This document shows positions 1-58,190 of a DNA stretch of 58,190 nt, piece by piece. The position numbers and the translations under genes are program-made. Under the pieces are notes generated by a model that did not search any database, was not told the origin of the DNA, and saw nothing but the letters and a program-made list of their open reading frames with translations. The stretch is from Clostridiaceae bacterium (GTDB taxonomy: Bacteria > Bacillota > Clostridia > DSM-8532): positions 1-58,190 of the forward strand of contig DUNT01000128.1 in the NCBI GenBank assembly GCA_012839205.1, in the 5' to 3' direction. Within the stretch, counting starts at the first letter, position 1; each line of letters begins with the position of its first letter.

Positions 1-14
1 AAGGAAGATACAGC

Positions 15-1637
15 ATGTTTAAGGTCTTTCTTGTCGAGGATGAAAATGTGGTACGCGAAGGCATACGTAAGAACATCCCTTGGGAACAGTATGGCTTTCA
101 TTATACCGGTGATGCTTCAGACGGTGAGCTTGCCCTGCCCTTGATTCGCAAAATACGTCCGGATCTTCTTATTACAGATATCAAAATGCCGTTTATGGAT
201 GGATTGTCATTGATTGATCTGGTACGTAAAGAACTCCCAAAGACAAAAATTGTAATTATTAGTGGATATGACGATTTTTTATATGCGCAGCAGGCTATCC
301 GTATGGGCGTGGATCAATATCTGCTTAAGCCAATTATTAAGGAAAAGCTGGTAGAAATACTAATTGGGCTGCACGAGAAAATGCAGGAAGAGAGACGGCA
401 GCAGGAATACATAGAGAGTTTTAAACGGGAAGCGCAGGAATACGAAAATTTTTCACGCAGAAGGTTTTTTGAACAAATTGTTACCGGTGGTTTAAGCGTG
501 TCAGAAATTTCTGAAACTGCAAAAACCTTGAACATCGACATCAACGCTCCGTACTATAATATTATCCTTTTTTCGTTTAGCAGCACCAAATACAACGCAA
601 GTTCACCAGAAAGCTATACCGAGAATCTGGCAGAAGTGCAGGACAATGTTACTAATTATATCATCGATCATTCCGAATTCATTTTATTTAGATGGAACAT
701 TACAACATATGCAGTTTTGGTTAAGGGTTCACAGGACGAGATACAGCGTAATACCAGTAACTGTATACAAAATATTAAAGACCGTTGTGCCACAGCCGGA
801 CAAGATGTAGGTTGGTATATTGCATGTGGTACTCCGGTTTCACGGCTTGGTGCTATTCCCGCCTGTTTTGCTGAAGCCAACCGCATATTATCTTACCGCC
901 ATTTATGTCCTGAGGAGCATATTCTTTCAGAAACCAGCATACAGAAACTGAGGAAAGATAATCGTATACAGATAGGGTCAGGAAATAAAGAAATTGATCT
1001 GGAATACGTCAGAAAGTTCTTAAGCAACGGAACTGAAAACGAAGTTGATAATTTTATTGATCAAATGCTGCAGAATACCGGGGACGAATTTAAATCACTT
1101 CCTATGTTTTGCAAGTATGTAACAATGACTGTTTACTTTGCAGCTATAGAATATCTGGATTCAATAGGCTGCCGCATGGACAGCTTATGGTCGCAGGAAC
1201 TTCGGCCGGATGACCGTGCTTCAACAATTGATGAAGCACGGCAATATGTTCATCAGGTTATAAAGCAGACTATTGAATTGAGGGACCGGGAAAGTGCAAA
1301 GCAGCAGCATGATATTTTAAGACAGGCCATTGCTTTTATAGATAAGAGTTATTCAGAATCATCAATTTCACTTGATAAGGTCGCCAAAAAAGTAAATATA
1401 AGTCCAAACTACCTGTCGGCGATATTTAGTCAGGAAGTAGGGCAAACCTTAACAGAATATCTTACCTATAAACGAATTGACGAGGCAAAACGTATGCTCC
1501 GCCAAACAGACAACCGCTTAAGCGAAATTGCGTTCGCTGTCGGATATAAGGATCCACGTTACTTCAGTTTTGTGTTTAAAAAAGTTACGGGGCGCACCCC
1601 CAGTGATTATCGAAGAGGAATAAACAGTGAACGTTAA
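15..1637 (+). CDS. YesN-type response regulator, AraC-family output
   Basis: Cytoplasmic transcription regulator of 540 residues. The N-terminal receiver domain (about 1-120) has the acidic pair E8/D9, phospho-acceptor D55 in the DIKMPFMDG loop and K103. A long linker follows, and residues 440-535 form an AraC-type double helix-turn-helix ending in the typical YFSFVFKKVTGRTPSDYRR. This layout is that of YesN regulators, which pair with YesM kinases to control sugar uptake. It overlaps the kinase gene downstream by 11 bases. The start has AAGGAAG eight bases upstream, at the very edge of the window, so its promoter is not visible. The likely targets are the adjacent sugar transporter genes; this is inferred from position only. 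Confidence 0.93.
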   Translation: MFKVFLVEDENVVREGIRKNIPWEQYGFHYTGDASDGELALPLIRKIRPDLLITDIKMPFMDGLSLIDLVRKELPKTKIVIISGYDDFLYAQQAIRMGVDQYLLKPIIKEKLVEILIGLHEKMQEERRQQEYIESFKREAQEYENFSRRRFFEQIVTGGLSVSEISETAKTLNIDINAPYYNIILFSFSSTKYNASSPESYTENLAEVQDNVTNYIIDHSEFILFRWNITTYAVLVKGSQDEIQRNTSNCIQNIKDRCATAGQDVGWYIACGTPVSRLGAIPACFAEANRILSYRHLCPEEHILSETSIQKLRKDNRIQIGSGNKEIDLEYVRKFLSNGTENEVDNFIDQMLQNTGDEFKSLPMFCKYVTMTVYFAAIEYLDSIGCRMDSLWSQELRPDDRASTIDEARQYVHQVIKQTIELRDRESAKQQHDILRQAIAFIDKSYSESSISLDKVAKKVNISPNYLSAIFSQEVGQTLTEYLTYKRIDEAKRMLRQTDNRLSEIAFAVGYKDPRYFSFVFKKVTGRTPSDYRRGINSER

Positions 1638-3069
1638 ATACCTTAGAAAAGAAAAAAAAATAAAAATGCAGAATAGACTCTGGAATATGATTATTATCGT
1701 ATCACTGCCGCTGATGCTAGTTATTATTGCGCTTGCAATAGTGGGTATTGCTTATGCGTTTCGTTATAATGCAATATTGAGCAATGTCACAACGGCCTCT
1801 GAGTTTAATCAGAATTTTAAAGATGATGTAGATTTAAAAATGTATTATTATGTGATTGACAGCCAGTATTCGGAAGGCCTGCCACTTGGAGAGGTGCACT
1901 CAGCTAAAGACATTGCACAAAAGCTGAATGATACTACAACCCAAAAGGACAGTATCCGTGCAATCAGCAGTGTGTTGAGTCTGTGCAATACTCTGGAGCA
2001 AAAGATGCAACAAATCGCTGAAACAAAAGAGTACGACTCTCGTGTAGATCAGCTGGAAAAAAACATCTATATCCTGACTGATCTGATTCAGAAATTCATG
2101 TATACCTATCTTTATTATGAATCGGCGTATCTGAACAGTTTGCAGTCGGACATGGTAACGAATATGATTCTTCTGATGGTCATAGCTATATTCTTCTCGC
2201 TGGCACTGCTATATTTTCTTTTGATAAGTTCCAAAAAGTTAAGTCGTAAGATAGTTGATCCAATAGATATAATTTGCGAGCGCATGGAAGCAATTGGTAA
2301 GGGCAGTTTGTCAGTTCGTGAGCCTATCCAGGCCGATGTAGAGGAGATACAACTTCTTTCTGACGGCATTGAGAATATGGTAGAGCGTCTGATAAAGCAG
2401 ATTGAAAAGAACACCCAGCAGGAAAAGCAGCGCAGACGTACTGAATTTGCATTGTTGCAGTCCCAGATCAACCCCCATTTTCTTTATAACACCCTGGATA
2501 CCATTGTATGGCTTATTGAGTCGGAAGAAATCAGCGAAGCGGTAAGAATGGTTGCAAGCCTCTCAAATTATTTTCGTTTTTCATTAAGCCGGGGGAAAAA
2601 TGTGATTTCTATAGAAGAGGAAGAACAGCACATTCGTAGCTACCTGGAAATACAACAGATGCGTTACCGGGATTTAATGGATTATGAAATTGACATTCCT
2701 GAGCATCTGAAAAAATATATCCTGCCCAAGCTGACCCTTCAGCCTTTGGTAGAAAATGCGCTGTACCACGGTATAAAAAACAGGCGGCGTAAAGGTATTA
2801 TACGTTTAACCGGCAGGGAGGAGAATGGATGCGTGATTCTCGAAGTGGCAGATGATGGACGTGGCATGACCAAGGAACGTTTGGAACAGGTCAGGTCTTC
2901 TCTTACTGATGGCAAAAGCCAAGGATTTGGATTGAGAACAGTGCATCAAAGGATACAGATACTGTTTGGTGGACAATACGGTTTAACATTAGTAAGTACA
3001 TTGGATGTCGGAACTAAGGTTATTGTGACTATTCCTATGAAGACCAGCGACAAGGAGATGGCAATATGA
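1627..3069 (+). CDS. YesM-type sensor histidine kinase
   Basis: Membrane histidine kinase of 480 residues. It has one transmembrane helix near residues 18-45, an extracellular sensor region, a second helix near 175-200, a HAMP-like segment (about 210-265), then the His_kinase domain with the phospho-acceptor motif QINPHFLYNTLD and a C-terminal HATPase with the N-box LVENALYHG and DDGRGM. The start is GTG with AGAGG eight bases upstream, inside the end of the regulator gene. Its stop overlaps the next start as ATGA, so the kinase and the binding lipoprotein downstream are translationally coupled, which suggests that the lipoprotein helps sense the sugar. Confidence 0.92.
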   Translation: MNVKYLRKEKKIKMQNRLWNMIIIVSLPLMLVIIALAIVGIAYAFRYNAILSNVTTASEFNQNFKDDVDLKMYYYVIDSQYSEGLPLGEVHSAKDIAQKLNDTTTQKDSIRAISSVLSLCNTLEQKMQQIAETKEYDSRVDQLEKNIYILTDLIQKFMYTYLYYESAYLNSLQSDMVTNMILLMVIAIFFSLALLYFLLISSKKLSRKIVDPIDIICERMEAIGKGSLSVREPIQADVEEIQLLSDGIENMVERLIKQIEKNTQQEKQRRRTEFALLQSQINPHFLYNTLDTIVWLIESEEISEAVRMVASLSNYFRFSLSRGKNVISIEEEEQHIRSYLEIQQMRYRDLMDYEIDIPEHLKKYILPKLTLQPLVENALYHGIKNRRRKGIIRLTGREENGCVILEVADDGRGMTKERLEQVRSSLTDGKSQGFGLRTVHQRIQILFGGQYGLTLVSTLDVGTKVIVTIPMKTSDKEMAI

Positions 3070-4064
3070 GAAAACTACTTGCTATGATTTTTTGTTTTAC
3101 CATAGTGTTATACAGCGGTTGTACAAAAGAAGAGCAGCCTGTGTCACCGGGAAATACCGATGATAAGCTGATAGTAGTAGGGTTTTCACAGGTGGGTGCG
3201 GAATCAGAGTGGCGGGTGGCAAACACCGAGAACATAAAAGATACTTTAACTGAAGAAAACGGATATGTGTTGATTTTTGATGATGCGAGACAAGAACAAG
3301 AAAACCAGATTCGGGCTATTCGGATGTTTATACAGCAGGATGTAGACTATATCGTGTTCTCTCCAAAGGTTGAGACAGGATGGAATTCCATTTTACTGGA
3401 AGCAAAGGAAGCTGATATACCTGTGCTCGTGATTGATCGGTATATTGAACAGCAGGATGAAGAGCTGTACACAGCTTATATCGGTTCCGATTTTTATAAA
3501 GAAGGTGAGACAGCAGTTTCATGGTTGGCAGACTTTTTGGAAAAGCGAGGAAGGAAAGAGGAGCCAATACGGATAGTTCATATTCAGGGCACCATAGGTT
3601 CTACCCCGCAGATCGGCAGGACAGCCGCGCTTGAAGAAGCAATCAGGAAGCATCCTAACTGGGAATTGGTGGCACAGGAGTGTGGTGATTTTACCAAAGC
3701 CAAGGCATATGAAGTTATGGGTTCAATTTTGAAGCAGACAAAAGATATTGACGTTGTATACTGCGAGAATGATGGTGAGGCTCTGGGTGCAATCGCTGCT
3801 ATGGAAGAGGCAGGCCTGAAATGTGATCCCTATGGTGGTGTGATTGTTATCTCGTTTGACGCTACCCGGCTTGGACTGGAATACTGCCTGTCAGGAAAAA
3901 TTACATTGAATGTTGAATGCAATCCGCTGCAGGGTCCATATGTTGATGAAATTATAAAGAAATTGGAACAAGGAGAATCCATTGAGCCGAAAAACTATAT
4001 TGATGAGACCTATTTTGACTATTCAAGTATTTCAAGAGAAATAATCGATAACAGGAAATATTAA
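3066..4064 (+). CDS. Sugar-binding lipoprotein, YtfQ-like, coupled to the YesM/YesN pair
   Basis: Extracytoplasmic sugar-binding protein of 332 residues (Peripla_BP_4 type). It has a lipoprotein signal with the lipobox LYSGC (lipidated C19). The mature part begins IVVGFSQVGAESEWR and contains QENQIRAIRMFI, VETGWNSIL and VHIQGTIGST, all close to what I recall of E. coli YtfQ, the galactofuranose-binding protein. The start overlaps the kinase stop by four bases (ATGA). As it is made with the two-component system and a second binding protein follows, it may act mainly as a co-sensor that presents sugar to YesM. The alternative is a plain transport component. About 200 bases separate it from the next gene. 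Confidence 0.85.
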   Translation: MRKLLAMIFCFTIVLYSGCTKEEQPVSPGNTDDKLIVVGFSQVGAESEWRVANTENIKDTLTEENGYVLIFDDARQEQENQIRAIRMFIQQDVDYIVFSPKVETGWNSILLEAKEADIPVLVIDRYIEQQDEELYTAYIGSDFYKEGETAVSWLADFLEKRGRKEEPIRIVHIQGTIGSTPQIGRTAALEEAIRKHPNWELVAQECGDFTKAKAYEVMGSILKQTKDIDVVYCENDGEALGAIAAMEEAGLKCDPYGGVIVISFDATRLGLEYCLSGKITLNVECNPLQGPYVDEIIKKLEQGESIEPKNYIDETYFDYSSISREIIDNRKY

Positions 4065-4196
4065 TATCATGTTGGTTATTTTAATATAAATGGTTGAAAT
4101 ATTACGATAGATTTATAATACTATATAGTAAAATATGGAAAATGTACATTTTTTGAATAAGTTGGTTGAAAATTTTACGGACTTAGCCCCTGGAAC

Positions 4197-4234
4197 TTGT
4201 TTTTAGCAGCTGGAAAATTATATGCTAAAAACAA
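4197..4234 (+). other. Inverted repeat in the leader of the second binding-protein gene
   Basis: A perfect 12-bp stem, TTGTTTTTAGCA with its complement, encloses a 14-base loop. It lies 32 bases before the start codon. No T-run follows, so it is unlikely to be a terminator; a role in mRNA stability or as a regulator site is possible. A TATAAT box at 4114-4119 may mark a separate promoter for the gene downstream, but I see no good -35 box at the right distance. Confidence 0.4.
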
Positions 4235-4265
4235 AGATTTATAAAATTGAAAGGGGAATAAGAAA

Positions 4266-5288
4266 ATGAAAAGAATCTTAGCCTTAGTCTTGGTAGCTGT
4301 TCTGACATTAGGATTAGTAGCTTGCGGCTCGACGCCTGCAGGTCCAGATCAACCGTCAACACCCGGAACATCCGGCGATACACCGAAATCTTCTGCCGGC
4401 GATGGTCTCATCAAAGTTGGTATTGTTAACAATCCTCCTTCCGAGTCCGGATATCGTGCTGCGAATGTGGCAGACTTTGAAAAAGTCTTTACTGAAGCCA
4501 ATGGATACAAGACTTCCACATTCTACAGCCTGAAGAATGATGAGCAATTGAATGCGGCAGCACAGTTCATCACAGACGGTGTGGACTATCTTCTTATCTC
4601 AGCTGCCGCTACTGATGGATGGACCAATGTTCTGGAAAATGCACAGAAAGCTGGTATTAAAGTATTCCTTTTCGACCGCATGATGAACGTAGACGAGAGC
4701 TTATTTGAAGCTGCTGTTGTTTCTGACATGGCAGCACAGGGAAGAATGGCCGTTCAATGGCTGTTAGATCAAAAACTGCCCGAATATAATGTTGTACATA
4801 TTCAAGGCGCAATGGGCAGTGATGCTCAGATTGGGCGTACAACACCATTAGATGAACAATTCCAGAAAGGTACTATGAAACGTGTTGCCCAGCAGACTGC
4901 TACCTGGGATGAAGCTACAGCTAAACAGATTGTAGAATCAGTAATCAACTCAAATGAAAGTTTCAATGTTATCTACGCTGAGAATGACGGTATGGCTAAG
5001 GGCGCAGTTGCAGCTCTGGATGAAGCAGGTATTACCCACGGTGTTAATGGGGATGTCGTGGTAATAGGCTTCGACTGCAACAAGTGGGCTTTAAGAGAAG
5101 TACTTGCAGGCAACTGGAACTTAGACGTTCAGTGCAGCCCCTTCCAAGCAGAAAAAATCAATGAAATGATTCAGGATCTTGAAGCTGGCAAGACAATTCC
5201 AGAAAAGATAGTTATTAACGAAGAAACATACTTTGATGCAGCAACCATTACACAAGAAGATATAGATAAATATGGTCTTGGTGATTAA
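4266..5288 (+). CDS. Sugar-binding lipoprotein of the ABC importer
   Basis: Extracytoplasmic solute-binding protein of 340 residues. The lipoprotein signal ends in LGLVACGS with lipidated C20, followed by a Pro/Ser/Thr-rich linker to about residue 48. The folded part holds VGIVNNPPSESGYR, a hinge region VVHIQGAMGSDAQIGR and YAENDGMAKGAVAALDEAG, typical of Peripla_BP_4 proteins. It is a paralogue of the lipoprotein encoded at 3066-4064 (shared IQG, DAQIGR/TPQIGR and ENDG motifs). The start has GAAAGGGG seven bases upstream. A strong hairpin downstream separates it from the ATPase gene, the usual arrangement that lets the binding protein be made in excess. Confidence 0.9.
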   Translation: MKRILALVLVAVLTLGLVACGSTPAGPDQPSTPGTSGDTPKSSAGDGLIKVGIVNNPPSESGYRAANVADFEKVFTEANGYKTSTFYSLKNDEQLNAAAQFITDGVDYLLISAAATDGWTNVLENAQKAGIKVFLFDRMMNVDESLFEAAVVSDMAAQGRMAVQWLLDQKLPEYNVVHIQGAMGSDAQIGRTTPLDEQFQKGTMKRVAQQTATWDEATAKQIVESVINSNESFNVIYAENDGMAKGAVAALDEAGITHGVNGDVVVIGFDCNKWALREVLAGNWNLDVQCSPFQAEKINEMIQDLEAGKTIPEKIVINEETYFDAATITQEDIDKYGLGD

Positions 5289-5335
5289 TAAACAATATCA
5301 CTTTGCCTGTTATGAGAGAGTTTAATTAAGTCTGT

Positions 5336-5376
5336 GCGATGTAAAGTATGCGGATATTACCGCATACTTACATCGC
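5336..5376 (+). terminator. Strong hairpin after the binding-protein gene
   Basis: Two arms of 18 and 17 bases (5336-5353 and 5360-5376) pair perfectly except for one bulged A, with the loop ATATTA. No long T-run follows, so partial termination or protection of the upstream mRNA from 3' decay is more likely than full termination. The ATPase and permease genes lie downstream on the same strand. Confidence 0.6.
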
Positions 5377-5399
5377 TGTTAGAAAGAAAATAGAGGTTT

Positions 5400-5505
5400 T
5401 TCCCACCTCCTGGGCGGCGGGCAGGGATTATTATTACAGGCGGGGGTATATCCCCCAGTTCGAATTTCAACGACTCGGTTCCGTTCGAAATCAATAATTA
5501 CGGTA
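5400..5505 (+). other. Unexplained G+C-rich structured leader before the ATPase gene
   Basis: This stretch is much richer in G and C than its surroundings. It contains a CCCACC/GGGCGG-rich segment (5402-5427), a small perfect hairpin GGGGGTATATCCCCC (5444-5458) and TTCGAA twice (5460-5465 and 5484-5489). The ATPase start lies about 50 bases further on. It matches no riboswitch class I recognise. It may be a dispersed repeat or a structured leader. Confidence 0.35.
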
Positions 5506-5554
5506 ACGGGTGAGGTCGTTTAAAAAGATTTCTAACACTATAAGGATGGTAGCT

Positions 5555-7066
5555 ATGCATAACGACATCATTTTATCAATGAGGAGTATAAACAAATCGT
5601 TTCCGGGTGTTCGTGCTTTAAAAAATGTAGATTTTACTCTGAGAAAAGGTGAAATTCATGCCCTGATGGGTGAGAATGGAGCCGGAAAGTCAACCTTAAT
5701 CAAGGTTTTAACAGGGGTATACCCGAAAGATTCAGGTCAAATCTACCTGGACGGCATTAGCAAAGAAATTAATGTAAAATCGCCTTACGAGGCTCAGAAT
5801 TTAGGCATCAGTACGGTTTATCAGGAGATTACTCTTTGTCCCAACCTTACAGTTGCCGAGAATATGTTTATTGGGAGAGGCAATTACCGTATGGTAAATT
5901 GGCGCTCTATGAAAAAGAAGACAACAGAAATACTTTCGAAATTAAATATACCGGCGAGGGCTACTCAACAGCTTGGCACCTGTTCTATAGCTGTGCAGCA
6001 AATGGTGGCTATTGCCCGTTCTGTTGATATGGACTGTAAAGTTCTTATTCTGGACGAGCCGACTTCCTCGCTGGATGAACAAGAGGTTGAAAAGCTTTTC
6101 TCTCTTATGCGTGAACTGAAATCACGTGGTGTCGGCATAATCTATATTACACACTTTCTTGATGAGGTGTATGAGATATGCGACAGAATTACTGTTTTGA
6201 GAAACGGTGAGCAGGTAGGAGAGTATGGAATAAATGATTTGCCGCGTGTACAACTTATTTCAAAGATGATGGGTAAGGATCTTGACGATATTTCATCGCT
6301 GCAGAATCGACAGCAATTAGATGAAAATTTAGATATTCCACCTGTTTACCAGGCAGCTGGATTATCTAGTTTGGAATGTACCAATGCATTCGACTTTAGA
6401 ATCTCTAAGGGAGAAGTTAACGGGTTTACCGGGTTGCTTGGCTCTGGGCGCAGTGAAAGTGTACGCGCTATTTTTGCTGCTGATAAAATCACCAGTGGCA
6501 GAATCAAAATAAACGGTAAAGACGTTAGAATTAAAAAGCCTAAGGACGCTATGATGCATGGTATCGGATATCTGCCCGAAGACAGAAAACGGGATGGTGT
6601 TGTTGAGGATTTGTCGGTTCGTGAAAATATTATACTTGCTCTGCAAGTAATGAAGGGATTCTTCAAACCCTTTTCAAGAGCTGAGGCTGAAGCCTTTGCA
6701 GATGAGTACATAAAATTATTAGGTATAAAAACTGCTTCAATGGATACTCCAATAAAATCGCTATCTGGCGGGAATCAGCAAAAAGTAATATTAGCACGCT
6801 GGTTACTCACAAATCCACAATATCTTATCCTGGACGAGCCAACGCGGGGCATTGATGTCGGAACAAAAGTCGAAATACAAAAACTCGTACTTAAGCTGGC
6901 TGAGGATGGCGTCAGCGTTACATTTATTTCATCTGAAATCGAGGAGATGCTCCGCACTTGTTCGCGGCTCATTGTAATGCGGGATCGTAAGATAGTTGGC
7001 GAACTGAAGGGCGATGATATGACACAAGATAAGATTATGCATACGATAGCGGGGGAGGCAGTATAA
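5555..7066 (+). CDS. Sugar ABC transporter, double ATP-binding protein (RbsA/YtfR type)
   Basis: Cytoplasmic ATPase of 503 residues that energises sugar import. Two ABC domains lie in tandem. The first has Walker A GENGAGKS and Walker B VLILDEPTSSLD but a degenerate signature (CSIAVQQM). The second has the degenerate Walker A GLLGSGRS, a canonical LSGGNQQKV signature and Walker B YLILDEPTRGID. This asymmetry is normal in RbsA, AraG and XylG. The ATG at 5555 is chosen because AAGGA lies eight bases before it; an in-frame GTG at 5510 and an ATG at 5546 are possible but less well placed. The stop is directly followed by the permease start. Confidence 0.93.
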   Translation: MHNDIILSMRSINKSFPGVRALKNVDFTLRKGEIHALMGENGAGKSTLIKVLTGVYPKDSGQIYLDGISKEINVKSPYEAQNLGISTVYQEITLCPNLTVAENMFIGRGNYRMVNWRSMKKKTTEILSKLNIPARATQQLGTCSIAVQQMVAIARSVDMDCKVLILDEPTSSLDEQEVEKLFSLMRELKSRGVGIIYITHFLDEVYEICDRITVLRNGEQVGEYGINDLPRVQLISKMMGKDLDDISSLQNRQQLDENLDIPPVYQAAGLSSLECTNAFDFRISKGEVNGFTGLLGSGRSESVRAIFAADKITSGRIKINGKDVRIKKPKDAMMHGIGYLPEDRKRDGVVEDLSVRENIILALQVMKGFFKPFSRAEAEAFADEYIKLLGIKTASMDTPIKSLSGGNQQKVILARWLLTNPQYLILDEPTRGIDVGTKVEIQKLVLKLAEDGVSVTFISSEIEEMLRTCSRLIVMRDRKIVGELKGDDMTQDKIMHTIAGEAV

Positions 7067-8149
7067 ATGGGTAATGGTTTAAAGAAATTTGCTAGGTCAC
7101 AATTGGTTATACCGTTGTTTGCACTTTTTTTATTAGTAGTTTTTAACTTAATCAGGGATCCTGAATTCTTCTCTTTAACCATCGCAACCAACAACCAAGG
7201 AAACACTGTTCTTTCAGGGAATCTGATAAGTATCTTGAACGGTGCATCAGCAGTGGCTATTCTGTCAATCGGTATGACACTGGTGACGTCATCGTGTAAA
7301 GGTCAGGATATAAGTGTTGCTGCAGTAGCGGCAATAGCAGGAAGTGTCTTTGTAAGTGTGCTTCGCTCGAATGAAATTACAATACCGATAATTATTCTTG
7401 CATTTTTGTTTAGCTGTGTTGTTGCAGTTCTTTTCAGCACATTCAACGGTGTGTTGGTTGCCGTATTTAAAATTCAGCCCATGATTGCAACGTTAATACT
7501 GTTTTCTGCCGGCCGGTCTATCGCTTATTGGATAAACGGAGGGGCAACTCCCACTGTTTCAAGTCCACTGCTATCCAGCATTGGAGGTTTTATTCCGGGG
7601 ATCCCCCTGCCCACTCCCATCATTATCATGGTTATATTCCTGATTTTAATTTCGCTTGTTTTAAGGTTTACTAACCTTGGATTATACACACAGGTGGTTG
7701 GAATTAATGAAGGAACTGCCCATTTAAACGGAATTAATCCTGTTTGGATAAAACTAATATCATTTATGATATTGGGAGTTTGTGTTGCTACCGCAGGCTG
7801 TATTACTGTATGCAGAATCGGACTTATCAACCATGAGACTCTTCTTTTGGATGTGGAGATGGACGTTATTCTGGCAGTTGCCATAGGAGGAACTGCTCTA
7901 AGTGGCGGAAAATTCAGCTTGTTTGGTTCAGTTATTGGGGCATATATAATTCAGGCTTTGACGGTTACGCTTTATGCAATGAAGGTTCCTTCAGCGGCGG
8001 TAAAAGCCTATAAAGCAATGGTTATTATAATTATCGTTGTAATCAGTTCACCGGTTGTAAAAGCATATGCCATTAATCTATACAATAAGCTGTTTAAAAA
8101 ACAGTTACAAACGGAGAATTCCAATGAAGGCTCCTTAAACAGTGTTTAA
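7067..8149 (+). CDS. Sugar ABC transporter permease, YtfT-like
   Basis: Inner-membrane permease of 360 residues, BPD_transp_2 family, with about nine hydrophobic helices. The motifs SILNGASAVAILSIGMTLV, GQDISVAAVAAIAG and AVAIGGTALSGGKFSL are those of RbsC-like permeases. The GxDISV loop and the order of conserved segments are closest to what I recall of E. coli YtfT. It starts immediately after the ATPase stop, so the two are surely co-translated, and GGGGGAGG precedes the ATG. A second, different permease follows, as in the YtfT-YjfF pair, so the membrane channel is probably a heterodimer. Confidence 0.92.
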   Translation: MGNGLKKFARSQLVIPLFALFLLVVFNLIRDPEFFSLTIATNNQGNTVLSGNLISILNGASAVAILSIGMTLVTSSCKGQDISVAAVAAIAGSVFVSVLRSNEITIPIIILAFLFSCVVAVLFSTFNGVLVAVFKIQPMIATLILFSAGRSIAYWINGGATPTVSSPLLSSIGGFIPGIPLPTPIIIMVIFLILISLVLRFTNLGLYTQVVGINEGTAHLNGINPVWIKLISFMILGVCVATAGCITVCRIGLINHETLLLDVEMDVILAVAIGGTALSGGKFSLFGSVIGAYIIQALTVTLYAMKVPSAAVKAYKAMVIIIIVVISSPVVKAYAINLYNKLFKKQLQTENSNEGSLNSV

Positions 8150-8219
8150 CGCCTTAAGGATTATTGTTATAGCCATCAGTGTAACTTATTCGCCAATTGT
8201 TAAAGGTTATACCTTCTGA
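8145..8219 (+). pseudogene. Possible remnant of a permease C-terminus
   Basis: In the frame starting at 8142 the stretch reads VFNALRIIVIAISVTYSPIV, then KGYTF and a stop at 8217-8219. The preceding permease ends with a similar segment (KAMVIIIIVVISSPVVKAY). It looks like the 3' end of a duplicated or deleted permease gene left between the two intact ones. The match is short, and chance similarity between hydrophobic stretches cannot be excluded. Confidence 0.35.
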
Positions 8220-8258
8220 TTGTGCGAAAAACCGACGAAGTAATGGAGAATTAATGCT

Positions 8259-9371
8259 ATGAAAAATGATAAGGATTTGTTAACTGTAAAATCGGAAAAG
8301 AAACGCAGAGAGCCTATTTCTAACACCAACCTGCTCATGACAATTACGGTTTGTACCTTCATCGGTATGTATGTAATTGCCATGATGGTCTGGGGTGGTG
8401 GGTTCTTAAACCCCCAGCAGTTTCTTGATCTTTTCAATAACAACGCATTCTTGCTTATAATTGCCTGTGGGCTGACTATGGTCATGATATCAGGTGGGAT
8501 AGATATTTCGGGAGGAGGAATTACTGCTCTTGTGACTATGGTCTGCGTTGTTTATCTTGAAGATCATGGTGGAAGTATAATAGGCTCGATGTTGATATCT
8601 CTAGGTATAGGTTTATTCTTCGGGCTGCTTCATGGATTATTAATATCATATTTAGAGATACAGCCCTTCATTGTCACATTAGCAGGTATGTTCTTTGCAA
8701 GAGGCATGGTAACCATAGTCAGCATTGCTCCGCGCACCGCATCACATAAAGCATTTATGAGTCTTAAACAATTACGTATCACATTACCGGGGATAGGTTA
8801 TTATGGAAAGACCGGCAATTTTATTCCCGCCCAAATTGAGCCAGGAGTTATAATAGCTATTGTTATAGTAATAGCTGTAGCAGTGATTCTGAAATGGTCA
8901 CGATTCGGCCGTAACCTCTATGCAGTGGGCGGAAACAGTCACAGTGCATTAACCCTCGGTATTAATGTAAAACGCACGAAGTTCTTTGCTTATTTATTAG
9001 CCGGATTGTTATCCGGAATTAGTGGTTATGTTTATCTGCTGCACACAGGTGCAGGTGATGCTGCCAATGCCACGCAAGCAGAAATGCAGGCAATCGCATC
9101 TAATATTATAGGCGGGACATTATTAACCGGCGGTGTTGGAAATGTAATTGGCACACTTTTTGGGATGCTCTCTTTAAAAACTATTACAAATATAGTAATT
9201 GCTTCAGGCCTTACTAAGCCATATTATCAGAGTATTACAACCGGGCTCATGCTGTGTTTCTTTATTTTACTTCAGAGTGTAATTCTAGCTGTTCGTGAAA
9301 AGGGGGACTTCAGGTTGCTGCTGCCGGAGTGGATGAGATTCGACAGAGCAAATAAAAAGAAAGACGATTAG
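8259..9371 (+). CDS. Sugar ABC transporter permease, YjfF-like
   Basis: Inner-membrane permease of 370 residues, BPD_transp_2 family. It contains NNNAFLLIIACGLTMVMISG, GGIDISGGG, IQPFIVTLAGMFFARG and IIGGTLLTGGVGNVIGTLFG. The last two are close to E. coli YjfF as I recall it, where the protein partners YtfT. The N-terminus has about 25 hydrophilic residues before the first helix. GGAG lies about a dozen bases before the start. It is the last gene of the importer operon; I see no clear terminator in the 150 bases that follow. Confidence 0.92.
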   Translation: MKNDKDLLTVKSEKKRREPISNTNLLMTITVCTFIGMYVIAMMVWGGGFLNPQQFLDLFNNNAFLLIIACGLTMVMISGGIDISGGGITALVTMVCVVYLEDHGGSIIGSMLISLGIGLFFGLLHGLLISYLEIQPFIVTLAGMFFARGMVTIVSIAPRTASHKAFMSLKQLRITLPGIGYYGKTGNFIPAQIEPGVIIAIVIVIAVAVILKWSRFGRNLYAVGGNSHSALTLGINVKRTKFFAYLLAGLLSGISGYVYLLHTGAGDAANATQAEMQAIASNIIGGTLLTGGVGNVIGTLFGMLSLKTITNIVIASGLTKPYYQSITTGLMLCFFILLQSVILAVREKGDFRLLLPEWMRFDRANKKKDD

Positions 9372-9525
9372 ACTGCTTGAGGGAGAGATTGAGATTGCAA
9401 TCCCGAATTCAAAGGTAATTGATTCATCTGTGTGAATTACAAGAATACTGTAATAGTGTCCTTTTCGGTTTAGGGCTTTACTTTTCAGTGAATCTCGTTT
9501 AAAATTTATTTTAATTAAATAAACC

Positions 9526-9778
9526 AAAGCTAGGAAGAGAAGAAGTAGATCAGTAAATTATCATTCAGAGAGCATCCGGTTGGTGAAAGGCTGCTGATAA
9601 CCTGATTCGAATACATCTCGGAGCTGCTGCCTGAAATTGCAGTAGGGTAAGATGGGTACGCCCAATATAGCGTATGAGTGTGTTTGCACTTGTTAAGGGA
9701 AATTCTGCGAAGAATTTCTAAGCCAGAGGTGGTACCGCAATTGTTTGCCCTCTGTTCCGATTGGAACAGAGGTTTTTT
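9526..9778 (+). promoter_or_regulatory. T-box leader, tyrosine specifier
   Basis: This is a transcription-attenuation leader that binds uncharged tRNA. The hallmark T-box AGGTGGTACCGCAA is at 9727-9740. A terminator follows: a perfect 10-bp stem (9749-9758 with 9763-9772) and six T residues. Stem I contains the AGAGAG and GGTG elements and the specifier-loop context GAATACATC, which places the codon TAC (Tyr) at 9612-9614. The gene downstream is tyrosyl-tRNA synthetase, which agrees. The region from 9372 to 9526 holds no gene that I can support. Confidence 0.9.
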
Positions 9779-9808
9779 GATATACTAAATCTGAGAGGAG
9801 TTGTTGTA

Positions 9809-11035
9809 ATGACAATTTATGATGAACTGGTTGCCCGTGGCCTTATTGCACAGGTTACCGATGAAGAAGAGATTAAAGAGCTCGTTAATAACGGTAAGGC
9901 AACATTTTATATTGGGTTTGATCCAACAGCCGACTCTTTGCATGTTGGTCATTTCATGGCATTATGTCTCATGAAACGCTTGCAAATGGCTGGCAACAAG
10001 CCGGTTGTTCTGATAGGTGGAGGTACTGCATATATAGGAGACCCATCGGGCAGAACAGACATGCGTTCCATGATGACACCTGAAATAATCCGGCACAACA
10101 GTGAATGCTTTAAGGTGCAGATGGAGAAGTTTATTGAGTTCGGCCATGATAAGGCAATCATGGTTAATAATGCAGACTGGCTTTTGAAGCTGAATTATGT
10201 TGACGTACTTAGGGAGGTTGGCACTCATTTTTCTATTAATAATATGCTCCGGGCTGAGTGCTATAAGCAAAGAATGGAAAGAGGCCTTTCCTTCCTGGAA
10301 TTGAATTATATGATTATGCAGGCCTATGATTTTTATTACCTGTTTCAGAATTATGGGTGCAATATGCAATTTGGCGGCGACGATCAATGGTCCAATATGC
10401 TGGCCGGAAGAGAGCTGATACGCCGTATACTGGGTAAAGATTCTTATGCCATGACAATTACATTATTAATGAATTCAGAAGGCAATAAGATGGGGAAAAC
10501 AGCGAAAGGTGCCGTTTGGCTTGATCCGAATAAAACCACGCCTTTTGAATTCTACCAGTACTGGAGAAATGTTGACGATGCTGATGTTTTGAAATGCTTG
10601 AGAATGCTTACTTTTTTACCTCTTGAGGAGATTAATGAAATGGATAAGTGGGAAGGAAGTCAGCTGAACCAGGCTAAGGAAATTTTAGCATATGAACTGA
10701 CGAAACTGGTTCATAATGAAGAGGAAGCTAAAAAGGCCAGGGATGCCTCCCATGCACTCTTCAAAGGAGGTACAGATGATGAGAACATGCCATCTACCGA
10801 AATCGGAACAGAGCTATTAACTGATAATGCAATTGGTGTTATGGACTTAATTGTTGCATGCCGATTAGTACCTTCAAAGAGCGAAGCCAGGCGCTTAATA
10901 CAACAGGGAGGACTGTTTGTTAACGATGCCAAGGTTGAATCCATTGATTATACTGTTACCAAAGAGCAATTAACAAAAGGTATTAAAATACGTAAAGGCA
11001 AGAAAACATTTCACAAGGCATTTATCGGTAATTAA
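9809..11035 (+). CDS. tyrS: Tyrosyl-tRNA synthetase
   Basis: Cytoplasmic class I aminoacyl-tRNA synthetase of 408 residues that charges tRNA-Tyr. The Rossmann domain carries the HIGH-like HVGH (in DPTADSLHVGHFM), the tyrosine-binding region around YMIMQAYDFYYL and QFGGDDQW, and the KMSKS-like KMGKT. An S4 RNA-binding domain fills the C-terminus (ARRLIQQGGLFVNDAKV). Length is normal for a bacterial TyrRS. The ATG at 9809 is chosen because GAGAGGAG lies 8-9 bases before it; the upstream TTG at 9761 sits inside the terminator stem of the leader. Expression is controlled by the T-box. An intrinsic terminator follows. Confidence 0.97.
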   Translation: MTIYDELVARGLIAQVTDEEEIKELVNNGKATFYIGFDPTADSLHVGHFMALCLMKRLQMAGNKPVVLIGGGTAYIGDPSGRTDMRSMMTPEIIRHNSECFKVQMEKFIEFGHDKAIMVNNADWLLKLNYVDVLREVGTHFSINNMLRAECYKQRMERGLSFLELNYMIMQAYDFYYLFQNYGCNMQFGGDDQWSNMLAGRELIRRILGKDSYAMTITLLMNSEGNKMGKTAKGAVWLDPNKTTPFEFYQYWRNVDDADVLKCLRMLTFLPLEEINEMDKWEGSQLNQAKEILAYELTKLVHNEEEAKKARDASHALFKGGTDDENMPSTEIGTELLTDNAIGVMDLIVACRLVPSKSEARRLIQQGGLFVNDAKVESIDYTVTKEQLTKGIKIRKGKKTFHKAFIGN

Positions 11036-11050
11036 AGATAATAAGGAAAG

Positions 11051-11084
11051 GCATGGGTTACAAAGAAAGAACCCGTGCTTTTTT
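11051..11084 (+). terminator. Intrinsic terminator of tyrS
   Basis: The stem GCATGGGTT / AACCCGTGC (one G-T pair) is followed by six T residues. Confidence 0.85.
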
Positions 11085-11245
11085 ATTTATGTTTGTTTTA
11101 ACTTCAAGAAAAGATTAGTTGCAGACAGGTATCATCTATTACAAAAGGCCCATGGGATAATAGGTCTCTATATACATAATGATAGTTATTTTGGTTGATA
11201 CAAGATAAGTATGCATTGATGATAAAATTTATATTAGGTGATAAT

Positions 11246-12169
11246 ATGCATATTTTATCCAAAAAAACAAAACATGAAAATGGTTCAGTTATAGTGTTCT
11301 TTGCTTTATGTATGACAGTAATGCTGGGAGTTTGTGCTCTGGTAATCGATTATGGAATTCTTGTCCATAAGAGAATTACTTTAAGTAACGCCGTAGACGC
11401 AGCTGCGCTGGCGGGGGCACAGGAATTGATATTTAACAGAGACAATGCCGAAACAGTGGCAAAGAGTTACCTGGAAGCCAATGGTGTAAATCCCTTGGAT
11501 GCCGAAGTAATTGTATATGATTCAGGTACAAAAATCAGAGTAACAGCAAAAAATGACGTGAATCACTATTTTGCACGAATATTTGGGTTCGATAAAGGAA
11601 AAGCTGAAGCCACCGGTGCTGCAATGTGGGCTCCTGTTATCGGTGTATATGAAGGTATCAGACCATTTGCGATAGAGAAGCAGCCTTTGGAATTTGGTCT
11701 GCAATATGTGTTAAAAGAAGGCGGTGGGGGAGGCTCTAACGGCAATTACGGAGCTCTGGCACTAAGCGGGAATGGGGCAAGTACCTATGTAAACAATATT
11801 ATCAACGGATATGACGGACATCTTCGGGTAGGAGACTATGTGGAAACCGAGCCCGGAAATATGAGCGGGCCCACCGTACAAGGGGTCAACACACTTATAA
11901 GCCGATGCAACCATACACCAGAATGTACTTATGATAATTATAATTCGAATTGTCCTCGTATAATTACAGTTATTATGGTGGACACTCTGAGTGTAAATGG
12001 CAGAAGCAATGTAAGAATCGCAGGTTTCGCCAGATTTTTCTTAGAAGAGGTTGAGGGACATGGTAATGAATGTGTTGTAACCGGCAGATTCTTAAATACT
12101 GTTATGTCGGGTGAACTCGGTGATATAGAAGAAGATTTTGGACTGAAGGGAGTAAAACTTATTCAATAG
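11246..12169 (+). CDS. TadG-like (pilus-assembly type) secreted or membrane protein
   Basis: Protein of 307 residues. The N-terminus (NGSVIVFFALCMTVMLGVCALVIDYG) is the type IV pilin-like hydrophobic segment found in TadE/TadG proteins. It is followed by LSNAVDAAALAGAQEL, the hallmark of the TadG N-terminal region. The rest is probably outside the cell; it has a Gly-rich stretch and four Cys in the NHTPECTYDNYNSNC area. No other tad genes lie in this window, so its role is open. The ATG at 11246 has AGGTG five bases upstream; a TTG at 11195 would add 17 residues. The stop codon sits inside a hairpin. Confidence 0.7.
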   Translation: MHILSKKTKHENGSVIVFFALCMTVMLGVCALVIDYGILVHKRITLSNAVDAAALAGAQELIFNRDNAETVAKSYLEANGVNPLDAEVIVYDSGTKIRVTAKNDVNHYFARIFGFDKGKAEATGAAMWAPVIGVYEGIRPFAIEKQPLEFGLQYVLKEGGGGGSNGNYGALALSGNGASTYVNNIINGYDGHLRVGDYVETEPGNMSGPTVQGVNTLISRCNHTPECTYDNYNSNCPRIITVIMVDTLSVNGRSNVRIAGFARFFLEEVEGHGNECVVTGRFLNTVMSGELGDIEEDFGLKGVKLIQ

Positions 12170-12180
12170 TTTTACTCCTT
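12149..12180 (+). terminator. Hairpin overlapping the stop of the TadG-like gene
   Basis: A perfect 11-bp stem, GGAGTAAAACT with its complement, has the eight-base loop TATTCAAT and is followed by only two T residues. It covers the last codons and stop. It is probably a weak terminator. The remaining bases to 12467 are A+T-rich with no gene and no promoter that I can defend. Confidence 0.55.
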
Positions 12181-12467
12181 ACAATCATGTTTGATACTTA
12201 AGCAAAACTTAATAAAAGCTGATCTTTATTATAAATTCTCCTATGAGCAATGAAACTGCTCACAAGTCAAAAATTTAATACACATACATTGCATATACAT
12301 ATATATTAATAATATTCTGTTTTCTTAAGGCAGCTGCTAATTTCATCAGCGCCAGGTTAATGGTTTTTTAAAATGGATTCAAAAACTCCATACATTTAAC
12401 AGCAATTATATGTTATTCTTATTTGGTGGAAGAAATTAATAAGATTACCGATTTATAAGGGTGTATT

Positions 12468-14174
12468 ATGAAGAAAATTTTGATTTTCATATCATTTGTA
12501 TTGCTGGGGATGTTATTTTTTTTACCGATAATATCTGCAAGCGCTTCAGAAATTGCTCATCTGGGATTTGTGGAGTCTGACGTAATTCTGCAACCTTCAG
12601 GAAATGCTATAGTAACATATACAGTACGTTATAATTTGGTACCGGGGAAAACCATGCTGGCATTTACATTAGAAGGATTCGATGAACTTCATCCTATTTT
12701 TGATGATGATTTTTCCTGTGTCGTAAAAGATGATAATTCGGTCTTTGATATAGATATTATTGATCTTGGCGGTGGAAGATACGATATTATTAACTCCGGA
12801 AATAACCGCCTTGGAGGAGAATATCTCACGTACAAAATCCGCTTTACGGCAGATATGGCCGAGGCCGGATATCTGGCGAGAACAATATCGGAAGATGGAA
12901 AATCGCTGGTGGTATTCCATTGGCAGCCTGTACAGTGGGATGAGGCTATGGAGCATTATACGGTAGCTGTGAATTATCCCTTGAAATTTCCTGAAGGTTC
13001 GGGTACAAGAGAGGAAGTAGAAGAATTCCTGCTTCAGAATGATTTTGCCACCGAAGCCTGGATGAACGAAGAATATCTGATTGATTACAGGGTAAACCAG
13101 CTTAACTCAGTTCCGCGGGTACAGGTATTACTCCATAAAAACAATCCTCCACAAAGATATAACTTCGAGATTCAACAGTATATCTCAGACAACCTTTTTA
13201 ATGAGATGCCGGATTACAATAAAAAGCCTCCCGTCGATGAAAAGCCTATTGACGAATATCCCCAGGTGCCCTACCAGCCAGATAGCGGAAGGCTTGATTC
13301 AAGCAGGCCTTATAACAATGAATCCACAGACAGATGGACTATGTTATTCTTATTTATAATCCTGGCTATAGGAACAACAATTTTTGTTGGCCTCAAGCAT
13401 CGTTCTGTAATAAAAGCACGGACTTCCTATGAAGAAATTAAGTGGGCAAGGGAAGACTGGGCTCCCCCTCAACTGGAGGTAGCTTCATTCAGAAAAGATG
13501 GCTTTGTGATTGAAGATCTTGATGTGGTGGAAGCGGCTGTTCTTATAGGAATACCATACAACAACATACTGTCTGTTATTCTGTATAAACTGATAGATAA
13601 AGGCTATTTAGAAGAGATATCAATAGAACCATTAAGAGTAAAACAAGTAAAAGGAAAAGACTTAACCGGATTGCCTCAATATGAAAAACTTATGTATGCT
13701 GCAGCAGCAGACGAAGAGTTCAGCGAGCAGGAGATAGAAAACATATTGAAGTGGCTTGTGGATACTGTCAGAGCCAAGACCTGGAACTGCGATATTGAAG
13801 CTACAAAAGAATACTATATGAATAAATTCCAGCACTCATATAATGAGCAAAACCACGAAGAATATGAAGAGTATCAAAGATACTATGATGAACCATATTA
13901 CTATCATTGGCATTATTACTATATGTACCATAATCACATATATAACCGCAGAAGATACCGTGATTATCATAATAGAATAAAGGTGAATGCAAATAAAACT
14001 GTATCCAATTCTATAATCGATACAGATAAGGGTGTGTATGCCTGCCATGATGCCTGCCACTCGGCTTGTCATTCGGCTTGCCACGACGCTTGCCACTCTG
14101 CCTGTCATTCGGCCTGTCACTCAGCCTGTCATTCAGCCTGCCATTCTGCATGTGTCAGCGGAGGTGCAAGGTGA
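12468..14174 (+). CDS. DUF2207-like membrane protein with a C-terminal (ACHS)n repeat tail
   Basis: Protein of 568 residues. It has a signal peptide (about 1-27), a DUF2207-like extracytoplasmic domain to about 285, one transmembrane helix (about 290-310) and a cytoplasmic part. The cytoplasmic part has a winged-helix-like region (near 350-400), a Tyr/His-rich segment (about 472-495) and, at residues 525-564, ten tetrapeptides: nine ACH[S/D] and one ACVS, then GGAR. Cys and His thus recur every four residues, which would line one face of a helix. The gene overlaps the radical SAM gene by GTGA and is read just before it. I infer that the tail is the substrate of that enzyme, or a metal site. 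The DUF2207 call rests on recalled features. Confidence 0.8.
   Translation: MKKILIFISFVLLGMLFFLPIISASASEIAHLGFVESDVILQPSGNAIVTYTVRYNLVPGKTMLAFTLEGFDELHPIFDDDFSCVVKDDNSVFDIDIIDLGGGRYDIINSGNNRLGGEYLTYKIRFTADMAEAGYLARTISEDGKSLVVFHWQPVQWDEAMEHYTVAVNYPLKFPEGSGTREEVEEFLLQNDFATEAWMNEEYLIDYRVNQLNSVPRVQVLLHKNNPPQRYNFEIQQYISDNLFNEMPDYNKKPPVDEKPIDEYPQVPYQPDSGRLDSSRPYNNESTDRWTMLFLFIILAIGTTIFVGLKHRSVIKARTSYEEIKWAREDWAPPQLEVASFRKDGFVIEDLDVVEAAVLIGIPYNNILSVILYKLIDKGYLEEISIEPLRVKQVKGKDLTGLPQYEKLMYAAAADEEFSEQEIENILKWLVDTVRAKTWNCDIEATKEYYMNKFQHSYNEQNHEEYEEYQRYYDEPYYYHWHYYYMYHNHIYNRRRYRDYHNRIKVNANKTVSNSIIDTDKGVYACHDACHSACHSACHDACHSACHSACHSACHSACHSACVSGGAR
14040..14159 (+). repeat. Ten tandem 12-bp units encoding ACHS/ACHD/ACVS
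   Basis: Ten in-frame units of 12 bases encode, in order, ACHD, ACHS, ACHS, ACHD, five ACHS and ACVS. Synonymous codons vary freely: Cys is TGC or TGT, His CAC or CAT, Ser TCG, TCT or TCA, Ala GCC, GCT or GCA. The peptide pattern is therefore kept while the DNA has drifted, which argues for selection on the protein rather than recent slippage. Confidence 0.95.
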
Positions 14175-15499
14175 AGAAGCATAAGTTAGCATGGGTTGAT
14201 GACTTTATAATGAAGATAAAGCCCTACATATATATGAGGCTTATAGATAATGTGCTTATTCGTATGCCTAATGAAGCCTTTAAACTTAATTCTACGGGGG
14301 CTAAGGTAATTGACTATATTCTTTCAGGGGGCTCGGTCCAGGACATTATTAAGGCCAGACGAGACTACCCTGAAACTGAGGAACAACTGGAACGCTTTTT
14401 TACCGACTTTTCACTTATGTGGAATGGGAGGGTTTGCGAGAATTATAATACCCCTGCTATCCACAGAACCGAGTTTAACCTTGGCTATATAAAACTTCCT
14501 GTACTGTCTGAAGTAGCTTTAACGTATACCTGTAATGTCCGGTGCAGGTTCTGCTATGCGGATTGCACTCAAAAAGAGGTTGAAAGCCAGCTTGATACCG
14601 AGGGTTTCAAAAGGGTTCTCGATATAATCCGATATGATGCACAAGTGCCCAGCGTTTCATTTACCGGTGGAGAACCAACAACTTACAAGGAACTAACCGA
14701 GCTTATCCGCTATGCATCAAAGAATAACAAGATGAGAGTAAATCTCATTACCAATGGCACCTTGATTACACCACAAAAAGCAAAGGAATTTGCAGAAGCC
14801 GGTCTTTCTTCTGCTCAGGTGAGTATTGAATCTGCAATAGCCCGGGAACATGATGAAATTACAGGGGTTAAAGGTTCACATCAGGCCTCGGTAAACGGAT
14901 TGAAATCATTAATAGATGCAGATATTATTGCTCACCCACACTTGACTGTATGTACTATGAATAAAGACAATTTACAAAAATATCCGGAATTCTGTAAGAG
15001 TATTGGAGTAGAAAGGTTCTCCTCAAACCTGGTTATCCCCTCAGGCAGAGGCGAAGCACAGGACTTGACGGTAGAATATCAAGAGATTGGAAATATTGTT
15101 GAAAATCTTCAGTCCGCAGCAAGAAGTTCGGGAGTTGAATACATGTGGTATTCGCCTACCCCGATATGTCTGTTTAACCCTATTGCAGCCGGGTTTGGCA
15201 ATAAAGGCTGCAGCGCCTGTGAGGGATTATTATCAGTTGATCCAGGCGGTAATATTTTACCCTGCTCCAGTTGGTCTGAGCCTATGGGGAATTTACTGGA
15301 GGAGGGGTTTGAGGCAATATGGTTTAATAAACGAAGCCAATTCATAAGAGATAAAAAATCAGCTCCTGCTAAGTGCAGAGAATGCAGAGATTTTGCCGTA
15401 TGTCAGGGGGCATGCCCGCTTTATTTCGATGCCCACGGCTGTGAAGAATTAGAGGCAATTTGGGATATGAAGGGTCTTAAAGGAAAGGAGTATGTATGA
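14171..15499 (+). CDS. Radical SAM/SPASM enzyme with N-terminal PqqD-like domain
   Basis: Probable peptide- or protein-modifying enzyme of 442 residues. Residues 17-85 (MPNEAFKLNSTGAKVIDYIL, then SGGSVQDII) resemble PqqD, the precursor-binding domain of many RiPP enzymes. The radical SAM cluster is C121-x3-C125-x2-C128 (CNVRCRFC), followed by FTGGEPT. A SPASM domain near 345-430 offers C347, C350, C365, C402, C405, C411 and C415 for auxiliary iron-sulfur clusters. The GTG at 14171 has GGAGG six bases upstream and overlaps the stop of the repeat-tailed protein. The gene also overlaps the next gene by four bases. Likely chemistry is a Cys- or His-directed crosslink in the ACHS tail; that is inference. 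Confidence 0.9.
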   Translation: MKKHKLAWVDDFIMKIKPYIYMRLIDNVLIRMPNEAFKLNSTGAKVIDYILSGGSVQDIIKARRDYPETEEQLERFFTDFSLMWNGRVCENYNTPAIHRTEFNLGYIKLPVLSEVALTYTCNVRCRFCYADCTQKEVESQLDTEGFKRVLDIIRYDAQVPSVSFTGGEPTTYKELTELIRYASKNNKMRVNLITNGTLITPQKAKEFAEAGLSSAQVSIESAIAREHDEITGVKGSHQASVNGLKSLIDADIIAHPHLTVCTMNKDNLQKYPEFCKSIGVERFSSNLVIPSGRGEAQDLTVEYQEIGNIVENLQSAARSSGVEYMWYSPTPICLFNPIAAGFGNKGCSACEGLLSVDPGGNILPCSSWSEPMGNLLEEGFEAIWFNKRSQFIRDKKSAPAKCRECRDFAVCQGACPLYFDAHGCEELEAIWDMKGLKGKEYV

Positions 15500-16470
15500 A
15501 AAACAGGAAAATACCGGGGTTCCCTTTACCTGAAGATCAGGATGCCATTAAATTTCATATCTTTAAAGAACTTTCATATACAACCAGAATGTTGATTTAT
15601 TCAGGATGTATAATAATCGGATTTCTCCTGCAGATAATTACACTCAATATTTGGCCGGGCGCTATTCTTCTTATATTCGCTTCATTATTGATCCTGGTTA
15701 AAGGCTACAGCACAAAGCCATCCCAGTCAATACGAAAAAGCAGCTGGACCAGGACCAATATGGATAAAGTGCATCAGATCAATCAGATTAAACAGAGTAT
15801 TGACAAATGGGACAAGGATGCATTGGATATAAGCAATGGACTGGGGTGCATCACCTTTATCCTGGTATTTATCATTATTGCTTTTATATATGCTGGTATA
15901 GCCGTAAAAATAAGCGGCAGGGCAGCTGGTATATTTATAGCAGATTCAATTATACTGATAGCATCAGTATGGTTTAACGGCATGAGAAAAAAAGGCCACC
16001 AGGCAATACTATATATTAAAACAGATATAGTTGTTGAGCTGGAAATGTATTTTGAAACCATTAAGAAAACCGGAGAAAATTATGTCCCTTCCATGGCGCT
16101 GGCTAAAGACAAAGAAGGAAAGGAATTTCCAACCGATTGCCGTTTTAATATTGTATTTGATAATGCTCCGGCTGATTTTTACGGAATTCAGGCTCAAATC
16201 AACATCAATTCTGTTAACAGTACCAACTATCCTTATTTTTATTGTGTCATAACAGCCAAGAAAGACTTTGGGCTTGATAAATATGAAAAAAGGCTGGTTA
16301 TTCCTAAAGGCATCACAATACAGTTTTCAGGAGACGAGGACGCTGAAGTTATTGTTATTCGTCAGCGCACAACCAAGAATTCGGGATACCATACAAAACC
16401 AGATGCCCGAAAAACCATATTGGAATTTTCATTGAATCTTGCGAGAATTATTATTGAGGATAACAAGTAA
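15496..16470 (+). CDS. Membrane protein of the radical SAM cluster, unknown function
   Basis: I do not recognise this 324-residue protein. It has two pairs of hydrophobic helices (about 34-75 and 115-165) separated by a polar loop with Lys, Gln and Trp (IKQSIDKWDKDALD). The C-terminal half is soluble and rich in beta-type segments (CRFNIVFDNAPADFYGIQAQ). Its ATG overlaps the radical SAM stop (ATGA), so it belongs to the same operon and is co-translated. It could be a partner of the DUF2207-like protein or a transporter-like component; nothing in the sequence decides. Its stop is directly abutted by the stop of the convergent gene. Confidence 0.75.
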   Translation: MKNRKIPGFPLPEDQDAIKFHIFKELSYTTRMLIYSGCIIIGFLLQIITLNIWPGAILLIFASLLILVKGYSTKPSQSIRKSSWTRTNMDKVHQINQIKQSIDKWDKDALDISNGLGCITFILVFIIIAFIYAGIAVKISGRAAGIFIADSIILIASVWFNGMRKKGHQAILYIKTDIVVELEMYFETIKKTGENYVPSMALAKDKEGKEFPTDCRFNIVFDNAPADFYGIQAQININSVNSTNYPYFYCVITAKKDFGLDKYEKRLVIPKGITIQFSGDEDAEVIVIRQRTTKNSGYHTKPDARKTILEFSLNLARIIIEDNK

Positions 16471-17391
16471 TTATTTATCCGGACTGAAACGTTCCTCCAC
16501 GCGACTAAACAGCAGAGAAGATATCATGCCCAATAAAAACATTATTATTACCAGAGCCAGTGCCGGAATGAATGTAAGTCCTGATTCCAGCAAGCCAGCA
16601 GCCGTTAATCCCGGTGCCACAACCGTGGGGAAAATAGCCAGGGATGAGCCTAATACAGTTCCCAGAATTATATGGTACATAATTTCGTATTTTCTTTCGA
16701 AGAGTACACTAACAAGTTTGGCAAAAGCAATGATTGCCAGCAATACACCTATCATCAACGGTATTATAACTGAGAAGTCCAGGTTTGAGATACCGTCCGA
16801 CATTTTACTGTACATACCAAAATAAATCAGGAAATTGGAAGGAGAGAGACCCGGCACAATGAAGCCCAAACCTACCAATACTCCTCCGCCTATCCATATT
16901 AAAAAGTTTGGTTCTATAGATGTAAGCTGATTTTCGCCGTACAACATCAAAACAAGAATTGCGATTGCTGCCGTTATTAGTGCTATATATCCATTTTTAC
17001 CTCTTCCTTTTAATCCGGCTGTTTTCCATAAGGAAGGCACTGTGCCGGCAACGAAACCAATAAAAAGGCTTACAAACTGCGGAGCAAACTTACCAAAAGC
17101 TGCCGAAACCAGGCCGGCAAAGAGCAGGATACCTAAGATACCGCCTATTCCCACTGGAAGGAAGAAGAAAAAGTACTTCTTAAATTTTCTAGGGAAATTT
17201 CCCAAAAAAGAAATCAGATGATTATATATCCCGAAGACTACCATCAGCACACCGCCTGATAAGCCGGGCAGTATAGCCCCTATGCCGATTAAGGCTCCTT
17301 TTATTACGCGAATAAACCAGGACATGGGGGTTTCACGAATATGCTCTATACTTGTATTATTTTTATTAGAGAGATCAGTATTCTTTAACAT
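16471..17391 (-). CDS. DUF368 membrane protein, probable undecaprenyl-phosphate translocase
   Basis: Polytopic membrane protein of 306 residues with about nine helices. It carries the two DUF368 signatures: GALIGIGAILPGLSGGVLMV near the N-terminus and LVGLGFIVPGLSPSNFLIYF in the middle. DUF368 proteins (PopT) have been shown to recycle the undecaprenyl-phosphate lipid carrier for wall synthesis. The ATG at 17391 has GAGG five bases upstream on this strand; an in-frame GTG two codons earlier would sit on that site. It ends back to back with the membrane-protein gene at 16470 with no base between them. Confidence 0.85.
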   Translation of the reverse strand: MLKNTDLSNKNNTSIEHIRETPMSWFIRVIKGALIGIGAILPGLSGGVLMVVFGIYNHLISFLGNFPRKFKKYFFFFLPVGIGGILGILLFAGLVSAAFGKFAPQFVSLFIGFVAGTVPSLWKTAGLKGRGKNGYIALITAAIAILVLMLYGENQLTSIEPNFLIWIGGGVLVGLGFIVPGLSPSNFLIYFGMYSKMSDGISNLDFSVIIPLMIGVLLAIIAFAKLVSVLFERKYEIMYHIILGTVLGSSLAIFPTVVAPGLTAAGLLESGLTFIPALALVIIMFLLGMISSLLFSRVEERFSPDK

Positions 17392-17509
17392 GTACACCTC
17401 AACTATTACACAACATCCTGCCTGCTGCCATAACTTGTTTCTATACTATTTTACCGTTACATTTTATTATCTTGTGCTCCCAATGTCAATTATTTGCCAA
17501 TTGTCTTTC

Positions 17510-17539
17510 TTGACTTTTAACAGGTCTCAATGTTATAAT
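17510..17539 (+). promoter_or_regulatory. Promoter of the Trp T-box transcript
   Basis: The -35 box is TTGACT (17510-17515) and the -10 box is a perfect TATAAT (17534-17539), with an 18-bp spacer. Transcription would begin near 17546, just before the T-box leader. Confidence 0.8.
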
Positions 17540-17559
17540 TCATTAAACTGATGACGTGG

Positions 17560-17824
17560 AGATAAAAATGTAATGTGCGCTCACAGAGAGTGAGGGATGG
17601 TGGGAGCCTCGCAGAAAGCAGTACATTAAATGGACCACTGAGGGTGCAGTCAAAGGATTGTTTTTTCAATCTGAGTATTCTGCAACGTATCAGCTGCGTG
17701 AAAGCTGAGGAATATAATTGTATTCCTAAATGAGGCAGGTTACCCTGTAAAACAAGGTGGCACCACGGGTTATTACACTCGTCCTTGACATTTGTTTGAT
17801 GTCTAGTGGATGAGTGTTTTTTGT
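17560..17824 (+). promoter_or_regulatory. T-box leader, tryptophan (TGG) specifier
   Basis: This tRNA-sensing leader has AGAGAG (17586-17591), a GGTG loop element, the T-box sequence AAGGTGGCACCACGG (17754-17768) and a terminator formed by ACACTCGTCC (17775-17784) with GGATGAGTGT (17808-17817) and a run of T. The specifier-loop context is AAATGGACCACTGAG. By the usual AA-NNN-ACC pattern the codon is TGG at 17631-17633, tryptophan. The genes downstream on this strand are iorA, iorB and paaK, starting 250 bases further on. No other gene intervenes. Confidence 0.85.
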
Positions 17825-17900
17825 TTATTCGGAATATTTTCATTCTGAGAGGAGCGAAGTACATACACTGTTACCCTAAACCAGCAGAGTACTTAACATA

Positions 17901-18015
17901 CTGTCTTTCTGAACGAGCGAAGCGGAGTGAAGAATCTTTATTTCCAAGCAAAAGATCCTTCGCTGATGCTCAGGATGACAGACAGGATGAGATCCTTCGC
18001 TGGAGCTCAGGATGT
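17901..18015. repeat. Dispersed repeat units in inverted and direct orientation
   Basis: A unit around 17901-17938 (GAGCGAAGCGGAGTGAAGAATC) is followed by its near inverse complement at about 17951-17981 (AGATCCTTCGCTGATGCTCA) and by a direct second copy at about 17990-18014 (AGATCCTTCGCTGGAGCTCA). A further degenerate copy is at 22645-22672. They are non-coding, lie between the T-box terminator and iorA, and resemble the short palindromic repeats found in many genomes. Confidence 0.7.
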
Positions 18016-18075
18016 AGAAGGTGCCGTGAGTGATGTCACATTTATTATAAAAAGCATAACGCTAAGGAGGTTTGC

Positions 18076-19875
18076 ATGGCGAAGAAATTATTAATGGGCA
18101 ACGAAGCTATTGCTTTAGGTGCAATGCGTGCCGGGGTCAGTGTTGTAACCGGGTATCCCGGCACACCATCAACAGAAGTTCTGGAAACGATTGCAAAGAA
18201 TAATGATGGAAGTATTTATGTTGAATGGTCAGTAAATGAGAAGGTGGCTCTGGAGGTTGCAGCAGGAGCAGCTTACGCCGGTGCAAGATCAATGGTGACC
18301 ATGAAGCAGGTAGGGCTTAATGTGGCATCGGATCCTCTTATGAGCCTTAATTATATAGGTGTAAAAGGCGGTATGGTTATTGTTGTAGCTGATGACCCAG
18401 GACCTATATCTTCACAAACCGAGCAGGATACACGACATTTTGGAAAGTATGCAAAACTTGCGGTTTTTGATCCATCGACTCCTGAAGAAGCATATACGAT
18501 GATTGCCGATGCTTTTGCTTACTCTGAAAAGTATGACCGCCCGGTATTATTTAGACCCACTACTCGTGTATGCCATAGCTGTGCATCGGTTGAGATATTA
18601 GACAATACACCCGTCAAAGAGCCTGAAGGCTTTGAAAAGAGCAGCAGATGGGTTATTTTTCCCAAGCTATCCTATGAAAATAAAATAGTTATCGAAGAAG
18701 ACCTAATGAGAATGAGCGATGATTTTTCCGAATATCAGGGGAATTTCATTTCAGGAAGTGGGAAAATAGGTATTGCTACAGGCGGGGTAAGCTATTCCTA
18801 TGTCAGCGAAGCCCTTCAGAATACAGCAACAGAATGTAAACTCCTTAAAATTTCAACCATGCCTTTTCCTCAGAAGCTGGCCCTTGAATTTTTACAAGGT
18901 TTGGATGAAGTGCTTGTGGTGGAAGAACTTGATCCTGTTATTGAAAATGAATTAATTACCCTTTGTGGAATACATAATTTGCGGGTAAAAATAAAAGGAA
19001 AGCTCACAGGCCATATAAAAAATGCCGGTGAGAATACTGTAGATAGCGTATCATCATCAGTAATGGATTTTCTAGGTGAAAAAACAACGGATACCACTTT
19101 TTCTTCATCGAATAATCTTCCCGGCCTTCCCGTCCGCCCGCCGGTACTCTGCGCGGGATGCCCTCACAGAGCGTCCTTCTTTGCGGTAAAAGAGGCAACA
19201 AAAGGTTTAAATGCTGTTTATTCAGGGGATATAGGCTGCTATACCCTGGGCAATGCAATGCCGCTTAACATGGTGGATACATGCCTGTGTATGGGCGCAG
19301 GAATAACCGTTGCACAAGGACTTCACCGAGTTGAGTCTGACAGAATAAACTTCGCATTCATTGGTGATTCAACCTTTTTTCATACAGGAATTCCCGGTAT
19401 TATAAATGCAGTTTATAACCTGACCGATATTATTGTAGTCATTTTAGATAATTCTACAACTGCCATGACGGGGCAACAGCCTCATCCCGGAACAGGGAAG
19501 AATATGATGGGTAATATTTCGGATGTTATCAGTATCTATAATGTGGTGTCATCATTAAATGTCTCCAAGGTAGTAAAAGCAAATCCTTTTGATACTGAGG
19601 CTGCGAAAGCGGCTGTTAATACCGTTATAAATGAGCGGGGAGTACGGGTTATCATATTTGAAGCCCCTTGTATTTTTGTTTCCAAAGGCAAGGAGAAATA
19701 TGCCGTTGATATTGAGAAGTGTACCGGATGTATGGTTTGCATAAAAAAACTGGGATGTCCGGCGATTGAGCCGGATGGCAAAAAGACAAAAATCAACCCT
19801 TCCCTCTGTACAGGCTGCGGAATATGTTCGCCGGTATGCAAATTTGGAGCAATTGGAGGTAAGCGGAATGACTAA
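18076..19875 (+). CDS. iorA: Indolepyruvate:ferredoxin oxidoreductase, alpha subunit
   Basis: Large subunit of 599 residues of the oxygen-sensitive enzyme that interconverts aryl-pyruvates and aryl-acetyl-CoA plus CO2, using ferredoxin and thiamine diphosphate. The N-terminus (GNEAIALGAMRAGVSVVTGYP) begins the pyrimidine-binding domain. The TPP-binding domain has GDIGCYTLG and GDSTFFHTGIPG. Two 4Fe-4S motifs close the protein (CTGCMVCIKKLGCP and CTGCGICSPVCKFGA). AAGGAGG lies six bases before the ATG. The gene overlaps iorB by eight bases. Control by a tryptophan T-box suggests the enzyme runs in the reductive carboxylation direction, making indolepyruvate. Confidence 0.95.
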   Translation: MAKKLLMGNEAIALGAMRAGVSVVTGYPGTPSTEVLETIAKNNDGSIYVEWSVNEKVALEVAAGAAYAGARSMVTMKQVGLNVASDPLMSLNYIGVKGGMVIVVADDPGPISSQTEQDTRHFGKYAKLAVFDPSTPEEAYTMIADAFAYSEKYDRPVLFRPTTRVCHSCASVEILDNTPVKEPEGFEKSSRWVIFPKLSYENKIVIEEDLMRMSDDFSEYQGNFISGSGKIGIATGGVSYSYVSEALQNTATECKLLKISTMPFPQKLALEFLQGLDEVLVVEELDPVIENELITLCGIHNLRVKIKGKLTGHIKNAGENTVDSVSSSVMDFLGEKTTDTTFSSSNNLPGLPVRPPVLCAGCPHRASFFAVKEATKGLNAVYSGDIGCYTLGNAMPLNMVDTCLCMGAGITVAQGLHRVESDRINFAFIGDSTFFHTGIPGIINAVYNLTDIIVVILDNSTTAMTGQQPHPGTGKNMMGNISDVISIYNVVSSLNVSKVVKANPFDTEAAKAAVNTVINERGVRVIIFEAPCIFVSKGKEKYAVDIEKCTGCMVCIKKLGCPAIEPDGKKTKINPSLCTGCGICSPVCKFGAIGGKRND

Positions 19876-20467
19876 TATTTTAATAGCAGGTGTTGGAGGA
19901 CAAGGTACAGTCCTTGCTTCAAAACTGATTGCAGCTGCTGCAATGGTTAAAGGCCTTGATGTACGCACCACTGAAACTATCGGAATGGCACAACGAGGAG
20001 GCTCTGTAGTAAGTCATATTCGTATGGGAAACAATATAAATTCCCCCCTTATACCCCAAAAAAGCGCACATGCAATTATTGGCTTTGAACCGGCCGAGGC
20101 AGTAAGAATTCTCCACTATCTTTCCGGGAACGGATTGATGATAGTCTGTGATACTGCTATGAAGCCTGTCACAAGCTCCCTTAGTGGGGATACCTATCTG
20201 GCTTCTGAAATGACAGATTATCTGAAGAAAAATGTAAAAAACCTTGCAATCATTGATGGAAAAAAACTTTTAAGAGAATGTAGAAATCCAAAAACATTGA
20301 ATGTAGCACTTTTAGGCGCAGCAGCAGAAAGTGGTGTATTTCCTTTTAGTGCAGACGATATGAAGGTTGCCTTGCATGATACACTGCCACAGCGATATTT
20401 GGAAATCAATCTCAACTCATTTGAAATCGGAAGGAGAATTTATAATGAAACCCGATATGCTGGATAA
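19868..20467 (+). CDS. iorB: Indolepyruvate:ferredoxin oxidoreductase, beta subunit
   Basis: Small subunit of 199 residues carrying the gamma-type domain of 2-oxoacid:ferredoxin oxidoreductases. The N-terminus NILIAGVGGQGTVLASKLIA is the family signature, followed by TTETIGMAQRGGSVVSHIRMG and IGFEPAEAVR. The ATG at 19868 is preceded by GGAGG and lies within the end of iorA, so the two subunits are translationally coupled. Its own end overlaps the start of paaK by 23 bases. It forms the active enzyme with IorA. Confidence 0.95.
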   Translation: MTNILIAGVGGQGTVLASKLIAAAAMVKGLDVRTTETIGMAQRGGSVVSHIRMGNNINSPLIPQKSAHAIIGFEPAEAVRILHYLSGNGLMIVCDTAMKPVTSSLSGDTYLASEMTDYLKKNVKNLAIIDGKKLLRECRNPKTLNVALLGAAAESGVFPFSADDMKVALHDTLPQRYLEINLNSFEIGRRIYNETRYAG

Positions 20468-21674
20468 AATCAAAAAAGCTATTAAGGATGCAGTAAAAGG
20501 CGACTTCTATAAACATCGCTTTAAGGATATTGACATTGACGGTATTAATTCTAAAGAGGATTTTGAAAAGCTGCCGTTTACAGATAAAAAAGATTTGCGG
20601 GATGCATATCCTCTGGGACTTCAGGCTGTTCCTGATGAGGAGATAGTCCGGATACACTCATCCTCAGGTACGACCGGAACTCCTGTAATCATTCCTTATA
20701 CAAAAAAAGATGTAGAAGATTGGGCAGTCATGTTTAAGCGCTGCTATGAAACTGCGGAAATAACAAACTTAGATCGCATACATATTACTCCGGGATATGG
20801 ATTATGGACAGCAGGAATCGGATTCCAGGCAGGTGCTGAGCTTTTGGGAGCCATGGCTATTCCAATGGGCCCCGGAAATACCGAGAAGCAAATTAAAATG
20901 ATGATAGATATGAAATCAACAGTACTCTGTGCTACCTCATCATATGCACTTTTACTTGCAGAGGAAATAGCAAAGCGTGGATGTAAAGATGAAATTCACC
21001 TTAAAAAGGGTGTAATAGGTTCGGAGCGTTGGGGTGAAAAAATGCGCAAACGTATTGCCGATGAACTTGGAGTGAAACTTTATGATATATATGGGTTAAC
21101 TGAAATATATGGGCCGGGTATTGGCATGAGCTGTAAGTATGAATGTGGGATGCACATGTGGACCGATTATATTTATTTTGAAATAATTGACCCCAAGACA
21201 GGAGAACTTTTGCCGGAGGGAGAAATGGGCGAGCTTGTTATTACAACGCTTTGCAAAGAGGGGGCACCTCTTATCCGTTATCGAACCCATGACCTTACAA
21301 GATTAATGCCGGGAAAATGTGAATGCGGTCTTGACTATCCGAGAATTGACACAATTTTAGGGCGTTCTGATGACATGGTAAAGGTAAAGGGTACAATCAT
21401 TTATCCAAGCATGGTGGATTCTCTTCTTTCAACTATTGACGGGGTAAGCAGCGAATACCAAATCATGATTGACCATTTATTCGGAAAAGATATATTAACA
21501 CTGTTCTTTGAAACATCTCTTGAAAAAGGTAAAAAAACCAAAGAACTTGAAAAAACTGTTGAGAGGGAATTCAAGGCAAAAATCGGGATTACTCCCGTTG
21601 CCAAAGCTGTTGGCATGTTTGAATTGCCCAGAAGCGAAAAGAAATCAAACAGAGTGTTTGACAATCGATATTAG
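20445..21674 (+). CDS. paaK: Phenylacetate-CoA ligase family enzyme
   Basis: AMP-forming acyl-CoA ligase of 409 residues that activates aryl-acetates with CoA and ATP. The P-loop is SSSGTTGTPVIIPYTKKD, and later motifs include YDIYGLTEIYGPG, DYIYFEIIDP, YRTHDLTRLMPGKCECG and GRSDDMVKVKG, all typical of PaaK. The ATG at 20445 has AAGGAG eight bases upstream and lies inside the end of iorB. The pairing with iorAB under a Trp T-box suggests that indoleacetate (and perhaps phenylacetate) is activated here, then reductively carboxylated. The opposite, catabolic direction is possible for the enzymes alone. Confidence 0.92.
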   Translation: MKPDMLDKIKKAIKDAVKGDFYKHRFKDIDIDGINSKEDFEKLPFTDKKDLRDAYPLGLQAVPDEEIVRIHSSSGTTGTPVIIPYTKKDVEDWAVMFKRCYETAEITNLDRIHITPGYGLWTAGIGFQAGAELLGAMAIPMGPGNTEKQIKMMIDMKSTVLCATSSYALLLAEEIAKRGCKDEIHLKKGVIGSERWGEKMRKRIADELGVKLYDIYGLTEIYGPGIGMSCKYECGMHMWTDYIYFEIIDPKTGELLPEGEMGELVITTLCKEGAPLIRYRTHDLTRLMPGKCECGLDYPRIDTILGRSDDMVKVKGTIIYPSMVDSLLSTIDGVSSEYQIMIDHLFGKDILTLFFETSLEKGKKTKELEKTVEREFKAKIGITPVAKAVGMFELPRSEKKSNRVFDNRY

Positions 21675-21742
21675 AGTTGTTGAATGATATATTGTTATGA
21701 TTAATAAGGTGAATGGCTGGTTGGTATGCTGACAAGTGTCAG

Positions 21743-22384
21743 TTATTGATCATGAGTTTCCTGCTTCGTCAGTATGCCATCCAACATTATCTTAAAGTGT
21801 GATTGGACTTGCGCCTTTAAGTCAAAGTCGGGATACCTGATGCACCATTCAAAGCATAGACCTCTGATTGCCATTACAAAATGGCGGGCTATTTCGTTAA
21901 CAGGCATAGTATTGTTGAACTCTTTCCGTTTTATACCTCTATCCAGCAATTCAGAGAACATAAGATATAAATCTCTACCATAACCGCTGACTGCGCTCAT
22001 ATCGAAAGAATTCATCAACATCAGTTTATATACAGTTTTCATACTTATTACACCTATAGTGTCGGAAAGAATGTCTGCAATCTTCTCAGTCAAACCCATC
22101 AGAATTCGGGGAGTAGGCGTTTCAGGAGAAAAAGTGTACAAAATAGCCCGGTAATTAGTATCGGTTTCTCTTACATAATCAGACAGGTAGGCGGCAATCA
22201 GTGCATCCTTGGATTCAAAATGTATATAAAACGTACCTTTGGCTACCCCTGCCTCCTCTACAATTTTGTCTACGGTAACTTCTTCGAAATCGTATTGATT
22301 GAACAATTTAGCAGCAGAAGAAAATAGCTTTTGTTTTGTTTTTTCACCTTTCGTAATTTTTTGTTGGGTGTTTTCTTTTTTCAT
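21743..22384 (-). CDS. TetR family transcriptional regulator
   Basis: DNA-binding regulator of 213 residues. The N-terminal helix-turn-helix (LFSSAAKLFNQYDFEEVTVD, then KIVEEAGVAKGTFYIHFESK, near residues 18-60) is canonical TetR. The C-terminal ligand domain is all-helical and has no recognisable specificity. The ATG at 22384 has GGGAGAG seven bases upstream on this strand; a longer form starting at 22429 would run across the operator-like dyad. It converges on paaK, with about 70 bases between the stops. Its target is unknown; autoregulation through the dyad at 22417-22428 is likely. Confidence 0.9.
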   Translation of the reverse strand: MKKENTQQKITKGEKTKQKLFSSAAKLFNQYDFEEVTVDKIVEEAGVAKGTFYIHFESKDALIAAYLSDYVRETDTNYRAILYTFSPETPTPRILMGLTEKIADILSDTIGVISMKTVYKLMLMNSFDMSAVSGYGRDLYLMFSELLDRGIKRKEFNNTMPVNEIARHFVMAIRGLCFEWCIRYPDFDLKAQVQSHFKIMLDGILTKQETHDQ

Positions 22385-22416
22385 TAGATTTCTCTCCCTT
22401 ATTGAATATGTTAATA

Positions 22417-22428
22417 TGACTGTAGTCA
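22417..22428 (-). promoter_or_regulatory. Operator-like dyad upstream of the TetR gene
   Basis: The dyad TGACTGTAGTCA has 5-bp arms around two bases. On the minus strand the overlapping TTGACT can act as a -35 box for the TetR gene, which places the dyad where a bound repressor would block RNA polymerase. The rest of the gap from 22430 to 22763 holds one copy of the dispersed repeat and a hairpin, but no gene I can support. Confidence 0.45.
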
Positions 22429-22644
22429 AGTTAGTCTATTATTATCATAATATAACTGCTGGCTTAATTCAAGGAGTGGTTAGTGATGAAGGCGATAAGC
22501 CACTCATTTCAGCAATTATGCTGTAGTTTATAATCCGGTGAGCTTTTTCGATGTACCTGAGACAGTCTGGTACGCAAGTTAAGCAGCTGCAGCTGATATA
22601 CCTCGGTATCATCCTAAACGGAACGCAGTGTAGTGTAGGACTTT

Positions 22645-22672
22645 AAAGATCCTTTGCTGTGCTCAAAATGAC
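22645..22672. repeat. Degenerate copy of the dispersed repeat
   Basis: AAGATCCTTTGCTGTGCTCA and the following AAATGAC match the units at about 17951-18014 with a few substitutions. Confidence 0.55.
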
Positions 22673-22695
22673 GAGTAGGAGGGACATGGATCAAA

Positions 22696-22732
22696 CTCAG
22701 CCCTATTGCAAATCAGATAGAATAGGGCTGAG
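22696..22732 (-). terminator. Hairpin after the DUF2935 gene
   Basis: A perfect 12-bp stem, CTCAGCCCTATT with its complement, has a 13-base loop. On the minus strand it lies about 30 bases beyond the stop of the DUF2935 gene and is followed by TTTGAT. The T-run is weak. Confidence 0.6.
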
Positions 22733-22763
22733 TAGCATGGTTGCTGTGATTCATTTTTTTTAA

Positions 22764-23711
22764 TTAATTACATTTCTTCAAGGTGGAGTGGCATCTTATG
22801 ACCTCTGGCAATAATGCTTCAAGCTCGCTGAGAAATTTATCAGCTTCACGCCTGATATGGTCAAGCAGCAATGGGGTTGAAACAATACTAAGCAGTTCAC
22901 ACAATGTCGCCAGTTCAAAAGCGGCAGCTTTGAAATTGCGTAGCTGCATTGCATTTCTTACAACATCCTGGGTAAAGCGGACAACAGTGTTAAAGTTTTT
23001 TGGCTTGGTCTCATTCATGGATTCAAGGTCCCGGGCTGTTTCAAGTAAACGTGAAAAAGTCTTTCTGAATTCTTCGGCCTGCTCAATAAGTTCTCTTTCA
23101 GATGGATCCAGCAAGTGTATAACAAATTCGATATGTTCCTTCATTATACGAAGCCAGAAAACTTCCTGCTCCAAAAGCAAATCCAGAGAATCTTCAGGAA
23201 CCGGTTTAAGCAGCAGGCCCAAAAAGCGTTCTGCTTCTCTCCTGATGTGATCCAAAAGTAGTGGATAATTGCTTCCGGGTGCTTTCTTGCATTGGATGAT
23301 GAGCCTCAAAAGTTCTGCCTTAAATTCAATTATTAATTTTACAGCCCCTATCAGATCATACAGCAAATCACCTTCAAGAGCACAAGTTTCGTCCAGTTTC
23401 TTTCTTATATTGCCGAATAAATTAATAAAAAACTTTGCTTTTTCTTGTAGTTTTGGCTGATCGCAAGGTAAACCCAGCAGGATAAAAAGCGCATGCTCTT
23501 CCATTATTCGGGACCAGAAACGCGCTTCCTCAAGGCGGTTATACTGGCATACACATCTCCTGCAATCCGGACTTTCGGATATATCTTTACAATCATCTAT
23601 TCCGGCACTGTCATTTACTTTGTTCCAGAAGTTTGTTGATTCAATATTATCAACAGGTACGTAATTATCCTGGCGTTCCGGCTTGTCCTTCGTATTATCG
23701 CATTCTTTCAT
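22764..23711 (-). CDS. Protein with two DUF2935 domains
   Basis: Mostly helical protein of 315 residues. After a polar N-terminus with a small Cys group (CKDISESPDCRRCVCQYNR) come two copies of the same domain. The first begins EARFWSRIMEEHALFILLGL and the second EVFWLRIMKEHIEFVIHLLD; both end with a variant of LLLDHIRREA(E/D)(R/K)FL. These match DUF2935, a four-helix family in Clostridia and Bacillus with conserved Glu and His that could bind metal. Its function is unknown to me. The ATG at 23711 has GGGAG seven bases upstream on this strand. A hairpin follows the gene. Confidence 0.8.
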   Translation of the reverse strand: MKECDNTKDKPERQDNYVPVDNIESTNFWNKVNDSAGIDDCKDISESPDCRRCVCQYNRLEEARFWSRIMEEHALFILLGLPCDQPKLQEKAKFFINLFGNIRKKLDETCALEGDLLYDLIGAVKLIIEFKAELLRLIIQCKKAPGSNYPLLLDHIRREAERFLGLLLKPVPEDSLDLLLEQEVFWLRIMKEHIEFVIHLLDPSERELIEQAEEFRKTFSRLLETARDLESMNETKPKNFNTVVRFTQDVVRNAMQLRNFKAAAFELATLCELLSIVSTPLLLDHIRREADKFLSELEALLPEVIRCHSTLKKCN

Positions 23712-23800
23712 CGCAAAACTCCCTTTGTAGTTTATTTTCCGACAATTTTCTCCTGATACATAATATACAAATAAGTCGAAAAGCGTCACCAATTTATAGA

Positions 23801-23901
23801 TATAATTCTGATAGATTCGCTGGTGTTATATAAACTGATATGTTTTATCAGACCCCAATCTCAGGAGGCACAACATTTGCCAAAGGTTGTGCGCCTTTTT
23901 T
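23801..23901 (+). ncRNA. Candidate small RNA or orphan leader with a terminator
   Basis: After a TATAAT (23801-23806) come a small hairpin CTGATA/TATCAG (23835-23851) and a terminator-like hairpin, GGCACAAC (23867-23874) with GTTGTGCGCC (23886-23895) followed by six T residues. No gene on this strand precedes it, so it is not the end of a message. It could be a short transcript of about 90 bases or a riboswitch-like leader. I could not match a known class, and no -35 box is evident. Confidence 0.35.
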
Positions 23902-23919
23902 ATGCCGGTGAAATAAAGT

Positions 23920-23955
23920 GGCTGTCTCAGAATACAAGGGCGTTTTGGGACAGCC
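23920..23955 (+). other. Hairpin GGCTGTCTC / GGGACAGCC
   Basis: Two 9-base arms (23920-23928 and 23947-23955) pair with one T-G wobble and enclose 18 bases. No T-run follows. The GGGACAGCC word resembles ends of some clostridial insertion sequences, so it may be a transposon scar. Confidence 0.35.
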
Positions 23956-24058
23956 ATTTGCGTATATGCATATGCACTTTTATCGGAAACCAAGCAATAA
24001 TTGGTGGCAAAAGCCTGACTAATCCTTATATGCATTTTTTAAATGTTTGAAATAAGGG

Positions 24059-24124
24059 TTGAAATAATAGAGACTATGGGCTATAATTAAAGCAGAAATA
24101 ATGTATACATTATACATTATACAC
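24059..24124 (+). promoter_or_regulatory. pflB promoter with three tandem TATACAT heptamers
   Basis: The -35 box is TTGAAA (24059-24064) and the -10 box is TATAAT (24082-24087), with a 17-bp spacer. Just after the expected start point lie TATACAT (24104-24110), TATACAT (24111-24117) and TATACAC (24118-24124). A protein bound there would block initiation, so the heptamers are a candidate operator. The untranslated leader is about 100 bases. Confidence 0.6.
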
Positions 24125-24197
24125 ACATTGAAGTTTGTCATACAAAAGCTTTTAAGAGTTTTTAAACAATAATTTAACACAGATTGGAGGACGTTTT

Positions 24198-26417
24198 ATG
24201 TATAAGAGTTTTAACAAGGGAAAATGGAACTCTACAATTGATGTAAGGGACTTTATTCAGAAGAATTATACTCCTTATGGCGGAGATGATAGTTTTTTAG
24301 CAGAGCCTACAAAAAAAACATCGGAACTATGGGCAAAGGTTAAAGAATTGATGGAACAGGAGCGGGCAAAAGGTGGAGTGCTTGATATAGATACTCATAC
24401 CATCTCTACTATTGCATCCCATAAACCCGGATATATAGATAAGCCCAATGAAACAATAGTAGGTCTTCAAACCGATGAACCTTTAAAGAGAGCCATTATG
24501 CCTTTTGGTGGAATCAGAATGGTCAGGACTTCACTGAAAGCCTACGACAGAGAAATGGATCCTGCTGTCGAGAATGTATTCAAATACAGAAAAACACATA
24601 ATGACGGTGTGTTTGATGCATACACAGATGAAATGAAAAAAGCGAGACACACAGGCATAATCACAGGATTACCGGATGCATACGGAAGGGGAAGAATCAT
24701 TGGGGATTATAGAAGAGTCCCCCTCTATGGTGTGGATTTTCTTATTGAACAGAAAAAAGAGTCATTTAAAAATTACGTTTTAGATATTATGAATTCTCCT
24801 GTCATCAGACAACGTGAAGAAATAAGCGAGCAGATCAGGGCTCTTTCAGAGCTAAAGGAAATGGCTGCGAGCTATGGAATTGATATAAGCAAGCCTGCAT
24901 CCGATACAAAGGAAGCTATACAATGGTTGTATTTTGCATATCTGGCAGCTGTTAAAGAGCAGAATGGTGCAGCAATGAGTCTGGGAAGGGTTTCAACATT
25001 TCTTGATATATATGCTGAAAGGGATTTGAATGAAGGAAAGTATACAGAGAGTGAAATCCAGGAATTTGTTGACCATTTTGTAATGAAGCTCAGGATGGTT
25101 AGATTCCTTAGAACACCAGCATATGATGAATTGTTTTCCGGCGATCCTACCTGGGTTACAGAAGCTCTTGCGGGCATCGGTGTCGATGGAAGGCATATGG
25201 TTACAAAAATGACATATAGATTTTTGCACACTCTTACAAACTTAGGACCTGCCCCGGAACCTAATATGACAGTACTGTGGTCTGAAAGACTACCGGAAGC
25301 CTTTAAGCAATTCTGCGCAAGACTTTCCGTAGAAACTTCATCTATACAATATGAGAATGATGATTTAATGAGGCAAGAATTTGGAGATGACTATGGCATC
25401 GCCTGCTGTGTATCTGCGATGAGAATAGGTAAGCAAATGCAGTTCTTCGGTGCCAGAGCAAATCTTGGGAAGGCATTGCTATATGCTATTAATGGCGGTA
25501 AGGACGAAATAAGCGGTGAGCAGGTGAGTCCGGCATTTGCACCGATTACTTCAGAATACCTGGATTATGATGAAGTGATGGAGAGATTCAACACCACCAT
25601 GGATTGGTTATCAAAGCTATATATAAATACACTGAACATTATTCATTTCATGCACGATAAATACTGCTATGAAAGAATAGAAATGGCGCTTCATGATGAA
25701 GAGATCTTAAGAACATCAGCATGTGGTATCGCAGGATTATCAGTAGTAGTTGACTCATTGTCGGCCATTAAATATGCCAAGGTTAAGCCCATAAGAAATG
25801 AGAATGGTCTTGTTGTGGATTATGAAATAGAGGGCGAATTCCCGATGTTTGGTAATAATGACGACCGAGTGGATTCGATTGCTGTTGACCTGGTAAAGAA
25901 TTTTATGAATAAATTAAGCAAACATAAGACTTATAGAAACAGTAAGCCTACTATGTCAATATTGACAATAACATCAAATGTTGTCTACGGAAAGAAAACC
26001 GGCAGTACCCCTGATGGAAGGAAACGTGGCGAGCCCTTTGCTCCAGGAGCGAACCCAATGCACAAGAGGGATACAAAGGGATGTGTTGCGTCAATGGCTT
26101 CCGTTGCAAAGCTTCCATATGAATACAGTGAAGATGGAATATCCTATACATTCTCCATTGTTCCCGCGGCATTAGGCAAAACAGAGAGCGAAAGATATGC
26201 TAATCTGATAGCTCTTATGGATGGCTATTTCAATGAAGGCGGCCATCATATCAATGTTAATGTGCTTGACAAGGCAGTGCTGCTTGATGCGATGGATCAT
26301 CCTGAAAAATATCCGCAACTGACTATAAGAGTCTCAGGGTATGCCGTTAACTTTATAAAACTTACAAGAGAACAGCAGCTGGATGTAATTAACAGAACAT
26401 TCCATGAGAGATTCTGA
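24198..26417 (+). CDS. pflB: Formate C-acetyltransferase (pyruvate formate-lyase)
   Basis: Glycyl-radical enzyme of 739 residues that splits pyruvate with CoA into acetyl-CoA and formate. The catalytic Cys pair is C403-C404 ([10 protein letters not shown]). The glycyl-radical site is G714 in RVSGYAVNF close to the C-terminus. Length and the two adjacent Cys match true PFL rather than the diol or choline lyases, which have one Cys. TTGGAGG lies ten bases before the ATG. The activating enzyme gene follows about 135 bases downstream, so they probably form an operon. Confidence 0.97.
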
Positions 26418-26552
26418 TACTCTTGCTTAAATGATACGCGTCATCATGAACCTGAGCGGCACGCATGGCATTGGCTAAAGGTTCCACATGGTGTATTCAT
26501 AGCAACGACATTAAGCTCGGTGAAGAATCAATAAGAAAGGGGTGTGGCATTT

Positions 26553-27272
26553 ATGGAAGGATATATTCATTCGGTGGAAACCTACGGAACTTTAGATGGA
26601 CCAGGAATCAGGTATATTGTTTTTTTGCAAGGTTGCGTGTTAAGATGTAAATTTTGCCACAATCCTGATACATGGCAATCAAACTCAGGAAAAAAGAAAA
26701 CTGTTCATGAAGTAATGGAAGATATATTGAAATATAAAAATTTTATTAAAAGTGGGGGTATGACCCTCTCTGGAGGGGAACCTCTGATTCAGGCTGATTT
26801 TGCGGCTGAGCTTTTTAAAGAGTGTAAAAAACATGGAATTCACACAGCTGTAGATACTTCAGGCGCCATACCTTTAAATGCATGCAGGCATGCGATTGAT
26901 GAGGTTGATCTTGTATTACTGGATATTAAATCTATTGATACCAGTAAGGCCAGGAGCCTTACCGGACAAGGCAACGAGAACGCATTAAAACTTCTGGATT
27001 ATCTGGAACAAAGCAAAAAAGAGGTTTGGATAAGGCATGTTGTAGTTCCGGGTATTACAGAGAACTATGATGATATAGAAAAAATGGCCAAGTATCTTTC
27101 AAAATATAGTGTCATCAGCCGTGTAGACATCCTGCCATTTCATAAGATGGGGGAATATAAATGGGAAGAACTTAATCTGAAATATGAGCTAAGCGATGTT
27201 CAGCCACCGAAAAAAGAATCCATATTGAAAATAAAAGAGATATTCAGAAAACATAATCTGAATGCTGTATAA
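26553..27272 (+). CDS. pflA: Pyruvate formate-lyase activating enzyme
   Basis: Radical SAM enzyme of 239 residues that abstracts hydrogen from the glycine of PFL. The 4Fe-4S motif is C-x3-C-x2-C in GCVLRCKFCHNPDTW, preceded by the typical ETYGTLDGPGIRYIVFLQG. Later it has MTLSGGEPL and RHVVVPGITEN. The length fits PflA with no extra ferredoxin domain. The ATG at 26553 is preferred, with AAAGGGG 11 bases before it; a GTG three codons upstream would sit on that site. A hairpin follows the stop. Confidence 0.96.
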   Translation: MEGYIHSVETYGTLDGPGIRYIVFLQGCVLRCKFCHNPDTWQSNSGKKKTVHEVMEDILKYKNFIKSGGMTLSGGEPLIQADFAAELFKECKKHGIHTAVDTSGAIPLNACRHAIDEVDLVLLDIKSIDTSKARSLTGQGNENALKLLDYLEQSKKEVWIRHVVVPGITENYDDIEKMAKYLSKYSVISRVDILPFHKMGEYKWEELNLKYELSDVQPPKKESILKIKEIFRKHNLNAV

Positions 27273-27315
27273 TGCTATTTTATATTGAATGAAAGAATCT
27301 ATCCCCAAAATTGTT

Positions 27316-27362
27316 AACAGCCCCATTCCTGACATACAAATTATATGAAGGAAGGGGCTGTT
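27316..27362 (+). terminator. Hairpin after pflA
   Basis: The outer stem AACAGCCCC / GGGGCTGTT is extended inward by an imperfect TTCC/GGAA pairing. It lies about 45 bases after the pflA stop. The T-run is poor (TAATCAATTTC), so it may be a weak terminator. Confidence 0.55.
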
Positions 27363-27437
27363 AATCAATTTCTATTCTTATCACGTAAGGTATCAAATGC
27401 ATAGAACTAAGAAACAATAATGCCGGAGGTGTTTTCC

Positions 27438-28211
27438 ATGATATCACGTAAATCGGTAATTACTTTCGGCATGGTTGCTATTCCTATCGCTATGTACACA
27501 GCAACCCAAGACAATGACATTCGTTTTAATCAACTTCATAAGGAGGATAACAGCCGTATCCGGTATAAAAAAACCTGTGGTCACTGTGGCAAAGAGATTA
27601 AATCAGAAGATATAGTAAAAGGCTACGAATATGATGATGGAAAGTATGTAGTTATTACCGATGAGGAAATCGAAAAAATCAAAACCGAAAAGGAAAAATC
27701 AATTCAAATTTTGCACTTTGCCCAGTTGAACCAGATTTCGCCTGTCTACTATAATAAGACATATCAGGCTATACCGGAGCCTGGTGGAGAGAAGGCTTTT
27801 GAGTTACTTCGCTCAGCGCTTATGTCGGAACAGAAAATAGCCATAGGCAGAGCTGTTATGGGAACAAAGGATACGCTTATGGCAATCATTCCCCGGGAAG
27901 AAGGCATTATAATTGCCACCATGTTCTACTCTGACGATATTAAAGAGCTCCAAAAGCCGTATTCAAAACCAAAGGTGTCCGAGGAAGAAAGAAAAATGGC
28001 AAAACTGCTTATTAATTCTATGGATACACCGTTTGACCCTGCAAAGTATAAAGATGAATATCAGGAGAAGCTCCGTATGCTGATAGAAAGTAAAATCTCC
28101 GGCAAGGAGGTTGTTGTAGAAAAATCCGACGGACCGAGCAAAGTAATTGACCTTATGGAGGCTCTTAAAGCCAGTGTAGAGAAAGCTAAAAAAGAAAAGG
28201 CAATAGTATGA
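27438..28211 (+). CDS. ku: Ku-type DNA end-binding protein
   Basis: Homodimeric ring protein of 257 residues that binds double-strand breaks and recruits ligase D in bacterial end joining. The Ku core is recognisable from SRKSVITFGMVAIPI through DNDIRFNQLHK, the KKTCGHCGKEI zinc-knuckle-like segment, EDIVKGYEYDDGKYVVITDEE and YFDK-like YYNKTYQAIPEPGGEKAF. The Lys-rich C-terminus ends KASVEKAKKEKAIV. GGAGG lies ten bases before the ATG at 27438; an upstream ATG at 27420 precedes the ribosome site and is less likely. ligD starts seven bases after the stop. Confidence 0.95.
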   Translation: MISRKSVITFGMVAIPIAMYTATQDNDIRFNQLHKEDNSRIRYKKTCGHCGKEIKSEDIVKGYEYDDGKYVVITDEEIEKIKTEKEKSIQILHFAQLNQISPVYYNKTYQAIPEPGGEKAFELLRSALMSEQKIAIGRAVMGTKDTLMAIIPREEGIIIATMFYSDDIKELQKPYSKPKVSEEERKMAKLLINSMDTPFDPAKYKDEYQEKLRMLIESKISGKEVVVEKSDGPSKVIDLMEALKASVEKAKKEKAIV

Positions 28212-28217
28212 TGATGT

Positions 28218-30638
28218 ATGAAAGAAAGGCTGAATGAGTACAATCAAAAAAGAAATTTTGAAAGAACTGCTGAACCTGAAGGCATAGCAGTTAGTTCTGA
28301 TGAGCAATTAAGATTTGTTGTCCAGCACCATATTGCCAGCAGGGAGCATTTTGATTTTCGTCTGGAATGGAATGGAGCCCTTTTAAGCTGGGCTGTCCCT
28401 AAAGGTCCATCTTTTAATCCGAAAGAAAAGAGATTGGCGGTAAAGGTTGAGGATCATCCGCTGGAGTACAGAAATTTCGAAGGTAATATCCCAAAGGGTG
28501 AGTATGGCGGCGGGACGGTAATGCTTTGGGACGAAGGTTTCTGGGAACCTTACGGAAATGTAGAAGAAGGTCTTATTGAGGGTGTATTGAAGTTTGTCCT
28601 AAAGGGAATACGCCTTAAAGGGAAATGGGCTTTAATCAGGATGAAAACAAAAGTAGGCCAGGCAAAAGATAATTGGCTTTTATTAAAAGAAAAAGATGAG
28701 TATGCAAAAACCGAAACCGGTATATCTGAATTCACCACCAGCATCAGAACAGGGCGAACCATGGCCGAAATAGAAGCAGATAAAGAAAAGGACTTTATTA
28801 AAAATCCATTTAACAGTGCCCAGGTTCAGCTTGCAAAATTAGTAAGCACAATTCCCGGCGGCGATAATTGGATTTATGAGATGAAATATGATGGCTATAG
28901 GATATTGGCCTTTGTGGAAGGGAACAGTGCCAGGCTAATTACCAGAAACGGAAAAGATTATACCAAGCGATTCTTAACTATAAGCAATTCACTAATTGAA
29001 TTTGCTGATGGGAAAGCCATGGTTTTGGATGGTGAAATGACAATTATAGATTCAACAGGTAAAACTATTTTTCAGGCTCTACAAAACTATATGAAAAATC
29101 CGAAAGGCCAAAACCTTACTTATATTGTTTTTGATTTGCTTGCACTAAATGGTGAAGACCTTCGGAATAAACCCCTTATTGAAAGAAAAGAAATGTTGGA
29201 AGAATTGATGAAGGATGCTCCTGAAAATCTGTATTACAGCCGGCATGTCAAAGGAAATGGAAAGGAAAGTTTTACTGCGGCCTGTGAGGCAGGTATGGAA
29301 GGCATAATTGGCAAAAAAATTGTTTCGATATACAGCGGTACCCGCAATGGCGACTGGATTAAACTAAAATGTGATAAACGGCAGGAATTTGTAATTGGAG
29401 GATTTACACTTTCTGATAAAAAGACCAGGGGTATAAGTTCACTTTTTCTTGGTATATATGAAGGAAAAGATTTAGTATATGCAGGACGTGCCGGGACAGG
29501 ATTTAACAAACGCAACACAGAAGAGTTAATCACAAAATTCAGTGATCTTAAAATGAAGAATTCTCCTTTCGCCAATCCTCCAAGGGAAAGATCAAATGAA
29601 AAGATTACCTGGCTTGAACCTGAATTGGTTGCAGAAATTAAATTTGCCGAATGGACAGAGGATAATCAGCTGAGACATGCAAGTTTTAAGGGTTTAAGAG
29701 AGGATAAGAATCCAAAGGGCATAAAAAGGGAATCATCAGCCAGAGAATCAGAAAAGGCTGTGGAATCCAATGAAAACAGCAGTAATATCATTATCGGGGA
29801 TATAAAGATCTCAAGCCCCGACAAAGTAATATTTAAAGATCCCCAAACTACAAAAGAAGATGTTATAAGGTATTACGAAAAGGTGTCGGAACGTATGCTG
29901 CCCTATGTGAGGCACCGAATCCTCAGTATTGTACGGTGCCCAAAAGGAGTATCGCAAACATGCTTTTATAAAAAGCATCCTGGCCCCGGCAGCAGAGGAA
30001 TTGTCACTATACCTGTTTCCACAGGAAGCGGAGAACCAGAAGAATACTTTTATATTGAGGATAAATCCGGACTTATTTCAGAAGCTCAAATGGGGACACT
30101 GGAGTTTCATGCCTGGGGAAGCCGGGTTCAGGAGCTTGAAAAGCCCGATATGATGGTATTTGATCTGGATCCTGATGAAGGAATGGATATAGAAAAGGTA
30201 CGCCAGGGTGTTCGAGATATTAAGAGTATTCTGTCCGAACTTTCTCTTGTTTCATATCTGAAAACCAGTGGTGGAAAAGGCTATCATGTGGTTGTACCTT
30301 TAAAACCTGCCGTTAACTGGGATGCATTTCACGACTTTGCAAGAAAAGTCGCTGAGGTTATGGAGCAAAAATGGCCTGATCGTTATACCAGTAATGTCAG
30401 AAAAGCTAAGCGTGTCGGCAAAATATTTATCGACTGGATTAGGAATGCCAGGGGAGCCACCAGCATTGCTCCCTATTCATTAAGAGCCAGAAAAGGTGCG
30501 AAAGTTTCCATGCCTGTCTCCTGGGATGAACTTGATACCATAGCCCCCGATGATATTGATATGGAAAATGCGCTTTTGAGAATTCAGGATAATGACCCGT
30601 GGAAGGACTTTTTTAATATTGATCAAATGCTTAAATAA
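28218..30638 (+). CDS. ligD: Multidomain DNA ligase D (PE-LIG-POL)
   Basis: End-joining enzyme of 806 residues that trims, fills and seals broken ends together with Ku. The order of domains is: 3'-phosphoesterase (about 25-160; HHIASREHFDFRLEW, VPKGPS, GNIPKGEYGGG), ATP-dependent ligase (about 200-510; adenylated K223 in YEMKYDGYR, LDGEMTI, EGIIGKK), and primase/polymerase (about 530-806; TFY-like CFYKKHPGP, MVFDLDPDEG with the metal Asp pair, SGGKGYHVVVPL). All three domains look intact. The start shows no strong ribosome site, so coupling to the Ku gene seven bases upstream is probable. Confidence 0.96.
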   Translation: MKERLNEYNQKRNFERTAEPEGIAVSSDEQLRFVVQHHIASREHFDFRLEWNGALLSWAVPKGPSFNPKEKRLAVKVEDHPLEYRNFEGNIPKGEYGGGTVMLWDEGFWEPYGNVEEGLIEGVLKFVLKGIRLKGKWALIRMKTKVGQAKDNWLLLKEKDEYAKTETGISEFTTSIRTGRTMAEIEADKEKDFIKNPFNSAQVQLAKLVSTIPGGDNWIYEMKYDGYRILAFVEGNSARLITRNGKDYTKRFLTISNSLIEFADGKAMVLDGEMTIIDSTGKTIFQALQNYMKNPKGQNLTYIVFDLLALNGEDLRNKPLIERKEMLEELMKDAPENLYYSRHVKGNGKESFTAACEAGMEGIIGKKIVSIYSGTRNGDWIKLKCDKRQEFVIGGFTLSDKKTRGISSLFLGIYEGKDLVYAGRAGTGFNKRNTEELITKFSDLKMKNSPFANPPRERSNEKITWLEPELVAEIKFAEWTEDNQLRHASFKGLREDKNPKGIKRESSARESEKAVESNENSSNIIIGDIKISSPDKVIFKDPQTTKEDVIRYYEKVSERMLPYVRHRILSIVRCPKGVSQTCFYKKHPGPGSRGIVTIPVSTGSGEPEEYFYIEDKSGLISEAQMGTLEFHAWGSRVQELEKPDMMVFDLDPDEGMDIEKVRQGVRDIKSILSELSLVSYLKTSGGKGYHVVVPLKPAVNWDAFHDFARKVAEVMEQKWPDRYTSNVRKAKRVGKIFIDWIRNARGATSIAPYSLRARKGAKVSMPVSWDELDTIAPDDIDMENALLRIQDNDPWKDFFNIDQMLK

Positions 30639-30757
30639 CAGCAGGTGTATAATAAATAGGTATAAAAGCGTATTAGATAATAGCTTTAATACTTTGCCTG
30701 TTTTTAAAACGTACCGGAAAATGGTATCAAGAATATTATCAATAAGCATGTGTTTAT

Positions 30758-30808
30758 AAAACTGTCGTCAAGTGATTAAATATATCACCAGAGGCGGTTT
30801 TATTTTTG
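30758..30808 (+). terminator. Terminator-like hairpin before the DUF5320 cluster
   Basis: AAAACTG (30758-30764) pairs with CGGTTTT (30795-30801) around an inner GTGAT/ATCAC stem, followed by ATTTTTG. It would end the ku-ligD transcript about 120 bases after the ligD stop. Confidence 0.55.
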
Positions 30809-30816
30809 AGCAGTTA

Positions 30817-30868
30817 TTGACATATGTCATAAACGTGATATACTAATATTGGTAAATGACATATGTCA
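30817..30868 (+). promoter_or_regulatory. Promoter flanked by two identical TGACATATGTCA dyads
   Basis: The -35 box TTGACA (30817-30822) lies 16 bases from the -10 box TATACT (30839-30844). The perfect 12-bp palindrome TGACATATGTCA occurs twice: at 30818-30829, on the -35 box, and at 30857-30868, just after the expected start point. The centres are 39 bp apart, close to four helix turns, which suits a repressor that binds both. The cluster's own DUF134 protein is an obvious candidate, but this is inference. Confidence 0.75.
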
Positions 30869-30889
30869 GAAATTAAGGAGGTGTATATT

Positions 30890-31156
30890 ATGCCAGGCAG
30901 AGATGGTACCGGTCCTGTGGGTGCAGGTTCAATGACCGGAAGAGGCTTGGGGTTTTGTAACGACGCAAAGACGGTTAATCCTGGTCGCAGGCCAGGAATG
31001 AGATTAAGGCCAGCTTGCAGACGCGGTTTCGGGCGTGGTTATGGAATGAACTTTGGCGTTAATGATGTAAACTCTAAAAAAGAATTGCTGCAGAACCAAA
31101 AAAGTATGTTACAAAATCAAATCAATCTTATAGATAAGCAATTAAAGAACTTATAA
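30890..31156 (+). CDS. DUF5320-type small protein
   Basis: Small basic protein of 88 residues. The N-terminus PGRDGTGPVGAGSMTGRGLGFC and the following Gly/Arg-rich segment match the DUF5320 pattern (GPxGxGxxTGRxxGxC). The C-terminal 30 residues form a likely coiled coil (ELLQNQKSMLQNQINLIDKQ). Such proteins commonly precede NifX-like and MinD/Mrp genes in anaerobes; their role is unknown. AAGGAGG lies eight bases before the ATG at 30890. It is the first gene of the cluster after the dyad-flanked promoter. Confidence 0.8.
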   Translation: MPGRDGTGPVGAGSMTGRGLGFCNDAKTVNPGRRPGMRLRPACRRGFGRGYGMNFGVNDVNSKKELLQNQKSMLQNQINLIDKQLKNL

Positions 31157-31169
31157 CACCTACAGTGAT

Positions 31170-31189
31170 TAACTAAAGCGCTTTAGTTA
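31170..31189. promoter_or_regulatory. Perfect 20-bp palindrome before the DUF134 gene
   Basis: TAACTAAAGCGCTTTAGTTA is a perfect dyad, located 28 bases before the start of the DUF134 gene. As RNA it would form a hairpin with a small loop, but only TAC and then TTTTG follow. It could be a weak terminator or processing site between the first two genes, or a DNA operator for the regulator. Confidence 0.5.
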
Positions 31190-31217
31190 TACTTTTGTAA
31201 ATTTGAGGTGAAAGAAC

Positions 31218-31580
31218 ATGGCGAGACCGAGAAAGTGGAGAAAAGTTTGCAGCCTGCCCGAAAACAATCGATTTGGTCCTGTTGGTGCCCCGGCAAATAC
31301 CAGTAATTATATAACAATGGCAGTTGATGAATATGAAACCATAAGACTTATTGATCTGGAGGGTTTTACTCAGGAAGAATGTGCAGAGAAAATGAATGTT
31401 GCTCGTACTACTGTTCAGGGGATTTATACCGGAGCCAGAAGAAAGCTGGCTGAATCATTGGTATATGGCAAGGTACTAATAATCGAGGGTGGCGAATATC
31501 GATTGTGTAATGGGTTTGGGGAAAACTGCGGCCGCGGCTGCCACAGGAAAAGACACCGAATGGGTTTTTCAGGTATTTAG
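31218..31580 (+). CDS. DUF134 family DNA-binding protein
   Basis: Predicted transcription regulator of 120 residues. It starts [20 protein letters not shown] and contains a sigma-70 region 4-like helix-turn-helix ([20 protein letters not shown], then [20 protein letters not shown]), the hallmark of DUF134. The C-terminus is Cys/His-rich ([17 protein letters not shown]) and could hold a metal or a cluster. In a gene set built around metal-cluster proteins, it is the natural local regulator. GAGGTG precedes the ATG. Confidence 0.87.
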
Positions 31581-31614
31581 AGACAGGAAATATAGGTTAG
31601 CGGAGGATTTTAAT

Positions 31615-31980
31615 ATGAGGATAGCAATCCCGTCAGATGAAAAAAACATAGATTCAAGTATATGTGTATCTTTTGGACGAACTCCATACTTCCTGATATA
31701 TGATACCGATACAAAGATAAGGGAATTTATTGATAACAGTACTGCTGCAAGTTCAGGAGGGGCAGGTATTAAAGCAGCCCAAATATTAGTGGATGAAAAG
31801 ACTGACGCTCTTATTACTCCCCGTTGTGGAGAAAATGCAGCCGATGTTCTTAAATCAGCAGATATAAAAATCTATAAATCAATAAGCTCATCAATTAAGG
31901 ATAATATCGATGCATTTGTATCAGGAAAACTTTGTTTATTGGATGAAATTCATCCGGGATTTCACGGCCATAGAAAATAG
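31615..31980 (+). CDS. NifX/NafY-like metal-cluster-binding protein
   Basis: Protein of 121 residues with the dinitrogenase iron-molybdenum cofactor (NifX/NifB C-terminal) fold. Signs are RIAIPSDEKNIDSSICVSFG, then GRTPYFLIYDTDT and PRCGENAADVLKSADIKIYK. It may carry or insert a metal-sulfur cluster. No nitrogenase gene is present in the window, so this is the stand-alone type seen in many anaerobes. The ATG at 31615 has GCGGAGG ten bases upstream. A paralogue closes the cluster at 35478-35837. Confidence 0.85.
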   Translation: MRIAIPSDEKNIDSSICVSFGRTPYFLIYDTDTKIREFIDNSTAASSGGAGIKAAQILVDEKTDALITPRCGENAADVLKSADIKIYKSISSSIKDNIDAFVSGKLCLLDEIHPGFHGHRK

Positions 31981-32053
31981 CTTGGAAGAAAATCATCAAA
32001 AACCAGTTTTATAAAATACAAAATCAAGTATAGGACCAAGATTGGGGATTAAA

Positions 32054-32914
32054 ATGAGAATTGCTGTGCTCAGCGGTAAAGGTGGAACAGGAAAAACACT
32101 TGTTTCGGTTAACCTGGCTGTGGTTGCAAAAAAATCAATATATATTGACTGTGATGTAGAGGAGCCAAACGGACATCTGTTTTTTAAGCCTATGGTTACT
32201 GAAGAGAAAGAAATATCAATGCAAATTCCAAAGGTGGATGAAGCGATTTGCAACGGATGCCGAAAGTGTGTTGATTTTTGTAAATTTAATGCACTTGCTT
32301 ATATTAAGGGGAAAATAATTGTTTTTGATGATGTTTGCCACTCTTGTGGAGGGTGTATGATTCTGTGTCCCCAAAAGGCCATATCAGGACGAAATAAATC
32401 TATTGGCAAAATAAGAGCAGGAAGTTCAGACGGTGTTGTGATATATACAGGAATTTTGAACACGGGTGAGGCTTCCGGTGTACCTATTATAAAAGAACTA
32501 TTAAGCGGGATTGAATCAGAACATAATAAGACAATTTTTATTGATTGCCCTCCCGGAAGTGCCTGTATTGTCATGGAGAGTATAAAAGATGCCGATTATT
32601 GCATTCTTGTAGCCGAACCTACGCTGTTCGGAGTCCATAATCTCAATATGGTGTACGAGTTGGTTAAACTTTTTAATAAACCCTTCGGAGCGGTGCTTAA
32701 TAAATGCCTTGAAGGAGAGAATCCGGCTGAAAAATTCTGTATTGAAAAAGACATCAGGATTTTAGGAAAAATTCCATTTGACAGGCAACTGGGGACCCTG
32801 AATTCCAATGCTAAAATTGCGGTGAAAGAAAACAAAAAATATGAAGAACAGTTTTCTACCCTACTTGACGCCATTATTAAGGAGGCACCCTATGAAACAG
32901 CTACTAATACTTAG
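32054..32914 (+). CDS. MinD-superfamily ATPase with inserted ferredoxin domain (first copy)
   Basis: P-loop ATPase of 286 residues. The deviant Walker A SGKGGTGKT is at the N-terminus and the switch motif DCDVEEPNGHLF follows. A two-cluster ferredoxin insert sits at about 60-115 (CNGCRKCVDFCKFNA and CHSCGGCMILCPQKA). The second half resumes the MinD fold (IFIDCPPGSACIVMESI). Such proteins are thought to couple ATP hydrolysis to metal-cluster assembly or electron transfer. The gene overlaps its paralogue by 23 bases. The ATG at 32054 follows TTGGGGATT, which is only a modest ribosome site. Confidence 0.9.
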   Translation: MRIAVLSGKGGTGKTLVSVNLAVVAKKSIYIDCDVEEPNGHLFFKPMVTEEKEISMQIPKVDEAICNGCRKCVDFCKFNALAYIKGKIIVFDDVCHSCGGCMILCPQKAISGRNKSIGKIRAGSSDGVVIYTGILNTGEASGVPIIKELLSGIESEHNKTIFIDCPPGSACIVMESIKDADYCILVAEPTLFGVHNLNMVYELVKLFNKPFGAVLNKCLEGENPAEKFCIEKDIRILGKIPFDRQLGTLNSNAKIAVKENKKYEEQFSTLLDAIIKEAPYETATNT

Positions 32915-33767
32915 CGGAAAAGGAGGTACTGGTAAAACTACAATTGCCAGTGCATTCATAAAACTTTCAGATACAAAGGCTTATGCTGATTGTGATGTCG
33001 ATGCTCCTAACCTTCACCTGATAACCCAACAGGTTTCAGAACCAAAAAAAACAGATTATTATGGTCTTTCCAAAGCCGAGATAGATACCGTGTTGTGTAT
33101 AGCGTGTGGTAAATGCATGGAAAACTGCCGGTTTGATGCTATCAGTACAGAGGTCATATATCAGGTAGACTATTTTGCATGTGAGGGGTGTGGAGTTTGT
33201 GAGGCTGTTTGTCCTGTAAAAGCCATATCCCTTAAGCCGGCTGTAGCCGGAGAGCTTATGTTATATGTAAATGGAAAGAAAGTATTTTCAACAGCCCAGC
33301 TTAGAATGGGCAACGGAAACTCCGGATTGCTTGTTTCTGAAGTAAAGAAGCAAATGAAAAATGCATCCGGCAAAGTCGACATTGCTTTAATTGATGGGTC
33401 TCCAGGGATAGGATGCCCTGTAATTGCATCCATAAGCGGAGTGGACATGGTATTAATTATAGCTGAGCCTTCGGTGTCCGGTATCAGTGATATGGAAAGA
33501 ATAATAAAAACTGCGACTAAGTTCGGAACCAAAATTGCTGTCTGCATTAATAAGTATGATACCAATCTTGAAAATACAGATAAAATTGAAGAATATTGCA
33601 TTGAACAGGGGCTTCCTTTTGCAGGGAAAATACCTTTTGATCAAGATGCGGTAAAGGCAGTTAATAACGGCTATAGTATTGTGGACATTGATTGCCCATC
33701 CGGAACAGCAACAAAGGAGATTTACACAAAAACTATAAAAATATTGCTGAATGAAATGGTGGGATAA
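32892..33767 (+). CDS. MinD-superfamily ATPase with inserted ferredoxin domain (second copy)
   Basis: Paralogue of the preceding gene, 291 residues. Walker A is SGKGGTGKTT, the switch is DCDVDAPNLHL, and the ferredoxin insert has CIACGKCMENCRFDA and CEGCGVCEAVCPVKA. The MinD half continues with LIDGSPGIGCPVIASISG. The ATG at 32892 has AGGAGG eight bases upstream, inside the end of the first copy, so the pair is translationally coupled and probably works as a heterodimer. Similar pairs occur in the orange-protein (ORP) gene set of Desulfovibrio. Confidence 0.9.
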   Translation: MKQLLILSGKGGTGKTTIASAFIKLSDTKAYADCDVDAPNLHLITQQVSEPKKTDYYGLSKAEIDTVLCIACGKCMENCRFDAISTEVIYQVDYFACEGCGVCEAVCPVKAISLKPAVAGELMLYVNGKKVFSTAQLRMGNGNSGLLVSEVKKQMKNASGKVDIALIDGSPGIGCPVIASISGVDMVLIIAEPSVSGISDMERIIKTATKFGTKIAVCINKYDTNLENTDKIEEYCIEQGLPFAGKIPFDQDAVKAVNNGYSIVDIDCPSGTATKEIYTKTIKILLNEMVG

Positions 33768-33772
33768 TTATT

Positions 33773-34594
33773 ATGATTATAAAGGTATTAGTCGAAAACA
33801 CATCTGTATCTAAAAGTTACGGCTGTGAGCATGGACTGAGCATATATATTGAAACAAAAAACAAAAAAATCCTTTTTGATGTTGGGGCCAGTGATTTATT
33901 TTATAAGAATGCTAAAAAACATGGTGTCAAGATTGCAGATATTGATTTTCTCATAATCTCACACGGACATTATGATCATGGCGGTGGATTAAGAAAGTTC
34001 TTTGATAAAAACAATACTGCTGAAGTATTTATTCATAACCAGGCGTTTGATAATTACTATGTTGTGAATCAGAACGGCAGGGCTGATTATATAGGACTGG
34101 ATAAAAGTATTAAAGATAACAAACAGATTATCTTTACTTCCGATAGATTTTTTATTGATAAAGGAATACAGATATTTTCAAATATCCGACAAAACAAACT
34201 GTTTCCCATAACAAACGATGGATTAATGGCAGAGAAAAATAAAGAGATTGTTGATGATGCTTTTTTGCATGAACAGAATTTAATCATTGAGGAAGAAGAA
34301 AAAACCGTTCTGTTTACTGGTTGCGCTCATAATGGCATCATAAATATAATTGAGCATTTTTATAATATAAAAGGCCGTATGCCGGATTATGTAATTGGTG
34401 GTTTTCATCTGAGCCGCACATCAGAACTAAGTGAACGGATTGACACTATAGACGAAATTGGAAGATGCTTGCTTCGTACAGGTGCAAAGTATTATACTTG
34501 CCATTGTACCGGTATTGAACCGTATAATCGCCTGAAGGCTGTAATGGGTGATTACATAGACTATCTGTCAACCGGTGTTACAATTGATATATAA
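33773..34594 (+). CDS. Metallo-beta-lactamase fold hydrolase
   Basis: Protein of 273 residues in the MBL superfamily. The metal motif is SHGHYDHGGGL (HxHxDH), followed by FTGCAHNGIINIIEHF and a C-terminal CHCTGIEPYNRLK. The sequence is of the class often annotated as 7,8-dihydropterin-6-methyl-4-(beta-D-ribofuranosyl)-aminobenzene-phosphate synthase, which is poorly proven outside archaea. It starts five bases after the second MinD gene. Its substrate in this cluster is unknown. Confidence 0.85.
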   Translation: MIIKVLVENTSVSKSYGCEHGLSIYIETKNKKILFDVGASDLFYKNAKKHGVKIADIDFLIISHGHYDHGGGLRKFFDKNNTAEVFIHNQAFDNYYVVNQNGRADYIGLDKSIKDNKQIIFTSDRFFIDKGIQIFSNIRQNKLFPITNDGLMAEKNKEIVDDAFLHEQNLIIEEEEKTVLFTGCAHNGIINIIEHFYNIKGRMPDYVIGGFHLSRTSELSERIDTIDEIGRCLLRTGAKYYTCHCTGIEPYNRLKAVMGDYIDYLSTGVTIDI

Positions 34595-34638
34595 TAAGTT
34601 TGTAACAAAATAAATAAGGTTAAAAAGGAGCAATAACA

Positions 34639-35478
34639 ATGAGCGAAAAATGCAATCAAAGCTGTAGCAGCTGCTCAGAGAACTGCGCAGAGAGAAAAGA
34701 GGAACAGATTGATTTCTCTGAGAAACCTCATGAAATGAGTAATATTAAAAAGGTAATTGCTGTTGTAAGCGGAAAAGGCGGCGTAGGAAAATCACTTGTT
34801 ACATCTATGCTGGCTGTCACCATGAACAGAGGAGGGTATCGCACAGCAATTCTGGACGCGGATGTAACGGGTCCATCTATCCCAAAAGCTTTTGGGATAA
34901 AAGAAAAAGCTATGGGGAATGAATTCGGGTTATTACCTGTCAGGAGTAAGACCGGAATTGATATTATGTCAGTAAATCTGCTTTTAAAAAATGATACAGA
35001 CCCGGTGGTATGGAGAGGTCCTATAATAGCTGGAACCGTTAAGCAATTCTGGACCGATGTTATTTGGGAGAATATAGATTTCATGTTCATAGATATGCCT
35101 CCGGGAACAGGAGATGTTCCTCTTACGGTATTTCAATCCATCCCGGTAGACGGTATTATAGTGGTAACATCGCCGCAGGAATTAGTTTCAATGATTGTAT
35201 CAAAAGCAGTAAAAATGGCCGAAATGATGAATATACCCATAGTCGGATTGGTGGAAAACATGTCCTATTTTAAATGTCCCGATAATGGCAAGGAGTATCA
35301 GATTTTCGGAGACAGTAATATTGAAGAAATAGCCAATAAACACAATTTAAAGGTTTTGGCAAAGCTGCCTATTGATCCAAAAATTTCAGCCGCATGTGAC
35401 AAAGGAATGATAGAACTTTTTGACGGCAATTGGTTTGACCCTGTTTCAAAAATTCTGGTTCAAATGGAGGAGAAATAA
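34639..35478 (+). CDS. Mrp/NBP35-type iron-sulfur carrier ATPase
   Basis: Iron-sulfur cluster carrier of 279 residues. A Cys-rich N-terminal tail (CNQSCSSCSENC) precedes the P-loop SGKGGVGKSLVTSMLA, the DADVTGPSIPKAFG switch, the FIDMPPGTGDVPLTVFQSIP motif and NMSYFKCPDNG. It is of the Mrp/ApbC class, which loads 4Fe-4S clusters onto apoproteins. AAAGGAG precedes the ATG. The stop overlaps the next start by one base (TAATG). Confidence 0.92.
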   Translation: MSEKCNQSCSSCSENCAERKEEQIDFSEKPHEMSNIKKVIAVVSGKGGVGKSLVTSMLAVTMNRGGYRTAILDADVTGPSIPKAFGIKEKAMGNEFGLLPVRSKTGIDIMSVNLLLKNDTDPVVWRGPIIAGTVKQFWTDVIWENIDFMFIDMPPGTGDVPLTVFQSIPVDGIIVVTSPQELVSMIVSKAVKMAEMMNIPIVGLVENMSYFKCPDNGKEYQIFGDSNIEEIANKHNLKVLAKLPIDPKISAACDKGMIELFDGNWFDPVSKILVQMEEK

Positions 35479-35837
35479 TGAAAAGAATAGCAGTAGCCAG
35501 CGAAAATGAAATAGTGACCGAACACTTTGGGCATTGTAAGAATTTCAATATTTTTGATGTTGAGAATAATCAAATAGTAAGAATTAAGTCCATAGCTAAC
35601 CCTGGACACAGGCCGGGATTTTTGCCAAACTATTTAAATGATATGGGAGTTAATGTTGTTATTTCAGGTGGTATGGGAAGTGGAGCTATAGATATCTTTA
35701 ATGAAAAAAATATTAAAGTAATAGTAGGGGCGAGGGGTGATGCCAGAAAAGCTGCAGAGAATTTTCTTAACGGTACCCTTAAATCCACCGGATCGGTTTG
35801 CCATGAGCATAAGCATCATGATAAATGCGGTGAATAA
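35478..35837 (+). CDS. NifX-like protein with His-rich tail
   Basis: Protein of 119 residues with the NifX/dinitrogenase cofactor-binding fold: KRIAVASENEIVTEHFGHCK, then NPGHRPGFLPNYLNDMGVNV and SGGMGSGAIDIFNEKNIKV. The C-terminus CHEHKHHDKCGE may bind metal. The TAATG overlap couples it to the Mrp protein, which suggests that Mrp loads a cluster onto it. The Desulfovibrio orange protein, which holds a molybdenum-copper-sulfur cluster, belongs to the same fold. Confidence 0.87.
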   Translation: MKRIAVASENEIVTEHFGHCKNFNIFDVENNQIVRIKSIANPGHRPGFLPNYLNDMGVNVVISGGMGSGAIDIFNEKNIKVIVGARGDARKAAENFLNGTLKSTGSVCHEHKHHDKCGE

Positions 35838-35960
35838 TTAAATCAGAGAATTCAAATTTATATAAGACAGTAAATAATTATAAAAAACCCTCTATACATA
35901 AGGGTTATCACCCACAGGTACAATCACTGAACCGAGGGGTAACCGGTACGGGGCAACAAG

Positions 35961-36005
35961 GAAAGCGGAAAGCCAGTCACGATTTGTGGCTGGCTTCCTG
36001 CTTTC
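35961..36005. terminator. Long imperfect hairpin between convergent genes
   Basis: GAAAGC...AGCCAG pairs with CTGGCT...GCTTTC around a GATTT loop. It lies between the end of the NifX-like gene and the stop of the SLH protein gene and could act for both strands. A smaller AACCCT/AGGGTT hairpin is at about 35886-35905. Confidence 0.55.
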
Positions 36006-36031
36006 AACGGCTTGCTTTAAATTGTTATGGA

Positions 36032-38506
36032 TTACTTCCCCAACAGGTTATACAACACCTGTGCCATTTCCGCACGGGTGGTCGTGCCGGTTGGGTGGAG
36101 CTTGTCGTTTGAACCGCCGACTGTTCCGGTCTTGACAAGCAGCGTCATGGCTTCCTGTGCCCACGAGCTAATCTGTCCGGCGTCGGTAAAGTCGGAGAGC
36201 GTCTTGCCGGAATCACCCTGCGGAAGCTGACCGATGACCTTCAGCGCATTGTACAGCAGTACAAACATCTCCTGACGGGTGATTTCCTTGCCCGGCGCAT
36301 ACATGTTGTTTCCTACGCCTGCGGTTATGCCCAGCCTCTTTGCCGCCGCGAGGTAGCCGGTGTAATAGGTATTGCCAGCGTCGGAGAAATTGTCTGTAGG
36401 ATTTACGTCCGGAGCTATGCCATAGGCGCGCATCATCAGGACGATAAACTCACCTCGAGTGAGCTTCGCGTCAGGACTGTAATTGCCGTTGCCTGTTCCG
36501 CTTGTAATCTCTCTTGCCGCGATGAAGCTCACGGCTTCGTTATACCATGCACCGCTTGCGACATCCTTGTCAAGGGTGACCGGGAGCATCATTTCAGTGC
36601 CGTTTTCTATTTTTACATCCGCTTTGTATGTCGGCGTTGACGGAGTTGTGGGAGTGCTGCTTCCGCCACCGCCGCTATACATCCATTTGGCGTACAAATC
36701 CACATCGGCAGTGATAACGGTGGCGCTTGTATACTGTGCTCCCGTTCCGTTTTGCCCGGTGTACCGGCCGCCGAAGGTGTATCCGCTTCTCGTCGGATTG
36801 TCCGGCCAGTTAGTTCCGAGAGCGGAACCGCTGGTCACAGTCTTGTCAGCGTAAAGCGAACCGTTATTGTGAAAGTATACGGTATAAACGTTGTCTGTCA
36901 CGGCTACACTGACGGTTTTGTCCCCGCCCGTGTAGCTGCCGCCGCTGAAACTGATGGTCACGGTTGTATTGCCCGCCGACACACCGGTCACGGTGATGAC
37001 TTGGCCGGAGGTGGTGACGTTAGCGGGATTAACCGTGACAATACTTGTGTCGTTGCTTACAACAGTTGCGCTGTCGGCCTCATTGCCGATTTGTCCAAGA
37101 GATATTGTGAATGTTCCTGTGCCGCTTGCGATAATATTAATATTTGCGGGCGTAACGTACGGTCCGGCGGGTAAGGAAGCCGCCGCGTTAACAGTTACAT
37201 TAATACTCACATTCAGCGATACGCTGTTCGTATTAATCACACCGCTTGGCAGGACCACAGTTCCGCATACCGTGAAGGTCTGTTCAGCTGTGTCGGCCGG
37301 GTCATAGGAGCTTGATGCTACATCCCAGGTCACATCTGCCTGTACACTGCCGATGCTCGTGACCAGCGTTATCTTGGTAGGCAGGCCGAGCTCCGATGCT
37401 GTTTTTGCTGTGCCGTTGACCACGCCCGTGATCGCTGTGGGTGTTGTGACGCATACTAGAATCTCATCAACCCCTTGTGCCTCGGGGCCCAGCTTAACGA
37501 CAAAAATGTCCTGTTTTGAAGTAGTGGAAAACCTCTTGGAACCTGCCAGAATAAAGCCTCCGTCTCTGGTCTGCTGCATGGACCGTGCGAAAGTAGAGTA
37601 AAGCTCTTCATAGGTTATTGTTTTGTCCCATAAAAATGAGCCGTCGCTGTCTGTTTTAACCAGATAAATGCTGGTATTCTCCCCTACTCTGGTATTTCCG
37701 GCTGCAATAAAGCCTCCGTCCGCAGTCTGTACGACGGAATACCCAAATGCAGTTTCCGCATCCTCAGCTTTAAAGCATTCTTGCCATATAAGGTTTCCGG
37801 CACCATCGGTTTTCAATAAAAGCATGTTTTCGTAGCCTGCGTAATCGGTGGTTTCGCCTGTCAGGAGGTAGCCGCCGTCGGAGCTCTGCAGGACGCAGTG
37901 CCCGTAATCCTGACGTTCGTTGCTCAGTCCCTCATAGGTTTCTCCCCATTGAAGCGAGCCATCGGCGCTGAATTTATAAAGAGCAACGAATGGAATGTAG
38001 TATGAATATCCTTGGCTGTTGGTTATTTCCTGACCTTGGCTGCCGGTTACTATGTATCCGCCGTCGGAGGTCTGCTGTACAGAACTTCCTTCGGTATATT
38101 CGGCATACTCGGCGCCGCCGGCGACGGTTTCCCACAACATATTCCCTTCAGCATCGGTTTTCAACAGATAAATATTAGAATAGCCTTTTACTATATTCGG
38201 GGCAGCAAGCATTCCAGTCACGATAAAACCACCGTCGTCAGTCTGATGGATAGAATGCGCTTTACTTATACTGTCAGACCAGGAATTGCCGTATGTCTTG
38301 GTCCACTGCACGTCACCCGTCTGGTTGGTTTGGGTGATATATGCAACGGTCTTAGTCTGACCGTTTTCTGCCTTCTTCATGTAACCTGTAAATACATAGC
38401 CTATGTTATTTTCACAGATTGATTCGGCGGTCTTGCCGCTAAAATACTTAGCCCATTCTCTCTCCCCCGATTCATTCATCTTTACCAATACAGCGCTATT
38501 ATCCAA
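36032..38506 (-). CDS. SLH-domain surface protein, 5' end missing or frameshifted
   Basis: Cell-surface protein of at least 824 residues. It begins with WxxxY...QTSDGGYIVTG beta-repeats (about 1-340), then two Ig-like domains (about 345-445 and 446-545), a Listeria-Bacteroides repeat (YTVYFHNNG...DLYAKWM, about 546-615), a Gly/Ser/Thr/Pro linker and three SLH motifs (about 640-824) that would bind wall polymers. There is no signal peptide. The frame stays open upstream to 38638 with further repeat sequence (PEIQWYSTPV, QTSDDGYILIG) but no start codon except the TTG at 38506. The gene therefore lacks its proper 5' end. Its G+C content is clearly above that of the neighbours. Confidence 0.75.
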   Translation of the reverse strand: MDNSAVLVKMNESGEREWAKYFSGKTAESICENNIGYVFTGYMKKAENGQTKTVAYITQTNQTGDVQWTKTYGNSWSDSISKAHSIHQTDDGGFIVTGMLAAPNIVKGYSNIYLLKTDAEGNMLWETVAGGAEYAEYTEGSSVQQTSDGGYIVTGSQGQEITNSQGYSYYIPFVALYKFSADGSLQWGETYEGLSNERQDYGHCVLQSSDGGYLLTGETTDYAGYENMLLLKTDGAGNLIWQECFKAEDAETAFGYSVVQTADGGFIAAGNTRVGENTSIYLVKTDSDGSFLWDKTITYEELYSTFARSMQQTRDGGFILAGSKRFSTTSKQDIFVVKLGPEAQGVDEILVCVTTPTAITGVVNGTAKTASELGLPTKITLVTSIGSVQADVTWDVASSSYDPADTAEQTFTVCGTVVLPSGVINTNSVSLNVSINVTVNAAASLPAGPYVTPANINIIASGTGTFTISLGQIGNEADSATVVSNDTSIVTVNPANVTTSGQVITVTGVSAGNTTVTISFSGGSYTGGDKTVSVAVTDNVYTVYFHNNGSLYADKTVTSGSALGTNWPDNPTRSGYTFGGRYTGQNGTGAQYTSATVITADVDLYAKWMYSGGGGSSTPTTPSTPTYKADVKIENGTEMMLPVTLDKDVASGAWYNEAVSFIAAREITSGTGNGNYSPDAKLTRGEFIVLMMRAYGIAPDVNPTDNFSDAGNTYYTGYLAAAKRLGITAGVGNNMYAPGKEITRQEMFVLLYNALKVIGQLPQGDSGKTLSDFTDAGQISSWAQEAMTLLVKTGTVGGSNDKLHPTGTTTRAEMAQVLYNLLGK

Positions 38507-38610
38507 AGCGCCAATCAGGATGTAGCCGTCGTCGGAGGTCTGACGTATCTCATTGGCATAAGCAGTTTCGTAGGAAGTGACGGGGGTACTGTACCATTGA
38601 ATTTCCGGCG

Positions 38611-39495
38611 TTATTGCCCCATGCCGGACGCGCCGCCCTCATATTTTCCAGTGTCGGCGTTAAACTGCCCGCCCGATAACATGCCCAGCGTCCATGAGCC
38701 AACCACCGAAGCGTCCGTACCGGCTACCTGCGTTGTCGAAGCTTCTGAGGCGGGTTCCGCGGCGCTCAGATAGAAGTTGCAGGTAAATGTGGTACGTGTA
38801 TCCACTGTTTCATAAATTTCTATGGTTGCTTCATAGCGCTTGCTCTTCCACTCAAAGGCCTTATACATCTGGGAAGCGTTGCCGCTCCAGCCCTTTTCGG
38901 TCAGGCCGTTCATGTATGCCTCGGCGGCGGCCTCGTCGATGCCATCGTAGGTGTAGTTGAAATACCATACGTTTTCCATGGTCTCCAACAACTCCACCTT
39001 GCCGACCAGCGTGCCCAAGGAAGGCTCCGGAATGTCGGGAGGAATGTCACCGTCCGGCCAGTTTCCAGCCTCCTGGGTGTAAATATCGATCTGGAGGAGG
39101 GAGCCCTCTCTTTGCAGATCAAAGCGCACCGTGTGTAAACCAAGCTCGGCCTCGCTCTCGTCGGGGGCAACGATCCATCCGGCACTTTGCAGCCTTGCCA
39201 GATAATCGTCGAGGTCGGACTGGCTGGTGTCCTTCACTTTAATGGTGAGCACGCCATCGCCGTCCACCGCCGCCGCTGTAACCGTCCCCGCCGTGTATTC
39301 CGGCAGCTCGGCAGGCGTTTTATTCTCCGGCCAGTCGGCCGCTGGAAGATCGGGAATAGAGAGGGTGTTTTGCGTCTCGGCAGATGATGGCGGTACGCTT
39401 TCTTTTGGGTCCGACTTTTCGGCGCCCTGCCCACAGCCCGCGATTATAAACAGCAGGAGCACCGCGAGGATAAGCTTCAAAAAAGGATATTTCAT
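38611..39495 (-). CDS. Lipoprotein, probably truncated at its C-terminus
   Basis: Lipoprotein of 294 residues with the signal KYPFLKLILAVLLLFIIAGC (lipidated C21) and a Ser/Glu-rich linker. The body is beta-rich with repeated DVDG/LTIKVKDTS, then LDDYLARLQSAGW and AYMNGLTEKGW segments. The end, GSWTLGMLSGGQFNADTGKY then EGGASGMGQ, looks like the first strand of a lipocalin-like domain cut short. One extra G in the GGGG run before the stop would bring this frame into the SLH protein frame. GAAGGGGG precedes the ATG. The function is unknown. Confidence 0.75.
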   Translation of the reverse strand: MKYPFLKLILAVLLLFIIAGCGQGAEKSDPKESVPPSSAETQNTLSIPDLPAADWPENKTPAELPEYTAGTVTAAAVDGDGVLTIKVKDTSQSDLDDYLARLQSAGWIVAPDESEAELGLHTVRFDLQREGSLLQIDIYTQEAGNWPDGDIPPDIPEPSLGTLVGKVELLETMENVWYFNYTYDGIDEAAAEAYMNGLTEKGWSGNASQMYKAFEWKSKRYEATIEIYETVDTRTTFTCNFYLSAAEPASEASTTQVAGTDASVVGSWTLGMLSGGQFNADTGKYEGGASGMGQ

Positions 39496-39747
39496 TGAAA
39501 TCTGGCCCCCTTCTCGATTATTTCAGTATGGTAAACATTCCGATGAGCGAAACCAAAGTTGTCATCTAAAATATTTCGGTATAGAGTCTGGAGCAAGCGT
39601 CTTCCTCATCCTCCCGCCCATCGCCCAAACAAACGACAGATCGTGTTTTCATGTACGGGTGCGGATGAAAATAATTGCAAAGACAAGAAACAAAATTAAT
39701 TTTGCTGACCTCCCTAAAATGCTATAGTTCCAATTTTCGCTCTGCTT

Positions 39748-40236
39748 CTATTTCATAAGCAGGATCACTCCGAAAGGGATATTCCCCTCTTTGTCCCGCA
39801 CAGGAAAGAGCAACGCGCTGTGATAAGTGTCGGAAACAATATGGCTGTCGTCTTTACAAAAAATCTCCAACGCATAAGTGAGCTGCCTGTGCATGGATAT
39901 TTCTCCTAAAAACACATCTTCCACGGCCTTAAATATGGAATAGTTATCATTCGTGATCCGGTTCAGAAGATTGATTTTTTCAGCGGCTATGTCGTCGGAA
40001 TGGATTCCTGATTTTTTTTGAAGTACCTGATTTGCCATGCAAAGGACGTCGTTTCTTTTAAAAAAAGCAACCGGATAAGGCAGTTTGTCAACGATCGGGG
40101 AAAACGGCCCTTCATTCCGAATAAGAAACTGAAATTCTCTGATCAAGTCGTCATGTGCTTCCATCTTTTGCTCAATTTCTTTCAGCATCCGAGGAAATTC
40201 CTTTTGAAGCCGTTTGTTTATCATTTCCTCATTCAC
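39748..40236 (-). CDS. PAS-like sensory protein
   Basis: Soluble protein of 162 residues. A helical N-terminus (residues 1-50, with INKRLQKEFPRMLKEIEQKM) is followed by a PAS-like domain (FSPIVDKLPYPVAFFKRNDV, then NQVLQKKSGIHSDDI and LLFPVRDKEGNIPFGVILL). No output domain is attached. The GTG at 40236 is chosen for its GGGGGG seven bases upstream on this strand. It lies downstream of the AraC gene on the same strand but behind a strong terminator, so it is probably transcribed separately. The signal sensed is unknown. Confidence 0.6.
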   Translation of the reverse strand: MNEEMINKRLQKEFPRMLKEIEQKMEAHDDLIREFQFLIRNEGPFSPIVDKLPYPVAFFKRNDVLCMANQVLQKKSGIHSDDIAAEKINLLNRITNDNYSIFKAVEDVFLGEISMHRQLTYALEIFCKDDSHIVSDTYHSALLFPVRDKEGNIPFGVILLMK

Positions 40237-40319
40237 GATCCATCCCCCCTTTTTTATTGATGACGCCGCCACTGTCAAAACCAAAATAAATTTAGTACAT
40301 ATCTTGCTTATGAAATAAA

Positions 40320-40356
40320 ATAATCTCCTTGTAAGAATAATTTACAAGGAGATTAT
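40320..40356 (-). terminator. Intrinsic terminator of the AraC gene
   Basis: A perfect 15-bp stem with a seven-base loop lies 68 bases beyond the AraC stop. On the minus strand the second arm is followed by TTTATTTC. Confidence 0.8.
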
Positions 40357-40423
40357 ATTATTAACGACCGTCACTTTGATATCATATGGTTGCCAAACAA
40401 ATATCAAGTTATTGCTATATTTT

Positions 40424-41299
40424 TCAACTAAGATTTTTTATAAATTCGGAGGGTGTCATTCCGATCTTTCTTTTGAAAATTGACGAAAAATGACTGTGGC
40501 TTGAAAACCCCAGAAAAAAGCATACTTCGGTAATAGAATGTTTTCCTGCTTTAAAATACTCAATAGCCTTGAGGATTTTAATATCTATGTAATATTCGTA
40601 AGGCGTTTTACCGGTATGATCTTTGAACAGCCGCGCAAAATAAAATGGGCTTAAATTCGCGATTGCGCTTATGTGATCCAGTGAAAACTCCGAATTTACA
40701 TTCTCCCAAAGATAGTCGATTGCAAGGTTAATCTCCTTTCTTACTGAGTATCTGGGAAGTTCGTATAAACCCGGCATATTGCTTTCCAGCTCTCTCATCA
40801 GATTAACTGCTATCTCAATAGAAAGGCAATCCAGAATGAATTGATATCCGAATTGTTTATTTCTACATTCCGCTTCGAATTTAGAAATCAGGGCTAACAT
40901 ATGATGGTTTAAAGAATTGATATTGTTTTTGAATAGCAAGTCGGTTTTGTTGAATTGCACTTTCGATAATTCCTGAAGCCTCTGCGGCTCAATGAACATA
41001 CAGATAAATTTGATGCTATTTGAATTACTATTTTTCATATTAATTGACGAGAGCTTCAGTTTCTGTTCCGGATTTGTCGGTATTATCGTGTTTTTCGGTA
41101 GGTTCATTTCTTTATTATCAATAAAAAAGGAACGGACATCGACCCTTGGTAATGCAAAATGATAATAGTTGAATTGGTTGTCGCCCTCGACAAAAAATCT
41201 GCTCTTTAATAAAACCAGATTTGAGCCGCTAATTGATTCCGGCACTTGATGGTTAACGTTGTTTAAGTTTTCGATAACTTTATTACCCATTAAATTCAA
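40424..41299 (-). CDS. AraC family transcriptional regulator
   Basis: Regulator of 291 residues. The N-terminal half (about 1-180) is a ligand-binding cupin-like domain of low conservation. The C-terminal 100 residues are a canonical AraC double helix-turn-helix (LDHISAIANLSPFYFARLFK, then DHTGKTPYEYY and VCFFLGFSSHSHFSSIFKRK). GGAGG lies nine bases before a TTG at 41299; an ATG at 41290 is the alternative but is 18 bases from that site. The gene sits in the accessory island. No partner gene is evident, and its targets are unknown. Confidence 0.88.
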   Translation of the reverse strand: MNLMGNKVIENLNNVNHQVPESISGSNLVLLKSRFFVEGDNQFNYYHFALPRVDVRSFFIDNKEMNLPKNTIIPTNPEQKLKLSSINMKNSNSNSIKFICMFIEPQRLQELSKVQFNKTDLLFKNNINSLNHHMLALISKFEAECRNKQFGYQFILDCLSIEIAVNLMRELESNMPGLYELPRYSVRKEINLAIDYLWENVNSEFSLDHISAIANLSPFYFARLFKDHTGKTPYEYYIDIKILKAIEYFKAGKHSITEVCFFLGFSSHSHFSSIFKRKIGMTPSEFIKNLS

Positions 41300-41474
41300 A
41301 ATAAACCACCTCCCCAGGCGATCATTATTTAAATGGTTCGTCTGTACTGTGTAGGCGTGTTCGCAAACGCGGCGGTACTGTCAGGCTTAAATATCACGAT
41401 GGGAACCAGGAACACATTGGCCACCTGGAAAAGGGTTTCCTCATTTCCTGAAAAGGGTCGGAATGCCGAGATGT

Positions 41475-41696
41475 TTAACGATGCTCACGGCGTTCTTTAA
41501 GTGCATATGCCGATATACTGTCACACGTCTCCATTTTTCGTCTGCCATCTTCAGGCTTTACGGCATCCTTTGGCAAGACCCACATATTGCCGATCTTCTG
41601 TGCGCCTTTGATCCGGCCGGCTACGCAGTGATAATTGACCATCCGGCTTGTAACCCCCCATTTTTCTGCGGCTTCTTTAACACTAATGTAATCCAT
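41475..41696 (-). CDS. Small helix-turn-helix protein, excisionase-like
   Basis: DNA-binding protein of 73 residues. The sequence DYISVKEAAEKWGVTSRMVN followed by GRIKGAQKIGNMWVLPKDA is the MerR/excisionase-type winged helix common in clostridial mobile elements. The ATG at 41696 has GAGGTG four bases upstream on this strand. Neighbouring stretches contain decayed fragments and no intact integrase, so it is probably a leftover of a lost element. Between 41300 and 41474 I see no intact gene, only a minus-strand fragment ending TPTQYRRTI at 41329 that resembles an AraC C-terminus. Confidence 0.75.
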   Translation of the reverse strand: MDYISVKEAAEKWGVTSRMVNYHCVAGRIKGAQKIGNMWVLPKDAVKPEDGRRKMETCDSISAYALKERREHR

Positions 41697-41837
41697 CTCA
41701 CACCTCAGATAAATTTTTCTAATATCCATTATATTTCATGTTAGATAAAATTTTCAAGTATGAGAAATTTATTCGCCAAAACGGCAGCTATTTGCGCCGG
41801 CTTGTGATATGTGTGTTAGCGAAAGGAGTTGGTCTAC

Positions 41838-41960
41838 ATGAAAACGCTGGAATAGGCATTATCGCCTGTATCGCGCTGTGTGCCGCCGTGTGGCAACGAA
41901 GCGCTGAGGTCGGGGGGGTTACTCGCCGAACCGGAAAAAGCCGCCATAATCGCCGCTAAC
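41838..41960 (+). pseudogene. Frameshifted remnant of a small mobile-element gene
   Basis: A good ribosome site (AAAGGAG) precedes an ATG, but the frame stops after MKTLE. The next frame continues at once as IGIIACIALCAAVWQRSAEV, and a third frame after a run of seven G reads LLAEPEKAAIIAAN. Two single-base indels, one at GGAATAGG (41849-41856) and one in the G run (41911-41917), would restore a single hydrophobic-start protein. From memory similar short proteins occur in conjugative elements. From 41961 to 42114 I see only A+T-rich sequence with small hairpins. Confidence 0.45.
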
Positions 41961-42114
41961 AAAATATATAGAGGATTTTTTATAATTACATTAGACAATT
42001 TTGCCTCTATGCTTTATAAAGCAGAATCTCAGCAGTCTTCGCTGCTAAAATCTTAAATTTCAGTCGAATATATTTTACATGTAATGGAAATAATAGCCTG
42101 ATATTATACTGAAT

Positions 42115-42143
42115 TTGATAATTATTTTTATTTTTGATACAAT
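42115..42143 (+). promoter_or_regulatory. Promoter of the bL25 gene
   Basis: The boxes are TTGATA (42115-42120) and TACAAT (42138-42143) with a 17-bp spacer. The following leader of about 140 bases is very A+T-rich and shows no clear structure. Confidence 0.55.
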
Positions 42144-42286
42144 TAAAATAATTAATTATATTAATAATCAATTTTTTCTTATTAAGAATAATAATATAAT
42201 TTTCTGTAACGCCTGCAAATAAAGCATCTTACCTTCGGTTTGATTATTTAATTATAAAAATTAATAATTTGAGAGGAGAAATAATT

Positions 42287-42919
42287 ATGAGTGAAAGAGT
42301 AACAATGTTAATAGAAAAAAGGGAAAAAACCAACAGCAGGACAAGCAAGCAGCTTAGAAAAATTGGTTACGTACCTGGTTCTATCAGCAGAAAAGGAAAG
42401 GAATCCATTTCGGTAAAAGTAAAACAGGAGGAATTGTTAAGGAATCTGTCCAAATACGGGAGAAACTATATATTTAATCTTCAGATGGACGGAGATGAAA
42501 ATATAGCTGCATTGGTTAAAGAAATGAATTATTCTCCGATAAAAAGAGATTTATTAAGTGTTAATTTTCAAGAAATATCATTTACAGAAGAAATTAAGGT
42601 AAACGTGGACATCAGATTGATTGGAAAAGAGTCAGTTGAATTTAGAAAACTTTTGGTTATCCAGCATATAAATGAAATTCCGGTCAAGGGCTTACCACAG
42701 AATATACCCGATTTTATTGAAGTAGATATTACTGATCTTAATGCTGATGATAAAATAACCATCGGTGATGTTAAGTTCCCTGAGGGCATTGACCCGGAAA
42801 TCGAAGCTGATAAAATAATATTAACAATTAACAAACCTAAAATGAGAGGTCTTGATACAGCCGCAGAATCAGATGGAGAGGAAGATGCACAGGCAGAGGC
42901 AGAGACAGAAGCAGAATAG
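42287..42919 (+). CDS. rplY: Ribosomal protein bL25, CTC type
   Basis: 5S rRNA-binding ribosomal protein of 210 residues of the long, general-stress (Ctc) form. The L25 domain lies in the first 95 residues (KREKTNSRTSKQLRKIGYVP, GSISRKGKESISVKV), and the TL5 beta-domain follows to about 190 (EIKVNVDIRLIGKE, VDITDLNADDKITIGDVKFP). The C-terminus is a very acidic tail rich in Glu and Ala. The ATG at 42287 has GAGAGGAG eight bases upstream. It is a single gene with its own promoter and terminator. Confidence 0.93.
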   Translation: MSERVTMLIEKREKTNSRTSKQLRKIGYVPGSISRKGKESISVKVKQEELLRNLSKYGRNYIFNLQMDGDENIAALVKEMNYSPIKRDLLSVNFQEISFTEEIKVNVDIRLIGKESVEFRKLLVIQHINEIPVKGLPQNIPDFIEVDITDLNADDKITIGDVKFPEGIDPEIEADKIILTINKPKMRGLDTAAESDGEEDAQAEAETEAE

Positions 42920-42946
42920 TTTTAATAATAACCTGGAACCATAAGA

Positions 42947-42980
42947 GGGTATTATGCATTATTTGCATAATACCCTTTTT
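42947..42980 (+). terminator. Intrinsic terminator of the bL25 gene
   Basis: A perfect 12-bp stem (GGGTATTATGCA with its complement) and a five-base loop are followed by TTTTT. Confidence 0.92.
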
Positions 42981-43116
42981 GTCATTCCAATCCTTCAACA
43001 ATATATAGACAAATCTTCTGTGAAAGGTTCCATCAATTTGTTTCTATATTCCGGATAAAAGTATGATATATTAGGAATGAAAATAATCTATGAACGTTAA
43101 GGTAAAGGATGCATGT

Positions 43117-44349
43117 ATGAGGAATAAGCAGATTATAGTTGTAGGCGGAGGAGCGGCGGGTATGCTGGCTGCTGTTTCTGCCAGAAGGCTTGGGGCAGAT
43201 GTTACAATTCTGGAAAAGAACCCGCGGGTAGGTAAAAAAATTTTGGCTACCGGAAACGGAAGATGTAATTATACCAATGTAAATACTAATGTCAGCTGCT
43301 ATAATGGAAATAATCCAAAATTCACCCACAGCGCATTATCGAGTTTTACAATAGAGGATACAATCAGTTTTTTTAATGAATTAGGAATTGAGCATAAGGT
43401 GGAGGACCTGGGCAAGGTCTTTCCCATGTCAGATCAGGCTTCAAGTATTCTGGACGTTCTTTTATACGAACTTAATAATATCGGAGTAAATATAATTTGT
43501 GATGCAAATGTAAAGAAGATTTTCAAGAGAGGCAATGAGTTTATTATCAGAGTGGAGGGCGGCGGAGAATATCTGACCGACAAGGTGATACTGACTGCCG
43601 GAGGAAAAGCCATGCCCTCCAGTGGATCTGACGGAGGAGGCTTTGAACTGGCAAAAAAGCTGGGGCACACTATAACCGATATCTATCCGGCATTGGTACA
43701 GATTATGCTGGAAGGTCAATATTTTAAACGTATTGACGGGGTTAAATTTGTTGGAACGGCTGAAATAATCCATAAAAATAAATCTGTTGTAAAAGACAGA
43801 GGAGATATTCTTTTTACAAACTACGGGGTATCGGGCCCTCCAATACTGCAAATAAGCAGAAAAGCAGGAGAGCTTTTGAATCAGGGGAAAGAGGCATATG
43901 TAAAACTTGATATACTGGACAATATGACTGTTGATGAAGTTAGGACTCTTATAAATAAACGGTTTGGGTATAATCCCGGGAAATCTGTAGAATTCAGTTT
44001 TGTAGGATTAATAAATAAAAGGCTGATACCGGTAGTATTAGCAGAGGCCGGGATAGAAAATATAAAGCGTCCGGTTTCATCTGTATCAGCCAAAGAATTA
44101 GAGAATATAGCAAGAGTGCTAAAGGATTGGAGATTTAAAATCAGAGGAACCAAAAGCTGGACCAGTGCCCAGGTTACAGCCGGAGGAGTGGCGACAGATG
44201 AAATAGACCCCAAAACCATGGAGTCAAAGATAGTGAAGGGCCTTTATTTTGCTGGTGAGATTATGGATATTGACGGGCAGTGTGGAGGATTTAATCTGCA
44301 ATGGGCCTGGTCATCAGGGTTTATTGCCGGAAAAAGCGCCGCAATATGA
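43117..44349 (+). CDS. HI0933/BaiN-type NAD(P)/FAD-dependent oxidoreductase
   Basis: Flavoprotein of 410 residues of the HI0933-like family. The dinucleotide fold is QIIVVGGGAAGMLAAVSAR, followed by EKNPRVGKKILATGNGRCNY and TAGGKAMPSSGSDGGGFELA. The C-terminal FAD motif is GLYFAGEIMDIDGQCGGFNL. Members are widespread; one was reported to reduce bile-acid intermediates, but most have no known substrate. The ATG at 43117 is chosen for AAAGGA seven bases upstream; an ATG at 43090 would add nine residues. A second flavoprotein gene follows 28 bases downstream. Confidence 0.9.
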   Translation: MRNKQIIVVGGGAAGMLAAVSARRLGADVTILEKNPRVGKKILATGNGRCNYTNVNTNVSCYNGNNPKFTHSALSSFTIEDTISFFNELGIEHKVEDLGKVFPMSDQASSILDVLLYELNNIGVNIICDANVKKIFKRGNEFIIRVEGGGEYLTDKVILTAGGKAMPSSGSDGGGFELAKKLGHTITDIYPALVQIMLEGQYFKRIDGVKFVGTAEIIHKNKSVVKDRGDILFTNYGVSGPPILQISRKAGELLNQGKEAYVKLDILDNMTVDEVRTLINKRFGYNPGKSVEFSFVGLINKRLIPVVLAEAGIENIKRPVSSVSAKELENIARVLKDWRFKIRGTKSWTSAQVTAGGVATDEIDPKTMESKIVKGLYFAGEIMDIDGQCGGFNLQWAWSSGFIAGKSAAI

Positions 44350-44377
44350 AGTTATAGTGAAAGGGATATAAGCCTAT

Positions 44378-45985
44378 ATGATAAGACTGTCAAATATCAG
44401 AATCAGAATTAGCCAGGCATCGGATCAGAATGAGGAAAGACAGGCACTGAAAAGTATTATACTGTCTATGCTGAAGATAGAGGAACAGGAACTTATTGAT
44501 TTTATAATATTCAAAAAATCAGTTGACGCCAGAAAAAAGAGTGATATTTATTATGTTTACACACTTGATGTTGAAGTAAAAAATGAAAAAGCCATCCTTA
44601 AAAAACAGAAAAAGGATATAAAACCCACTCCCCATATAGTAAAGAACAGCATAAGATTCGGGACAGAAAAAATGCATGAGCGGCCTGTAATAGCAGGTAT
44701 GGGTCCTGCAGGATTATTTGCGGGACTGATTCTTTCAAGAAACGGGTATAAACCCATCATCCTTGAAAGAGGAGAAGATGTTGATACCAGAACTCAAAAA
44801 GTCAATACATTCTGGGAAACCGGTATACTGGATACTGAGAGTAATGTCCAATTTGGTGAGGGAGGAGCCGGAACCTTTTCGGATGGTAAACTTACGACGC
44901 TGATAAATGACCAGCGGTGTCGCTTAGTACTCGAAGAGTTTGTTAAGGCAGGAGGGCCCCCCGACATACTTTATAAAAGTAAGCCCCATATTGGAACCGA
45001 TTTACTCAAAACTACTGTTAAAAACATCAGACAAGAGATTATTGCCAATGGAGGGGATGTGAGGTTTAAGGCAAAAGTAACTGACATTATCATTAAAGAT
45101 GGTGAAATATCAGAACTGGTTATTAATGATAACGAAAAACTTTGTTGCAAAATAGTAATGCTGGCCATTGGACACAGTGCCCGGGACACTTTTAAAATGC
45201 TTTATGATCGTGGTGTAGAAATGAAACAAAAAGCATTTTCCATAGGTCTGAGAATAGAACATCCCCAAGAAATAATTGATAAGGTGCAATATGGTAATTT
45301 TGCGGGATATCCGGGGCTGGGTGCGGCTGAGTATAAACTATCTTATCACAGTAGGAGCGGTAGATCAGCATATACTTTTTGCATGTGCCCCGGCGGATAT
45401 GTTGTTGCTGCAGCCTCTGAAGAAAATCATGTGGTGACAAACGGTATGAGCAAATACAAAAGAAATGGCAAGAATGCAAATTCAGCTATACTGGTAGGTG
45501 TTACTCCTGCTGATTATCCTGACCAGCATCCATTAGCGGGAATAGAATTTCAAAGGAAATGGGAGTGGTTAGCCTATGAGGCAGGAGGCGCAAGCTATAA
45601 AGCCCCGGCACAGCTTACAGGTGATTTTTTGGAAAACCAGCAAAGCACCGGCCGGGGCAGTGTAGAACCTAGTTATAAACCGGGAGTTGTTTTTACCCAG
45701 CTTAAAGACTGCCTGCCTATTTATGTTACTGAAACCCTTAAAGAGGCAATAAAAGATTTTGATAAAAAAATCAGTGGCTTTGCAATGCCCGACAGCATTT
45801 TAACCGGCGTGGAGACCAGAAGCTCTTCACCTGTAAGAATAACCAGAGACAGTAATTATCTGTCTAATATAAACGGCCTATATCCTGTAGGAGAAGGCGC
45901 CGGCTATGCCGGCGGCATAATGTCTTCAGCGGTTGACGGAATCAAGGTGGCAGAAAGAATTATGGAAAAGTTTGCACCTGTATAA
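44378..45985 (+). CDS. FAD-dependent dehydrogenase (COG2509 type)
   Basis: Flavoprotein of 535 residues. A ferredoxin-like N-terminal domain (about 1-90) is followed by the FAD-binding core (PVIAGMGPAGLFAGLILSRN, then ERGEDVDTRTQKV and NVQFGEGGAGTFSDGKL), a substrate domain and the C-terminal GLYPVGEGAGYAGGIMSSAV. This domain order is that of the uncharacterised FAD-dependent dehydrogenases of COG2509. It probably forms an operon with the flavoprotein gene upstream. AAAGGG precedes the ATG. Its substrate is unknown. Confidence 0.88.
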   Translation: MIRLSNIRIRISQASDQNEERQALKSIILSMLKIEEQELIDFIIFKKSVDARKKSDIYYVYTLDVEVKNEKAILKKQKKDIKPTPHIVKNSIRFGTEKMHERPVIAGMGPAGLFAGLILSRNGYKPIILERGEDVDTRTQKVNTFWETGILDTESNVQFGEGGAGTFSDGKLTTLINDQRCRLVLEEFVKAGGPPDILYKSKPHIGTDLLKTTVKNIRQEIIANGGDVRFKAKVTDIIIKDGEISELVINDNEKLCCKIVMLAIGHSARDTFKMLYDRGVEMKQKAFSIGLRIEHPQEIIDKVQYGNFAGYPGLGAAEYKLSYHSRSGRSAYTFCMCPGGYVVAAASEENHVVTNGMSKYKRNGKNANSAILVGVTPADYPDQHPLAGIEFQRKWEWLAYEAGGASYKAPAQLTGDFLENQQSTGRGSVEPSYKPGVVFTQLKDCLPIYVTETLKEAIKDFDKKISGFAMPDSILTGVETRSSSPVRITRDSNYLSNINGLYPVGEGAGYAGGIMSSAVDGIKVAERIMEKFAPV

Positions 45986-46011
45986 TCTTGTGTTCCCAGT
46001 AAACAATGAGA

Positions 46012-47928
46012 CTATTTTATTACATTAAATTTTACAACAACCTTGAACAAATCACCATCGACATATAAATCCAGTGTACCGTTCAGCAATTCTGTTAGGC
46101 TTTTAGCAATGGAAAGACCCAAACCACTGCCTTCTGTGTTTCTGGAACTGTCTCCCCGAATGAATCTGTCAAGGAGCTCATCGCTGGATATATTAAGAGG
46201 ATATTTTGAAATATTTCTAAAAGTTATGACAGCCTGCTTATCTTCTTTATCAAGATTAATATAAGCCCTGGTTGAGGGCTGAGCATATTTGCAGATATTG
46301 TTCATTAAGTTGTCAAAAACTCTCCACAAAAGCCTTCCGTCTGCCAAAATGAAAATTTCATCTTCCGGTTTCTTTAAGATAAGCTCTAAGCCGTTTTCTT
46401 TTAATTTTTCCTCATATTCACCCACCGTCTGAGTTAATAAAATTCCTATTTCGGTACGAACTCTATTAACTTCAATATTACCTGTTGAGGCCTTTGATGC
46501 TTCCACTAAATCATCAATTAGCTTTTTAAGTCTTGCAGATTGACGATTAAGCACACTGATATATTCCTTCAAAGTCTCATCTTCTACATCTTCCTTTTTG
46601 ATTAAGTCTACATAGTTAATAATGGAGGTAAGGGGTGTTTTAATATCATGTGATACATTAGTAATAAGCTCCGTCTTTAAACGTTCGCTTTTCATGCGTT
46701 CATCAACAGCTTTTGACATTCCTTTGCTGATACTATTTAAATTTTCTCCATGGCCTTTAAAATCCCAGAACAAGTACTTTGTATCTACCTGATAGCCTAA
46801 ATCACCTGCGGCTATTTTTTTACCGCCGGTTTGTAACTTTCTTAGGCCTATGGCAATAAAGAGTACTGCAGGAACTAAGATAAGTTTTTCGAGAAACCAT
46901 AGTAGGGCCAAAGTACTTCTATCACGGAAAGTAGCCAGTGCTACAAATTCTACCAAAGATAGGCCAAGAATAATAAGTACCGTTTTTCAAATCAAAGGTG
47001 TATTAAGCAAGATGTATTTAATGCTATTATATACTTTGCTTATTAATTTAAAAATAAATCTTAAGACAAGATATGTTATGGTGTTTCTCCACCAACCTCC
47101 TAATTTGCATCTGGTAGCGAAGGTCATACAAGACATTAAAACAAGAAGGATATCAATAATTCCAAACACTGCCGAAATCAGTATTATCCCTATAGTTGAT
47201 ATATCATAAAACTGAGCGAGTATGGTATATTCTATTACTACGATTATTAAAAGCACAAGCAATAAAATGTCAAAGGGAATCTTGTCTATGCCATTTGGTA
47301 CAATTTCATCTTTGCCTTTCCGGCGGCCTGCACTGCACATAAGAAAAATAAACAAGATAATTGCCGCTGTTATTGATATTAGTGTAATGGGTATTAAGGC
47401 ATATCGAACTTTATAAGAAAAGTTTATCCAGTATTCAGCAATCGAATATCGATCATTTGCAGTCAGTGTTTTCTTTACAAAACAATCAATTGTGTATGTA
47501 TCATTTTCGGCTAAAGCAGCATCGAAATCTGTAGCTTCGTAGAATGCGTTAAAATGCCCATCATAGGTATAAGTACTTCTTAATTGATAATCTTCATTTG
47601 AGTAATTGCTTAATAGAATATTACCATCTGAATCCTTTAGGATAAACAAGAAGTTTGTATTTTCAGTAGAGAAAGCCTCTTGGTATTCATTCAAATTATG
47701 ATTATAGTACTTATATGGGGGAAAATAATCGTATAAAACAGTGTAAGCATTGCTTCGGGTTATATTCTCAAATGCCTTTTTTTTAATATATGCAACTGGT
47801 AATTGATAGAAACCATTCTCAGCCAGTACATATATACCAACAGCCCCAAATAACGAACTTAAAATAGTAATAACTAAAAGAAATATAGCGGCTACCTTTG
47901 CCGGTAAACTATGTTTTAATCTATTCAT
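46012..47928 (-). pseudogene. Membrane sensor histidine kinase interrupted by an in-frame TGA
   Basis: Reading through one TGA gives a 638-codon kinase: a transmembrane helix near the N-terminus, an extracellular domain, several helices (about 170-340), a linker (GGKKIAAGDLGYQVDTKYL), the HisKA motif NVSHDIKTPLTS and a HATPase domain (NNICKYA, GSGLGLSIAKSL). The TGA is codon 314 (46987-46989); the frame continues at once as KTVLIILGLSLVEFVALATF. Recalled relatives have Trp (TGG) there, so a G-to-A change is the simplest cause. The ATG at 47928 is preferred over a GTG at 47943. As written, a 313-residue membrane half is made; the kinase half (from a GTG at 46956) may restart or be lost. Confidence 0.85.
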
Positions 47929-47939
47929 ATTCTTTCGCC

Positions 47940-48623
47940 TCACTCCATTTTATAGCCTTGGCCCCATACTACTTTTAAGTGTCTGGGTTCCGAAGGGTTA
48001 ATCTCTAATTTTTCCCGAAGATGCCGGATATGAACTGCCACAGTACTTTCAGAACCAAAGGAGGTCTCGTTCCATACCCGGTTATAAATTGTTTTTGGAG
48101 AAAATACTTCACCGGGATTTTCCATAAACAGTTTTAGAATGTCGTATTCTGTTGGAGTTAAATTGACAATGTCGCCGTCACGGGTTACTGTCTTTGTTTT
48201 ATCATCCAGTTCTATACCGCCAATACAAAGATTATGCGTTTTTACGGCTCCGCCTCCGAGCTGCATATATCTTCGCAGCTGAGACTTTACTCTTGCCAGC
48301 ACTTCCACGGGATTAAAGGGCTTAGTAATATAATCGTCGGCGCCAATATTTAAGCCCAAAATTTTATCAGTATCTTCACCTTTGGCGGTAAGTAATATGA
48401 TGGGGATATTGTTTAACTCGCGTATTTTTACCATGGCCGCCAAGCCGTCCATTTCAGGCATCATTATATCCATAAGGACAAGGTGAATATCATTGTTTTT
48501 TATGACTTGAAGTGCTTCTTTCCCGGTGTATGCTTCGTATGTATTGTAATTCTCCGATGATAAATAGATCTTTAAAGCTGATACGATATCCTTTTCATCG
48601 TCACAAATTAAAATATTATACAT
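47940..48623 (-). CDS. OmpR-family response regulator
   Basis: Regulator of 227 residues and partner of the interrupted kinase. The receiver domain has D9/D10 (ILICDDEKD), the phospho-acceptor Asp in LVLMDIMMPEMDG and the Lys of YITKPF. The C-terminal winged helix ends VWNETSFGSESTVAVHIRHL and VVWGQGYKME. The ATG at 48623 has GGAGG nine bases upstream; the first possible codon at 48632 sits on that site. Its stop overlaps a GTG that could start the kinase. CiaR-like repeats lie about 60 bases upstream. Confidence 0.93.
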   Translation of the reverse strand: MYNILICDDEKDIVSALKIYLSSENYNTYEAYTGKEALQVIKNNDIHLVLMDIMMPEMDGLAAMVKIRELNNIPIILLTAKGEDTDKILGLNIGADDYITKPFNPVEVLARVKSQLRRYMQLGGGAVKTHNLCIGGIELDDKTKTVTRDGDIVNLTPTEYDILKLFMENPGEVFSPKTIYNRVWNETSFGSESTVAVHIRHLREKLEINPSEPRHLKVVWGQGYKME

Positions 48624-48683
48624 CCAATTCAACCTCCTATACCATTATGTAAATAAACATTTTAAAAACCAATAATTAAATTC

Positions 48684-48700
48684 ATTAAGATTTCTTTAAG
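48684..48700 (+). promoter_or_regulatory. Direct repeat resembling a CiaR-type operator
   Basis: ATTAAG (48684-48689), five bases, then TTTAAG (48695-48700) fits the NTTAAG-N5-WTTAAG pattern known for CiaR of streptococci. It lies 60-75 bases upstream of the response regulator start, where autoregulation would be expected. Confidence 0.4.
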
Positions 48701-48864
48701 AGATATTTTCCATATTACAATATCACATAATATGCGGAAGATTATTTATTTTTTTTACAATAACAGGGTATATGTGAAGTCTCAATTACGTTTTTTAAAA
48801 TATTTAGATTTTCTTCTTGGCAAATCATTTTACATGTTATATAATAAGTGTAACAATTACAAGT

Positions 48865-48879
48865 TTGTAATAATTACAT
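48865..48879 (+). promoter_or_regulatory. Per/Fur-box-like operator upstream of the Fur-family gene
   Basis: TTGTAATAATTACAT contains the perfect dyad TGTAAT-A-ATTACA and matches most positions of the Bacillus Per box (TTATAATNATTATAA). It ends 24 bases before the start codon, so autoregulation is likely. Confidence 0.6.
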
Positions 48880-48903
48880 TATACTATTAAGGTGGTGTAT
48901 ACC

Positions 48904-49314
48904 ATGAAATTCGAGAAATTAAAAAAAGAATTAATGAATAGAAATATAAATCTTTCGTATCATAGGATGAAGATTTTAGAATACCTTGATAAAAATCGTT
49001 GTCATCCAACTGTTGATCAGATATTTACAGATATTCAAAAAACCATACCTACCTTGTCAAAAACAACAGTCTACAATACATTAAAAAAATTGGTAGAAGA
49101 AGATTTGGTCAGGGTAATTAATATAGAGGATAATGAAACAAGGTATGATATTAATACCGAAGAACACGGACACTTTAAATGTGAAACCTGCAAAACAATT
49201 TTTGATTTCGAAATAAAACTGGAGTCAATTCCAAATGATGGACTGGACAATTTCAAAGTTTTTGACAGGCATGTATATTTTAAAGGTATTTGCCCGGGAT
49301 GTCTTCGAGTATAG
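48904..49314 (+). CDS. perR: Fur-family regulator, probably PerR
   Basis: Metal-dependent repressor of 136 residues. The N-terminal winged helix contains NLSYHRMKILEYLDKNRCHP and PTLSKTTVYNTLKKLVEEDL. The dimerisation domain has the regulatory-metal ligands in HGHFKCETCKTIFDFE and the structural zinc pairs CETC and CPGC. Position next to rubrerythrin-type genes and a Per-box-like dyad upstream support PerR over Fur or Zur; the metal ligands alone do not decide. AAGGTGG lies eight bases before the ATG at 48904. Confidence 0.85.
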   Translation: MKFEKLKKELMNRNINLSYHRMKILEYLDKNRCHPTVDQIFTDIQKTIPTLSKTTVYNTLKKLVEEDLVRVINIEDNETRYDINTEEHGHFKCETCKTIFDFEIKLESIPNDGLDNFKVFDRHVYFKGICPGCLRV

Positions 49315-49420
49315 GAATCAGTGAATCTGTTTTATTTTTGCATTGTGTTATTCTAGTATATTTTCGGTAGCTAGCAAGTCTATGCATTCCGGAGATCATA
49401 AAAAAATCAGGAGGTATGAT

Positions 49421-50101
49421 ATGGGAAAGTATGTGTGTTCCATTTGCGGCTACATTTATGATGAAGCAAAAGGAATACCCGAAGCAGGTATTGCACCGGG
49501 CACGGCTTGGGAGGATATCCCGGAGGATTGGGTTTGTCCGCTCTGTGGCGCAACAAAGGCTGAATTCTACAAACAGGGAGAGCAGGCCAAGGTATCAGAA
49601 AAGAAGCCTTTACCTGTAATCGAACATTCCGGGGATATGAAGGAGTTATCCCCGCTGGAAGTCAGTGTTATATGCACAAATCTGGCCCGGGGATGCGAAA
49701 AACAGTACAAACCAGAAGAAGCAAAGCTGTTTAATGAGTTGGCAGATTACTTTAAAGCGGCAACGGCTTCTTACAAAGACCCTAGTTATGACAAACTGAT
49801 TGCTTTAGTTGAAAAGGACCTTGAGGAAGGTGTTCCAATCGCTAAAGCTATATCATCCGAAGCCAAAGACAGGGGTGCATTGCGAGCTCTTACCTGGGCT
49901 GAAAAGGTTACCCGCATCCTTAATTCGCTCTTGGCCAGGTATCAAAAAGAGGGTGAAACTATGCTTCAAAATACGGGTGTCTATGTTTGTACAATCTGCG
50001 GATTTATTTACATAGGAGACACACCGCCGGAACTTTGCCCTGTTTGCAAAGTACCTGCCTGGAAAATGGAAAAGGTGGAAGGGGGTAATGAGAATGGCTG
50101 A
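49421..50101 (+). CDS. Rubredoxin-helical-rubredoxin fusion protein
   Basis: Iron protein of 226 residues. An N-terminal classical rubredoxin domain (about 1-55; [15 protein letters not shown] and [13 protein letters not shown]) is followed by a helical region of about 130 residues ([20 protein letters not shown]) and a short C-terminal rubredoxin-like knuckle ([26 protein letters not shown]) of the rubrerythrin type. The middle part lacks clear ExxH ferritin motifs. It likely passes electrons to peroxide-reducing partners. AGGAGG lies seven bases before the ATG. Its stop overlaps the next start by eight bases. Confidence 0.85.
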
Positions 50102-51248
50102 TAAGTATGCAGTAAGAAATATTCGCTTATGTACTAAGGATTGTTTGTGCCTTTATGTATGCCCCACAGGAGCATCTGATACCGAGAACAGTATAATCGA
50201 TGTCGATAAGTGTATTGGATGCGGAGATTGTGCAGATGCTTGTCCATCAGGCGCAATTTCTATGGTTCCTAAAAAATATCCTCAGCAACAGCCTAAGACA
50301 GATGAAGTTCTTGGTGCTATGAAGGCACTGTTACGCAGCAAAGCTGAACAAGAAAGTATAGCAACAGGTCTGTCGGGACAACTTGCAAGGGCAATTGAAA
50401 AGTCCAACCGAATTATGGCCGAAGATATTATCCGTGAGGCAGGATATATGCTTCCCCAGAGCCAGAATACCAAGGAGCTTCTGGAGTCGCTGTTGAGTAA
50501 GGACCAACCTGAAGGATTTCCTGTTAATACGGTTAAAAAACTATTAGAAAATCTTAAAAATGAATTTATTTTGGAGGAGATAAGTATGAAAAAATATCGT
50601 TGTACAGTATGTGGTTATATTCATGAAGGAGATTTGCCTGAGGATTTTAAATGTCCAAGATGTAATCAACCGGCTTCTGTTTTTGAGTTAGTTGAAGAAA
50701 AGGACGGAAAGGTTAACAAGTATACCGGAACAAAGACAGAAAAGAATCTACAGGAAGCTTTTGCCGGTGAAAGCCAGGCAAGAAACAAGTACACATATTT
50801 TGCTCACATAGCCCAGAGGGAAGGCTATGACCAATTGGCAGAAATATTCCTGAAGACAGCCAGAAACGAGCAGGAGCATGCCCGCATATGGTTTGAAGAG
50901 CTTGGCGGTTTGGGAAATACTGCTGAGAATCTCCTGGCTGCTGCTGAAGGTGAAAACTATGAATGGACAGATATGTATGACAGATTTGCAAAGGACGCAG
51001 AGGAAGAAGGCTTTCCGGAACTGGCAGCCCGTTTCCGCAGAGTTGCAGCAATTGAGAAATCTCATGAAGAGCGTTACCGTAAATTACTGCATAATGTAGA
51101 AATGCAGCAGGTATTTGAGAAAGGTGAACAGGCAATGTGGGAATGCCGCATTTGCGGACACCTTGTAATGGGTAAGAAAGCACCTGAAGTATGTCCTGTA
51201 TGCAAATATTCACAGTGTTTCTTCGAAATAAGATGTGAAAATTATTAA
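50094..51248 (+). CDS. Ferredoxin-rubrerythrin fusion with an internal start site
   Basis: Protein of 384 residues. Residues 1-60 form a ferredoxin-like domain ([15 protein letters not shown] and [15 protein letters not shown]), followed by a helical linker. From residue 165 comes a reverse rubrerythrin: rubredoxin ([23 protein letters not shown]), a ferritin-like di-iron domain ([40 protein letters not shown]) and a C-terminal second knuckle ([13 protein letters not shown]). Inside the frame, GGAGG (50573-50577) lies eight bases before an ATG at 50586, which exactly begins the rubrerythrin. Two products, a 384-residue fusion and a 220-residue rubrerythrin, are therefore likely. The function is peroxide reduction in anaerobes. 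Confidence 0.88.
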
Positions 51249-51279
51249 GATTAATAAAAAATTTCTATTAGCAATATTA

Positions 51280-51309
51280 CAGGCGGACGAGGTATTCCTC
51301 ATCCGCCTG
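51280..51309 (+). terminator. Hairpin after the rubrerythrin gene
   Basis: CAGGCGGACGAGG pairs with CCTCATCCGCCTG (one mismatch) around TATT, about 30 bases after the stop. Few T residues follow. Confidence 0.65.
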
Positions 51310-51496
51310 TTACATTTGGACAGTTCAAGGTATCAGCTTGAATATGGCGGTAACAGACTAATAAAAAAGTGAGCATTAAAGGTCTAATTGGTGTAAAATT
51401 ATTTGTGTGGGTATATAAAATATAACTGACGGTTAAGACAGTAACTATCTATTAGCAGAATAATATGCTGATTTATATAACCAAAAGGAGACAAAA

Positions 51497-52198
51497 ATGA
51501 ATACTTGTAATCACAGTAACTGCCACCATTGCAATACACATCATAAGTCCTGTGTTTCTATAGTGCCAATATTTAACCATCTGGAGGATCAACAGATGGA
51601 TGAAATTGTTCAGACTATAAAACCTGGAAAATACAAAAAGGGTGAGATAATTTATAGAGCAGGGGATGAGTCAGATTCACTTTATATTGTTAATAAGGGC
51701 AGGATCAGAATTTTTCGGCTATCCGAGTCCGGAAAGGAACAATTGGTAAGAATTTTGACAACAGGTGATTTTACCGGAGAATTGGCATTATTCAGTGAAT
51801 CTACTCACGAATCGTATGCCCAGGCCATGGAGGATACCGAGGTATGCATGATTAACCGCAGAGATTTACAGGATTTTCTGATAAGATATCCTTCTATATC
51901 ATTAAAGATTTTATCTGAGTTTTCCAGAAGGCTTGAAAAGTCGGAAGTTCAAACTACCCGTGTTTCAACAGAGAAAGTGGAAACACGTATAGCACAGTAT
52001 TTGGCTGAATGTGTTGAGAACAATAAATCCATGGAATTTCTGCTGCCTATGAGTAAAAAGGACTTGGCCTCATATTTAGGGACCACCCCTGAAACCATCA
52101 GCAGAAAGTTGGCCGAGCTTGAGGATGCGGGGTATATTGCACAAAAAACTTCAAGAAAGATTGTAGTTTTGGATTTGGATGGACTGCTTCTGATATAA
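51497..52198 (+). CDS. Crp/Fnr-family regulator with Cys-rich N-terminus
   Basis: Transcription regulator of 233 residues. The N-terminus holds C4, C9, C12 and C19 among several His, a pattern that could bind a 4Fe-4S cluster as in FNR or another metal. The cyclic-nucleotide-like domain follows (KKGEIIYRAGDESDSLYIVN, GDFTGELALF), then the winged helix (LPMSKKDLASYLGTTPETIS, RKLAELEDAGYI). AAAGGAG precedes the ATG. An oxygen- or redox-sensing role would fit the rubrerythrin genes just upstream, but no target site is evident. Confidence 0.9.
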   Translation: MNTCNHSNCHHCNTHHKSCVSIVPIFNHLEDQQMDEIVQTIKPGKYKKGEIIYRAGDESDSLYIVNKGRIRIFRLSESGKEQLVRILTTGDFTGELALFSESTHESYAQAMEDTEVCMINRRDLQDFLIRYPSISLKILSEFSRRLEKSEVQTTRVSTEKVETRIAQYLAECVENNKSMEFLLPMSKKDLASYLGTTPETISRKLAELEDAGYIAQKTSRKIVVLDLDGLLLI

Positions 52199-52410
52199 CG
52201 CTGATGTTTACATAAAGTTACTATTGTTGTTTTCGGACTTCATTTGGGGTATTAGAAGAATACGCTTCCGAAAGTTTTTTACATTTTATCATGTTTTTGT
52301 GGTAGAATAGTAGTATAGTTTAAATACTGCACCTGCAGATATTTGGACTCTATTTTTTTGCACCTGTAGTTTTAGCAAATTAACGCCTAGACTGTAAAAA
52401 GGAGGTAATA

Positions 52411-52905
52411 ATGTTTAAGATTAATGACCATATTATTTACAATAATATGGGAGTATGCAGAGTTGTTGATATACGGAAGGAAAAGGATATAAATAATAAT
52501 GAAACTGATTTTTATATACTGCAACCTGTCTACGAAAACAACTTGACAATTAAAACACCGGTAAATAATAAGAAGGTATTTATGCGGAAGATTATAAAAC
52601 GGGAAGATGTCTTTTCCTTAATTGAGTCTATGCCAAAGCAGGAATCAATGTGGATAGACGATGACAAGAAAAGAAACGAACTTTTCAAGGCTACTTTGAA
52701 AAAAGGTGAAACAAAGGGTTGGGTCAATCTGGTCAGAACAATATATTTAGAAAAGCAGGAAAAAACCGCCGCTGGTAAAAAATTGATGAAAATTGATGAA
52801 GATATTATGAAAGCCGCAGAAAAAAATTTATATGAGGAATTTGCAGCAGCATTAAATATTTCACCCGAGGAAGTTCTTCCATTTATTTTGGAGCATGTTT
52901 CCTAA
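52411..52905 (+). CDS. CarD-family RNA polymerase-binding regulator
   Basis: Regulator of 164 residues. The N-terminal domain (FKINDHIIYNNMGVCRVVDI, YILQPVYENNLTIKTPVNNK) is the CarD/CdnL/TRCF fold that contacts the RNA polymerase beta subunit. The C-terminal part is helical (KGWVNLVRTIYLEKQEKTAA) and would contact promoter DNA. Such proteins stabilise open complexes and affect rRNA and stress promoters. AAAGGAGG lies seven bases before the ATG. The gene is monocistronic, with a terminator about 135 bases downstream. Confidence 0.92.
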   Translation: MFKINDHIIYNNMGVCRVVDIRKEKDINNNETDFYILQPVYENNLTIKTPVNNKKVFMRKIIKREDVFSLIESMPKQESMWIDDDKKRNELFKATLKKGETKGWVNLVRTIYLEKQEKTAAGKKLMKIDEDIMKAAEKNLYEEFAAALNISPEEVLPFILEHVS

Positions 52906-53039
52906 AAGCTGAGCTATGCCCTCTGACGAAAATAAAGATTTGCTTTCATGAGGTTTCAATCACCCGGGATAATTGCGAAGTCTTAATTTCGATAAAGGGT
53001 AAGTTGATTATGAATAACGCATTTATTGATAGATAATGT

Positions 53040-53076
53040 AACGGCTGAGTACTGTTTCGGACTTATGCCGTTTTTT
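53040..53076 (+). terminator. Intrinsic terminator after the CarD gene
   Basis: AACGGC with TGAGT pairs with ACTTA and GCCGTT (one wobble and one bulge), then six T residues follow. The stretch from 52906 to 53039 before it shows no gene; from 53077 to 53227 I see no clear uvrA promoter or LexA-type site. Confidence 0.7.
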
Positions 53077-53227
53077 GTTTTATAAAACTCACATATAAAC
53101 TTCAAAATATAACGAAATAAAGGCCTTATTATCATTAAATTTCGTGAAAAAAAATGGCCGGTTTATGTGCTAAAATCAAATAAACAGCAGATATCTGCAT
53201 TTTTTTTGAGCTTATTGTTATGCATTA

Positions 53228-56092
53228 TTGAAAGGACTGATTACAATAGCAAAAGAATCCTGCCTTAAAATCAGGGGGGCATCTGAAAATAATTTAAAGA
53301 GCATTGATATAGACATACCAAAAAACCAATTGGTGGTTCTTACCGGAATCAGTGGTTCCGGTAAATCCTCTCTTGCCTTTGATACTATTTATGCCGATGG
53401 GCAAAGAAGATACATGGAGTCACTGTCTTCATACGCAAGACAATTCATGGGCCAGATGAAAAAGCCCCATGTACTTAGCATTGAAGGCATATCTCCTGCC
53501 ATCTCAATTTCACAGAAAACGTCGATTCATAATCCACGTTCAACAGTAGGGACTGTTACCGAAATATACGACTACCTTCGGCTTTTATATGCCAGGATAG
53601 GTATACCTCACTGTCCGGAATGCGGTAAGGAAATTATGAGTCAATCGGTGGATCAGATGGTTGAAAAGCTTATGAGTCTTCCCGAAGGTACAAAAATTCA
53701 ATTGCTGGCACCAGTTGTTAAAGGAAGAAAAGGCCGTCATAAAAAGGTGTTGGAACAAGCCAGGAAAAGTGGTTATGTCCGTGCTTTTATTGACAGCCAG
53801 CTACGTGAATTATCTGAAGAAATTGTTCTTGAGAAGAACAAAAAACATAATATTGATATTATTGTTGACAGGTTAATTATACGTCCGGGAATAGAAGCCC
53901 GATTAGCCGATTCCATAGAAAATGTTTTTACCATAACAGATGGTGTATTAACAGTTGATGTTATAGGTCAAAAGCAGTTTACATTAAGCCAGAATTTAGC
54001 TTGTGCTGAATGTGGAATAAGCATTGGAGATTTAGAGCCTGTGAACTTTTCTTTTAACAGTCCCTTTGGAGCCTGCCCCGAATGTTTTGGAATCGGGTGC
54101 AAAAAACATTTTGATGAAGAACTCATGATTCCCGATAAAAGTCTGAGTATCAATGAGGGGGCAATACAGGTTATAGGCTGGCGATCATCCAAACAGGAGG
54201 GAAGCTGGTCCAGAGCAATTCTGGAAGCTCTGGCCGAAGAATTCGACTTTTCTCTGGATGTTCCTTTTGAATCTTATCCAAAAGAGATACATGATATTTT
54301 ACTTTACGGTACCGACCGCACAGTGAAAGTATATTATGACGGAAGATGGGGGGATAAGATTCACGATGTGACTTTCAAAGGAATAATAAGCAGTGTGGAG
54401 AAGTATTACAGGGAGACATCTTCAGATATTACAAAAGCTGAATATGAATCCTATATGCGTATTACTCCCTGTCCGTTGTGCAAGGGACAGCGATTAAGGA
54501 AAGAGTCCCTGGCAGTAACCATTGCTGGTAAAAACATATTTGAAATAACAGATATGTCTATAAAGAATTTTGCTTTATTTATAAAAGACTTAAAGCTGAC
54601 AGATTTTCAAAAAGCAATTGGAAAACAGATTTTAAAAGAGATTCAGACAAGGACAAACTTCTTAATAACTGTAGGACTGGATTACATGGCTTTGTCCAGG
54701 GCTACAGGTACCCTGTCGGGTGGAGAATTGCAGCGGATCCGTCTGGCAACACAAATAGGCTCTGGGCTTGTAGGAGTGGACTACATCCTCGATGAACCCA
54801 GTATAGGTCTTCATCAGCGGGATAATGACAAACTTCTGACAGCACTAAAGGATTTGAGGGACTTAGGTAATAGCGTTATAGTTGTTGAGCATGATGAGGA
54901 TACAATGTTTGCCGCCGATTATATTATAGATATCGGGCCCGGTGCCGGAGAACATGGAGGAGAAATAATTGCGTGTGGTACTGCCAAAGACCTTATGAAC
55001 AATCCCTCTTCCATTACGGGAGCGTATTTAAGCGGTAGAGTATCTATTCCCGTACCCGAAACAGTGAGGACTCAGGATAAATTTCTTAAAGTATTTGGGG
55101 CCAGAGAAAACAATTTGAAGAATATAGACGTAACTTTTCCTTTGGGTGTATTTACTTGCGTTACCGGTGTTTCAGGTTCAGGAAAAAGCAGTCTTATGAA
55201 TGAGATTTTATATAAGGCTTTGGCTAAAAAACTCAACAGAGCAAGAACAGTTCCGGGTAAACATGACAGAATTGAGGGTATAGAGCATCTTGACAAAATA
55301 ATTGAGATTGACCAAAGTCCGATAGGAAGAACGCCCCGTTCTAACCCGGCAACATATATCGGTGTTTTTGATTTAATCAGAGACTTGTTTGCGTCAACAC
55401 CGGAGGCCAGGATGCGTGGCTATAAAAAAGGCAGATTCAGCTTTAACGTCACAGGAGGCCGTTGTGAAACCTGTAAAGGCGATGGTACAGTAAAGGTAGA
55501 GATGCACTTCTTGCCTGATGTCTACGTGCCTTGCGAGGTTTGCAACGGAAAACGATATAACCGGGAAACTCTTGAGGTACGTTATAAGGGAAAGAATATT
55601 TATGATGTGCTGAATATGACTGTGGAAGAAGCCCTTAGTTTCTTTGAAAATATACAGGCAATAAAAAGAAAGATTCAAACCCTGTATGATGTAGGATTAT
55701 CCTATATAAAACTGGGGCAGCCTTCTCCAACCTTGTCCGGCGGTGAAGCTCAGCGAATCAAACTGGCCGCTGAACTAAGCAGAAAGAGTACAGGGAAAAC
55801 CATATATATACTGGATGAACCTACCACCGGCTTGCATTTCGCCGATATTCACAAACTTACAAATGTGCTGCAGGAGCTTGTGGATAAAGGTAATACCGTA
55901 ATTGTAATCGAACACAATCTGGATGTAATAAAAACAGCCGATTATATAATCGATTTAGGTCCCGAAGGTGGGGATGAAGGGGGAACAGTAGTTGCCCAGG
56001 GTACCCCAAAAGAAATAATGGATAATCCCAGGTCATATACTGGCCTCTATCTGAAAAAGCATATGAATAGAAATACAAACCATGTCAATTAA
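53228..56092 (+). CDS. uvrA: Excinuclease ABC subunit A
   Basis: DNA damage-recognition ATPase of nucleotide excision repair, 954 residues. Both ABC units are intact: Walker [10 protein letters not shown] with signature [11 protein letters not shown] and Walker [13 protein letters not shown], then Walker [10 protein letters not shown] with [12 protein letters not shown] and [12 protein letters not shown]. Zinc-finger Cys groups are CAECG...CPECF and CETCK...CEVC. The length fits UvrA. The 5' end is odd: the only standard start is a TTG at 53228 with no ribosome site, while AAAGGA (53231-53236) lies nine bases before an ATA that matches the usual first codon position. Confidence 0.96.
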
Positions 56093-56138
56093 GATTCAAT
56101 GATATAATACTGATGGGTTTTTATTCTTTGTACACATT

Positions 56139-56173
56139 TTGCGTATATGTATCGATACATATACGCAATTTTT
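56139..56173 (+). terminator. Perfect 30-bp palindrome, probable terminator of uvrA
   Basis: Bases 56139-56168 form a perfect 15 + 15 palindrome with TATCGATA at its centre. TTTTT follows. It lies 46 bases after the uvrA stop. Confidence 0.75.
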
Positions 56174-56210
56174 AAAATAATATGCAATCCTTAAAAATGT
56201 ATAAAACGTA

Positions 56211-56280
56211 TTGACAAAGATATAAGAATAAGTTAATGTATATTTATACAAAAACATTGACGAATATGTATAAGTATTCA
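56211..56280 (+). promoter_or_regulatory. Promoter with two ARG-box-like ArgR sites
   Basis: The -35 box TTGACA (56211-56216) lies 17 bases from the -10 box TAATGT (56234-56239). TGTATATTTATACA (56237-56250) fits the ARG-box core TGNATWWWWATNCA fully and overlaps the -10 box. TGTATAAGTATTCA (56267-56280) fits it with one exception. The centres are 30 bp apart. Repression by an ArgR/AhrC protein with arginine is the natural reading; no argR gene is in the window. Confidence 0.6.
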
Positions 56281-56301
56281 ATGGCTGAGGAGGATATAAA
56301 A

Positions 56302-57168
56302 ATGAAAAAGATTATTGCAATGACACTTGTTATGATGATGATTGTCGCCGTATTTGCAGGTTGTGGCCAAAAAGCCCCTGATGCTGCAGGAGTATCAAGC
56401 AAAGCCGTAAAGGTTATTGATATTCAGCTCACGCAGGAAGAATACGCCTTTGGAGTAGACAAAAACCAACCTGAGCTGCTTGAAGAGGTAAATAAATTCA
56501 TTGCTCAGATCAAAGCAGACGGTACATTTGATGCTATACTTAATAAATATTTTGGTGACGGCACTCCCGAACCTGTTGAGTCAGCTGAACTTAACAGCAG
56601 TAAAGATCAACTTGTTGTTGCTACTAATGCCGGGTTTGAACCATTTGAATATACCGCAGGTGATAAATACTTGGGTATTGATATGGAAATCGCTAAACTT
56701 CTTGCTGATTATCTTGGAAAAGAACTGGTTATCAGCAACATGGATTTTGATGCAGTTTGCCTTTCGGTAGGTCAGGGTAAAGCTGATATAGCAATGGCCG
56801 GCCTTACCATAAAAGAAGACAGAAAAGAATACGTCACGTTTTCGGACAAATACTATGATGCTGCGCAAAAACTCATAGTTATGGCAAACGATACGACTTT
56901 TGATAATGCCAAAACAGCAGAAGAAGTAGAAGCTATTCTGTCAAAGTTCGGAAGCGATACTAAGATTGGTGTTCAGAATGGTACTACAGGCCAGTTCTAT
57001 GTTGAAGGTGATGAGGATTGGGGCTTTTCCGGTTTTCAAACAGAGTGTATAGGTTATAAATCAGGTTCATTAGCTGTTCAGGATATGATAAACGGAAATA
57101 TTAATTACGTTATTATTGATGAAGCACCTGCCCAATTTATTTCAGAAGCAATAAATGAGCTCAATTAA
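56302..57168 (+). CDS. Amino-acid-binding lipoprotein with circularly permuted SBP_3 domain
   Basis: Solute-binding lipoprotein of 288 residues. After the signal (lipidated C21 in VFAGC), residues 36-86 (VKVIDIQLTQEEYAFGVDKN to DAILNKYFGDG) match the segment that normally ends SBP_3 proteins. The usual N-terminal start (LVVATNAGFEPFEY) follows at about 104. The protein stops at AINELN, just where that C-terminal segment would normally follow. The domain thus seems complete but permuted. GAGGAGG precedes the ATG. ARG-box-like sites upstream suggest arginine or another basic amino acid as ligand. Confidence 0.88.
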   Translation: MKKIIAMTLVMMMIVAVFAGCGQKAPDAAGVSSKAVKVIDIQLTQEEYAFGVDKNQPELLEEVNKFIAQIKADGTFDAILNKYFGDGTPEPVESAELNSSKDQLVVATNAGFEPFEYTAGDKYLGIDMEIAKLLADYLGKELVISNMDFDAVCLSVGQGKADIAMAGLTIKEDRKEYVTFSDKYYDAAQKLIVMANDTTFDNAKTAEEVEAILSKFGSDTKIGVQNGTTGQFYVEGDEDWGFSGFQTECIGYKSGSLAVQDMINGNINYVIIDEAPAQFISEAINELN

Positions 57169-57201
57169 CAAATAAAATCTCTGTTTATAATGTAAATATT
57201 G

Positions 57202-57242
57202 GAGGCTAACTCAGAATGGCAATCCTGGATTGAGCTAGCCTC
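57202..57242 (+). terminator. Hairpin between binding-protein and permease genes
   Basis: GAGGCTA-A-CTCA pairs with TGAG-C-TAGCCTC (one mismatch), followed by TTCTAATAT. It probably causes partial termination, allowing more binding protein than permease. Confidence 0.55.
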
Positions 57243-57344
57243 TTCTAATATGTTCCGGACAGATATAAAAAACCGTTTTATATATTGTTATTATTATTGT
57301 ATAATCATTGTATAAACGCAGTAGAGTTTAAAAAGGAAAGTGCT

Positions 57345-58055
57345 ATGGGGAATTTTGATAAGAAAATCGAGATATTCTGGAAAATGTTTTATGAGTACAA
57401 TGGCTATACTAAAGTACTCACCGGATTACAAAATACTTTATATATAGCCACTGTAGGATTGGCTATCGGAATAATAATCGGTACAGTAATTGCTATTATT
57501 GAGGTAATTCCAAAGTATAAACGATTACCCAGAATACTTAATAATTTCTGTAAGTTTTATGTGGGGTTGTTTAGAGGTACACCGGTTGTTGTGCAACTTT
57601 TGGTGTTTTATTATGTGGTTTTTCCGCTGATAGGATCAAATATAACGGCTGTTGATGTCTGTGTTCTGGTGTTTGGTTTAAACAGTGGTGCCTATGTTTC
57701 GGAAATCATGAGAAGCGGTATCATGTCAGTGGATTCGGGGCAGATGGAAGCTGCCCGTGCGGTAGGCTTAAGTTACGGTGTTTCCATGATGAAGGTTGTG
57801 GTTCCTCAGGCTGTCAAGAATATACTGCCCACCCTGGGAAACGAATTCATTGCTCTTATAAAGGAAACATCGGTAGTCAGCTTTGTTGGTGCTGCCGATT
57901 TATTTGTTGCCTTTAATTACATAGGTACCAACAGTTATGAATTCATGGTTCCATACCTAGTTATGGCATTTATTTATATTGTATTGGTAATGGCAATAGC
58001 CTTGCTGATAAGAATAATGGAAAGGAGCCTAAGAAAAAGTGATAGACGTAATTGA
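57345..58055 (+). CDS. Amino-acid ABC transporter permease
   Basis: Inner-membrane permease of 236 residues of the HisMQ/GlnP type. It has a helix near 35-55, the family signature [20 protein letters not shown] and the EAA loop [33 protein letters not shown]. About five helices are visible. AAAAGGAAAG lies five to eight bases before the ATG at 57345. It overlaps the ATPase gene by 17 bases and belongs with the binding protein upstream. Confidence 0.94.
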
Positions 58056-58190
58056 TTTAAAGAAGCATTATGGTAGCTTAGAGGCGCTTAAAGGAATTAC
58101 CAACACCATTCGTGAAGGCGAAAAAGTTGCGATTATAGGCCCTTCCGGAAGCGGTAAAAGCACTTTTTTACGATGTCTGAATTGTTTGGA
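58039..58190 (+). CDS. Amino-acid ABC transporter ATPase, cut by the window end
   Basis: The first 50 codons of a polar amino acid ABC ATPase are present. They read [20 protein letters not shown] and, further on, Walker [10 protein letters not shown] followed by FLRCLNCL, typical of GlnQ/HisP/ArtP proteins. The GTG start has AAAGGAG 11 bases upstream, inside the end of the permease gene. The rest of the gene lies outside the window. Confidence 0.92.

Follow-up and report, generated by a model that had tools for sequence, protein, structure and literature searches.

A translationally coupled three-gene operon, A-B-C, lies within the window (the whole 58,190-nucleotide stretch of Clostridiaceae DNA that was analysed). 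Gene A encodes a membrane protein that ends in a strictly regular Cys/His repeat, gene B a radical SAM/SPASM protein, and gene C a second membrane protein. B probably modifies the tail of A in place, with the tail staying anchored to its carrier. The features on which the argument draws are these:

12468-14174, + strand: gene A, 568 aa, membrane protein (open reading frame and translation)
14040-14153, + strand: repeat tail of A, ACHDACHSACHSACHDACHSACHSACHSACHSACHSAC, that is, AC(H-S/D-A-C)9
14154-14174, + strand: codons VSGGAR-stop of A, with GGAGGT, the ribosome-binding site of gene B, and the GTGA stop/start overlap
14171-15499, + strand: gene B, 442 aa, GTG start, radical SAM/SPASM protein
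15496-16470, + strand: gene C, 324 aa, four predicted transmembrane helices
Protein A, residues 1-26: predicted signal peptide
Protein A, residues 27-245: DUF2207-like extracytoplasmic domain (~220 residues)
Protein A, about residues 291-309: single predicted transmembrane helix, followed by positive residues
Protein A, residues 311-452: cytoplasmic winged-helix-like domain
Protein A, residues 453-496: variable linker, followed by a pre-tail segment and the Cys/His tail
Protein B, residues 34-75: weak PqqD-like (RRE) N-terminal region
Protein B, residues 121-128: CxxxCxxC
Protein B, residues 347, 350, 365, 402, 405, 411 and 415: SPASM-region Cys
Protein C, about residues 172-324: cytosolic domain, candidate YbjN/secretion-chaperone-like fold

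Gene A overlaps B by the four bases GTGA, and B overlaps C by ATGA; the open reading frames and these overlaps bear out the gene calls and the translational coupling proposed in an earlier note on this DNA. Its three-gene observation as a whole is confirmed, and is stronger than the sequence of the window alone could show. The module is carried by 30 genomes, which belong to at least five families: that of the window, one that includes what is presumably Acetivibrio (Clostridium) thermocellus ATCC 27405 (G364), and others in other classes of the phylum. (The genomes being related, the 30 loci are not 30 independent events.) A and B are adjacent in all 30 and their stop-start overlap is kept in all 30, with B starting at GTG, ATG or TTG. 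Within the window's order, 14 of 33 genomes have A, and the same 14 have B and C. Of 391 Clostridia genomes, 16 contain a DNA pattern that encodes four ACHx repeats in a row, and none contains the reversed control pattern; together with the shared 14 of 33, this puts the association far beyond chance. A profile of B (E <= 1e-60) selects exactly the same 16 of 391 genomes, all of them at E 1e-217 or better, with nothing in the gap between these two values. A B orthologue without a repeat-tailed A, the finding that the earlier note would have counted against itself, does not occur among the 391. The tail pattern served to find part of the set of loci; the searches with A and B are independent of it and give the same picture.

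The search for C in Clostridia returns the same 16 genomes plus G205, as well as a weak, unrelated-looking match in G145. The C orthologue of G205 (G205:C37:9427-10407; L106, L109) lies at a contig edge, and A and B were not found elsewhere in this 99% complete draft, reflecting either an assembly gap or loss. A scan of 398 genomes of the phylum adds three more carriers in other classes, all with A-B-C in order, and A is present in 12 of the 14 genomes of G364's family. The main genus groups are the same in the trees of all three genes. The tail-pattern scan of viral contigs yielded nine matches, all of them short frames in unrelated low-complexity DNA (IMG/VR contigs L116-L118, for example, have a short low-complexity frame of ACNS/ACHS repeats that has nothing to do with the module), and plasmid records yielded only distant radical SAM proteins.

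The genes that flank the module are not conserved beyond close relatives, which marks it as a self-contained unit, and comparison of these flanking genes reveals no conserved peptidase or exporter family beside it. A gene for a TadE/TadG-like Flp pilus protein lies just upstream of A in the window (11195-12169, + strand); a TadE/TadG-like gene is also found near the module in L020 and L030, on different sides, probably by chance. An Rfam scan around the operon gave no match, and promoter and terminator scans of the window did no better than shuffles. In the 150 bases read upstream of A, TTGACA-16/17-TATACT-like sites are seen at L026, L027, L028, L029, L030, L031, L065 and L069; the window's own copy of A has no such clear site upstream. 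These sites, in several genera, suggest housekeeping (sigma-A-type) expression of the module.

In the window, A ends in nine ACHx tetrapeptides (ACHD at the first and fourth, ACHS at the other seven) followed by AC-VSGGAR: ten Cys-bearing repeats, as previously described, with His after nine of the ten Cys. The tetrapeptide tail thus stands, but ACHx is not its natural unit: it is better read as (H-S/D-A-C)8-9, the whole array as AC(H-S/D-A-C)8-9, because H, A and C are then without any exception in the array. They are invariant in all 267 HxAC units of the 30 tails (the raw count is 268, which includes an HFAC match in L030 that lies beyond the array and is left out). The last residue of ACHx is S in 218, D in 47 and T in 2, so that Ser/Asp account for 265 of 267, and the length of the tail is nearly fixed, at 9-10 Cys. 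Under the ACHx reading the deviations are AW in G245 and VC in G505 and G686, all in the first dipeptide. That is the expected place for them if the partner of each Cys lies upstream of it, and from these three deviations we infer that the first AC may be spare and the last AC needed.

Over the 38 tail codons, pairs of genomes differ on average by 20.2 silent versus 2.4 amino-acid-changing codon differences, the latter nearly always Ser/Asp. Silent sites near saturation combined with fixed residues establish that selection acts on the tail at the protein level. Repeats within one gene differ at 2.62 of 12 bases, and repeats of different genes at 2.48; being no more alike within genes than between them, the repeats form an old array that has not been homogenised. 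RNA structure was considered as a reason for the repeat and rejected: the tail RNA folds worse than shuffles (z +2.1). The SGGA(R) at the very end of A is invariant, and its codons form the ribosome-binding site and start of B (GGAGGT...NTGA), a role that the earlier note overlooked; the last residue of A, which is R, K or D, changes with the codons that A shares with the start of B (GTG, ATG or TTG). This C-terminal segment is therefore accounted for, at least partly, by gene expression.

B matches Pfam Radical_SAM (PF04055) at 84.8 bits and SPASM (PF13186) at 35 bits, and C121, C125 and C128 as well as seven SPASM-region Cys are invariant in 18 B sequences. The radical SAM/SPASM assignment made previously holds; the PqqD-like domain that went with it is weak, scoring 16.5 bits against a cut-off of 23.4 in the window copy, with 6 of 18 relatives matching at E 0.1 or better (best E 7.8e-5). 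The best NCBIfam score of B is 134.9 bits against a cut-off of 500, and it falls far below the cut-off of every model listed. Among solved structures B is closest to the sactipeptide synthase SkfB (E 9e-22), an enzyme with an RRE that forms a thioether between Cys and an alpha carbon (PMC6231123). The likeness to SkfB, CteB, SuiB and PapB extends to the radical SAM core, the Cys of SPASM-type auxiliary clusters and, through its weak match, the putative N-terminal RRE/PqqD-like region; the substrates of those enzymes, however, are small free peptides. The earlier note overstates the case in saying that repeated Cys-rich precursors are what radical SAM enzymes of the PqqD/SPASM kind "usually" act on.

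The predicted topology of A, a signal peptide and then one transmembrane helix, leaves the tail on the cytosolic side, where B is, and so bears out the placement originally suggested. A second hydrophobic stretch (residues ~353-371), within the winged-helix-like part, is present in some members only. The DUF2207-like label is another matter: the window copy of A has no Pfam match and hence no DUF2207 call, and the label holds in one relative, L024 (25.5 bits against a cut-off of 24.4), the others being sub-threshold (1 of 10 relatives scanned individually passes). The resemblance is to A's N-terminal domain; the DUF2207_C region is not recognised in A, and the Cys/His tail is absent from DUF2207 models. 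In the cytoplasmic domain there is a faint match to TIGR04222 (in L068, 13.4 bits over residues 338-432 against a cut-off of 43), seen in 2 of 18 A members (best E 4.2e-5) and not in the window copy. Both carrier domains are conserved between groups (66% and 58% identity). The segment before the tail is poorly conserved (between-group identity 0.33) and contains no strongly conserved leader-like segment. An AlphaFold model of A, made with three close sequences, had a pLDDT of 32 and was discarded.

C is a membrane protein, as had been noted, though perhaps not one that defies placement: its cytosolic domain, modelled with a pLDDT of about 80-90 in most blocks, resembles known folds. VIA-align gives Z 9.3 to 1yb3, 8.3 to Spa15 and 7.3 to YbjN. 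It is the only method that grouped C with the YbjN/chaperone folds, Foldseek finding no match at E <= 0.001 (best E 0.02), so that a YbjN/type III secretion chaperone-like domain is only a lead. Proteins of this fold serve to hold polypeptide segments.

One genome offers what amounts to a natural knock-out. In G298 (L066, a single-contig genome) A lacks its middle, about 270 codons, and has a frameshift before the tail; B has lost everything after residue 368, including its last four SPASM Cys, and forms a single 721-aa ORF with C; a 52-aa ORF, MDSKTGVF-tail, remains. The locus is apparently decaying, tail and enzyme together, and this joint decay counts in support of modification of the tail by B.

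What these observations favour is a dedicated protein-modification module, and the idea put forward in the earlier note, of a radical SAM enzyme whose substrate is a tail that belongs to a membrane protein, gains support as an inferred enzyme-substrate relation. A would carry a RiPP-like core, AC(H-S/D-A-C)8-9, as its cytoplasmic C-terminus. B would bind the cytoplasmic part of A and modify the HxAC units one after another, crosslinking or otherwise altering each of them by analogy with SkfB. A thioether would be the most likely chemistry, with the sulfur of each Cys bonded to a residue that precedes it in its own HxAC unit. The product, a crosslinked and possibly metal-binding domain, would be kept at the inner face of the membrane, since the module brings no gene for a peptidase or exporter with it, and would be coupled to the extracytoplasmic DUF2207-like domain of A. 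C would be a membrane partner whose chaperone-like cytosolic domain probably holds or presents the tail. Modification in place has to contend with the weakness of the PqqD match, which is below cut-off in the window copy, with the lack of a strongly conserved leader-like segment before the tail, and with a His as invariant as the Cys, which would suit metal binding too.

This last point leads to the alternative that survives best, though it is unlikely: the tail may be an unmodified Cys/His element for metal binding or redox function (Fe-S, Ni, Zn or Cu), with B as a redox or metal partner or as the modifier of some other part of A, or of C. The His found in all 267 units, the suitability of alternating Cys and His for metal ligation and the weak PqqD evidence speak for it. 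However, Ala is no less fixed than the ligands, and neither is Ser/Asp, found in 265 of 267 units; the number of Cys hardly varies from 9-10. Tails rich in His or Cys that bind metal usually change both sequence and length in the course of evolution; moreover, a pure metal site would not call for a radical SAM enzyme of its own in each genome. Still less probable is a conventional RiPP pathway, in which B would modify the tail and a protease encoded elsewhere would cut it from A for release or export. The tail is core-like, C-terminal and preceded by a variable linker, and the MDSKTGVF-tail ORF left in G298 looks the part; but that ORF sits in a decaying locus, no peptidase or exporter family accompanies the module, and the membrane-bound two-domain carrier is conserved (66%, 58%) like a working protein. 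That the regular 12-base repeat matters at the level of DNA or RNA, or has recently expanded in tandem, and is meaningless at the protein level, is refuted already, to the point of practical exclusion, by fixed residues at near-saturated silent sites, by repeats no more alike within a gene than between genes, and by RNA that folds worse than shuffles.

As with RiPP maturases that have an RRE, the candidate precursor adjoins its enzyme at 30 of 30 loci and occurs in the same 16 of 391 genomes; in place of a short leader-core precursor, the carrier here is a membrane protein of roughly 570 aa. The NCBIfam model TIGR04117 (Syntroph_Cxxx), annotated as a radical SAM target, likewise has Cys at every fourth residue and is matched by 18 of 18 aligned A proteins at E up to 1. 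It was nonetheless rejected on score as the family of A (20 bits for the window copy and 31.5 for the best of its relatives against a cut-off of 50), and no match in 291 Clostridia genomes is over the cut-off; its 98 positions include no membrane carrier domain and match A only in the tail.

The closest published analogue of A-B-C, which the earlier note missed, is the set of Cys-tailed TIGR04222 membrane proteins encoded beside MNIO (DUF692) enzymes. They are described as likely MNIO substrates with periplasmic tails, and a third of the genomes with TIGR04222 lack an MNIO (PMC12452194). Common to both systems are a large membrane protein with a low-complexity Cys tail and a neighbouring gene for a RiPP-type modifying enzyme; in a few A members the cytoplasmic domain also shows the faint TIGR04222 match given above. 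The enzyme here is a radical SAM/SPASM protein, whereas there it is an MNIO; the tail here is predicted to be cytoplasmic rather than periplasmic, and consists of a strictly regular, invariant repeat; the association is exact here and loose there; and gene C has no counterpart described there. A full-text literature search, with most subscription journals outside its range, turned up no publication that deals with this module.

The peptides for which radical SAM RiPP enzymes are known are small, and are secreted or act in signalling. If the preferred reading is true, their chemistry would also serve stationary protein parts, here the invariant modified tail of a large membrane protein, as an anchored counterpart of the small modified peptides usual for such enzymes. 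It would also provide a second, independent and much more regular example for the idea of Cys-tailed membrane precursors, published for TIGR04222/MNIO but untested. There is perhaps an even chance that the product is a permanent, regularly crosslinked (HxAC)n rod, built by a radical SAM enzyme on the cytoplasmic end of a transmembrane protein and serving as a standing part of a membrane machine (a sensor, or a metal or electron conduit) rather than as something released. One carrier is apparently the cultured, non-pathogenic thermophile A. thermocellus ATCC 27405, a biofuel organism, in which the question is open to experiment.
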